Source: Desulfobacterales bacterium CG2_30_60_27 (lineage in GTDB: Bacteria; Desulfobacterota; Desulfobulbia; Desulfobulbales; CG2-30-60-27). From it: a stretch of DNA of 49,075 nt. A program made the translations under genes and the position numbers. Positions 1 through 49,075 of this stretch are shown here, piece after piece (position 1 is the stretch's first letter; every line of letters begins with the position of its first letter). The DNA is taken from assembly GCA_001873115.1 (NCBI GenBank), contig MNYK01000050.1, positions 1-49,075 on the forward strand, given 5' to 3'. Under the pieces are notes generated by a model. That model did not search any database and was not told the origin of the DNA. It saw only the letters and a list, made by a program, of their open reading frames with translations.

Positions 1-141
1 CCGATCCCACAGGGCACGCTACCCATGACCAAAGAGTTGGCGCAGCAAATTTTAGGCGTAGAGACAGACTACAGTGATTTCAACCCGTTATCTGACAATA
101 AAGGAGAGATAACTAAATGTGCTTTGCGTTCACCAGGATAA
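1..141 (+). CDS. 3' end of an unidentified CDS entering from the left edge; its last ~8 codons run antisense into the yjbQ remnant
   Basis: Frame 1 is open from base 1: [46 protein letters not shown]. No family recognised. Confidence 0.3.
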
Positions 142-253
142 GCCCCTCCCGCACCCCGCATTCCAGCAAAAACTCGCTGACCTGCCGGGTAATATTGACA
201 AAGGCCCGCCGGGTGGGGACGTGGAACCAGAGTTCCTTACGAAAGCTCTTCAC
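113..253 (-). pseudogene. Truncated N-terminal fragment of a YjbQ/UPF0047-family protein
   Basis: Minus-strand translation from GTG at 253: [46 protein letters not shown]. Matches the YjbQ N-terminus ([17 protein letters not shown]...GLVLVNAMHI) and then ends at a TAG where the family normally continues. Confidence 0.6.
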
Positions 254-414
254 TTCAGACCTCGCACGAGCAATGGATTTTCGTAACTACTTACAAGGTT
301 GGTTGGACTGTAGTCTGTCGGGACTGCGCAAAGAACAAAGCAAGGCCCCCAACACGGGTAATTCCGCATGGTTATTCCCCACTCCCCACTTCCCACCCGA
401 ACAGTTACGAATTT

Positions 415-1437
415 TCAAAAATACTTTTCATCCTGCAGATTGGTAACCAGTTGCCGCACCGCGGTAACGCTCAGCGGTTCATCGAAACGAACGTGCACCG
501 AGTAGTCCTTGAAGAGATGATAAACCACGCTGGTAATCCGGCCCGCCATGGCAAACTTTTCCGGCAGCACCGGCACGTTCATCCCGAGAGTGAAGGTAAT
601 ACGGCGGCCCAGCAACAACCGGGCGGTTTCCCGTTTCGCGGTCTTGATGAAGAAGGAAACCCCGCCCTCCGAGATATCGGCCAGCTTGCCCTTGAACTCG
701 CGGCCGAGGGATGCGCCAGAGGCATTGAGCAGGTCGATCACTGCAATGCCTTCAACCGGATAGCGGGTCTGGGTCCGTCGGTCCAGGCCCTTGCGTTTCA
801 ACAGGTCGGGAATGTTGTTGAAGTCCATGCAAAAATCGTGCAGCTTCCGTTCCAGACCGGGAAACTGCTCCTGCCAGCCGTCCATGGTTTCCCGCTCCAG
901 ACAAAGGAGCTTGACCCGCGACAAGGTTACCAGGGAGGTGGTGCAGGTCGAGATGGTAAAAAAGGTGTCCACGCCGACGATCTCGCTTTTATTGATGGTC
1001 TGCAAAAAGTATTCGCGATTTTCCTTGGCATGGATGAGCTTAAGCTGGCCAGTGACAACAAAATAGAGCCTGGCATGGCGCTTACCCTGCTCAAACACCA
1101 CCTGGTCGGCCTCGAAAACCTTCTCCTGCAAAGCATAATACAGGGCATTGGTTTCCTCGCCGGTAAGGGCATGAAAGAGCTTGGGCCAGAGGTCGAGGTA
1201 ACTCTGGTCAAGGCCGCCGGCCTTCTCAGCCTCAATGACCTCGCCGGCATTAACAATTTCCGTCAAGGCCATGGGATCCAGTTGGTAGAGCTTCTGGCGC
1301 CAGCGCTCGGCCCGGGCGAAATCCTTGGCCCTGGCGCTGGCCAGGGCCAACTCATAGGCCGCCTTGATCGCCTTTGCCTTCTCTCCGGACGCGACGAGCA
1401 GGTTGGCCTCTTCCTCAAGTCTGGCGAAATCAACCAT
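415..1437 (-). CDS. Cyclic-nucleotide-binding domain plus C-terminal PilZ domain protein
   Basis: 340 aa. Middle region (VVFEQGKRHARLYFVVTGQLKLIHAKENREYFLQTINKSEIVGVDTFF) is cNMP-binding/CRP-like; C-terminal part has RRTQTRYPVEG and DISEGGVSF, PilZ-like motifs. Confidence 0.75.
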   Translation of the reverse strand: MVDFARLEEEANLLVASGEKAKAIKAAYELALASARAKDFARAERWRQKLYQLDPMALTEIVNAGEVIEAEKAGGLDQSYLDLWPKLFHALTGEETNALYYALQEKVFEADQVVFEQGKRHARLYFVVTGQLKLIHAKENREYFLQTINKSEIVGVDTFFTISTCTTSLVTLSRVKLLCLERETMDGWQEQFPGLERKLHDFCMDFNNIPDLLKRKGLDRRTQTRYPVEGIAVIDLLNASGASLGREFKGKLADISEGGVSFFIKTAKRETARLLLGRRITFTLGMNVPVLPEKFAMAGRITSVVYHLFKDYSVHVRFDEPLSVTAVRQLVTNLQDEKYF

Positions 1438-1579
1438 GCCTTTTTCTCCATATTGCCCAAGATGGTTCGTTACCCTCGGCCGCTCGGCGGCCGCGGCCCT
1501 AGTCCAGTAAGGTTTTTACCACCGAACAGGTGAAAATTCAACGCACTATCCACAGGCCATGACAATGCACCGGCCCAAC

Positions 1580-3427
1580 TCAGCAGGTTGAGAACCCGCA
1601 GGCGATGCAGAAACTGCAACCGCCGCTACGCTTGGCGGTCCGCATACCGCAGATGGGGCAGGCGGAAAAGGAGGAGGCCGCCGCTCCCGCCGGACCCGGG
1701 TGCGAGCCATCCTGACCAGCCTCTGGTCCGACTCCGGCCACCAGCACCCCTGGCATGCTGGAGTCACGAAAGATCGTTATCCCTTTCAGGGAACTGTCCC
1801 GGGCAATGAACAGGAGTTCCTTGATATCCGCCACCGTCGCCTCGGCCGGCAGATTGATGGTCTTGGAAACCGCGGTGTGATTGAAGGCCTGGCAGGCCTC
1901 AATGACCCGGATCTGCTGCACAGGCGAGATATGATGGGCGGTCTGCCCCTCGACCCACGCCACGCTCGATGGCTCGGCGTGGTAGAGTTCCAGCGGCACC
2001 AGGGTGAACTCCTCCCAGGTGGAGTCGGCGTTCCAGACCCGACGTTTCTGTACCAGGGAATAATACGGCTCAATGCCGGTACAGGCCACCTTCATGAGCT
2101 GGGAAGTGGAACCGGTGGGCGGCTGGGAGGTGGTGACCGAATTATAAAGCCCGCCAAGCCGGCGAACGCGATCAAAGAGCCGCAAGGCCCGGTCAAGCCA
2201 AATTTGCGGGGCGTCCAGGTGCGCCTCGATAAAGGTCATGGCCGCGCTGCTGATCCGCTCCACATAGTCCAGCCGCCATTCCCGCACCTCAAGGTCTCTC
2301 CCCAACTCCCGGCAACGGCTGGCGTAATCCAGGCTGCCCTGCATGCTGCCCAGCATGAGGACAAGCTGGGTCGCCTTGGCGAACCTGGGTGCCCCTTCCG
2401 GGTCGTTGTAGGACACCCCGTGGTGATTCATGGCATGATGCAGGCCGGTGGCCCCAACACCAATGGGCCTGAAAAGCAGGGTCGCCTCCCGGATCCGCGC
2501 CAGAGGCGGGAAGCCGCCGAGGTCCAGAATCTCGTTGCCGGCCAGGGCCGCCAGCCTGGCGTTGGCGAAGACCGCCTCGAGGTAGTCCCCCATGCTGGCG
2601 CCAAAACAGCGGGGCAGACATACGGTCAGCAGGTTGCAGGCCGTTTCCCGGGTGGAAAGATACTCTCCGCACGGGTTGGAAAAAATGGGGTTATACCTCC
2701 TGGGCACCGGCGTGTTGTCCAGACTCTTCTGGGTAAACAGCAGGCCGGGATCGCCGGATTTCCAGATATTGGTGGCGATGAAATCGAGCAGGTTCTCGTC
2801 CTGCCAGAAGCGCTCGCTAGTCACGTTGACGGAGACGTTGCAGCCGGAATAGCGGCCCGTCTCCTCGGCCTTGAAGCTCACGAATTCGCGAATGTCCGGG
2901 ATGTCCCAATCCGCCTGGATCATCAGGGCGCCGCGGCGCTTGCCGCCCTGGCTGATGCGGGCCGAAAGCTGGGAAAACCCCTTGGCAAAGGAAACCGGGC
3001 CCGAGGCGAGGCCCTGGCCGTTGTCCACCAAGGCGCCGCGCGGCCGCAGCTTGGAGACATCGATGCCGCCGCCGCCGCAGTGCAGAAAGATAACACCCAG
3101 ATCGTGCTCCATCTGGAAGATGGCCTCGTTGGAATCCTCCACATAGCCCAGCGGATAGCAGGAATAAAAGCCCTGCCGCCGCGTATAGGGGTTGCCGCCG
3201 TTCATGAGAAAGGGCGTGGCCGTAATGATGCGGCCGGCCAGAATGGCGTCCCGCACCTCGGGAATGGTGAACTGGCGGCTTATCCGGTCGAGAACCTGGG
3301 CCAGGTTCTGCTCGAGCGGCACGCCGCTTACCGGATCACGCACCGCGTAACGCTCCCGAATGAGGTAGGCCTCAAACCGACGCCATTCCTTAAGGGCCTG
3401 TTCGTAGGAAAGCGGTAACCCGTTCAT
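1580..3427 (-). CDS. nrdJ: Adenosylcobalamin-dependent (class II) ribonucleoside-diphosphate reductase
   Basis: Motifs ATPFLMNGG, SNPCGE, PTGSTSQL, KGITIFRD and a Cys-rich tail CPICG...CSFCIACG. Start taken at MNGLPLSYEQAL; the ORF track extends to 3517. Confidence 0.85.
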   Translation of the reverse strand: MNGLPLSYEQALKEWRRFEAYLIRERYAVRDPVSGVPLEQNLAQVLDRISRQFTIPEVRDAILAGRIITATPFLMNGGNPYTRRQGFYSCYPLGYVEDSNEAIFQMEHDLGVIFLHCGGGGIDVSKLRPRGALVDNGQGLASGPVSFAKGFSQLSARISQGGKRRGALMIQADWDIPDIREFVSFKAEETGRYSGCNVSVNVTSERFWQDENLLDFIATNIWKSGDPGLLFTQKSLDNTPVPRRYNPIFSNPCGEYLSTRETACNLLTVCLPRCFGASMGDYLEAVFANARLAALAGNEILDLGGFPPLARIREATLLFRPIGVGATGLHHAMNHHGVSYNDPEGAPRFAKATQLVLMLGSMQGSLDYASRCRELGRDLEVREWRLDYVERISSAAMTFIEAHLDAPQIWLDRALRLFDRVRRLGGLYNSVTTSQPPTGSTSQLMKVACTGIEPYYSLVQKRRVWNADSTWEEFTLVPLELYHAEPSSVAWVEGQTAHHISPVQQIRVIEACQAFNHTAVSKTINLPAEATVADIKELLFIARDSSLKGITIFRDSSMPGVLVAGVGPEAGQDGSHPGPAGAAASSFSACPICGMRTAKRSGGCSFCIACGFSTC

Positions 3428-3662
3428 TATCGCCCCGCCCATCCGCTCTGTTGCATCGCCGCCTCCTTGGCGGAACGGCCCACCCGCCCCTGCCGCATAC
3501 CTGACATATAGCAGCACACTAGGCCGCGCACCGATCCCTTGTCAAGTAAGAATTGGCCGGCAACTGCCTTTTACCTTGACAAAGGTTGCCTGTAAATTGT
3601 GTGATAAATAATACAGATAGCCTGTGCAGCAACCACAATAAATTACCACGGAGGTCTTATTG

Positions 3663-4037
3663 ATGACTGAGAAACTACAGGTGTACAAATGCGAGATCTG
3701 CGGCAACATCGTCGAAATGCTCCACGCCGGTGACGGGACCCTGGTCTGCTGCGGCCAGGACATGAAGCTCATGCAGGAAAACGCTGTTGACGCGGCCAAG
3801 GAAAAACATGTGCCAGTGATTGAAAAGGTCGCAGGCGGCATCAAGGTCAAGGTGGGGAGCGTGGCCCACCCCATGGAGGAGAAACATTACATCGAGTGGA
3901 TCGAGGTGATCGCCGACGGCAAGGCGTACCGCCAGTTTCTGGAACCCGGCCAGGCGCCGGAGGCGACCTTCGCCATCGAGGCGAACAAGATCACGGCCCG
4001 GGAATACTGCAACCTGCATGGCCTGTGGAAGGCTTAA
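3663..4037 (+). CDS. dfx: Desulfoferrodoxin (superoxide reductase)
   Basis: 125 aa; desulforedoxin-like N-terminus [27 protein letters not shown], then [25 protein letters not shown] and [10 protein letters not shown]. Confidence 0.93.
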
Positions 4038-4111
4038 AGCGGTCAGCAATCAGCTTTCAGCGGGCAGCTAGAAAAGAAGATTCTATAGCTGACGCTGAAC
4101 GCTGACCGCTA
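4038..4111. repeat. Imperfect inverted repeat of a CAGC/TCAGC-rich dispersed type
   Basis: AGCGGTCAGCaaTCAGCttTCAGCgggCAGCTAG ... CTATAGCTGACGCTGAACGCTGACCGCT, just after the dfx stop. Confidence 0.5.
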
Positions 4112-4125
4112 TGGGGGCCAACGGG

Positions 4126-4219
4126 AGGGGGCCAACGGGACGTTGGTTACTTATTGATTTAGTGGAGCCCTGAGGGGGCCAACGGGACGTTGGTTACTTA
4201 TTGATTTAGTGGAGCCCTG
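4126..4219 (+). repeat. Two exact tandem copies of a 47-bp unit, preceded by a partial copy at 4113-4126
   Basis: AGGGGGCCAACGGGACGTTGGTTACTTATTGATTTAGTGGAGCCCTG at 4126-4172 and 4173-4219. Each unit contains a CCAACG-GGA-CGTTGG hairpin. Confidence 0.9.
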
Positions 4220-4341
4220 TAACGGAACCAAGAGGACGGAGTAAGGTTAGTAACTTAACGAGGTATTTTCGGGGGCCAATTGCAAAGGAATTTCGGGCAT
4301 GCCAGAACTTGTTCAAGGCTCAAGGCTAAGCCGTATAAAGT

Positions 4342-4863
4342 TTAAAACCCGATCTTGCGTTTTGGCTTGTCCTCCTCGTGTAGTAGCTGGGCCAGGGCCT
4401 GAAAAACGATTTGAAAGTTATCGTCATGCCCGCCCAAGCGTTTTTCCAGTTCCGCTAGTTTTGCGGCAAATTTCTTGCTGCCGGCCAGCATCTCCCTCAT
4501 CCGCACAAAGGCCCGCATGATGGCGATGTTGACCTCGATGGCCCGCTTACTGGTCAGCACACTGGAAAGCATGGCTACCCCTTGCTCGGTGAAAGCCATG
4601 GGCGGATACCTTGTGCCACCCCAACTTGAGATGCCAAATTGGCATCTCAAGTTTTCCAGCTCTTCTTGGTTTAACACGAACATGAAATCAGGAGGAAAAC
4701 GGTCGAGGTTTCTGCGCACTGCTCTCTTTAATTGAGCAGTCTCAACGCCATACAATGCCGCCAGATCCCAATCCAGAAGCACCTTGTTCTTGCGAATATG
4801 ATAGATTTTTTCGGTAATCGATTCGACTGGTAGCAGAACGCCCACGGCAACCTCCTTTGTCAT
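4342..4863 (-). CDS. ORF6N domain-containing protein
   Basis: 173 aa: ITEKIYHIRKNKVLLDWDLAALYGVETAQLKRAVRRNLDRFPPDFMFVLNQEE...PPMAFTEQGVAMLSSVL, the characteristic ORF6N motif series. Confidence 0.88.
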   Translation of the reverse strand: MTKEVAVGVLLPVESITEKIYHIRKNKVLLDWDLAALYGVETAQLKRAVRRNLDRFPPDFMFVLNQEELENLRCQFGISSWGGTRYPPMAFTEQGVAMLSSVLTSKRAIEVNIAIMRAFVRMREMLAGSKKFAAKLAELEKRLGGHDDNFQIVFQALAQLLHEEDKPKRKIGF

Positions 4864-5023
4864 TTCGCAGGCAATACTACTGCATCATTATGGTAATGGC
4901 AAGTTCCGGTTGCATGAAACATTCATGAAGAACACCGGCCTCGGCAGGCTAACCCTGGCCCGCAAGGTCGGATATGGAAAAACGGCAAGCTAGTACATGG
5001 TTTCATTAAAACATTTACACTTA

Positions 5024-5051
5024 TGTCATTTCGAGTGAAACAAGAAATCTT
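5024..5051. repeat. Short interspersed repeat remnant resembling the common TGTCATTTCGAGCGAAGCGAGAAATCTT type
   Basis: TGTCATTTCGAGTGAAACAAGAAATCTT, recognised by resemblance only. Confidence 0.4.
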
Positions 5052-5107
5052 GCCATGTCAATGAGCTAAAAAGCTATTGTCACAATATTCAGTTGGATTT
5101 GCTATAT

Positions 5108-6950
5108 TCAAGCCCCAAGCGACCGAATTATCTGACCGGGTAAGGTTGGCAGATTCATGAGTGCCCGGAATCCCGGCAGGATACGATCACTATTAACCTC
5201 CAGCCCGTCAAATTTGTCAACCGGGCGGGATACCGCGACCTCTGCGAATAGTTCTTTGAGATTGGCTTTGCCGTCGAGCAGGGCCTTCATGTAGGCGGGA
5301 TTGTCCAGGTTTTTGATCAGCGGCGTATCGGCCAGCATTGCCTGCAGGGCTCGCTGCATAGAGTTATTGCCGGTCTTGCGACGATGGCCGCGTTTTAAGC
5401 TGCGGAAGAACTGCTCCATGATATTATTGGTCCGCTGTGGATATATGGTGACCGGACCGTCCGGGGCCGCCACGGTTATGGGATCGGCGAAAAGTTTGTC
5501 GTCGTATTTGTCGATCTGGGCGGCCATTTTCCGGCTCGGCGGGTCAGTCGCCAGTTCGGGATCATCCGCCAGTTGACGGCGAAACTCGTTGACGCCCTGG
5601 CGGATAGAGGTCATGGCCCCGGCCGTGCCTTCATCGTTCAAACCGTTGCCGCCGTCCACCGGGGCAAGCCGCATGGCCGCGCGCAGGCGGTCGAAGAGTT
5701 GGCAGCGCCGCTGCAACTCTGTTACCGCTTGGCGGATTTCCGGGTCTTCGGCGACGAAGCAGGCCTGGGCCAACACCTTGAAGATCGGCTGATTGGTGTC
5801 CGGCTCATCGTCAACCAGCAGCAGGTCCAGCAGTTGCGGCATGAGCCGCTCCAGCTCCATTAACCGTTGGGTAAAGTCCAACAGCGGGCGATCAAAGGGG
5901 AACCCGTAGCCGTCCCCGCTATGTTTACCGTGTAAGGCCCAGAGGGTCAACGAATAGGTTGCGGCCGCGGGCATCAGTTCGAGATCTTCCGGCTGGTCGG
6001 CGGCTTTGATGGCCCCGGCCAGGGCCGCGCACCGGTCGCTATGCCGGGCGAGTTGCAGGCGCATTTCCCGTGCCAGCATATGCAGCCGGGAACTGGCGGC
6101 ATGGCTGCGCAGCCCCTTGCGTAAACGGGCATAGGCGGGTTCGAGATAATCCTTGCCGATATCGCGGAGAAAATGGAAGTGGCAAACGAAATCGCGTACT
6201 CCGGGGAGAACCTCGGCAACCGCCTTGCCGATCCCGCTCCCCATATCGCGGACGCAGGCCAACGGGCGACCATAGTCCCCTGCCAGTTGACGCAGAAAGG
6301 GCACGATATGGTCGGCATGTTCACTGGGCAACTTTATGTTGGCCAGGACGAACTTGCTCAAGCTGTCCATGCCGGTCATCAGCGCCGTGGAGCCGTTGTC
6401 ATGGGTGGCGTCAAGATGGAGAATATAGCCTCCGGCCATGGTCATGGTCCGCCGGATGCGCGGGGCGGCCCGGCGGTGAGCAATGGCCAGGTCGGTAATG
6501 AATTTGCGGCCCAAATAGTCGATCTCGGAGGCGCTGAGACGAATATTGCGGGCGGCCAACTCGGCGCGAACTTCCTGTCCGGTGCGATGCCGCTGAAACA
6601 ATGCCCGGCCGACATAAACCAGGATCTCATAGCCGACATTGCAACGGGGCTCAACCAGCCGGGTCAGGGCCTCGGAACCGAAAGTGCGGCGGCAATCGGG
6701 GCATCGCGCCACCGTCTCATGGGCGATGAAGGGACCGACCATGAGCAGGATGTTTTTACGCCGGCTCTTTTGCACGCTCAGACGACCACCGCAGGAGCAG
6801 GTTGCTGTTTGCGGCGCAAAGCGGATAACCGGCGGGCGGGGAAAGAGGGCCGTGGGCGATACTTCCCGCAGCGTTTGCTCCTGCCAGTAAGTCAAGGCCC
6901 GCAAGGCTTCGGCTTGGCAGCCCAGGTCGTTTTTTTTAAACCATGGCGGG
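5108..6950 (-). CDS. IS orfB (catalytic part of transposase), probably made by -1 frameshift from orfA
   Basis: In frame from ...PPWFKKNDLGCQAEALRALTYW; candidate DDE residues in YILHLDATHD, CVRDMGSGIG and TNNIMEQFFRSLKRGHRRKTGNN. The ORF-track start at 7729 reads antisense-like frame over orfA and is not believed. Confidence 0.75.
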
Positions 6951-7563
6951 CGAAAAGGTCTGTAATCTGGGCCGTCTTGATGCTGAGCCGCCGAGAGCCG
7001 CCCACCACTGCCGCCAACTCTTCGAAGCTGAGTTCTGGTTGCCGGATGAACTCGGCCAGAATGAGGACCGCAATCTCTGCCGGCAGCGCCGCCGCCGGCT
7101 GGTTCCCGGCCAGTACTTGCAGTTGTGCGGCTTGAACGGGTTGATCGACCGCAAGGTAGAGATGACTGCGCCCCATCGGTTGCCGAGCCAATTTGCCGTG
7201 GCGGCACAACTGAACCAGGACCGAATGACACCGGCAGCGGAGTTTCACCCCAAGTTGTTGCGCCGTTAACCCCGTCGGACTGCGGCCAACCAGCTGAACA
7301 AGAGTGCCGGTTAAGCTGCCGGCCCGCGAAAAGCCGATGAGTTCGTGAAACCAGAGACCGTCCCGGTCGAAGCGGGGAATCGACTTCAGGGTGTACCATT
7401 TGCCATTGTGGGTGAAACTGCTGTAGTAGCCGGTCGCTTTCAGATACCGCCGAGTCGATGGCACCGAACAGCCCAATTCGCCGGCCAGCGGCTCGATCAT
7501 CCAACAGGGGTGACTGCTGAACAGGGAAACTAACTGTTGTTGGCGGGTGGCTTCGGTTGCCAT
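6892..7563 (-). CDS. IS orfA (helix-turn-helix-like N-terminal transposase protein)
   Basis: 223 aa MATEATRQQQLVSLFSSHPCWMIEPLAGELGCSVPSTRRYLKATGYY...; RBS-like AGGAGG upstream; inside the TIRs. Confidence 0.8.
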   Translation of the reverse strand: MATEATRQQQLVSLFSSHPCWMIEPLAGELGCSVPSTRRYLKATGYYSSFTHNGKWYTLKSIPRFDRDGLWFHELIGFSRAGSLTGTLVQLVGRSPTGLTAQQLGVKLRCRCHSVLVQLCRHGKLARQPMGRSHLYLAVDQPVQAAQLQVLAGNQPAAALPAEIAVLILAEFIRQPELSFEELAAVVGGSRRLSIKTAQITDLFARHGLKKTTWAAKPKPCGP

Positions 7564-7573
7564 GGTAGCCTCC

Positions 7574-7628
7574 TGATAATGTAATGCATATTGCCTCTAT
7601 AGATAGAGATACATGCAATACATTATCA
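7574..7628. promoter_or_regulatory. Long imperfect palindrome immediately upstream of orfA
   Basis: TGATAATGTAATGCAT ... CTCTATAGATAGAG ... ATGCAATACATTATCA: 16-bp outer arms (one mismatch) plus an inner CTCTAT/ATAGAG hairpin next to the orfA RBS. Confidence 0.7.
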
Positions 7629-7843
7629 CAATTGGAGCGCTGTGGCAACCCCGGCCAAGATATGATGCTTATGGCTCTTGCACCAGTTAACCATGTGTGT
7701 TTGTTATAATTTCTCATAGCGGACATCATGAAAGCATTATCTTCATTTTAATGAAATTTGCTGATCATAATGGTAAAGTATGGCAATCCATTGTCCACTA
7801 ACTGCCTGATTCTGCGACATCCAACTGAATATTGTGACAATAG

Positions 7844-7876
7844 AAAAATCGGGCCCGCGGCAAGCACGGGCCCGAT
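7844..7876 (-). terminator. Rho-independent terminator of tRNA-Arg
   Basis: On the minus strand: ATCGGGCCCG-TGCTTGCCG-CGGGCCCGAT followed by TTTT, immediately downstream of the tRNA. Confidence 0.85.
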
Positions 7877-7885
7877 ATCATTTTC

Positions 7886-7962
7886 TGGTGGGCGGGATGG
7901 GATTCGGACCCACGACCCTTGGCTTCGGAGGCCAATACTCTATCCAGCTGAGCTACCCGCCC
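7886..7962 (-). tRNA. tRNA-Arg (anticodon CCG), CCA encoded
   Basis: GGGCGGGTAGCTCAGCTGGATAGAGTATTGGCCTCCGAAGCCAAGGGTCGTGGGTTCGAATCCCATCCCGCCCACCA; loop CTCCGAA. Confidence 0.95.
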
Positions 7963-8038
7963 ATAAAGAAGGAAGGGGAATATACCCCAGAAAAAAACTT
8001 CCGTAAAGCACCTTATCCCGAAATCTTCCCGCACCGCG

Positions 8039-9448
8039 TCATGGCCGCACCCGCACCCCCAAGGTCCTGACGGTGGCCGTCGTGACTCTGGCCCAGTGGG
8101 CCACACGCAGGCCGGGTACCAAGGCTACCCGGCCTGCCGACACCAGCAGCGGGCAATACCGTTGATCCTTGGCGACTTTCTGGTCCGTGAAAAAGTCACC
8201 GAGTTTCTTGGCGCCGGGCGCGCCCAGGGGATGGAAGCGATCTCCTGGCCGCGGCGGCCGCAGGGTTAAAGGAAAAACCACCTGGGCGAGATCAAGAAAG
8301 TCGCCACCCTCACCCCGCAACTCCGCAAGCGCAGGCGGGCTATCCAGCAGCTCAATAACGACCTCTAAACCGCGACCCGGCAACGGGTAGACACCAGGGC
8401 CGGCCACCGTCACCTCATAATCCGGCGCCTGCTCACCGGCCAAGGCGCCCCGATGCGCCCCCCGGCCCCGTGGATAGGAAAAATGCAGATCTGCCCCCTG
8501 CCGCCACACCCGAAGCCCGGCGGCCAGATGCAGCCCGGCGTCACCGACGGTCCGCCGCGCCAGCCGCCGTACCTGCTCAATCTGGCGAAAGGCTGGTCTT
8601 GCCCCAACCGCCAACAGGGCCTGCTCCACCACCCGGCGCTGAATGGCCGCTGGTGCCGCCAGCAGCGCCGGGATGGCCAGAAGCAGAGTTTCATCGTCCT
8701 GTTGCGTCGCCCCCTGGTAACAGGCCCGGGCCACGGCATCGAGATAGCCTTCCTCCTCGGCCAGCACCGCGGCGGTCTGCCGGAGTGTAGTCCGAACACC
8801 GGCATCAAAGTGCTTCTCCAAAAAGGGCAGGAGATCGAGCCGCACCCGATTGCGCGGAAAACGACGGTCGCGGTTGGAGCTGTCTTCCAAAAAGGGAATG
8901 CCACGGTCGGCGAGGTAACGCAACAGCGTATCCTTGGTAATACCGAGCAAGGGCCGGACGATCTTGGCCTCGCTTAGATACGCCATGCCGGCCAGCCCCT
9001 TGCGGCCAGTGCCGCGGATCAGCCGCAGCAGCACCTCCTCGGCCTGATCATCGGCGGTGTGGGCCACGGCGATTTTCCAGGCCGCATGCCGCTCCGCCTC
9101 CTGGCGCAGGAGTTCATAGCGTAACTGTCTACCGGCATGCTCCAGAGAAAGCCCTTCCTCCCGGGCCAGTCGCCGCACCTCGGCCCGAATCACTAAGCAC
9201 CGCACCCCGAGCCGGGCCGCGGCCTCCTGAACCAGGGCCGCCTCTGCCCCGGTTTCCAGCGGTCGGAGGCCGTGATCCACATACAACGCCACCACGGCAA
9301 AGTCGCCCAGCCCCGCCAGACTGGCCAGGATGTGCAGCAGGGCCATGGAGTCTGATCCGCCGGAAACCCCAACCACCACGGTCTCCCCCGGCCTGATCAG
9401 CTCCTCTTGCCGGATGATGGTCTGAATATTTTTTTCCAATGCATGCAC
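8039..9448 (-). CDS. tilS: tRNA(Ile)-lysidine synthase
   Basis: PP-loop VVVGVSGGSDSMALLHIL, LYVDHGLRP, AHTADDQAEEVLLRLIRGTGRKGLAGM. Start uncertain (GTG at 9448 likely; ORF track opens at 9520). Confidence 0.92.
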   Translation of the reverse strand: MHALEKNIQTIIRQEELIRPGETVVVGVSGGSDSMALLHILASLAGLGDFAVVALYVDHGLRPLETGAEAALVQEAAARLGVRCLVIRAEVRRLAREEGLSLEHAGRQLRYELLRQEAERHAAWKIAVAHTADDQAEEVLLRLIRGTGRKGLAGMAYLSEAKIVRPLLGITKDTLLRYLADRGIPFLEDSSNRDRRFPRNRVRLDLLPFLEKHFDAGVRTTLRQTAAVLAEEEGYLDAVARACYQGATQQDDETLLLAIPALLAAPAAIQRRVVEQALLAVGARPAFRQIEQVRRLARRTVGDAGLHLAAGLRVWRQGADLHFSYPRGRGAHRGALAGEQAPDYEVTVAGPGVYPLPGRGLEVVIELLDSPPALAELRGEGGDFLDLAQVVFPLTLRPPRPGDRFHPLGAPGAKKLGDFFTDQKVAKDQRYCPLLVSAGRVALVPGLRVAHWARVTTATVRTLGVRVRP

Positions 9449-9589
9449 GATGATTACTATCCAGCTTACGCACCTAAAACGTGCGGATGTCAGGGCCTGT
9501 AACGGTTCAGTAGTCTGCAAAGCGAAACTGCGAAGCAGATGTGGTGCTGCTGGACAGTTATCAAAAAAAGTTCAGAAAGCCCTGGCCCA

Positions 9590-10708
9590 TCACATCGGCG
9601 CCAGATAACGGCGCATGCGGATGTTCATGAGGATGCCGATACCGACCAGGGTGGCGAAAAGCGACGAGCCGCCGTAGGAAAAAAGCGGTAGCGGCATACC
9701 CACCACGGGCAGCAAGCCCAGGACCATGGCCAGGTTGATGAAGGCCTGCCAGAAGATGAGACTGATGATCCCGAAGGCCAGGATGGCCCCGAACTTGTCC
9801 CGCGACGAGATCACCACGTTCATCCCCCAGAGGATGAGGAAGAAATAGGTGGCCACGAAGAAAATCGAGCCTACAAAACCCCACTCCTCGGCCCACACCG
9901 AAAAGGCGAAATCGGTGTGCCGCTCGGGCAAAAAATCGAGATGCCCCTGGGTGCCCTTGAGATAGCCCTTGCCGAGCTTCATGCCCGAGCCCACCGCGAT
10001 CTTGGACTGGATGATGTGATAGCCCGCGTTTCTGGGGTCGCCCTCCGGGTTCAAAAAGGTCTCGATGCGCTGTTTTTGATAGGGCTTGAGAAAATACATC
10101 CAGCCCACCGGCACGGTGGTGATGCAAAAGGTCAAAAGAACCCCCAGGGTCAGCCACTTCAATTTGACGAACAGGGTCATGGACACAAAAACGAAGCCGA
10201 GCATGAGCGCCGTGCCCAGGTCAGGCTGCTTCATGATCAGAAGAAAAGGCGCCAGGGTAAGCAGAACCGGCACGGCCAGTTCCCGCAGGGTGAAACCCTT
10301 GCCCGTGTCCTTCCGGTAATAGTAACTGGCCAGGGTGATCACCAGAATCACCTTGGCCGGTTCCGAGGGCTGCAGGTTGAAAAAGCCCAGGGGAATCCAG
10401 CGCTGGCTGCCGCCGACGGTCCTGCCGAGCAAGAGGGCCGCGCCCAACAGCAGCAGCCCCGCGCCATACAGTGGATAATTCCAGGTAATGAGCCGCCGGT
10501 AGTCAATGCTGATAATGGCCAGAATCAGGAGCAGGCCGCCAACGAAAAAATAGACCTGCTTGAGGTACAGCGGCGTACCATAGGACGCCGCCATAAAGGT
10601 AGCGCTGTAGAGATTCAGGAGCCCCATGGCGCCGATCACCAGGACCGTGCCCAGCAGCACCCAGTCAAAATTCAGCAGCAGCCTGCGATCAAAACGCCAC
10701 ATATCCAC
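9590..10708 (-). CDS. rodA: Rod shape-determining protein RodA
   Basis: 372-aa SEDS protein: QRWIPLGFFNLQPSEPAKV, KQPDLGTALML, LPERHTDFAFSVWAEEWGFVG, GMPLPLFSYGGSS. Confidence 0.95.
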   Translation of the reverse strand: MDMWRFDRRLLLNFDWVLLGTVLVIGAMGLLNLYSATFMAASYGTPLYLKQVYFFVGGLLLILAIISIDYRRLITWNYPLYGAGLLLLGAALLLGRTVGGSQRWIPLGFFNLQPSEPAKVILVITLASYYYRKDTGKGFTLRELAVPVLLTLAPFLLIMKQPDLGTALMLGFVFVSMTLFVKLKWLTLGVLLTFCITTVPVGWMYFLKPYQKQRIETFLNPEGDPRNAGYHIIQSKIAVGSGMKLGKGYLKGTQGHLDFLPERHTDFAFSVWAEEWGFVGSIFFVATYFFLILWGMNVVISSRDKFGAILAFGIISLIFWQAFINLAMVLGLLPVVGMPLPLFSYGGSSLFATLVGIGILMNIRMRRYLAPM

Positions 10709-10842
10709 CTCGCAAATTCAGCCAATTCAGGCTATAGACCGAAGGCTGTTAGCTCCCCTGGCGTCCCCTCGCTGGGGCCAAGCACAATTCTTTCATACAG
10801 TCTAAACGCCTGCGCCCTATCCACCTGAGAAGTTAATCCGCC

Positions 10843-12759
10843 TCAGTCCGCATCACCGGCCGGTTCGGAGGCCGACGGGGCCAACGGCTGCCCGCCTTCG
10901 CTCGGGCCGATTTTCCCGGCAAAATACTGCTTGAGCACCTCCCGGGCCACCGGGGCGGCCGCCGAGCCGCCATGGCCACCGTGTTCCACCAGCACGGTGA
11001 CGGCGATCTCCGGCTTGTCGGCCGGCGCAAAGCAGGTGAACCAGGCGTGGTCCCGATATTTATAGGGGATGTTGGCGGCGGCCACCCCCTTATAATGCTC
11101 CAACCGCACCACCTGGGCGGTGCCGGTCTTACCGCCGACCAGCACCCCTTCCAGCCTGGCCTGGCTGCCGGTGCCGTGTTTTTCGTTAACCGCGCTCACC
11201 AGACCGGCGCGGACCAGGGCCAGCGCCTCACGGCTACCCTTTACCTCGCCATCCACCAGCGGCGTGAAGCGGCTGACGAACTTGCCGTCCGCGTCCGCCA
11301 CCGCCTCAACATACTGGGGCCGGTACAAGGTACCGCCATTGGCCAGGGTCGCGGTCATCCGACAGATCTGCAGCGGCGTGGTCGCGTCAAAACCCTGGCC
11401 GATGGCCACGGACAGGGTTTCCCCGTCCTGCCAGCTCTCCTTGCGGGCCTGTTTCTTCCAGACCTTGGTCGGCACCACGCCAGCCTTCTCGTTTTCCAGA
11501 TCAATCCCCGAGACCGCGCCGAGGCCTAAACTTTTGGCGTACTGAGCAAGCCGGTCCACCCCCAAACGCTGACCAACCGTATAGAAGTAGACGTCACATG
11601 ATTCAGTCAAGGCCCGGTGCAGATTGACCGCCCCGTGGCCCCCGTGTTTCCAGCAACCATAGTGCCGATTGCCGAAGAACAGGCTGCCCGTGCAATTGAT
11701 AACCGTATCCGGGGTAATCACCCCTTCGGACAGACCGGCCAGGGCCGTAACAATCTTGTAAGTGGAGCCCGGGGCGTAGACCCCCTGCAGCGGCTTGTTG
11801 ACCAAGGGCTTCATCGGGTTGTCCAACAAAGCCTGCCAGTCCTTCTGGGAGATGCCGCCGGCCCACTGGGTGAGCTTAATCGCCGGCGCGCTGGCCAGGA
11901 CCAGCACCCGGCCAGTGTTCACCTCCAGGGCCACCACGGCACCGGCCTTGCCGGCCATGGCCCGCTCGGCGGCCTGCTGCAGATCGGCATCCAGGGTGAG
12001 GGAGAAATCCGCGCCAGGCAGGGGCTCTTGCACCTGCAACTGTTGCTGTTCAAAGCCGCGGACATCCACCTCCACGTAATTTCTGCCCTTCTCGCCACGC
12101 AACTGCGCCTCGTGGCGTGCCTCGACCCCGGTCTTCCCCACCTGATCGCCACCCTGATAGATGTCGTCCGCGCGAGTCTCCAGCTCCTTTTTGTTGATCT
12201 CACCGAGATAACCGATAAAGTGCGAGGCAAACTCGTCGTTCAGGTATTGCCGGGTCGGCAGGACCTCGATGCGAACGCCGGGCAACTGATAACGGTGATT
12301 TTCCAGATAGACCAGTTCCGCCCAGGGGATGTCCTCGGCCAGCCGCAAGGGCATGTAGGGTGGCTGGCTGGAGCCGGCCCGCACCCGGTCGAGGAGCACG
12401 GGAATGTCGAGGTGCAGGATCCCGGCCAGCGCCTTGATGACCTCATCAGGGTTGGGGGCATCCTCCTTCATCCAGACCACATTGAAGCTTGGCCGGTTGC
12501 CAACGATGACCGTGCCCCGCCGGTCGGTGATAATGCCCCGGGGCGCCTGGATAACCTGGACGCGGACGCGGTTCTCCTCCGCCTGATGGGAGTAGTCCTC
12601 GCCCAGGTGAATCTGCAGGTACCAGAGCCTGGCAATCAGGATGGCGATCAGGGAGATGATAACCATGGTGGCGATGTCCACCCGCTTCTTCAGGAGAAGC
12701 AGATCGGCGTCATCTATATTATCGATGCGGGTACCGACCCGCCGTTTGCGTAGGACCAT
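10843..12759 (-). CDS. mrdA: Penicillin-binding protein 2
   Basis: 638 aa; PGSTYKIVTAL (SxxK), TESCDVYFYTVGQRLG, VGGKTGTAQV; upstream of rodA in the same direction. Confidence 0.95.
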   Translation of the reverse strand: MVLRKRRVGTRIDNIDDADLLLLKKRVDIATMVIISLIAILIARLWYLQIHLGEDYSHQAEENRVRVQVIQAPRGIITDRRGTVIVGNRPSFNVVWMKEDAPNPDEVIKALAGILHLDIPVLLDRVRAGSSQPPYMPLRLAEDIPWAELVYLENHRYQLPGVRIEVLPTRQYLNDEFASHFIGYLGEINKKELETRADDIYQGGDQVGKTGVEARHEAQLRGEKGRNYVEVDVRGFEQQQLQVQEPLPGADFSLTLDADLQQAAERAMAGKAGAVVALEVNTGRVLVLASAPAIKLTQWAGGISQKDWQALLDNPMKPLVNKPLQGVYAPGSTYKIVTALAGLSEGVITPDTVINCTGSLFFGNRHYGCWKHGGHGAVNLHRALTESCDVYFYTVGQRLGVDRLAQYAKSLGLGAVSGIDLENEKAGVVPTKVWKKQARKESWQDGETLSVAIGQGFDATTPLQICRMTATLANGGTLYRPQYVEAVADADGKFVSRFTPLVDGEVKGSREALALVRAGLVSAVNEKHGTGSQARLEGVLVGGKTGTAQVVRLEHYKGVAAANIPYKYRDHAWFTCFAPADKPEIAVTVLVEHGGHGGSAAAPVAREVLKQYFAGKIGPSEGGQPLAPSASEPAGDAD

Positions 12760-12791
12760 CGGTTTCCATTACGATCACCTGGCAGCCAGGG

Positions 12792-13385
12792 TCAGTCTTC
12801 CCGGTTCGGATGGGCGGTTGGCCGCCGGCCCCGGGCAGGGGTGGCGAAGCGGTTCACGGAACGCGCGGCCCCAAACGGGGACCAGCGCGGTCGCCCCTGG
12901 TCGAACCAGCCCATAAGCCAATCGAAGATAAAAAACAGGGGCATGGCCATAACGGCCAGGATAAGCAGGCGCAGCAGGAGATCCGGCCAGGACCAGTGCA
13001 TAATTTCATCTGGTTCCAGCATGGTCGTGCCCATGAAGACTACACTGTTCATGAACAGATAACTGGCCACCACCAGGGGAATCTGATAGGCGGCATCGCC
13101 GATCGCCAGTTGCCGGGCGATCAGTTGTACCACGGTGAAGACCACGAGATACATCACCGGATAGAGCCCCAGAAAAATGCCGGAAAAGATATCCATCAGC
13201 AGGCCGAAGAACAGGGTCAGCACGGCGCCTTGGAACACCGGCATGCGCAAGGCGAGAAAGATCACCAGGATGAAGAGCAGGTCCGGCTTGCCGATCCAGG
13301 CCGGCAGGGCCGGGAAAATTGTGGTCTGCGTCACCAGCAGCAGCACGCCGAGACCAAGGAAGCAGAGGCTGCGCATGGGTCTCAC
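12792..13385 (-). CDS. mreD: Rod shape-determining protein MreD
   Basis: Small hydrophobic protein between mreC and mrdA; KPDLLFILVIFLALRMPVFQGAVLTLFFGLLMDIFSGIFLG. Confidence 0.88.
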   Translation of the reverse strand: MRPMRSLCFLGLGVLLLVTQTTIFPALPAWIGKPDLLFILVIFLALRMPVFQGAVLTLFFGLLMDIFSGIFLGLYPVMYLVVFTVVQLIARQLAIGDAAYQIPLVVASYLFMNSVVFMGTTMLEPDEIMHWSWPDLLLRLLILAVMAMPLFFIFDWLMGWFDQGRPRWSPFGAARSVNRFATPARGRRPTAHPNRED

Positions 13386-14266
13386 TCCTCCTCGGTCAGC
13401 GATTTCTCTTGCAGGATGATGACCAGGTATTCGAGCTGCTCGAAGTTTACCGCCGACGCCACCTCGATCTGCTGGAACATGCCCCGCCGGTTACGCACCA
13501 CCTTGGCCACCGTGCCGAGCACCAGGCCCTTGGGAAAAACCCCGCCCAGGCCCGAAGTCAGCACGATCTCGCCCTCCTTCACCTCGTTGTTCTTGAGGAC
13601 ATACTGCAGGTCAAAGCCCTTGCCGTTACCCTTGACGATCCCCTGCACCCGTGACTCTTGGAGCAGAACGTCAATGGCACTGTTGGGATCGTTGGCCAGC
13701 AGGATCTTGGCGAAATGGGGGGAGGCGTTACGAACCTGGCCCACCACCCCCTCGCCGCTCACCACCGGCATGCCCATCTGCACGCCATCGCTGGTCCCCT
13801 GGTTGATGATCACCGTGTTGAACCACTGGGAAGGATCGCGACCAACGATCCGGGCGGTGAGGAAGGGAGCGGCCAGCTCCTTCTTCAGGTTGAGCAACTT
13901 CTCAAGCCGCACATTGTTGGCCATGGCCTCCCGGTACTTCACCAGGTCGGCCTGGGCCTGCTGCAGCTCCCCGCGCAGGCGATAGTTTTCCTCGCGCACC
14001 CCCCAGAGGGCCACATAACCGTCCCACCCGCCCCGAACCGCGGAGACCACCCGGGTGACGCCGGACTGCAACCCGCCGACCAGTTCCAGGGCCAGCTTGT
14101 GGGAGGCGCTGAACTCCTGCCGGCCAACCGTGGAGACGAGGAAAATCAAAACCAGGGTAAAAACGAGCCCGAAGAGCAAATAGGATTTGAGCTTACGGTT
14201 ACGCTTTGTTCGTTTCCTCATGGCACCTGCCGCAACCGGGAAACCGGGAGATAACGACCCGCACAA
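13382..14266 (-). CDS. mreC: Rod shape-determining protein MreC
   Basis: NTVIINQGTSDGVQMGMPVVSGEGVVGQV, ANDPNSAIDVLLQESRVQGIVKG; between mreB and mreD. Confidence 0.93.
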   Translation of the reverse strand: MCGSLSPGFPVAAGAMRKRTKRNRKLKSYLLFGLVFTLVLIFLVSTVGRQEFSASHKLALELVGGLQSGVTRVVSAVRGGWDGYVALWGVREENYRLRGELQQAQADLVKYREAMANNVRLEKLLNLKKELAAPFLTARIVGRDPSQWFNTVIINQGTSDGVQMGMPVVSGEGVVGQVRNASPHFAKILLANDPNSAIDVLLQESRVQGIVKGNGKGFDLQYVLKNNEVKEGEIVLTSGLGGVFPKGLVLGTVAKVVRNRRGMFQQIEVASAVNFEQLEYLVIILQEKSLTEEE

Positions 14267-14331
14267 CGGGCCGGAAAGGGCAAAGACGGCGAGAGAACAG
14301 GGACCAATGACCTCACCCGCCAGGCCGTTGC

Positions 14332-15408
<1,077 letters not shown>

Positions 15409-15526
15409 TTACGGTTTTACCAAGAAAAAATGAATTACCCTAAAACCGCATTACTTTAACAAACTCTACTTTTCTTGGCAAGGGAAATGGCGGGCCGGGA
15501 AATGGCGGGCCGTGGGGAGAAAAACC

Positions 15527-15556
15527 TTGACACCCTTTACAGGGCCATGGTATTCA
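15527..15556 (+). promoter_or_regulatory. Putative sigma70 promoter for tRNA-Ala
   Basis: TTGACA (15527-15532), 18-bp spacer, TATTCA (15551-15556), about 50 bp before the tRNA. Confidence 0.5.
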
Positions 15557-15604
15557 ATCCGTTCGAAAATCACGGGGGCATGCGACCCGGAACGGCCATG
15601 GTGT

Positions 15605-15680
<76 letters not shown>

Positions 15681-15826
15681 ATTTCCGACCGTTAGCACGT
15701 TATGCCCAGTCCAAATACGCTTTTTAGGGAGGGCCTGACCGGTTTTTCTTAAAAAGAAGCCTCTGTCGCTCTCAAGAATTGGCCTTCTTCCCGCGGCAGA
15801 GGCTTTTCTCTTGCCGTCTGGCCATC

Positions 15827-16015
15827 ATGACCAAACAAAAAACCATGGAAAGCGCTGAGAACCTGGAGGGCAAGCCTGTCACCGACGATGCCATCCTTAA
15901 GGTGGCCAAAGAGGTGGTCATCAAATTCATCGAGGTCGGCCGCCTCACCCCGGCCAACTTTGACGAGACCTTCAGCCTGATCTACCGGGCCATCCAGCAC
16001 ACGGTCCGCTCCTGA
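15827..16015 (+). CDS. Small conserved-looking hypothetical protein
   Basis: MTKQKTMESAENLEGKPVTDDAILKVAKEVVIKFIEVGRLTPANFDETFSLIYRAIQHTVRS; codon usage protein-like, directly upstream of mpl. Confidence 0.6.
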   Translation: MTKQKTMESAENLEGKPVTDDAILKVAKEVVIKFIEVGRLTPANFDETFSLIYRAIQHTVRS

Positions 16016-16044
16016 GCCCCGTTGCCCCTCCCACAGGATTCCCG

Positions 16045-17544
16045 GTGCCCACTCCCTCTTCCCAATCACCGGCAACAAGCCTCCTTGACCCCGGCCTCAA
16101 CCAGGCTCCGGCCAAAACTCACCATATCCATATCATGGGCATCTGCGGCACCGGCATGGCCGCCCTTGCCGGCATGCTGAAGGAGGGTGGCTTTCTGGTC
16201 ACCGGCTCGGATCAGCACGTCTACCCGCCCATGAGCACCTTCCTGGCCGGGCTCGGTATTCCGATCATGACCGGCTATCGGGCCGAGAACCTCGTCCCGA
16301 CGCCTGATCTGGTGGTGGTCGGTAACGTCATCACCCGGGTCAACCCCGAGGCCGTGGCCCTGGCCGCGACCCGCCTGCCCTATCTCTCCTTTCCCCAGGC
16401 CCTGGCCCACTTCTTCCTGCAAGGCAAAACCCCGCTGGTGGTGACCGGCACCCACGGCAAGACTACCACCGCCTCGCTCCTGGCCTCCATCCTCCATGGC
16501 GCGGGCCGTGACCCGGGCTTTCTGATCGGCGGCCTGCTCCAGGGTTTTAGCCGCAATTTTCGCCACGGCGCTGGCCAGGAATTCGTGGTGGAGGGCGACG
16601 AATACGACACCGCCTTTTTCGACAAAGGTCCGAAATTTCTTCATTATCGCCCGGAGATCGCCGTGATCACCAGCATTGAGTTTGATCACGCCGACATCTA
16701 CGCCGACCTCGCGGCGGTGATCAGCTCCTTCAGAAAACTCCTGGCTATCATGCCGGCCACCGGCTGCCTGGTCGCCTGCCTGGACGACCCGGTGGTCCGC
16801 GACCTGGTGCAAGAGGCCCCCTGTCCGGTCTTGGGCTACGGAGAGGGGCCGGGCCTCGACTGGACCCTTGCCGAACTGGAAAATGCCGCGGCCGCCACCT
16901 CCTTCACCGTGCTGAAAAACGGCAAGGAATATGGCCGGTTCAGCAGCCCCATGCCCGGCCGACATAACGGCCTGAATGTCCTGGCGACCCTGGCGGTGCT
17001 GGACCGACTGGGGGTGGACCGCCAGATTATGGCCCGGGAACTCGCCCGCTTTCAGGGGGTAAAACGCCGCCAGGAGGTGCGCGGCGTGGTGGCCCAAGTC
17101 ACGGTGATCGATGATTTCGCCCACCACCCCACCGCGGTCGCCGAAACCCTGACGGCCCTGCGCGGCAAGTACGCCGGCCACCGCCTCATCGTGGTGTTCG
17201 ACCCGCGCACCAACTCCAGCCGGCGCCGGGTATTCCAGCAGGCCTATGTCTCCGCCTTTGACCCGGCCAACCTGGTGATCATTCGCGAACCCGAGCCCCT
17301 GGCCGCCGTGCCCGCGGCGGAACGCTTTTCGGCCCGACAACTGGTGGCCGATCTCTGCCAGCGCGGGGTCGCCGCCCATTATGGGGCCGACACCAACGCC
17401 ATCCTGGCCCAGCTTGCCGGCCTGGCCACGGCCGGCGACGTGGTCGCTATCCTGTCAAACGGCGGATTCGACAACATTCACCAGCGCCTCCTGGAAATTT
17501 TATCGGCAAAGGACCAAACGACAGAACGCCCGCCGGAGTCCTGA
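16045..17544 (+). CDS. mpl: UDP-N-acetylmuramate:L-alanyl-gamma-D-glutamyl-meso-diaminopimelate ligase
   Basis: 499 aa; HIHIMGICGTGMAALAGMLKEGGFLVTGSD, VTGTHGKTTTASLLA, EGDEYDTAFFDKGPKFLHYRPE, DDFAHHPTAV. Confidence 0.93.
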   Translation: MPTPSSQSPATSLLDPGLNQAPAKTHHIHIMGICGTGMAALAGMLKEGGFLVTGSDQHVYPPMSTFLAGLGIPIMTGYRAENLVPTPDLVVVGNVITRVNPEAVALAATRLPYLSFPQALAHFFLQGKTPLVVTGTHGKTTTASLLASILHGAGRDPGFLIGGLLQGFSRNFRHGAGQEFVVEGDEYDTAFFDKGPKFLHYRPEIAVITSIEFDHADIYADLAAVISSFRKLLAIMPATGCLVACLDDPVVRDLVQEAPCPVLGYGEGPGLDWTLAELENAAAATSFTVLKNGKEYGRFSSPMPGRHNGLNVLATLAVLDRLGVDRQIMARELARFQGVKRRQEVRGVVAQVTVIDDFAHHPTAVAETLTALRGKYAGHRLIVVFDPRTNSSRRRVFQQAYVSAFDPANLVIIREPEPLAAVPAAERFSARQLVADLCQRGVAAHYGADTNAILAQLAGLATAGDVVAILSNGGFDNIHQRLLEILSAKDQTTERPPES

Positions 17545-17582
17545 CCTGCCACTTACCCCGGCTCACCGGGGGGCGCCAAAAG

Positions 17583-17600
17583 AATGAATGACCATTCATT
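17583..17600. promoter_or_regulatory. Palindromic operator-like site upstream of nuo
   Basis: AATGAATG-AC-CATTCATT: perfect 8-bp arms, 2-bp spacer, resembling TetR-family operators. Confidence 0.55.
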
Positions 17601-17605
17601 ACTGC

Positions 17606-17634
17606 TTGACATCGGTTCTGGAATGCGTTATTTA
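17606..17634 (+). promoter_or_regulatory. Putative sigma70 promoter of nuo operon
   Basis: TTGACA (17606-17611), 17-bp spacer, TATTTA (17629-17634), about 60 bp upstream of nuoA. Confidence 0.6.
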
Positions 17635-17694
17635 GCACCGACTTAAACATTTCAGAACCGCCAGACACGACATACCCGCAAGGAGTACCTACCC

Positions 17695-18096
17695 GTGGCT
17701 GAACAATCCGTAATGGATCTTCTCTATGTTGCGGCTTTCTTTCTTGGCGGCCTGGGCTTTGCCGCCGGCCCCTTCATCCTCGCCTTCTTTCTAGCGCCCC
17801 GTAAAACCCGGAATTGCATCCACAAAACTTCCCAGTCCATCGAATGCGGCATGGTGCCGATCGGCGAGGCTTGGATCCGTTTTGGCATTGTCTACTATCT
17901 CTACGCCCTGATCTTTCTCGCCTTTGACGTGGACGTGCTCTTTCTCTTCCCCGTGGCCATGACCTACAACAAGAATGGCGGATTGCGGGATTTCGTCGAA
18001 CTTACGATCTTTGTCGGCATCCTGTCACTGGCGGTCGCCTACGCCTGGCAAAAGGGAGTATTCCGGTGGGAAAGGAAAATCTACAAGACGCGATAG
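17695..18096 (+). CDS. nuoA: NADH-quinone oxidoreductase subunit A
   Basis: [40 protein letters not shown]. Confidence 0.95.
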
Positions 18097-18563
18097 TCCA
18101 GTTTGCCCCGTTGGACAAACTGCTCGGCCTTGGTCGGGCCAATTCCTTATGGCCCATGACCTTTGGCCTGGCCTGCTGCGCCATCGAGATGATGGCCACC
18201 GGCGCCTCCCGCTTCGATCTGGCCCGCTTCGGGGCCGAGGTCTTCCGGCCGTCGCCCCGGCAGTGTGACGTCATGATCGTCGCCGGCACCATCAGCCGTA
18301 AGATGGCCCCGGCCGTGCAGACCCTGTATGACCAGATGCCTGAACCGAAGTGGGTGATCGCCATGGGCAACTGCGCCATCTCCGGCGGCCCCTTCGTCTT
18401 CAAGGGCCAGTACGGCATCATCGAGGGCGCCGACAAACTCTTCCCGGTTGACGTCTATATCCCGGGCTGCCCGCCACGGCCGGAGGCACTCATCGAGGGC
18501 ATCCTGGAACTGGAAGAAAAGATAACCGGTTCAAGGCGATGGCCCCGGGTGGAGGCCGGCTGA
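18066..18563 (+). CDS. nuoB: NADH-quinone oxidoreductase subunit B
   Basis: [66 protein letters not shown]. Confidence 0.97.
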
Positions 18564-19006
18564 CCATGATCTCCCAGGAACTAAAAAACGCGCTGGCCAA
18601 GCTGGCCGTAAACGAGGCCGTGGTCCCCGATTTCAAGGACAAAGGCTTTCACTTGGACGTGGCGGTGGCCCCGGACGCGGTGGCCCCGGCCGCCGAGGTC
18701 ATGAACCTGGCAGGATTTTTTCTTGAGGCCATTACCGGCGTCGACTGGCTGGCCGAGGGGCAGATGGAGGTGGTCTACGATTACAACCACAGTATTTCCC
18801 CTGGTCGCGTCGTGATCCGCGCCCGGGTCTCCCGCGCCACCCCCGAGCTGCCGACAATCTCTGCCATTTACCCCGGCGCCCTCTGGCATGAACGGGAGAC
18901 CCACGACTTCTTCGGCATTGTCTTCACCGGGCACCCGGATCTCAAGCCGCTGCTGTTACCCGAGGATGCCGATTTTCACCCCCTGCGGAAGGATTACACC
19001 TCATGA
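18539..19006 (+). CDS. nuoC: NADH-quinone oxidoreductase subunit C
   Basis: [42 protein letters not shown]; between nuoB and nuoD. Confidence 0.93.
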
Positions 19007-20121
19007 GCGTCTTGGCACAGTGCGACTCCAAGGAAACCTTCGTCCTCAACCTGGGGCCGCAGCACCCGGCCACCCACGGGGTACTCCGGGTGAAACTCAC
19101 CATGGACGGCGAGTATATCCGCCAAGCCGAACCGGTGTTGGGATACATCCACCGCATGCACGAGAAGATGGGCGAGAACCGGACCTGGGCCCAGTTCATG
19201 CCAAATACCGGTCGCCTCGACTACCTGTCGGCCCTGTCTTACAACCACGGTTACGTGCTGGCCGTGGAACGGGCCGCCGCCATCGAGGTGCCGGAGCGGG
19301 CCGAGTACATTCGGGTCATCACCGTTGAACTGAACCGCATCTCATCCCACCTGGTCTGGTTCGGCGCCTTTATCCTCGATCTGGGCGGGTTCACCCCGCT
19401 GCTCTATGCCTTTGACGACCGCGAGATCATCCTCGACCTGCTGCAGGCGGTGACCGGTTCGCGGCTCACCTACTGTTACTTCCGCTTCGGCGGCGTATAC
19501 AACGACATCGAACCCGACTTCATTACCGGCACCCTGGCCTTCATCAAACGGCTGCGCGCCCGGATGCCCATGTACCACAACCTGGTGACCAAGAACATCA
19601 TCCTCGTCAAACGTCTGAAGGACATCGGTTTTGTGCCGGCCGAAATGTGCCGTAAATACGGGGCCACCGGCCCGGTGCTGCGCGGCGCCGGGGTGGCCTA
19701 TGACGTCCGCCGGGCCGAACCCTACTCGGTCTATCCGGAGCTGGACTTCGACATTCCGACCCACCCGGAAGGCGACTCCATGGCCCGCTACCTGGTGCGC
19801 ATGGACGAGATCGAGCAGTCGATGCGGATCATCGAACAGGCCTGCACCAAGCTACCGAACGGCCCGGTGATGGCTGAAAAGGCCCCCAAAATCATCAAAC
19901 CCGCCAAGGGCGATTATTACGCCGCCGTGGAGGCGGCCCGGGGCTCCTTCGGCGTGCGGCTGGTAAGCGACGGCACCAACACACCCTACCGCCTGAAGCT
20001 GCGGTCGCCCTCCTATTCCAACCTGAGCCTGTTCGGCGAGGCCAGCCGCGGCATGCTGCTTCCCGACGCCCTGGCCCTCATGGGCAGCCTGGATCTGGTT
20101 ATTCCCGAGATCGACAGGTAA
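19003..20121 (+). CDS. nuoD: NADH-quinone oxidoreductase subunit D
   Basis: LNLGPQHPATHGVLRVKLTMDGE, IDR terminus, 372 aa. Confidence 0.97.
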   Translation: MSVLAQCDSKETFVLNLGPQHPATHGVLRVKLTMDGEYIRQAEPVLGYIHRMHEKMGENRTWAQFMPNTGRLDYLSALSYNHGYVLAVERAAAIEVPERAEYIRVITVELNRISSHLVWFGAFILDLGGFTPLLYAFDDREIILDLLQAVTGSRLTYCYFRFGGVYNDIEPDFITGTLAFIKRLRARMPMYHNLVTKNIILVKRLKDIGFVPAEMCRKYGATGPVLRGAGVAYDVRRAEPYSVYPELDFDIPTHPEGDSMARYLVRMDEIEQSMRIIEQACTKLPNGPVMAEKAPKIIKPAKGDYYAAVEAARGSFGVRLVSDGTNTPYRLKLRSPSYSNLSLFGEASRGMLLPDALALMGSLDLVIPEIDR

Positions 20122-20134
20122 AGGAGCCATTGCC

Positions 20135-21142
20135 ATGAATCCGCCTAGCGAGCCCATCCGCCTCCTTGCCTTCCTGATCGGCCTGATCATTTTCGCCGCC
20201 CTGAATGCCGCCTATCTCGTGTGGCTGGAGCGCAAGGTGGCCGGCCATGTGCAACGCCGTATCGGTCCAAAGGAGGTGGGACCCTTCGGACTCCTGCAGC
20301 CATTGGTGGATGGCATCAAGCTCATGACCAAACAGATCCTCGTCCCGGACCATATCGATCCGATCCTCTTCCGCATCGCGCCACCGCTGTTGCTCATCCC
20401 GGCGGTCATGAGCTTTGTCACCATCCCCTTTTCCGAGACCCTGGTGGCCCGCGACATCAATCTCGGCCTGCTCATGATCTTCGCCTTTGCCTCGATCAAT
20501 GTCCTGGGCATCCTCCTGGGCGGCTGGGGCTCCAACAACAAGTACGCGGTGATCGCGGCCGCCCGTGGCGTGTCCCAGAACGTCGCCTACGAAATCCCCA
20601 TGCTGATCACGGTGATCACCATGGTGATGATCACCCACACCCTGAATTTGAACGAGATCGTCCGCCAGCAGGCCGGCGGCATCTTTAACTGGTATATCTT
20701 CCGCTGGTCCGCCAACCCGCTCATGCTGGTTTCCTTTCTCATCTTCTTCACGTGCTCCATGGCCGAGACCAACCGGGCGCCCTTTGACTTGGGCGAGGCG
20801 GAAAGCGAGCTGGTGGCCGGCTACCACACCGAATATTCCGGCATGGGCTTCGGCCTCTTCTTCATGGGCGAGTATGCCAACATCGTTATCGGCTGCTCGC
20901 TGGCCACCCTGCTCTTCCTGGGCGGCTGGCAGTGCCCCTTCGGCCTCTGGCCCGGGGTGCACTGGTTCCTGATCAAGCTTTACCTCTTAATCTTTACCGT
21001 GATCCTCATCCGCTGGACCTTTCCGCGCACCACGATCTACGGCCTGCTGAACCTGTCGTGGAAGATCCTGATTCCATTCGCCCTGTTCAACCTGATCCTC
21101 ACCGGCGCCATGCTGAAAATCTGGCCACTGATCTTTCCCTAA
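20135..21142 (+). CDS. nuoH: NADH-quinone oxidoreductase subunit H
   Basis: WLERKVAGHVQRRIGPKEVGPFGLLQPLVDGIKL, AETNRAPFDLGEAESELVAGYHTEYSGMGFGLFFMGEY. Confidence 0.97.
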   Translation: MNPPSEPIRLLAFLIGLIIFAALNAAYLVWLERKVAGHVQRRIGPKEVGPFGLLQPLVDGIKLMTKQILVPDHIDPILFRIAPPLLLIPAVMSFVTIPFSETLVARDINLGLLMIFAFASINVLGILLGGWGSNNKYAVIAAARGVSQNVAYEIPMLITVITMVMITHTLNLNEIVRQQAGGIFNWYIFRWSANPLMLVSFLIFFTCSMAETNRAPFDLGEAESELVAGYHTEYSGMGFGLFFMGEYANIVIGCSLATLLFLGGWQCPFGLWPGVHWFLIKLYLLIFTVILIRWTFPRTTIYGLLNLSWKILIPFALFNLILTGAMLKIWPLIFP

Positions 21143-21157
21143 GGACGACGAAGAGCC

Positions 21158-21598
21158 ATGAGCGGTTATTTCGCAGAGATCTTCTCCGGCACCAAGAGTC
21201 TGGCCATCGGTATGGGCATTACCTTCAAGTACATGCTTAAACCGGTTGTGACCGTGCAGTATCCGTATGAGACCTTGAAGATGCCGGAGCGCTACCGGGG
21301 CCACATTGAGTTGGTCAAGGACCCGGAGACCGGCGAGGCCAAGTGCATCGTCTGCGGCATGTGCCAGCGCGCCTGCCCCTCGGGCTGCATCACGGTGGCC
21401 GGTGACAAACGGGAGGGTGAGAAGAAGAAGGTGCTCGGCAAGTACGTGCTGAACTTCACCACCTGCAGTCTCTGCGGCTCCTGTGTTGAGTCCTGCAAAT
21501 CCGGCGCCATTAAATTTTCCAAGGAATACAACCTGGCAAGCACCCGGAAGGAAGATTACATCCTCGACCTTCTGCAACGATTGAAGGAACAACGCTGA
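21158..21598 (+). CDS. nuoI: NADH-quinone oxidoreductase subunit I (two 4Fe-4S clusters)
   Basis: CIVCGMCQRACPSGCI and CSLCGSCVESCKSGAIKFS. Confidence 0.95.
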   Translation: MSGYFAEIFSGTKSLAIGMGITFKYMLKPVVTVQYPYETLKMPERYRGHIELVKDPETGEAKCIVCGMCQRACPSGCITVAGDKREGEKKKVLGKYVLNFTTCSLCGSCVESCKSGAIKFSKEYNLASTRKEDYILDLLQRLKEQR

Positions 21599-22128
21599 TG
21601 ACGAGCCTGTTTTCACCAGAGGGTCTGATTGGGCTGCTTTTTCTGGTTTTGCTTGGCATAACCGCTTGCGGGGCGCTCATCGCGGTCACCGCCGGCCGCC
21701 TCATCCGCAGCGTGGCGGGACTGCTTCTCTGCCTGATCGGCGTGGCCGGCCTCTATTACTTCTTGAACAGCCCCTTCGTGGCTCTCATGCAGCTCTTGAT
21801 TTATGTGGGCGCGGTGGGCGTGGTCATTGCCTTCGCGGTCATGCTGGCCGAGCCCAATCCCGAGAAACAGCCATCCCGCGGCCGCAACCCCTTAACCGGC
21901 GCCCTGGGCTTTCTGACCAGCGGCGTGGCCTTTACCGGCCTCGCTGTCCTGGGGCTGACCACCACCTGGCGCCGCCACGTGGGGCCGCCGCCGGACGGGG
22001 GCATGGCCGCCATCGGCCAGTCGCTGCTCACTACCTACAGCATGGTCTTTGAACTGATCTCCATTGTCCTGCTGGTCGCCATCATCGGCTCGCTGGTTCT
22101 GGCCCGGGCCGGTCGGGAGAAGCCATGA
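21598..22128 (+). CDS. nuoJ: NADH-quinone oxidoreductase subunit J
   Basis: LNSPFVALMQLLIYVGAVGVVIAFAVMLAEP; between nuoI and nuoK. Confidence 0.93.
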   Translation: MTSLFSPEGLIGLLFLVLLGITACGALIAVTAGRLIRSVAGLLLCLIGVAGLYYFLNSPFVALMQLLIYVGAVGVVIAFAVMLAEPNPEKQPSRGRNPLTGALGFLTSGVAFTGLAVLGLTTTWRRHVGPPPDGGMAAIGQSLLTTYSMVFELISIVLLVAIIGSLVLARAGREKP

Positions 22129-22451
22129 CCTTACTCACCCTGCATACCAGCCTGAGCACCTACCTGGTGATCGCCGCCTTTTTGTTTGCCATCGGCCTTT
22201 ACGGCATGGTCCAGAGGCGGACGCTTATCGGCATGCTGATCTCGGCGGAACTGATCATGGCCGGCGCCTCGGTGAATTTCATGGCCTTCAACCGCTTTCT
22301 GGCCCCGAACCCCACGGTGGGCCAGATCTTCACCCTGTTCATCATGGGCATCGCCGCGGCCGAGGCGGCCATCACCCTGTCCATCGTGCTTGCGGTCTAT
22401 CGGAATTACCGGTCCATCGACACGGAAGACGTCACCGACCTGCACGGGTAA
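22125..22451 (+). CDS. nuoK: NADH-quinone oxidoreductase subunit K
   Basis: LFAIGLYGMVQRRTLIGMLISAELIMAGASVNFMAFNRF, AAAEAAITLSIVLAVYRNYRSID. Confidence 0.95.
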   Translation: MTLLTLHTSLSTYLVIAAFLFAIGLYGMVQRRTLIGMLISAELIMAGASVNFMAFNRFLAPNPTVGQIFTLFIMGIAAAEAAITLSIVLAVYRNYRSIDTEDVTDLHG

Positions 22452-22469
22452 AGAAAAGGATACGGAAGA

Positions 22470-23942
22470 ATGGTCATAGAATCCGCCAAACCATTGATTG
22501 CCCTGCTTGCCCCGGTGGCCGGCGCTCTCCTGGTCATGCTGTCCAGGAAGACGCCCAACCTGCGCGAGACCTGGTCGTTTCTCGCCTCGGCATTCATGTT
22601 CGGGGTCATTGTCTCCATGGTGCCCAACGTGCTGGGTGGCGCCACCCTGCATTACACCCTGTTCAACCTGCTGCCGCATCTTTCCATCAGCCTGCGGGCG
22701 GACGCCTTTTCCATGGTCTTCGCCCTGGTAGCCTCCTTCCTCTGGATGGTGGCTGTCTTTTATTCCATGGGCTATATGCGGGGCCTGGCGGAGCACGCCC
22801 AGACCCGCTTCAATGCCGCCTTCGCCCTGGCCCTGTTCGGCGCCATCGGCGTGGCCTTTGCCGACAACTTCCTCACCCTCTACCTGTTCTACGAGGTGGT
22901 GAGCGTCGTCACCTATCCGCTGGTCGCCCACCATCAGGACACGGAGGGCTATGAAAGCGGCAAAAAGTATATCCTCTACCTGACCACCACCGCCAAGGGC
23001 CTGGTTCTGCCGGCCATGATCCTCATTTACGTACTCACTGGCTCCCTGGATTTCGCCAACAACGTCAGCACCGGCATTCTGCCGGCCGGCCTGAACCACA
23101 CCCTGGTTACGGTTCTCTATATCTTCTGCCTGCTGGGTTTTGCCAAGAACGGCATCATGCCGCTTCATCACTGGCTGCCTTCGGCAATGGTCGCCCCCAC
23201 CCCGGTTTCGGCCCTCTTACACGCGGTGGCCGTCGTCAAGGTCGGCGTCTTCTCCACCACCCGGGTCATGCTCTATGTCTTCGGGGTGAACACCATGGAC
23301 GCCCTTAACCTGGGCATCCCCACCGCCTATTTCGTTTCCTTCACCGTCATCGTCGCCTCGGTAATCGCCCTGTCCAAGGACAACCTGAAAGCGCGGCTCG
23401 CCTATTCCACGATAAGCCAGCTATCCTACATCATTCTCGGGGTGGCCCTCCTTACCCCGTCCGGCATCCAGGGCGGCCTTGTCCATATCGCCAATCACGC
23501 CTTCTCCAAGATCACCCTCTTCTTCTGCGCCGGCGCCATTTACGTGGCCTGCCGCAAGAAAGATATCAGCGAGATGAGCGGCCTGGGCCGCAGCATGCCC
23601 TTCACCTTCGCCGCCTTTGCCATCGCCTCGCTCTCCATGATCGGCGCGCCACCGGTGGCCGGTTTCGTAACCAAATGGTACTTGCTGCTCGGCGCGCTCC
23701 AGGCCCACCAGATCGGCATCATTGTCGTGCTGCTGGGCTCCACCCTCCTGAATGTCGCCTATTTCGCGCCGGTGACCTTCAAGGCCTTCTTCGGCAAAAG
23801 GCCAGCAGGGGAGGACGCCGCGGGCATTCACGAGGCGCCCCTGGCCATGGTCATTCCGCTTATGCTGACGGCGCTCATCTCGGTTCTTCTCGGTATATAT
23901 CCCGACTTTATCATGCAATTTGTTAAGGCGGTGACCGGCTAG
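22470..23942 (+). CDS. MrpD-like antiporter-type complex I subunit
   Basis: 490-aa proton-conducting membrane transporter type: FLTLYLFYEVVSVVTYPLVAHH, KNGIMPLHHWLPSAMVAPTPVSALLHAVAVVKVGVF. Confidence 0.88.
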   Translation: MVIESAKPLIALLAPVAGALLVMLSRKTPNLRETWSFLASAFMFGVIVSMVPNVLGGATLHYTLFNLLPHLSISLRADAFSMVFALVASFLWMVAVFYSMGYMRGLAEHAQTRFNAAFALALFGAIGVAFADNFLTLYLFYEVVSVVTYPLVAHHQDTEGYESGKKYILYLTTTAKGLVLPAMILIYVLTGSLDFANNVSTGILPAGLNHTLVTVLYIFCLLGFAKNGIMPLHHWLPSAMVAPTPVSALLHAVAVVKVGVFSTTRVMLYVFGVNTMDALNLGIPTAYFVSFTVIVASVIALSKDNLKARLAYSTISQLSYIILGVALLTPSGIQGGLVHIANHAFSKITLFFCAGAIYVACRKKDISEMSGLGRSMPFTFAAFAIASLSMIGAPPVAGFVTKWYLLLGALQAHQIGIIVVLLGSTLLNVAYFAPVTFKAFFGKRPAGEDAAGIHEAPLAMVIPLMLTALISVLLGIYPDFIMQFVKAVTG

Positions 23943-23966
23943 CTTGCGGCCCGGGAGGTTCTTCCT

Positions 23967-24221
23967 ATGCTCGTCAAATTCATCGATTTTCTGCGGGACC
24001 GGCTCAAGGCAGTCGTCGTTCTGTGTTGCGTGGGACTGGTCTTCCTGGTCCTGTGGGACATCTTCTTCGTCAGCAAGGAACACGCCCACACCTGGGTAGA
24101 ACAGCACATCCCGGCCTTCTGGTCCATCTTCGGCTTTATGGCCTGCGTGCTCATCATCATTATCTCGAAGTGGTTCGGCCATCTGGGGATCATGACCCGC
24201 GAGGACTACTATGATAAATAA
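23967..24221 (+). CDS. Small two-TM membrane protein within nuo operon
   Basis: 84 aa MLVKFIDFLRDRLKAVVVLCCVGLVFLVLWDIFFVSKEHAHTWVEQHIPAFWSIFGFMACVLIIIISKWFGHLGIMTREDYYDK; overlaps the next gene start. Confidence 0.75.
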   Translation: MLVKFIDFLRDRLKAVVVLCCVGLVFLVLWDIFFVSKEHAHTWVEQHIPAFWSIFGFMACVLIIIISKWFGHLGIMTREDYYDK

Positions 24222-26001
24222 TCTCTGGGTGCATCCCACCCTTGTCCTGCTCATCGGCGCCCTGGTTATGCCCCTGGTGCCGAGGGTGCTGAAGAAACCC
24301 TACCTGCTCCTCGTGCCGGTACTGGCCTTTGTCAGTGTGCTGCACATGACCAACGGCACCTTCGGCGTCGTACCCTTCATGGATTGGGTGCTGACCTTCG
24401 GCCGGGTGGACGGACTGTCCAAGGTGTTTGGCTACATCATGACGCTGATGTGCATCATCGGTACCATTTACGGCCTGCACGTCAAGAACGACTGGGAACA
24501 CATGGTCGCCTGGACCTATGTGGCCGGATCGCTTGGCGTCATCTTCTGCGGCGACTATCTGGTGCTCTTCCTGTTTTGGGAGCTCATGGCCTTCTCCTCG
24601 GTTTTCCTCGTCTGGTTCAGGGGCCGCAAGGAATCGCTCTTCGCCGGTTACCGTTATCTTCTGGTGCACACCGCCGGCGGCCTCATCCTGCTGGCCGGCA
24701 TCGTCCTGCGCTATCAGGCCACCGGCGGCGACATCTCCTTCGGGCCTATCGGGGTGCATAGCCCGTCGCTCTATACCTGGTTCATCATGATCGGCTTCAT
24801 CCTGAACGCCGCGGTGCCGCCCTTCCACGCCTGGCTGCCCGACGCATACGGCGAGGCCACGGTCACCGGCGCTGTCTTCATGTGCGCCTTCACCACCAAA
24901 ACCGCCATCTACGCCCTGGCCCGGGGCTTTGCCGGCATGGAAATTCTCATCCCCCTGGGCGTCTGCATGGCCCTCTACGGCGTGGTCTACGCGGTGCTGG
25001 AAAACGATGCCCGGCGGCTCTTGGCCTACCACATCATCAGCCAGGTGGGCTACATGGTGGCCGGGGTTGGCATCGGCACCCAGATGGCCATCAACGGCGC
25101 CGTGGCCCATGCCTTCGCCCACATCCTCTACAAGGGTCTGCTGTTCATGGGGACCGGTTCGGTGCTCTACATGACCGGCAAGAGTAAATTCAGCGAACTG
25201 GGCGGGCTGTACAAGAAGATGCCCCTGGCCTTTGTCTTTACCCTCATCGGCGGCCTGTCCATCTCCGCCTTCCCCCTGTTCTCCGGCTTCGTCAGCAAGT
25301 CCATGGTGATTTCCGCCGGCTTTGAGGAACACATCTACTGGGCCGGCTTCCTCCTTACCCTGGCCTCGGCCGGAACCTTCCTGCATACCGGCCTGAAGGT
25401 TCCCTACTTCATCTGGTTCGGCAAGAACCACTGCAGCCAGGAAACCTGGGACAAGGCCGCCGATCCGCCCTGGAACATGCTTTTGGGCATGGCCATTGCC
25501 GCCTTCTTCTGCATCTTCATCGGCTCGTACACTCCGTACCTCTATCATATGCTGCCCTATCCCGAGGCCGCGGCGGAATTCCATCCCTATACCACCTATC
25601 ACCTGGCCGAGACCATGCAGATTCTACTGTTCACCGCCCTGGGCTTCTTCCTGCTCATTAAAAAACTCACCCCGGAGCCCACCATCTCCATCGATCTGGA
25701 CTGGTTCTACCGCATGGGCGGCCGCGGCTTCTACTGGCTGGCCAGGAAACCAATCCAGTGGGTGGACAGCGGCGTGAACGAGTTCTACCGCTACCTGGGG
25801 CTTATCCCGCTCATGACCACGGCCCGCTTTGCGAGCTGGTTCGACTGGCACGGTATCGACGGGGCAGTGGACGGCGCCGCCACTGGCATGCGCAACCTGG
25901 GCGGCTTTCTCAGGCGGATGCAGAGCGGCCAACTCCAATACACCATTTTTTACGCCGTTACCATTCTGGCGCTATTTCTGGCCGCCTACGTCCTGGCCTA
26001 A
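24211..26001 (+). CDS. MrpD-like antiporter-type complex I subunit with C-terminal extension (probable NuoL equivalent)
   Basis: 596 aa; VPPFHAWLPDAYGEATVTGAVFMCAFTTKTAIYAL; long C-terminus ending SGQLQYTIFYAVTILALFLAAYVLA, like the lateral-helix end of NuoL. Confidence 0.85.
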   Translation: MINNLWVHPTLVLLIGALVMPLVPRVLKKPYLLLVPVLAFVSVLHMTNGTFGVVPFMDWVLTFGRVDGLSKVFGYIMTLMCIIGTIYGLHVKNDWEHMVAWTYVAGSLGVIFCGDYLVLFLFWELMAFSSVFLVWFRGRKESLFAGYRYLLVHTAGGLILLAGIVLRYQATGGDISFGPIGVHSPSLYTWFIMIGFILNAAVPPFHAWLPDAYGEATVTGAVFMCAFTTKTAIYALARGFAGMEILIPLGVCMALYGVVYAVLENDARRLLAYHIISQVGYMVAGVGIGTQMAINGAVAHAFAHILYKGLLFMGTGSVLYMTGKSKFSELGGLYKKMPLAFVFTLIGGLSISAFPLFSGFVSKSMVISAGFEEHIYWAGFLLTLASAGTFLHTGLKVPYFIWFGKNHCSQETWDKAADPPWNMLLGMAIAAFFCIFIGSYTPYLYHMLPYPEAAAEFHPYTTYHLAETMQILLFTALGFFLLIKKLTPEPTISIDLDWFYRMGGRGFYWLARKPIQWVDSGVNEFYRYLGLIPLMTTARFASWFDWHGIDGAVDGAATGMRNLGGFLRRMQSGQLQYTIFYAVTILALFLAAYVLA

Positions 26002-26025
26002 CCTGAGAGGAAAAAGGCATCTGAC

Positions 26026-27543
26026 ATGGACTTTCTCATTCTGAATGAAGGGTTCCGAACCCTGAGCGCCTTGCTCGTGCTGCCCCTGGCCGGGGCCATC
26101 GTGCTGCTCATAAGCTCGTCGGTGACCTTTGCCCGCCTCTGGACCCTGCTTATCACCACCATTATCGCCGCCCTCTCCCTGCCACTTTACTGGGGGTTCG
26201 ACGTGAGCACCGCCCGCTACCAGTTCGGCGAACACCTGGCCTGGATTCCATCTCTGAACATCAACTACACCCTGGGCCTTGACGGCATCAGCCTGCTGCT
26301 CGTACTGCTGACCACCCTGCTCATGCCAATCTGCGTTTTAGCCTCGTGGAAGTATATCAAGACCCGGGTGCGGGAGTTCATGGTCTGCCTGCTCATCCTG
26401 GAAACCTCCATGCTCGGGGTCTTTATCGCTCTGGACTTCGTGCTCTTCTATATCCTATGGGAGGCCATGCTCATCCCCATGTACCTGCTCATCGCCATCT
26501 GGGGTGGGCCGCGCAAGGTGTATGCCGCCACCAAGTTCTTTCTCTATACCCTGGCCGGTTCGGTGCTCCTGCTGGTGGCCATCATCGCCCTGTACATCAA
26601 GACCGGTAGTTGGTCTATCCCCTTGATGATGGGGCAGGAATACTCGACGCTCTTCCAGACCCTGGTCTTCCTGGCCTTTTTCCTGGCCTTTGCCATCAAG
26701 GTCCCCATGTTCCCGTTCCACACCTGGCTGCCGGCCGCCCACGTCGAGGCGCCCACCGTTGGTTCCGTCATCCTGGCCTCGATACTCCTGAAGATGGGCA
26801 CTTACGGCTTCCTGCGCTTCTGCCTGCCCATTACCCCGGCCGCCACCCTAACCTTCATGCCCTATATCCTCGGGCTGTCCGTGGCCGGCATCCTTTACGG
26901 CGGCTTCACGGCCCTGGCCCAGAGCGACATGAAGAAGCTCATCGCTTACTCGTCGGTCGGCCACATGGGTTTCGTCACCCTGGGGATCTTTGTCCTGAAT
27001 ACCCAGGGGGTGGAGGGAGCGCTCTTGCAGATGATCAACCATGGCGTCACCACCGGCGCCCTGTTTCTTTGCGTGGGGCTCATTTACGAACGGACCCACA
27101 GCCGTGAACTGGACGCCGCCGAGGGTATCGGTAAGTTCATGCCAATCTACATCACCTTCCTGGCCTTCTTCTCCATGTCGTCGCTGGCCTTCCCGGGCAC
27201 CAACAGTTTCATCGGCGAGTTTCTGATCCTGGCGGGCGGTTTCAGCCAATCCAAGATCGTGGCCGGTTGCGCCATCCCCGGCGCCGTGCTGGCCGCCGCC
27301 TATATGCTGCGCATGCTGCAGCGCATAACCTGGGGTGCCAAGTCCAACCCCCACCCGGAAATATTATCCGACCTCAACCTGCGCGAGGTCTTTACCCTGG
27401 CGCCACTTTTGGTCTTTGTCTTCTGGATCGGCCTGCGGCCCGAGCCGTTTTTGAGCGTCATGCACACGAGCGTGGCGCACCTTCTGGAGCAGGTGCACCA
27501 GGCCACCCCGCACCTCATGACAGCCGCCAACCTGCTGCCATAA
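26026..27543 (+). CDS. nuoM: NADH-quinone oxidoreductase subunit M
   Basis: YTLGLDGISLLLVLLTTLLMP, KVPMFPFHTWLPAAHVEAPTVGSVILASILLKMGTYGFLRFCLP. Confidence 0.95.
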   Translation: MDFLILNEGFRTLSALLVLPLAGAIVLLISSSVTFARLWTLLITTIIAALSLPLYWGFDVSTARYQFGEHLAWIPSLNINYTLGLDGISLLLVLLTTLLMPICVLASWKYIKTRVREFMVCLLILETSMLGVFIALDFVLFYILWEAMLIPMYLLIAIWGGPRKVYAATKFFLYTLAGSVLLLVAIIALYIKTGSWSIPLMMGQEYSTLFQTLVFLAFFLAFAIKVPMFPFHTWLPAAHVEAPTVGSVILASILLKMGTYGFLRFCLPITPAATLTFMPYILGLSVAGILYGGFTALAQSDMKKLIAYSSVGHMGFVTLGIFVLNTQGVEGALLQMINHGVTTGALFLCVGLIYERTHSRELDAAEGIGKFMPIYITFLAFFSMSSLAFPGTNSFIGEFLILAGGFSQSKIVAGCAIPGAVLAAAYMLRMLQRITWGAKSNPHPEILSDLNLREVFTLAPLLVFVFWIGLRPEPFLSVMHTSVAHLLEQVHQATPHLMTAANLLP

Positions 27544-27615
27544 CACCTTTTAGAAACAAGCCGCCGGTTGGCGATTTCTTATAAACGTGGTCACTTAGGA
27601 TACGGAAGGCAGACG

Positions 27616-29055
27616 ATGAAACTTGAGTTGTTGTTCGCTCCCGAGCTATTCCTCCTCCTGGGCAGCCTGGTCCTCTTTTTTCTGACCCTGGGCGACTCCC
27701 GAGGCAATCATTCCAGAAGCGTGGCCACGGTTATCGGCGTCATCAACCTCGGCCTCTGCCTCTTCTGCCTGCACCAGCAAGGGGAACTTTTCTACCATGC
27801 CTACCGGGTGGATCTCTTCTCCCAATTTTTCAAGCTCATCATTGCCGCGGGCTTCCTCGTGGTGCTGCTCCTTGGCCGCGCCCTGAAAGGGGTCCGCGAC
27901 GGGGTGCGGTCCGAATACTACCTGTTCATGCTCCTCTCCGTTCTGGGCCTGGTCATGCTGGTCTCCAGCGTTGAACTCCTCACCATGATGGTGGCCCTGG
28001 AACTGTCCTCCTTTACCCTCTACCTGCTGGTGCCCATGCGCGACGAGGCGACCGGCGAGCGCGCCCAGATGGAAGCGGCGGTCAAATACATTCTCTTCGG
28101 GGTGGTGGCCACCGGCATCATGCTCTTTGGCATGAGCTACCTCTTCGGTTTGACCGGCACCACCTACCTGTCCTACCTGCTCCCGCAACTGCGTTTCATG
28201 TCCGATCAGCCCGCCGTACTGGTGGGCATTGTCATGGTCATGGCCGGCTTTTTTTACAAACTGGGCGTCTTCCCCATGCATTTCTGGGTGCCGGACGTTT
28301 ACCAGGGCGCCTCCAACGAAACCACCGCCTTCATCGCCTCGGTGCCCAAGCTCGCCGCCGTGGCCCTGCTGATCCGCCTGGTTACCCTGGTAATGCCCGC
28401 CGACCACAACATGCCCCTGCTGCTTACCGTGCTGGCCGTGGGCTCCATGCTTTACGGCAACCTGTTGGCCCTGGTGCAGAAAGACATCAAGCGGATGCTC
28501 GGCTTCTCCGGTATCGCCCATGCCGGCTACCTTCTCCTGGGTCTGCTTATTTTCAAGGACGCCGGCTTTGCCACCGCCATATACTACATCATGGGCTACC
28601 TGGTCATGACCCTGGCCTGTTTTCTGGTGATCTGCAAGGTTTCGGCCCAAGGCGAAAACCTTAAAATCGAGGACCTCGCCGGGCTGCACCACCGCGCCCC
28701 TCTCCTGGCCCTGACCATGGCGGTGGGCATGTTCGCCCTGGCCGGTATCCCGCCCTTTGTCGGCTTTATGGGCAAATTCATGCTGCTGACCCAGGCCCTC
28801 AAGCACGGCTACCTCCCCCTGGTCATCATCACGGCCATCAACACCGCCATCTCCCTCTACTATTATCTCTCCGTGGTCCGCGTCGCCTACTGCACCGACA
28901 CCGAAGACCGGCCAATGGTGCCGGTGGACGGCTTGACCAGGGCGGTGAGCGTCGTCCTCATGCTGCTTATCCTGGCCATGGGCTTGGCACCCTCCGGCAT
29001 CCTCGACCTGGCGACCAGCGCCATTCATGGGATGCCAGGCGGCCCGTTTCTCTAA
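27616..29055 (+). CDS. nuoN: NADH-quinone oxidoreductase subunit N
   Basis: ELSSFTLYLLVPMRD, GVFPMHFWVPDVYQGASNETTAFIASVPKLAAVALL. Start at MKLELLFAPELFLLL. Confidence 0.95.
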   Translation: MKLELLFAPELFLLLGSLVLFFLTLGDSRGNHSRSVATVIGVINLGLCLFCLHQQGELFYHAYRVDLFSQFFKLIIAAGFLVVLLLGRALKGVRDGVRSEYYLFMLLSVLGLVMLVSSVELLTMMVALELSSFTLYLLVPMRDEATGERAQMEAAVKYILFGVVATGIMLFGMSYLFGLTGTTYLSYLLPQLRFMSDQPAVLVGIVMVMAGFFYKLGVFPMHFWVPDVYQGASNETTAFIASVPKLAAVALLIRLVTLVMPADHNMPLLLTVLAVGSMLYGNLLALVQKDIKRMLGFSGIAHAGYLLLGLLIFKDAGFATAIYYIMGYLVMTLACFLVICKVSAQGENLKIEDLAGLHHRAPLLALTMAVGMFALAGIPPFVGFMGKFMLLTQALKHGYLPLVIITAINTAISLYYYLSVVRVAYCTDTEDRPMVPVDGLTRAVSVVLMLLILAMGLAPSGILDLATSAIHGMPGGPFL

Positions 29056-29126
29056 GCAAAAGCGGGGGGCGGCCCCACAATCCATCTTGACAGTTACGGG
29101 CGCATGGGCTATCAGTTGAAAACCCT

Positions 29127-29348
29127 ATGCCTTTCATGAAAAAAATCACCTCCAGCCTGCCCGAACTGAAGCTCAAGTGCTGCTTCTGTAACGGTGAAAG
29201 CCACATCCAGGGCCAGTGAAGCAACGCCCGGGTGGTTTGCACGGTGTGCAAACAAGAATCGCCGTTTGAGCGCTACCAGGCCCAGATGGATGAATGGCGG
29301 ACGGCCGTATGCCACTATCTGGCGGCCCCTCCCGACCACGACCACTAG
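29127..29348 (+). CDS. Candidate small selenoprotein (Cys-rich, CxxC...U...CxxC), in-frame TGA at 29217-29219
   Basis: MPFMKKITSSLPELKLKCCFCNGESHIQGQ(TGA)SNARVVCTVCKQESPFERYQAQMDEWRTAVCHYLAAPPDHDH*. Protein-like on both sides of the TGA; hairpin with GGU loop 23 nt after the TGA. Confidence 0.55.
29235..29253 (+). promoter_or_regulatory. Bacterial SECIS-like hairpin
   Basis: GTTTGCAC-GGT-GTGCAAAC: perfect 8-bp stem, GGU loop starting 24 nt after TGA 29217-29219. Confidence 0.55.
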
Positions 29349-29470
29349 CACTATGCGCGGCCGGCTCCGCCGCTCATCAGCCACGCCCCTCCCCGACCCG
29401 GGAATAAATCCGCTCGCCGCTTTACGAAAGCCGCGCTTTAAGGTATATACAGTTTTTTCCCAGCGAACCG

Positions 29471-29496
29471 GCGGCTAGCTGCTAGCGGCTAGCCGC
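29471..29496. repeat. GCTAGC-type dispersed palindrome upstream of ilvC
   Basis: GCGGCTAGC-TGCTAGCG-GCTAGCCGC. Confidence 0.7.
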
Positions 29497-29521
29497 GATG
29501 ATTTCATTACAGGAGGAATAG

Positions 29522-31000
<1,479 letters not shown>

Positions 31001-31033
31001 GCTATAACGGGATCCTGTCCCGATCGACCTAGC

Positions 31034-31072
31034 AAAAAGCCCGTTCAGACTGGTTCATGAACGGGCTTTTTT
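31034..31072. terminator. Bidirectional rho-independent terminator between convergent ilvC and mvhD
   Basis: AAAAAGCCCGTTCA-GACTGGT-TCATGAACGGGCTTTTTT. Confidence 0.9.
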
Positions 31073-31111
31073 ATAAGGCCATCTTATGCTCTTGCGGTTT
31101 TTTAGTGAAAA

Positions 31112-31726
31112 CTATTCAGCAGCACCAAAGGCCGCGCTGATGGTCTTGGCGAGCTTCTCCTCAACCATGTCGGCCATGACCGCATCGTCCACCTTGGGCA
31201 CCTCCTTGCGGATGGCCTTGGTGACGTTGCCGAAGGAGACCCTGAGCTTCTGGCTGGAAACCAGATCAAGGGCCTTCTGGATGCGGACCTTGACCTCGTC
31301 AGGGGCTAGCCCTTCGGCCGCGCCCAAGGGGCCCAGTTCCTTTATGGTGTTGGTAAAATCGGTGATCAGCTTGACAAAGCGCGGCGCCTCGGCGGCCGAG
31401 GCCCACCTCAGATTAAACCGCTCCTCGCGGATGCCGGCCTCTTTAAGGACCCGGTGGACCAGCGCGTTCACTCCCATGGCGTCGTAATTACCAACCTGGT
31501 AATGGCATTCGCCGAGTTGTCAGCCACCGGTGAAGATGCCGGCCGCCCCCTCGGCAAAGCCGCGCAGAATGAAGGCCGGATCGAGGCGGCCGGTGCACAT
31601 GATCCGGATGGTCCGCAGGTTGGGCGGATACTGGTAGCGCGACACCCCGGCCGAGTCGGCGGCGGCGTAGCAGCACCAGTTGCAGAGAAACCCCAAGATT
31701 TTTGGGGAGAACGCTTCCTTGCTCAT
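31112..31726 (-). CDS. mvhD: MvhD-like (methyl-viologen-reducing hydrogenase delta / HdrA partner) protein, selenocysteine-containing
   Basis: LGFLCNWCCYAAADSAGVSRYQYPPNLRTIRIMCTGRLDPAFILRGFAEGAAGIFTGG-(TGA)-QLGECHYQVGNYDAMGVNALV...; the track splits it at TGA 31520-31522. SECIS-like hairpin at 31487-31503. Confidence 0.92.
31487..31503 (-). promoter_or_regulatory. SECIS-like hairpin in mvhD
   Basis: Minus strand ATTACCA-GGT-TGGTAAT: perfect 7-bp stem, GGU loop starting 24 nt after the TGA. Confidence 0.8.
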
Positions 31727-31729
31727 TGT

Positions 31730-34700
31730 CTACTCCTTGTCAATAGCACCAAAAGCCTGAATCTGGGCATTAATCTGTTCATTGGTAAAGCCACCCATGG
31801 AGATGGCAAAGGTCGGGCAATGCGCGGCGCAGATGCCGCAGGCCTTGCACGAGGCGGCAATGGTCTCGGCCTTGCGCTTGTTGTCTACTTTCAGCATCTG
31901 GATGGCCTGGAAAGGGCAAAGGCTGGCGCAGATACCGCAGCCGATGCAGGTATCCTGATCCACATGGGAGACGATAGGTTCCACCTCCACCTTGCCCCGC
32001 ACCAGAGGCATGGCCGCCTTGGCCGCCGCGGCCTGGGCCTGGACGATAATCTCCTCCAGGGGCTTCGGGGCGTGGGCCAGTCCGGCCAGGAAGATGCCGG
32101 CCACCGGCAGTTCAACCGGCCGCAGCTTGGCATGGGCCTCCAGAAAGAACTTATCGGCGTTGACCGGAATCTTCAACAGCTTGGAGAGCTCGTCCGTACT
32201 CTCCGGCACCAGGCCGACGCTAAGGACCAGCAGTTCCGGGGCCAGTTCCACCGCTTCGCGAAGAATCGGGTCATGGTAGGAGACCTTGACGCCCTTGCCC
32301 TTGGCAGCGAGCACCGGCTTGTTGTCCATGGTGTAGGGGACAAAGAGCACCCCCTTTTCCCGCGCCTGACGGTAGGCGTCCTCGGCATAGCCGTAGGTCC
32401 GCATCTCCCGATAGAGCACGATCACCTGGGAGGCGGGATTGATCTCCTTGATCTTCAGCGCGTTCTTCACCGCCTCGTTGCAGCAGATCTTGCTGCAATA
32501 GGCCAGATCATCGCCACGTGAACCAGCGCACTGAATCATGACCACCGAGCCCGGGGCGCGGTTCTTGGCCTTGCCGGCCAGTTGCGCCTCCAGCTCCTGC
32601 TGGGTGACGATCCGGTCGGACTTGGGCAGTTCAACACCCAGCACCTTGGCCGGGCGGTGTGGCCGACCGCCGGTGGCCACCAGGATGACGCCGTGGTCAA
32701 TGGTGTGTTCGACCATCTTCTTGCCCTTGGTCTCTTGCACGACGCTGGCAAAGTTGCCGACAAAGCCTTCGGTGGCAAGCAGTGCAGCGTTGGTTAGCAC
32801 GTCGATCAGCTTGTTCTTCTTCACCTTGTCTACCAGGTTTTTCAGGAAGCCCGGCACATCGTCGCCCGGCAGGTTGTAATGCGCCTGCCGCAGCATGCCG
32901 CCCAGTAGATCCTGGCGTTCAACGATGGTGCATGGAAAGCCTTGGTCGGCCAGGGTTAGGGCGGCCGTCATGCCGGCCACGCCGCCGCCGATGATCAGGG
33001 CGCTCTTGTTAACCGGCACGGTTTGTTCGGGCAGGGGCTGGATGAGCCGGGCCTTGGCCACCCCCATGCGCACCAGATCCATGGACTTTTGGGTGGCGGC
33101 CTCGGGCTCGTTGGCATGCACCCACGAGCAGTGATCGCGGATGTTGACCATCTCGAAGAGGCTGCGGTTGAGACCGGCGTCCTTCAGGGTTTCCTGGAAA
33201 AGGGGCTCATGGGTGCGGGGCGAACAGGCCGCGATCACCACCCGGTTCAGCTTATGCTCCTTGATCTTTTCCTTGATGGTCTCCTGGGCGTCCTGGGAGC
33301 AGGAGTACATGGAGTCGTTGAAGTAGACCACATTCTCCATCTGACCGGCATAGTCGGTGACCTTGTGGACGTCGACCACGCCGCTGATGTTGATGCCGCA
33401 ATGGCAGATCCAGACGCCGATCCGGGGCGCCTCGGCATCCGCCGTTTTTTCCGTAGGATAGGACTTGAGAATAACTCCGGTGCCCCGCTGGGTTTTCAGC
33501 CGGCCGGTGGCTATACCGGCCGCGGCCGCGGCCTGGGTGACTGACTCCGGGATATCCTTGGGACCCTGAAAGGCGCCGGCCACATAAACACCGGGGCTGG
33601 AACTCTCCAAGGGCGCAAAGGTGCTGGTCCTGCAGAAATCGTAGCGGTTCAGCGCAAAGCCGCCGATGGCGGCCAGCTTGCCGGCATCGGTCGGGGCATC
33701 GAGGCCCACGGAGAGCACCACCATATCGTAGCCCGTGAAGCCATGGCTGCCGTCCATGGTGGCATAGGTAAGTTTCAGCCCCTGGTCCCAAGACGTGACG
33801 GCGGCCACCTTGGCACGCACGAAGCGGATGCCGGAATGCTCCTCGGCCCGCTTCCGGGCCGCGTCGAAATCCTTGCCCTGGGTGCGCATGTCCATGTAGT
33901 AGATGGTAATCTCGCACTCGGGGTCATGCTCCTTGGCCACCATCGCCTCTTTGAGGGCATACATGCAGCACACCGAGGAGCAGTAGCCATTGTCGCAGCC
34001 GAGGTCACGCGAGCCCACGCACTGGATGAAAGCGATCCGGTGGGGATGCCGCTGGTCGGAGATGCAGCGCACCTCGCCCTTGAAGGGGCCGGACGGATTG
34101 AGCAGCCGCTCGAACTCAATGCTGGTCACCACGTCGGGGTGCTGGCCATAGCCGTATCTGGTAAGGGCCGCCTCGGGTACCCGGCCAAAGCCCGGGGCCA
34201 TGATCACGGCGCCGACCGCGAGCTTGCGTTCCGTTGGCTGCTGGGAGAAGTCAATAGCCCGGCTGCGACAGACCGGCACGCAGATCTGACAGGTGCCGTG
34301 CTGGAGAAACAGGCAGGCCGAAGGGTCGATGTAGTAGGTGGCCGGCACGGCCTGAGGGTAATCGATGTGGATAGGCCGGGTAATACCCAACCCCTCGTTG
34401 TAGCCGTCCACCATATGTCTGGGGCAGTATTTTGTACACAGGCCGCAGGCCGTGCAGGCCTCGGCGTCTATGTAACGGGGCCGCACCCGCACCGTGGCGG
34501 TAAAATTCCCGGGTTTACCATCCAAAGACAGCAGATCGGCGTTGCTGACTATCTCAATATTGGGAGACCGACCGGCCTCGACCAACTTTGGCGCCAGGAT
34601 TCAGAGGGCACAGTCGTTGGTTGGAAAGGTCTTGTCGAGCTGCGCCATGGCGCCGCCGATCGCCGCCGACTTTTCCACCAGGTAAACGTAAAACCCCAGT

Positions 34701-34789
34701 TCGGTCAGGTCAAGGGCGGTCTGGACGCCGGCCACCCCGCCGCCGACCACCATGACTGCCCCGGTTTTTTTGTCTTGTGCTTTCGCCAT
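31730..34789 (-). CDS. hdrA: HdrA-like flavoprotein, tandem (two HdrA-like modules), selenocysteine-containing
   Basis: [52 protein letters not shown]-(TGA)[18 protein letters not shown]...; second module [31 protein letters not shown]; multiple 4Fe-4S motifs. TGA at 34601-34603. Confidence 0.93.
34564..34579 (-). promoter_or_regulatory. SECIS-like hairpin in hdrA
   Basis: Minus strand GAGGCC-GGTC-GGTCTC: 6-bp stem (one G-U), loop containing GGU starting 28 nt after the TGA. Confidence 0.6.
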
Positions 34790-34822
34790 AATGAACTCCA
34801 AAAAAGGTAACTCTATATTCAA

Positions 34823-34851
34823 GCAGCTAGCCGCTAGCTGCTAGCCGCTGC
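34823..34851. repeat. GCTAGC-type dispersed repeat
   Basis: GCAGCTAGCCGCTAGCTGCTAGCCGCTGC; same word composition as 29471-29496. Confidence 0.65.
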
Positions 34852-34854
34852 ATC

Positions 34855-37800
34855 TCAGCCCAGCACCTCAATCTTGATGGCGCAGGCCTTGTACTGCGGA
34901 GAGCGCGAGAGTTTATCGAGGTGGTTCATGGTCAGATTATTGATCGGCACCTCGGCGTAATGATACGGGATGAAAATCGTGCCCACCTGGACCCGATCGG
35001 AAATGGTGGCGCGGGCCTTCACCTCGCCGCGGCGCGACGTAAGCCGGATCCATGATTTTTCCGAGATGCCGAGACGCGCCGCATCGGCGGGATGCACCTC
35101 GGCCAGGGCCTCGGGGCTGATCCGCTCGATGCTGGGCGTGCGCCTGGTCATGGAGCCGAAATTATACTGCGCCACATCCCGGCCCGTGGTCAGCAGCACG
35201 GGATACTGGTCATCAGGCAGCTCTTTGGGCGGCTCATAGTCCGCGGGAATGAAGAGCGCCCGGCCGCGGGGAAAGGTGCCGATATGCAAAACCGGCGTCC
35301 CCGGATGATCCTTGTCCGGACAAGGCCACTGCAGGCCAACCTCGTCGATGCGTTCATAGCTCATGCCGGCATACTGGGGCGTCAGCGAACAAATTTCCGT
35401 AAAAATCTCCTTGGGAGAATCATAGTGCATGGGATAGCCCATTTTCCGGGCCAGTTCGCAGAAAATCTCCCAGTCGGCCTTGGCCTGGCCGGGCGGGTTA
35501 AAGGCCTTGCGGATGCGCTGCACCCGGCGCTCCGAACAGGTGAAGGTGCCGTCTTTTTCCGCAAAGCAGGCGGCCGGCAGGACCACGTCGGCCTTCTTGG
35601 CCGTGTCGGTCAGAAAAATGTCCTGCACCACCAGGAAATCGAGTTTGTCGATGGCGTTCACGGCATGCCGGGCGTTGGGGTCGGCCAGCACCGGATCCTC
35701 GCCAAAGATATAAAGCCCCCGGATGTTGCCGGCGACAATGTTATTCCAGACCTCGGTGGCGGGGATGCCGGGTTTGCGGGGCATCGTCACGCCCCAGAGC
35801 TTTTCGTACTTGTCGAAGATATCATCCCGGCTAAGCCCGGCATAGCCCGGCAAGGTATTGAACAGGGCGCCCATGTCACAGGCCCCCTGCACATTGTTCT
35901 GGCCGCGCAACGGGTTGATGCCGCCGCCCACGGCGCCGATCTTGCCACACAGCAGGGCCAGGTTGGAAACACTCTTGACGTTGTCGGAGCCCGAGGCCCA
36001 ATGGGCCAGGCCCATGCCATAAACGATGGCACACTTCTTACCGGGGCTGGCGTACAGCCTGGCGGCCTCATGCAACTTCTCCATGGAGATTCCGGTGATC
36101 CCGGCCACGTAAGCTGGGGTGTATTTCTCGGTAACGATCTGCAGCTCTTCAAAATTTTCCGTGCGTTCGGCCACGTAGGCCTTGTCCCACAGATCTTCCT
36201 TGATGATGATGTGCATCAGACCATTGAGCAGCGCCACATCGCTGCCGGGATTGTGCTGCATCCAGATATCGGCCTGGCGGGCGAACTTGTGGCCGCGCGG
36301 ATCAATGACAATCAGTTTGGCGCCCTTGCGGATCGCCTGACGGATGCGCAGTCCGGTCATGGGATGACTGGTATCGGGATTGGAGCCGATCATCAACACC
36401 ACATCGGGCTGCTCGTTCCTGAAGTCCTCGATGCTGTTGGTCATTGCGCCGCTGCCAAGGGTGAGGGCCAAACTGGCCACCGTGGGAGCGTGACAGAGTC
36501 GGGCGCAGTGATCGATGTTATTGGTGCCGATCACCGCCCGCATGAACTTCTGCATGAGGAAGTTTTCTTCGTTACTGGCCCGGGCGCAACTGAAGCCGGC
36601 CAGGGAGTCGGCCCCATGCCGATCACGCAGTTCCTTAAAGCGCTTGGCCACCAGGGTCAAGGCATCTTCCCAACTGGACTCAACCAGTTCGCCGCATTTC
36701 CGCACCAGGGGTTGTGTCAGGCGATCGGGATGGCGGATGAAGTCCAGGGCAAAGCGCCCCTTAACGCACAACATGCCGTAGTTCGGGGGCTTATCGTTGT
36801 TGGTCACCACCTCCATCAGGGTGCGGCCCTTGATCTTCAGGATCAGATGGCAGCCGGAACCACAGTAGGGGCAGGTGGTGGGCACATAGCGGACCGGCTC
36901 GTTGATGATCGGGACAATCACATCCTTCTTGGTGAGCGCGCCGGTGGGACAGGCATCCACACAGTTACAGCAGTTGACGCATTTTTCGTTAAAGGAAAAC
37001 TTGAGCCCCACCGGCCGGCAATTTTGATCGAGCCCCTCGCAGGTCAGGTCAAGGGCGTCGTATTCGCAGTTGTTCTTGCAGCGCTGGCAATAGATGCATT
37101 TGTTCAGGTCGACCTCAAAAAGCGGATGTCTGGGATTCACGTCATAAAGATGGATGGAGCCCATGCCGGTCTCGTTTAAGTCCACCCCGTCGGCAATGGA
37201 GTATTTCCGGAGATCGCAGCGGTCAAAGGCCGTGCAGCCGCAGGAAAGGCAACGGTCTGCCTCACGGCGGGCCGTCTTCTCCGAAAAGCCGTGCCGCACC
37301 TCATCGAAATTGGTGATGCGCTCCTCATACTCCACCCGGTCCATGACCTCGCGCTTCTGCGGGGTATAGCCCTCGATCAGAAAACGGTCGACCTCCTGGA
37401 AGGTCTGGCCGCGGGTGAAGTTGAAGCGGGGCTCGGCCGGCTCTTTCTCGACCTGGGCGATACTGGCGTGGATATACTTGGCGGCCCGCCGACCGGAAAC
37501 CACGGCCTGAATGACGGACTGGGGGCCGGAAACCGCGTCACCGGCCGCCCACACAAAGCCAAGGCTGGTCTTCTGGCTCTGACCATGGACCTTGAGCAGG
37601 CCGCTCGACGTACTCTCCAGCTTGGCCTCCAGGGATTCAGGGGGAAAGGTGGCCAGCAAGGTTTCCTGGCCCACCGAATAGAGAATCAAATCGGTCAGTA
37701 AACTTTCGGTGAGCCCCGACACCGGCACGGGACGCTGCCTGCCGCCCTGATCCGGCTCGCTTAGTTCCATGCGCTGCATGCGCAGAAAAAGGGTGCCATG

Positions 37801-38976
37801 CCGCTCCACGATCTGCGTGGGACTGGCCATGGGAATAAAACGCACCCCTTCGCGCTCGGCCTCCTTGGCGGAATGTTCCTGGGCCTGCATCTTGTCCGGG
37901 CTGCTGGAATGCACCACGATAACTTCCTTGACCCCGAGCCGCACCAGGGAACGGGCCGCCTCCATGCCGATATTGGTGCCGCCCAGCACCACGGCCCGGC
38001 GGCCGGGGAAGTGATTCTTGCCCTCGTTGACCTGTTTCAAAAATTCCGTGGCCGGGTGGACGAAGGGCAGGTCAATACCGGGGATGTCGATAATCTTGGC
38101 CTTCTGGGTGCCAACGCCGAGCAGCACGGCGTCGAACCCCTCATCTTGCAGACTCCGCAGGGTGAAGTCCCGACCCCACCTCTGGCCGCAACGGACCTTT
38201 ATGCCGAGCTTAAGGATCGTCTTGATCTCATAGTCAAGGACCGCTTTGGGGATGCGGTAGCCGGGGATGCCATAGCGGAGCATACCACCCAGCTCTGCCT
38301 CGCCCTCAAGAATGCTCACCTGATGGCCGTATTTGGCGAGGAAAAAGGCGCCGGACAGGCCGGCGGGCCCGCCCCCGATCACGGCTACCCGTTTGCCGGT
38401 AGCTGGCTCTTTTTCGATACGCAGGTCAACGTCCTTGTCATTGGCCATGCACCAGTCGGCCACAAAGCGTTTCAGGTGGTTGATAGCAATAGGTTGATCG
38501 ACCAAGGCCCGGCGGCAGTTGGTTTCGCAAAAACGCGGGCAGACCCGGCCCACGGAGAAAGGCAACGGGTTGCGCTCCATGACCAGCCGCAGGGCCTCCT
38601 CATACTGGCCGAGACGGATGTGGGCAATATAGCCTTGGACGTTGATCTGCCCCGGGCAGCTCATACTGCAAGGCGCCTTGCAATCGCCAAAGTGATTCTC
38701 GGCAAGCGTCTCGAGGTTTTTCTTACGGAGCTCCTTGACCATGGCGGTGTCGGTATGGACCACCATGCCGGGCCGGGCCAAGGTCACGCAGGAGCGCACC
38801 GGCTTGTCCCTGCCCTCCACCTCGACCAAACAGATCCGGCAATGCGCCTTGGACTTACCCTTGACAAAGCAGAAGGTGGGAATATGGATACCCAGCGCCC
38901 GGGCCGCTTCCAGCACCGTGGTTTTCGGCCTGACCCCAATTTCCTGGCCGTTAATGCTGATGGGTATATCGGACAT
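34855..38976 (-). CDS. Formate dehydrogenase catalytic subunit fused to 2Fe-2S and GltD-like FAD/NAD(P) oxidoreductase modules
   Basis: 1373 aa from MSDIPISINGQEIG: 2Fe-2S N-terminus; GltD-like KRVAVIGGGPAGLSGAFFLAKYGHQVSILEGEAELGGMLRYGIPGYR; 4Fe-4S CIYCQRCKNNCEYDA and CVNCCNCVDACPTGA; Mo/W enzyme CPYCGSGC, NNIDHCARLCHAPTVASLALTLGSGAMTNS. Confidence 0.9.
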   Translation of the reverse strand: MSDIPISINGQEIGVRPKTTVLEAARALGIHIPTFCFVKGKSKAHCRICLVEVEGRDKPVRSCVTLARPGMVVHTDTAMVKELRKKNLETLAENHFGDCKAPCSMSCPGQINVQGYIAHIRLGQYEEALRLVMERNPLPFSVGRVCPRFCETNCRRALVDQPIAINHLKRFVADWCMANDKDVDLRIEKEPATGKRVAVIGGGPAGLSGAFFLAKYGHQVSILEGEAELGGMLRYGIPGYRIPKAVLDYEIKTILKLGIKVRCGQRWGRDFTLRSLQDEGFDAVLLGVGTQKAKIIDIPGIDLPFVHPATEFLKQVNEGKNHFPGRRAVVLGGTNIGMEAARSLVRLGVKEVIVVHSSSPDKMQAQEHSAKEAEREGVRFIPMASPTQIVERHGTLFLRMQRMELSEPDQGGRQRPVPVSGLTESLLTDLILYSVGQETLLATFPPESLEAKLESTSSGLLKVHGQSQKTSLGFVWAAGDAVSGPQSVIQAVVSGRRAAKYIHASIAQVEKEPAEPRFNFTRGQTFQEVDRFLIEGYTPQKREVMDRVEYEERITNFDEVRHGFSEKTARREADRCLSCGCTAFDRCDLRKYSIADGVDLNETGMGSIHLYDVNPRHPLFEVDLNKCIYCQRCKNNCEYDALDLTCEGLDQNCRPVGLKFSFNEKCVNCCNCVDACPTGALTKKDVIVPIINEPVRYVPTTCPYCGSGCHLILKIKGRTLMEVVTNNDKPPNYGMLCVKGRFALDFIRHPDRLTQPLVRKCGELVESSWEDALTLVAKRFKELRDRHGADSLAGFSCARASNEENFLMQKFMRAVIGTNNIDHCARLCHAPTVASLALTLGSGAMTNSIEDFRNEQPDVVLMIGSNPDTSHPMTGLRIRQAIRKGAKLIVIDPRGHKFARQADIWMQHNPGSDVALLNGLMHIIIKEDLWDKAYVAERTENFEELQIVTEKYTPAYVAGITGISMEKLHEAARLYASPGKKCAIVYGMGLAHWASGSDNVKSVSNLALLCGKIGAVGGGINPLRGQNNVQGACDMGALFNTLPGYAGLSRDDIFDKYEKLWGVTMPRKPGIPATEVWNNIVAGNIRGLYIFGEDPVLADPNARHAVNAIDKLDFLVVQDIFLTDTAKKADVVLPAACFAEKDGTFTCSERRVQRIRKAFNPPGQAKADWEIFCELARKMGYPMHYDSPKEIFTEICSLTPQYAGMSYERIDEVGLQWPCPDKDHPGTPVLHIGTFPRGRALFIPADYEPPKELPDDQYPVLLTTGRDVAQYNFGSMTRRTPSIERISPEALAEVHPADAARLGISEKSWIRLTSRRGEVKARATISDRVQVGTIFIPYHYAEVPINNLTMNHLDKLSRSPQYKACAIKIEVLG

Positions 38977-39157
38977 TGATCTAAGCCCCAACTTTTTATT
39001 TAGTCCCGTAGGGTGCGCAGGAGGTCGCGGACGCCTCGGAGGGGGGCAAAACGCCCGCCGAGCATGAGCGAAAGGCATTGCCAGCCCGGGAACACTTAGC
39101 CGGCACAAGCTGGATAGTTACAACAATTAAAGACAAATTACAAGGGGCCGCTCTCTT

Positions 39158-39184
39158 CGCTGAAAGCTGACGGCTGACTGCTGG
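39158..39184. repeat. TCAGC-type dispersed repeat between acsC and the FDH fusion
   Basis: CGCTGAAAGCTGACGGCTGACTGCTGG. Confidence 0.5.
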
Positions 39185-39186
39185 CA

Positions 39187-40542
39187 TCATGCCGCCGGCT
39201 TCCATTCCTTCAGGAAGGCCGGCAGATGCCCGGCCTCGCGCGGCCCCATGAGGATGCTCCAGTTGGGGAGTTCCTCCTCCAGTTCACCCTTGATCGAGGC
39301 GAGATAGCCAGGAATGATGAGTTCGCGATACTTGACCTTGTCCTCGATACCCGACTTCTTGACAAACTGGGCAATAAGGTCAGCGCCAAACTTACCGGCC
39401 GCCCAGGCGGTGAGCACGGAAAGCCCCTCGGTGTCCTTGATGAGCAGCCAGGAGGGCACCTTGGAGCCCTCGATCTCGCCGGAGACGATGAAGTAGGTGA
39501 GCGAGAAGTTGCAGGTGATAAGCACCGGCGAGTTCTCGGCCGGACCATTGATGCTGTAAATGTCCTCCGCCACCACCATGGGCCGCTGCGGATCGGTGAA
39601 GATGTTAAGCCGTTCCAGGAGCAGGGGAAAAAGGATGTCACCCTGCAGGTCGGAGAGTACCACGATACCGGCATACTTGGCCACCAGCACCGAGGCGATC
39701 ATGGCCTCCAGGAGGGAATCGTCGGTCATCTCGCAGGGGAAGGTGATGGTCGGGAAGCCCAAGGGCTTGAACTTGCTGCGCACCGCGGCGCGGCGGGCCA
39801 GGACATTGTCTTCCAGGGCGGCGCGCACGGTGCGGGCGCCCGTATCGATAACCATATCCTTCAGGCCGGCGGCCAGCAATTTTTCGGTAAGGGCAACCGT
39901 GTCATCCACCGTGGCGCCCTTGACGCCCAACGGACAGCCGGCCTCCTTGGCCACCGCGGCCATGGCCTCGGCGTTGTCGGCCGCGGCCCCGAACAGCAGG
40001 GGTTTGCGCGCCCCGCAAAGGCCGGCGGCGGTCTTCATGGCAGCGGCATCACCGGTCATCAGGATGAGTTGGGCATCAGCGGCGCCGGCCAGCACCTTGC
40101 CGACCAGGTCGCAGAAGGCCTTGGCGTCGCCCTTGCTGTCTTGCACGGCAATGAGGTCAGCCCGCAGATTGACGCCGACCCGCTCGTAGCGCAAGGTGTT
40201 AAAGCGCTCGATCCGGCCGTCAACATCGGCGGCCGCCATGGCGGTGGTCACCAGCACCGCAATGCCGGTGGGGTTCTCGAAGCGCTTTTCATGCCGGAAC
40301 AGGCAGGTCTCGCCGCCGATGGTAAAGGGCAGATCAGCGCTGCCGAGCTTGATGGTGCGGATCGGCGGGGCCGAGGCCTCGCCGATGGTGGCCTTGACCT
40401 CGTCATCGACATAGGGGCATTCGCCGATTTCGGTCTGGCCGGCGGCCACCTTCATGGCGAAGGCGAGACAGGTTGGAATGGAACACTCCCCGCAGTTCTT
40501 TTTGGGAAGCATCTTGAGAATCTGAATACCGGTTAAAGCCAT
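39187..40542 (-). CDS. acsC: CO dehydrogenase/acetyl-CoA synthase subunit gamma (corrinoid Fe-S protein large subunit)
   Basis: LPKKNCGECSIPTCLAFAMKVAAGQTEIGECPYV, GGETCLFRHEKRFENPTGIAVLV. Confidence 0.95.
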   Translation of the reverse strand: MALTGIQILKMLPKKNCGECSIPTCLAFAMKVAAGQTEIGECPYVDDEVKATIGEASAPPIRTIKLGSADLPFTIGGETCLFRHEKRFENPTGIAVLVTTAMAAADVDGRIERFNTLRYERVGVNLRADLIAVQDSKGDAKAFCDLVGKVLAGAADAQLILMTGDAAAMKTAAGLCGARKPLLFGAAADNAEAMAAVAKEAGCPLGVKGATVDDTVALTEKLLAAGLKDMVIDTGARTVRAALEDNVLARRAAVRSKFKPLGFPTITFPCEMTDDSLLEAMIASVLVAKYAGIVVLSDLQGDILFPLLLERLNIFTDPQRPMVVAEDIYSINGPAENSPVLITCNFSLTYFIVSGEIEGSKVPSWLLIKDTEGLSVLTAWAAGKFGADLIAQFVKKSGIEDKVKYRELIIPGYLASIKGELEEELPNWSILMGPREAGHLPAFLKEWKPAA

Positions 40543-40609
40543 TGTATGGTTCCTCCCCGTTGTGGAAAGCTTGTTTGTCGAGCATCGAGCCGCGCGGCAC
40601 GGATCCCCA

Positions 40610-42814
40610 CTACATGATGGGATCCATCTTCAGGGCGGGATGTCCCTTTTCCTGGAGGAATTTCAACACCTCTTCCTCGGTGGTGCCCACTTCCTCGTCG
40701 GCGATCATGTCGAAGAATTGCGGCATGCCCATCTCCTGGCAGCGCTGCATGAGCTTGTCCTTCAACTCTTCCTTCAGCATCTTGGGCAGCCAGACCACGC
40801 GCTGCAGGCCGCCTTCGGCCATGAAGAGCTTCTGGCTGGTGAGGTAATGCTTTGACACCCCCATGAAGCCGGGGGTCTGGGCGCCGCCGCCGGCCATGCC
40901 GGCCAGGGTGGTGAACTTCATGCCCGACGGGGTCATGCCCATGAAGTCCCGGTTGACCACCATAATGCCGTTGCACTGCGGCAGGGTGGCGGCAATGGCC
41001 TCGAAGCAGCCGCAGGCGGTCATGGGGTTGGTCATCAGCGAGTAACAGCTCACCTCGGTCACCGCGCCGCGCGAGGCCTGGGCCACGAAGTCGTTGATGC
41101 CCGCGAAGGATCCCATGGTCTTATCCAGGCAGGCGCCCTTGTCAATGGGCTGATTGGGACCGGTGGGGTTGATCTGGAAGGAGGCCTTGCCATCCAGCCA
41201 GTTGTAGGCGCCGCACATGCCGACCCGCTCCGGGGTGATGACGCAGACATGGCTGGGGGCAAAAGACTGGCACAGGGTGCAGGAGTAAAAGACCTCTTCG
41301 GTCTCGTCGGTCATGTTGCCCAGGCGCAGATCCCGCTCGGCGTAAACCTTCTTGGCCAGGGCCACGACCTCCTCCACCTTGTCCTGCACGGTGTAGATCT
41401 TGACCTGCACCTTGTCGAGGATGGCGCCGAACTCCTGGTGCAGCTTGCCGTGCAGCATCTTGCCGATGTGGGTGAACGAAAAGCCCTTTTCCACCGCGCC
41501 CTTGCCCACCCGGATCCACATGATGTTACGCTGGCCGATGTGCATGATGCCCTGGATGTAGTTGATCAGGTGATGAAACTGACGCTCGAGAATGGGCTCG
41601 AAATCGGACTGCATCTCGCGGCCCGCCACCTCGACCAGAATGGCGATGGGCAGATTCTGGCCCTGCGCAAGTTCCGGGACATCAGGCCCCTCCACGTTCA
41701 CCTGGCCGTCGGTCACCTCGTCCATCTCCTTGGAGACCAGAACCTCGACCCCGGTGGTGCGACCGCCGCCACACTCCATGAACAGGTCGTCCTTGCGGAT
41801 GCGCTCGCCCTCGAAGGCCGGGCCAAAGGCCATGGGGATGTCAATCTTGGAGACCGAGACCTTGAGCCCGCGCACCTCGATGGCCTTTTGCACGAATTCG
41901 TCATGGGGAACGTTGCTCACCACGTGCTCGTAGGTACAGATGCCGGTGGGCAGCACCTCGGGAATGTTGTAGTCGGAAATGGTCGGGAAGCCCCAGTTAA
42001 TGGCGCCGGCAGCATTGGCATACCAGGCGTCGGACACCTCGCCAAAGGCCATGACAAAGGCAAAGGTACGATCCTTGTTGTAGATCAGGTTGCCCCGGTA
42101 ATCGCCGGGCTTGATGCCGCCAAAGGCCATGGCCACGCGGCAGGCGAAGCCGATGGCGAACACCGCCGTGGTGTAAGAATCGCCAAAGGGCACCAGCCGG
42201 GTGCCCCAGCCGATCTGCACGCCGGCCGCGGTCAGTTGCTCGGGCATATGTACCCCGCCGGTGTGGTCGTGCATGAAGATATAGAGGTTTTTCTCCTGCA
42301 GCTCCAAGGCGATCTTGCTGGCGACCTCCTTGGTCGGCGGCGCGCCCAAGATGGCCGCAAAGCCGGGGGCCGTGCCGTCCACGAACTCAACGCCGCGCTT
42401 TCGGAAGATGACGTCGTCGGCCGCCCCGAGCCAGATGTTCTGGTCGGTGGGCTCTTCCGTCTTGGTGTAGTATTCGGGCTGGTTCAGGTAACGGATGGCC
42501 TCATACATCTCCTCGGCAAAAAAGGTGGCCATGCCCGCCTCCAGGGCCGGGGCCAGATAGGGCAGCCAGGTTGCTTCCGACACTTGGGCCGGCAGCAATT
42601 TGCGGCATTCCTGAAAGATCTCCTTCATGTCGCCCAGGTTCTGGACCTTGGCGCCCAGTATGCTGTAGATAATGGGCAGGAAATAGGTCGTGTTCGGAAA
42701 GGCGACCTCCTGGGCGGCACCGTACTGCTTCATGGCCTGCTCATAGGTCTCCTCGGCCATGTCCACGATCTTGTGGGCACCTCGAATGGCGGCTGAACAG
42801 ATTATTTTCGACAT
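40610..42814 (-). CDS. acsB: CO dehydrogenase/acetyl-CoA synthase subunit beta (acetyl-CoA synthase)
   Basis: 734 aa; YSCTLCQSFAPSHVCVITPERVGMCGAYNWLDGKASFQINPTGPNQPI, YEHVVSNVPHDEFVQKAIEVRGLKV. Confidence 0.96.
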   Translation of the reverse strand: MSKIICSAAIRGAHKIVDMAEETYEQAMKQYGAAQEVAFPNTTYFLPIIYSILGAKVQNLGDMKEIFQECRKLLPAQVSEATWLPYLAPALEAGMATFFAEEMYEAIRYLNQPEYYTKTEEPTDQNIWLGAADDVIFRKRGVEFVDGTAPGFAAILGAPPTKEVASKIALELQEKNLYIFMHDHTGGVHMPEQLTAAGVQIGWGTRLVPFGDSYTTAVFAIGFACRVAMAFGGIKPGDYRGNLIYNKDRTFAFVMAFGEVSDAWYANAAGAINWGFPTISDYNIPEVLPTGICTYEHVVSNVPHDEFVQKAIEVRGLKVSVSKIDIPMAFGPAFEGERIRKDDLFMECGGGRTTGVEVLVSKEMDEVTDGQVNVEGPDVPELAQGQNLPIAILVEVAGREMQSDFEPILERQFHHLINYIQGIMHIGQRNIMWIRVGKGAVEKGFSFTHIGKMLHGKLHQEFGAILDKVQVKIYTVQDKVEEVVALAKKVYAERDLRLGNMTDETEEVFYSCTLCQSFAPSHVCVITPERVGMCGAYNWLDGKASFQINPTGPNQPIDKGACLDKTMGSFAGINDFVAQASRGAVTEVSCYSLMTNPMTACGCFEAIAATLPQCNGIMVVNRDFMGMTPSGMKFTTLAGMAGGGAQTPGFMGVSKHYLTSQKLFMAEGGLQRVVWLPKMLKEELKDKLMQRCQEMGMPQFFDMIADEEVGTTEEEVLKFLQEKGHPALKMDPIM

Positions 42815-42904
42815 GGAAAAACTCCTCTCACCTTATCCGTGCACAAGGCACAACGTATGGTCTGCACGCCGAAAGCGGCGCGACGATTTCTTCTTTGCCC
42901 GCCC

Positions 42905-45433
42905 TTACCCCATCAAACCGCTGATCAGGGCCTTGGTCAACGCCACGGCCCGCGGATGCCGCATGATGAGCACCTCGCCGCCGGCCATGAGCATACAGGT
43001 GGCGGTAATGGCCTCCATCAACACCCCGCGCCGCTCCTGGTCGCCGATCATGGCGTCCGTGGGCAGCCGGGTTTCCTTGGCCTTCCAGACCTCGCGACCC
43101 AGGTTGCAGATTAATGGCACCTGCAACTTTTCATCCTTCTGGGTCAGGGCGGCCAGCCGGATACGCTCCATGACCGAATAGGAATATTCGATGCCATAGC
43201 CCAGGGCGCCGATGGAGGGATCCACCAGCACGGTGTCCAGGGACACGCCCAGATTCTCCAGCAGGATATTGAGCTGCTTGGCCAGATTGACGTCAATGGG
43301 CGAGGCGGCGATCATGGGGTGGCCAAAGGCCATGGCCGTGGCCCCCAGCGACCGGTAATTGGCGTCGGAAAGCGGCCCCAGGCAAACCTTCTTGTCGCCG
43401 ATCATGGCGGTAATTTCCCTGAGGGTCTCGGTGTCCTTGTCGGCATTGCCGCAGCCCCAGAGAATCACCGGCACGTCCACGCCGTTCACCACCTCCACCG
43501 CCTTCTTGGCGGCCTCGCTGGAGGGCCGGTTCAGGCCATTGGGGTCGGTGCTCACCAGGGAGAGACAGATGGCCTCCATGTTAAAGTCGGTGACGCACTT
43601 CCTGGCCCAGGCCACCGGATCGTTCAGCACGCCCTCAAAATGGCGGGCCAGGCTGGCGGGCCATTCATCGGGCGCCACGTCCAGCACGTCCATGGCGACA
43701 ATCGGCCGGTTGGGCATCTCGCCCTCGAATAGATAAAACGGCAGGGTCTTGGCGCCGCCCACCGTGAGGGTGTGGCCCTTGCTACCCAACACCGTCTCGC
43801 GGATGGCGCCGGAGTATACCTGTTTGTAGGAATTATCAGGCACCCTGGCGGCCCTTTCGGCCAGTGGCGTCGTTTCCACGGCAAGGGCGGCCGGGGTCTC
43901 GGCCGCCGAAGACCGCGGGCTCGGCTTGACCGCTGGCTGGGCCGGCGGCTTGGCGGGCGGGGCCTCTTTCGGGGCCGGTACTGCCTTACTGGCCGCCACG
44001 GCGGTTGCCTTTTTCTCTGCCTCGGCCTTTTTGCTGGCGACCTCGGTCGCCGCCTTCTGGCGGGCAGCCTCCTCGGCGGCCTTCTTCTCGGCCTCGGCCT
44101 TGCTGGCGGCCTCGGCCGCCGCCTTTTTAGCGGCCACCTCGGCCGCCTTGGGTTCCACGGCCTTTTCCACGACCTTCGCCTCGACCTTGACTGGTGGAGG
44201 AGCGGCCGCGGTCACGGCGGCCACGCCGGCAGGCGGCTCCTTCTCCAGGGTGGCACAGGCGGCGGTAAATTTGGTCAGGGCCTCGAACTGCTTGTCCGAT
44301 ATACCCAGGGCCTCTTTAAGGGCTTCCAGGCCGCCACGGACCTGCTCCAAGGCAATCTGCCGTTCTCTTTCGTTCATCGCGTGTTCTCCCGCATCGTCTC
44401 CCTCAGGAATTCCAGGCTGCTCCCCGGCAATCGGTCCTCGTAGCACCATCGGCACCGCCGCTGTTGCGCCGGGCTGCCGCGCCGCGGCAAGAGGCGGCGC
44501 CGTCCCATCGTCCGCAAAGACCGGCCGCGGGCCAAGCTTGGCCCGACTGACAATCTCGGGCACCGCCTTTTCCCATTCAATGGCCATGATGTGTACGCCG
44601 GCCACACCCTGAATAGCCCGCACCTGGTTGATAATATCAACGCAGATATTGATGCCCTCGTCCTCTTTGTCCTTGGCGCCCTGCATGCGCTTGATCACCT
44701 CGTCGGTCACCTCCATGCCGGGTACGAACTTCTTCATATAACGCGCCATGCCGAGGGACTTGGGCGGGGTGACACCGGCCAGGATATGCACCTTATCAAG
44801 CAGGCCCAGTTCGCGAACCATCTCCATGAACCTCGCGAACTTCTCGACGTTGTAGATGATCTGGGTCTGAATGAAGTCGGCGCCGGCCGCCACTTTCTTG
44901 CCGAGGCGGGCGGCGCGGAACTCAAAGGGATGGGCAAATGGATTGGCCGCCGCCCCCAGGAAAAGCTTGGGAGCGTGGTCCTTGATCGCCTCGCCGCACT
45001 GAAAGACCTGGTCGTCCCGCATGGCCTTGACCATCCCGAGCATCTGGATGGAGTCCATGTCAAAGACCCCCTTGGCCATGGGGTGATTGCCGAACTTCTG
45101 GTGATCGCCGGTCAGGCAGAGCAGATTCTTGAGCCCCAGGGCGGCGGCGCCCAGGATGTCGCTCTGCATGCCGATGCGGTTACGATCGCGGCAGGTCATC
45201 TGAATGACCGGCTCCACCCCTTCCTGCAAGGCGATGAGCCCGGCGCCGATGGACGACATCCGCACGATGGCGGTCTGGCAGTCGGTGATGTTGACCGCAT
45301 CGACACTGCCCTTCAGAAGCCGGGCCTTCTCGCGGACAACCTCGGGATCGCCGCTCTTGGGCGGCCCCAGTTCGCCGGTGACCGCGAATTCACCCCGGGC
45401 GAGAATTCTTTCTAATCGACTTCCCGATTTCAT
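42905..45433 (-). CDS. MetF (methylenetetrahydrofolate reductase) :: AcsD (corrinoid Fe-S protein small subunit) fusion
   Basis: Single 842-aa frame. N-terminus FAVTGELGPPKSGD...GADFIQTQIIYNVEKFARFM (MetF); Ala/Lys/Glu-rich linker; C-terminus PIVAMDVLDVAPDEWPASLARHFEGVLNDPVAWARKCV...VLVDPSIGALGYGIEYSYSVMERIRLAAL (AcsD/CdhD type). Internal ATG at 44377 preceded by GGGAGA. Confidence 0.9.
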   Translation of the reverse strand: MKSGSRLERILARGEFAVTGELGPPKSGDPEVVREKARLLKGSVDAVNITDCQTAIVRMSSIGAGLIALQEGVEPVIQMTCRDRNRIGMQSDILGAAALGLKNLLCLTGDHQKFGNHPMAKGVFDMDSIQMLGMVKAMRDDQVFQCGEAIKDHAPKLFLGAAANPFAHPFEFRAARLGKKVAAGADFIQTQIIYNVEKFARFMEMVRELGLLDKVHILAGVTPPKSLGMARYMKKFVPGMEVTDEVIKRMQGAKDKEDEGINICVDIINQVRAIQGVAGVHIMAIEWEKAVPEIVSRAKLGPRPVFADDGTAPPLAAARQPGATAAVPMVLRGPIAGEQPGIPEGDDAGEHAMNERERQIALEQVRGGLEALKEALGISDKQFEALTKFTAACATLEKEPPAGVAAVTAAAPPPVKVEAKVVEKAVEPKAAEVAAKKAAAEAASKAEAEKKAAEEAARQKAATEVASKKAEAEKKATAVAASKAVPAPKEAPPAKPPAQPAVKPSPRSSAAETPAALAVETTPLAERAARVPDNSYKQVYSGAIRETVLGSKGHTLTVGGAKTLPFYLFEGEMPNRPIVAMDVLDVAPDEWPASLARHFEGVLNDPVAWARKCVTDFNMEAICLSLVSTDPNGLNRPSSEAAKKAVEVVNGVDVPVILWGCGNADKDTETLREITAMIGDKKVCLGPLSDANYRSLGATAMAFGHPMIAASPIDVNLAKQLNILLENLGVSLDTVLVDPSIGALGYGIEYSYSVMERIRLAALTQKDEKLQVPLICNLGREVWKAKETRLPTDAMIGDQERRGVLMEAITATCMLMAGGEVLIMRHPRAVALTKALISGLMG

Positions 45434-45484
45434 GAACCTGCATCCTTATCTATGGAAAAAAATCAACAATGACGAAATAACCGC

Positions 45485-47491
45485 TCAACCTTTGTGTTGC
45501 GGTCCATGACAGCCGACATCGCCAATGCCCGCCCCGGTGCCGCCAAGGTCGCGGCGCATGGCCATGTCGAAGAGCACCCGGTCGCGCTTCTTGTTGATGC
45601 CCAGGGCATCCCGTTTCTGTTCAATATGATCGATCATGATTCTGGCGATGTCCAGGGGCGCCTCGGCAATATTCCAGTGGGCGCCCAGCTCCTGTGTGAT
45701 GCCTTCCTGGAGATACTTGCTGAACTTTTTGGCGCCGGTCACCGGCAGGCTCTGGAAGACCACCTGGGCGCCGCTGGCCACGAAATAATGGCCAATGGCC
45801 ACCGCCTTCTCGCTCATCCACTGGGGCGCCGCGCCTATGGCCGGCAGGTCGGAGATGTCGTCACCCAGGCCGCCCTCCCGCACCATCTCGGTGGCGGCGA
45901 TGAGGATGCGGCTGTTGTCGACGCAGGAGCCCATGTGCAGCACCGGCGGCATCCCCACGGTTTCGCAGACCTCGGCCAGGCTCTCGCCGCAGAACTGAGC
46001 CGCCTCGGGTCGCAACAGGCCGACCCGGCCCAGGCTGGTGGCCGCGCACCCGGTGGCCAGGACCAGGATGTTGTTCTTGATCAGTTCCCGGGCAATAATC
46101 TCGTGGGTCGCGTCGCTCATCTTGAAGTTGTCGCAGCCAACGATAGCGCCCACGCCCCTTATGCGGCCGTTGATGATGTTGTCGTTCAACGGCCGGTAGC
46201 TCGCGCGAAAACGGCCGCCCAGCATATGGTTGATGGTCTCGTGGCTGAAACCGGCCACCACGTCGAGCCTGGATTTCTCCGGGATATGAAAGTCGCCGCG
46301 CTTCTTGAAGTTGCCGATGGCGTGCGTGAGAATGCGCTTGGCGGAATTGATGGCCTCGTGATCGTCAAACTGGATGTGCACCGCGCCATCCATCTTGGCC
46401 CGGTAATTGGTGGTGATGATGTCGGTGTGAAAACTCTTGGCCACCTGCACCACCGACTGCATGATGCACTGCACATCCACCACCATGGCCTCGATGGCGC
46501 CGGTGGCCAGGGCCATCTCCTGCTGGACAAAGCCGGCGGCCACCGGAATGCCGCGGCGCATAAGGATTTCATTGCCAGTGCAGCAGACCCCGGCCAGGTT
46601 GATGCCGGTGGCCCCGGCCTTCTTGGCCAGGGCCAGGATCTCCGGGTCGCCAGCGGCGAGGCACAGGGCCTCGGCCAAGAGCGGCTCGTGACCGTGAACG
46701 GTGACGTTCACCTGGTCCGGCCTGAGCACGCCAAGATCAACCACGGCGCGGATCGGCACCGGGGTGCCGAACATGATGTCGGTGAGTTCGGTGGAGAGCA
46801 TGGACGACCCCCAGCCATCGGCCAGGGCGCAGCGCGATGACTGCATGGTAAGATTATGGTATTCCTGATCCACGCCCATGTGGGTGCGGTGCATGAGTTC
46901 GACCACTTCCCGGTCCACCCCGCGCGGTTCGATACCGAGCTTGCGCCAGACCTCCTGACGTTTGGCCGGGGCCCGCTTCAGCATCGACAGGGGGGTGTTT
47001 TCCTGGTTGCCGAATTCAGCCATGGCCTTCTGGCCCAATTCCAGGGCGATATCGTTGACCTCGCGGCCCTCGGTAACGATGTCGAAAACCACGGCCAGCT
47101 TTTTAAGCTTGTCGACATCCTTGATCTGATTGGGGCCCTCGCCCCGGGCGGCGGCGATAAAGCCGCGCACCATCTCGCGGGAATGATCGGTGTGGGCCGC
47201 GGTGCCCGCCGCCACGGTACGGCCAAAATGCCGCGCCGCCACCGTATCGGCGGTGGCCCCGCAGATGCCGATCATCTCGTCGACGCCATCGATGATCTGA
47301 CAGGGCCCCATATTACAGTGCCGGCAGCAGGTGCCGGTGGAGCCGAACAGGCAGGCCGCCATGCCGCGCGCCTTCACCCGGTCGTAGGCGGTGGTAAACT
47401 TCTTCTCGCCGCCAACCTTCTCCAAGACATCAATGGTGGATTGACAGGTAATTTCCGTACAACCCTCGCAACCGTTCCGTTTTACAGCCAT
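45485..47491 (-). CDS. cooS: Anaerobic carbon monoxide dehydrogenase catalytic subunit
   Basis: 668 aa; CLFGSTGTCCRHCNMGPCQI, LAGVCCTGNEILMRRGIP, ATGCAATSLGRVGLL, HMGSCVDNSRI. Confidence 0.96.
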   Translation of the reverse strand: MAVKRNGCEGCTEITCQSTIDVLEKVGGEKKFTTAYDRVKARGMAACLFGSTGTCCRHCNMGPCQIIDGVDEMIGICGATADTVAARHFGRTVAAGTAAHTDHSREMVRGFIAAARGEGPNQIKDVDKLKKLAVVFDIVTEGREVNDIALELGQKAMAEFGNQENTPLSMLKRAPAKRQEVWRKLGIEPRGVDREVVELMHRTHMGVDQEYHNLTMQSSRCALADGWGSSMLSTELTDIMFGTPVPIRAVVDLGVLRPDQVNVTVHGHEPLLAEALCLAAGDPEILALAKKAGATGINLAGVCCTGNEILMRRGIPVAAGFVQQEMALATGAIEAMVVDVQCIMQSVVQVAKSFHTDIITTNYRAKMDGAVHIQFDDHEAINSAKRILTHAIGNFKKRGDFHIPEKSRLDVVAGFSHETINHMLGGRFRASYRPLNDNIINGRIRGVGAIVGCDNFKMSDATHEIIARELIKNNILVLATGCAATSLGRVGLLRPEAAQFCGESLAEVCETVGMPPVLHMGSCVDNSRILIAATEMVREGGLGDDISDLPAIGAAPQWMSEKAVAIGHYFVASGAQVVFQSLPVTGAKKFSKYLQEGITQELGAHWNIAEAPLDIARIMIDHIEQKRDALGINKKRDRVLFDMAMRRDLGGTGAGIGDVGCHGPQHKG

Positions 47492-47550
47492 GGTTCACCT
47501 CGCTTGGCAACAAAAATACAAACCGCTCGGACGCCCCGCCCTGCCTCGAA

Positions 47551-48438
47551 CTAGTTAAGGCCGGCTGCCTGCTTGGCCGCCTGCACGGTATTCTTCATCA
47601 ACATGGTAATGGTCATGGGGCCGACGCCGCCCGGCACCGGGGTGATGAACGAGGCCTTTTCCTTGACCGACTCGAAATCGACATCCCCGGCCAGGATGGC
47701 CTTGCCGGATTCGCTCATGCCGATCCGGTTGACGCCGACATCGATTATCACCACGCCGTCCTTGACCATGTCGGCGGTAACCAGCTTCGGCACGCCCACC
47801 GCGGCGATGATGATATCGGCCCGCCGGGTATGCACCGCCATATCCCTGGTGCGGGTATGACAGAGGGTGACCGTGGCGTTGCCGCCCGGCCGTTTCTGCA
47901 GCATGAGATTGGCGATGGGCTTGCCGACGATGTTGCTGCGGCCCAGGACCACCACCTCGGCGCCGCTGGTCTGCACCCCGCTACGCACCAGCAGTTCCAG
48001 GATGCCGTGGGGGGTGCAGGGCAGGTAGCACTGCTCGCCCAGCACCATCTTTCCGACATTGACCGGGTGAAAACCGTCCACGTCCTTGGCCGGGTCAATA
48101 GCGTAAAGCACCTTGGTTTCATTGATGTGCTTGGGCAGCGGCAACTGTACCAGAATGCCGTGGATCTTGGCATCCTGATTATACTTGGCCACCAGCTCCA
48201 GGATAGCCGCCTCGGTAGTATCCTCGGGCAGGGTGACCTGCTCCGAATGAATACCCAGGGCATGAGCCGTCTTATTCTTGGCAGCCACATAGGACTGCGA
48301 AGCCGGGTTCTCCCCCACCAGAAAGGTAACCAGGCCGGGCACAATCTGGTGTTTCTCAAGTAGGTCGGCAACCTCCTGCTTCAGTTCCTCACGAATGGCC
48401 TTGGCGGTTTCGGTGCCGCTGATAATTGTGGCGCTCAT
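47551..48438 (-). CDS. folD: Bifunctional methylenetetrahydrofolate dehydrogenase/methenyltetrahydrofolate cyclohydrolase
   Basis: 295 aa; SYVAAKNKTAHALGIH, GILVQLPLPKHI, DVDGFHPVNVGKM, VVVLGRSNIVGKPIANLML, PVPGGVGPMTITML. Confidence 0.97.
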   Translation of the reverse strand: MSATIISGTETAKAIREELKQEVADLLEKHQIVPGLVTFLVGENPASQSYVAAKNKTAHALGIHSEQVTLPEDTTEAAILELVAKYNQDAKIHGILVQLPLPKHINETKVLYAIDPAKDVDGFHPVNVGKMVLGEQCYLPCTPHGILELLVRSGVQTSGAEVVVLGRSNIVGKPIANLMLQKRPGGNATVTLCHTRTRDMAVHTRRADIIIAAVGVPKLVTADMVKDGVVIIDVGVNRIGMSESGKAILAGDVDFESVKEKASFITPVPGGVGPMTITMLMKNTVQAAKQAAGLN

Positions 48439-48784
48439 GCTCTCTCCTTGCCGGAATTCCGTGTGTATTTCAATAAAATTGACACAAATATTTTCGCATC
48501 CTTACCCCAACAGACTCCCGGAATCCGGGTAGAAAAATCCGCCAATTCTCCTTGATCGAGAAAGGCTTCTCCGAGGCTTAGAGGTGAAACATGCGGATGT
48601 ACAAAGATTATGGAAAAAAGGGAGCTTAATGAATTCTATTTAATATTTCAAGAAAATTTATGCCGCAAAATTTATACAGCCCTGTTGCCCGGGTGCATTT
48701 TTATCGCCATTGTCTCATGGGAAAGACAGGCTGATGTCCTTTGGGCAGAGGCCAAAAACAACAGCGGGCAGGCTGTTACGGTTA

Positions 48785-48814
48785 AGCGGTCAGCAGTCAG
48801 CTCTCGGCATTCAG
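48785..48814. repeat. TCAGC-type dispersed repeat
   Basis: AGCGGTCAGCAGTCAGCTCTCGGCATTCAG; shares AGCGGTCAGC with the repeat at 4038-4111. Confidence 0.5.
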
Positions 48815-49057
48815 GTTAACCTGCCGACTTGATTGATTTTCATTGCTGGCAACTACTCAGGTCTATAGGCTGTAGGCATTTAGACTGTTAGCAACAGCAA
48901 AACACGAGATATCAGTCGTACTGTGTTGAGCCTTGCCAGATTTTCTACTCTGTCGGGAGCAAGTAAACTGTCCGGGTTTGTAGCACATGATCTGTCCGGT
49001 ATTATTGGTGCTTCCGGGTTTTCAGTGGGTAACAGGGTACAGATCGAGGCCGCCTAG

Positions 49058-49075
49058 GTGAAAAAGTATCACCGT
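49058..49075 (+). CDS. Possible 5' end of a CDS truncated by the window edge
   Basis: GTG AAA AAG TAT CAC CGT (MKKYHR...), preceded by repeated CTGTCCGG words that may be part of a mobile-element end. Confidence 0.25.

Follow-up and report, generated by a model that had tools for sequence, protein, structure and literature searches.

The frame at positions 29127–29348 raises the question of whether a TGA codon lying within a small gene is a stop or directs the insertion of selenocysteine (Sec) and, in the latter case, which family of proteins the gene belongs to. The window, i.e. the whole 49,075-nt stretch of DNA that was analysed, had been preliminarily described as containing, between nuoN and ilvC, a 73-codon frame with an in-frame TGA that was missing from the ORF track. 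The sequence reads exactly as claimed, the gene is indeed overlooked by ordinary ORF calling, and the location between nuoN and ilvC is seen in the genus of the window. The comparisons presented below lead us to conclude that 29127–29348 is a real selenoprotein gene that ordinary ORF calling overlooked. The relevant features of the window are as follows:

29127–29348, + strand: small selenoprotein frame of 73 codons followed by TAG (direct reading of the sequence)
29178–29189, + strand: first CxxC knuckle, with Cys18 and Cys21 (invariant in alignments A1, A2 and A5)
29217–29219, + strand: TGA, predicted Sec codon for residue 31, in a GQU context (of 92 GxU/GxC domains, 90 have TGA here and 2 have TGC)
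29235–29253, + strand: SECIS-like hairpin GTTTGCAC-GGT-GTGCAAAC, with its loop at 29243–29245 (peak in z, covariation, and a GGT spacing like that of mvhD)
29238–29249, + strand: second CxxC knuckle, with Cys38 and Cys41, overlapping the SECIS-like hairpin (invariant in A1, A2 and A5)
31112–31726, − strand: mvhD-type selenoprotein gene, GGUQ, with TGA at 31522–31520 (matches the VhuD/HdrA2 C-terminal models)
31730–34789, − strand: hdrA-type selenoprotein gene, CALU, with TGA at 34603–34601 (HdrA2 model, 957.6 bits, under the cut-off of 1100)

The frame ends with a TAG stop codon at 29346–29348 and starts either at ATG 29127 or at the in-frame ATG 29136; this start is uncertain because ATG 29127 is not preceded by a clear ribosome binding site. 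A frame with 79 % identity, and with a TGA at the matching place, occurs in a genome of the same genus (G001, locus L002). Within this genus, dN/dS is about 0.19 before the TGA and about 0.33 after it.

The identity of the codon in more distant relatives was then informative. In a sample of the order, 33 of 58 genomes contained a match, and 27 of the 30 loci fetched had one TGA at the equivalent codon, the other three being stop-free paralogs of the RxC type. Matches were found in 97 of 258 genomes sampled from the class, nearly all the strong ones with exactly one TGA, and in the phylum sample the TGA was at the equivalent codon in 52 of the 54 matching genomes. Pooling the 92 distinct domains of the clade, the codon was TGA in 90 and TGC, for Cys, in two, with neither Trp nor any other residue, and the Sec forms come from one phylum, in which they span at least 26 families. 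Both Cys orthologs (L069 and L070, from genomes G431 and G092) belong to a single genus of family f50, which retains tRNA-Sec, so that Sec and Cys were exchanged without loss of the machinery. The window protein has the layout CxxC-x9-(U/C)-x6-CxxC, and the columns C18, C21, C31, C38 and C41 of this CxxC...U...CxxC arrangement are invariant among the homologs, in agreement with the selenoprotein of zinc-ribbon-like appearance first proposed. A Gly two residues before the Sec or Cys is present throughout the clade of the window gene, the x of GxU being R, K, T, N, Q or C, and Tyr50 and Trp57 are nearly invariant across the phylum. One further match (G530:C56:41549-41692) contains one TGA, two TAG and one TAA, and is perhaps a decayed copy.

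The preliminary description also reported, downstream of the TGA, a perfect 8-bp hairpin whose GGT loop begins after 23 nt, with the same loop and spacing as in mvhD. All of this is borne out by the sequence: the hairpin is at 29235–29253 and that of mvhD is ATTACCA-GGT-TGGTAAT, with its GGT likewise after 23 nt. In 61 non-redundant Sec genes, we re-dealt synonymous codons according to local codon usage and folded each gene in windows of 22 nt; stability exceeded the synonymous expectation at +15 to +36 (mean z = −2.00 ± 0.14; a pooled p from such shuffles is not to be taken literally, since related sequences are not independent). The strong departure was limited to around +15 to +39, being weak or near zero elsewhere, and the value at +15 to +36 for five Cys forms was z = −0.04 ± 0.09. 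Covariation was examined in the 33 genes with an 8-bp/GGN hairpin, in which 92 % of the cells pair; there were 18 double-change cells versus 3.5 in shuffled data (0/500), and the covariation score was 0.301 versus at most 0.111 with the partners slid. Additionally, the codon after the third Cys, situated in the loop, is locked, with Thr encoded by ACG in 29/29 cases and Lys by AAG in 10/10. In the TGA-bearing relatives, then, the hairpin is conserved beyond what synonymous codon choice predicts, and it covaries. For the window gene alone, the 45-nt fold did not differ significantly from that of its synonymous shuffles (p = 0.07), and the evidence for a SECIS-like hairpin is comparative, coming from the family and not from this gene by itself. 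A separate lineage, comprising families f42 and f78 (loci L082, L091, L093, L095, L096, L063, L065, L067, L088 and L089), has another hairpin design, e.g. GGTAAG-GTGT-CTTACC or GGTGAG-GTGT-CTCACC, which also covaries, so that the SECIS was rebuilt under a changing protein sequence.

The main alternative initially considered, a Trp TGG to TGA nonsense mutation or a sequencing error in an ordinary gene, with the hairpin as a by-product of the VCTVC codons, would fit the non-significant fold of the window gene but fails, with a negligible probability, because homologous domains have TGA at the equivalent codon in 90 of 92 cases and Trp in none, and because the hairpin of the family exceeds the synonymous expectation and covaries. 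Scarcely more credible is the synthesis of only a 30-residue peptide, the downstream frame being either a separate gene or no coding sequence at all. A TGA read in the usual way would have this result, but the codons that follow it show conservation at the protein level, as seen from the dN/dS of about 0.33 within the genus and the invariant CxxC, and from the near invariance of Tyr50 and Trp57, both downstream of the TGA, across the phylum. The insertion of Sec at residue 31 is, as a prediction from these comparisons, strongly supported.

The genome possesses the machinery for this insertion, with a tRNA-Sec (74.6 bits, above the Rfam cut-off) and a SelB (347.5 bits, above the NCBI cut-off). 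The use of Sec by the host had been deduced from hdrA and mvhD, of which mvhD served as the yardstick for Sec decoding in this host. A tRNA-Sec was found in 45/45 genomes of the phylum tested, whether the small gene was present or absent, so it permits Sec decoding and is uninformative as a discriminator. The HdrA and MvhD of the window are selenoproteins of well-known, classical kinds; their genes, with one in-frame TGA each, are truncated by ordinary ORF calling and adjoin a Wood-Ljungdahl cluster, with genes for a molybdopterin oxidoreductase, CdhD, acetyl-CoA synthase, an MTHFR fusion, CODH and FolD. Two related genomes contain a second tRNA-Sec-like gene (62 bits, above the Rfam cut-off; G032:C55:34315-34413 and G023:C158:64796-64894). 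In the small gene, SelB and tRNA-Sec would insert Sec at residue 31, guided by the hairpin, which begins 15 nt downstream of the UGA.

The only relevant match of the window protein was to NCBIfam NF041197, "dual CXXC motif small (seleno)protein", with 31.8 bits for a cut-off of 40; strict membership by the curated model thus fails. Searches of Pfam, PDB sequences, Foldseek, Rfam and plasmids gave no informative match. All the relatives tested (29/29) match NF041197, the clade of the window (GxU) scoring 31–42 bits versus 64–75 bits for the paralogs of the KRSC..IIYD and RRU..RCDRI types. In a tree with few columns and long branches, the GxU and RxU/RxC clades separate with a support of 100/98, and the GxU group would be the sister of the RxU/RxC group that dominates NF041197. 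Both kinds can coexist in one genome (e.g. G001, G003 and G277). In G277 (L077, near 1233 and 4803), an RRU Sec paralog (64.3 bits with NF041197) is about 3.5 kb from a GxU Sec gene on one contig.

Table 1 of a 2026 review (PMC13188914) places exactly two selenoproteins under NF041197: OS_HP3 (RxU), which stems from work on the Olavius symbiont, and "hypothetical protein DW" (GxU), from deep-Sep in 2025. The deep-Sep paper (PMC12013277) reports DW for Desulfosarcina sp. BuS5 and D. widdelii PP31, and describes a SECIS-like structure as well as homologs carrying TGA or Cys. The window protein shares with OS_HP3 and the core of NF041197 the small size and the CxxC – Sec/Cys – CxxC order at equal spacing; however, that core is RxU/RxC, with a C-terminus of IIYD or RCDRI, and forms a separate clade, and the Arg two residues before Sec that is typical of OS_HP3 is a Gly in the window gene. 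This Gly in a small protein related to NF041197 is the trait of DW, with which, as far as the two published descriptions go, the window gene also shares a single Sec, its presence in Thermodesulfobacteriota, and the existence of TGA and Cys homologs, whereas it differs in being GQU instead of the usual GRU. With the match made by motif, family accession and host group or phylum, it is very likely that the window gene belongs to the DW family as so described. The idea that this was an unknown, new selenoprotein family is therefore abandoned: the gene is a missed and slightly divergent copy of an already predicted family. That it is instead distinct from every published family, DW being something else, is improbable. 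The score under the NF041197 cut-off, the 100/98 separation from the RxU/RxC clade and a resemblance to DW resting on descriptions are all compatible with a distinct family; against it, the table in the review puts DW under NF041197 with GxU (PMC13188914), deep-Sep obtained DW from Desulfosarcina (PMC12013277), and our clade is GxU, related to NF041197 and from the same phylum as DW.

The gene is widespread in sulfate-reducing bacteria. Scanning 84,980 species with a DNA pattern that includes the TGA identified 29 true members, nearly all labelled as Desulfobacterota or Deltaproteobacteria, one of them being a MAG labelled only as Pseudomonadota. Five further matches to the pattern had no profile support and were discarded as chance. 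The carriers include a cultured organism, Desulfacinum hydrothermale DSM 13146 (L132). There is no conserved operon, and synteny gives no support to any function, because the neighbours vary by lineage (ilvC, coaE, an ExbB-like protein, or DVU0298-TPR-dsrMKJOP). In some lineages (L078, L084, L136 and relatives), the gene is on the opposite strand, flanked by dsrP (from dsrMKJOP) on one side and by a TPR/DVU0298-family pair on the other. The pair next to the gene in L078, L084 and L136 has a CxxC motif at the N-terminus.

AlphaFold2 modelled 28 sequences as a small ribbon, with a mean pLDDT of 80.8 that reached about 90 over residues 21–50. In the model, strands 24–28 and 35–38 flank Sec31, which is in the turn between them, the CxxC pairs are at the other ends of the strands, and a helix spans residues 47–66. 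From this arrangement, Sec31 is probably not a metal ligand and would be away from the metal site. The product would most likely be a zinc ribbon in which Cys18, Cys21, Cys38 and Cys41 bind one metal ion, with Sec31 placed between the knuckles, at the beta-hairpin turn, followed by a C-terminal helix often with another Cys. Such a Cys, in or after the helix and 26–35 residues after the Sec, is present in 72 of the 92 domains and is a possible resolving partner. The zinc ribbons LysW, Elf1, RPC10 and Lar are similar in having two CxxC knuckles and a short beta-hairpin, with weak profile or fold matches, but none of the matches is significant (best Foldseek E-value, 0.12), and these proteins are not known to have Sec or Cys between the knuckles. 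Foldseek and the PDB sequence search found no clear relative among solved structures.

Functionally, the product would most likely take part in anaerobic sulfur metabolism, either as a small thiol/selenol redox protein or as a redox sensor, and its reactive residue would be Sec31. We infer this role from how Sec generally behaves and from the anaerobic nature of the lineages in which the gene occurs, and we give the mechanism as a whole, zinc ribbon and redox chemistry, about an even chance, much less than the certainty attached to the selenoprotein itself. The strongest competitor is that Sec acts as a metal ligand, or that the protein has a role in metal trafficking or sensing (Zn, Hg or Cu), in place of redox chemistry. 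We consider it unlikely: the five invariant thiol/selenol positions would suit metal binding, and the model of MbdU, a metal-binding double selenoprotein, weakly matches three members, but the predicted location of residue 31 in the hairpin turn is apparently away from the CxxC knuckles. Taken as a whole, the explanation that we favour with high confidence is that the gene encodes a small GxU-type selenoprotein (DW) with Sec31, likely to be a zinc-ribbon redox protein.

What is added here to the published predictions is a missed GQU member, the nearly exclusive use of Sec in one phylum (at least 26 families), the existence of two SECIS designs, and rare Cys orthologs. Since the clade scores below or around the NCBI cut-off and its frame is broken by the TGA, annotation probably misses or truncates many members, and a second profile model for the GxU clade would mend this gap. 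Tentatively, and with less than even confidence, the GxU clade could be a functionally separate, near-obligate selenoprotein family, with an unusual Sec between zinc knuckles and a job in anaerobic sulfur metabolism, which NF041197 lumps with a different paralog. Cys homologs are numerous in most selenoprotein families; in the phylum sampled, this one almost always has Sec rather than Cys, and is thus well suited to studying what Sec adds over Cys in a zinc-ribbon scaffold.
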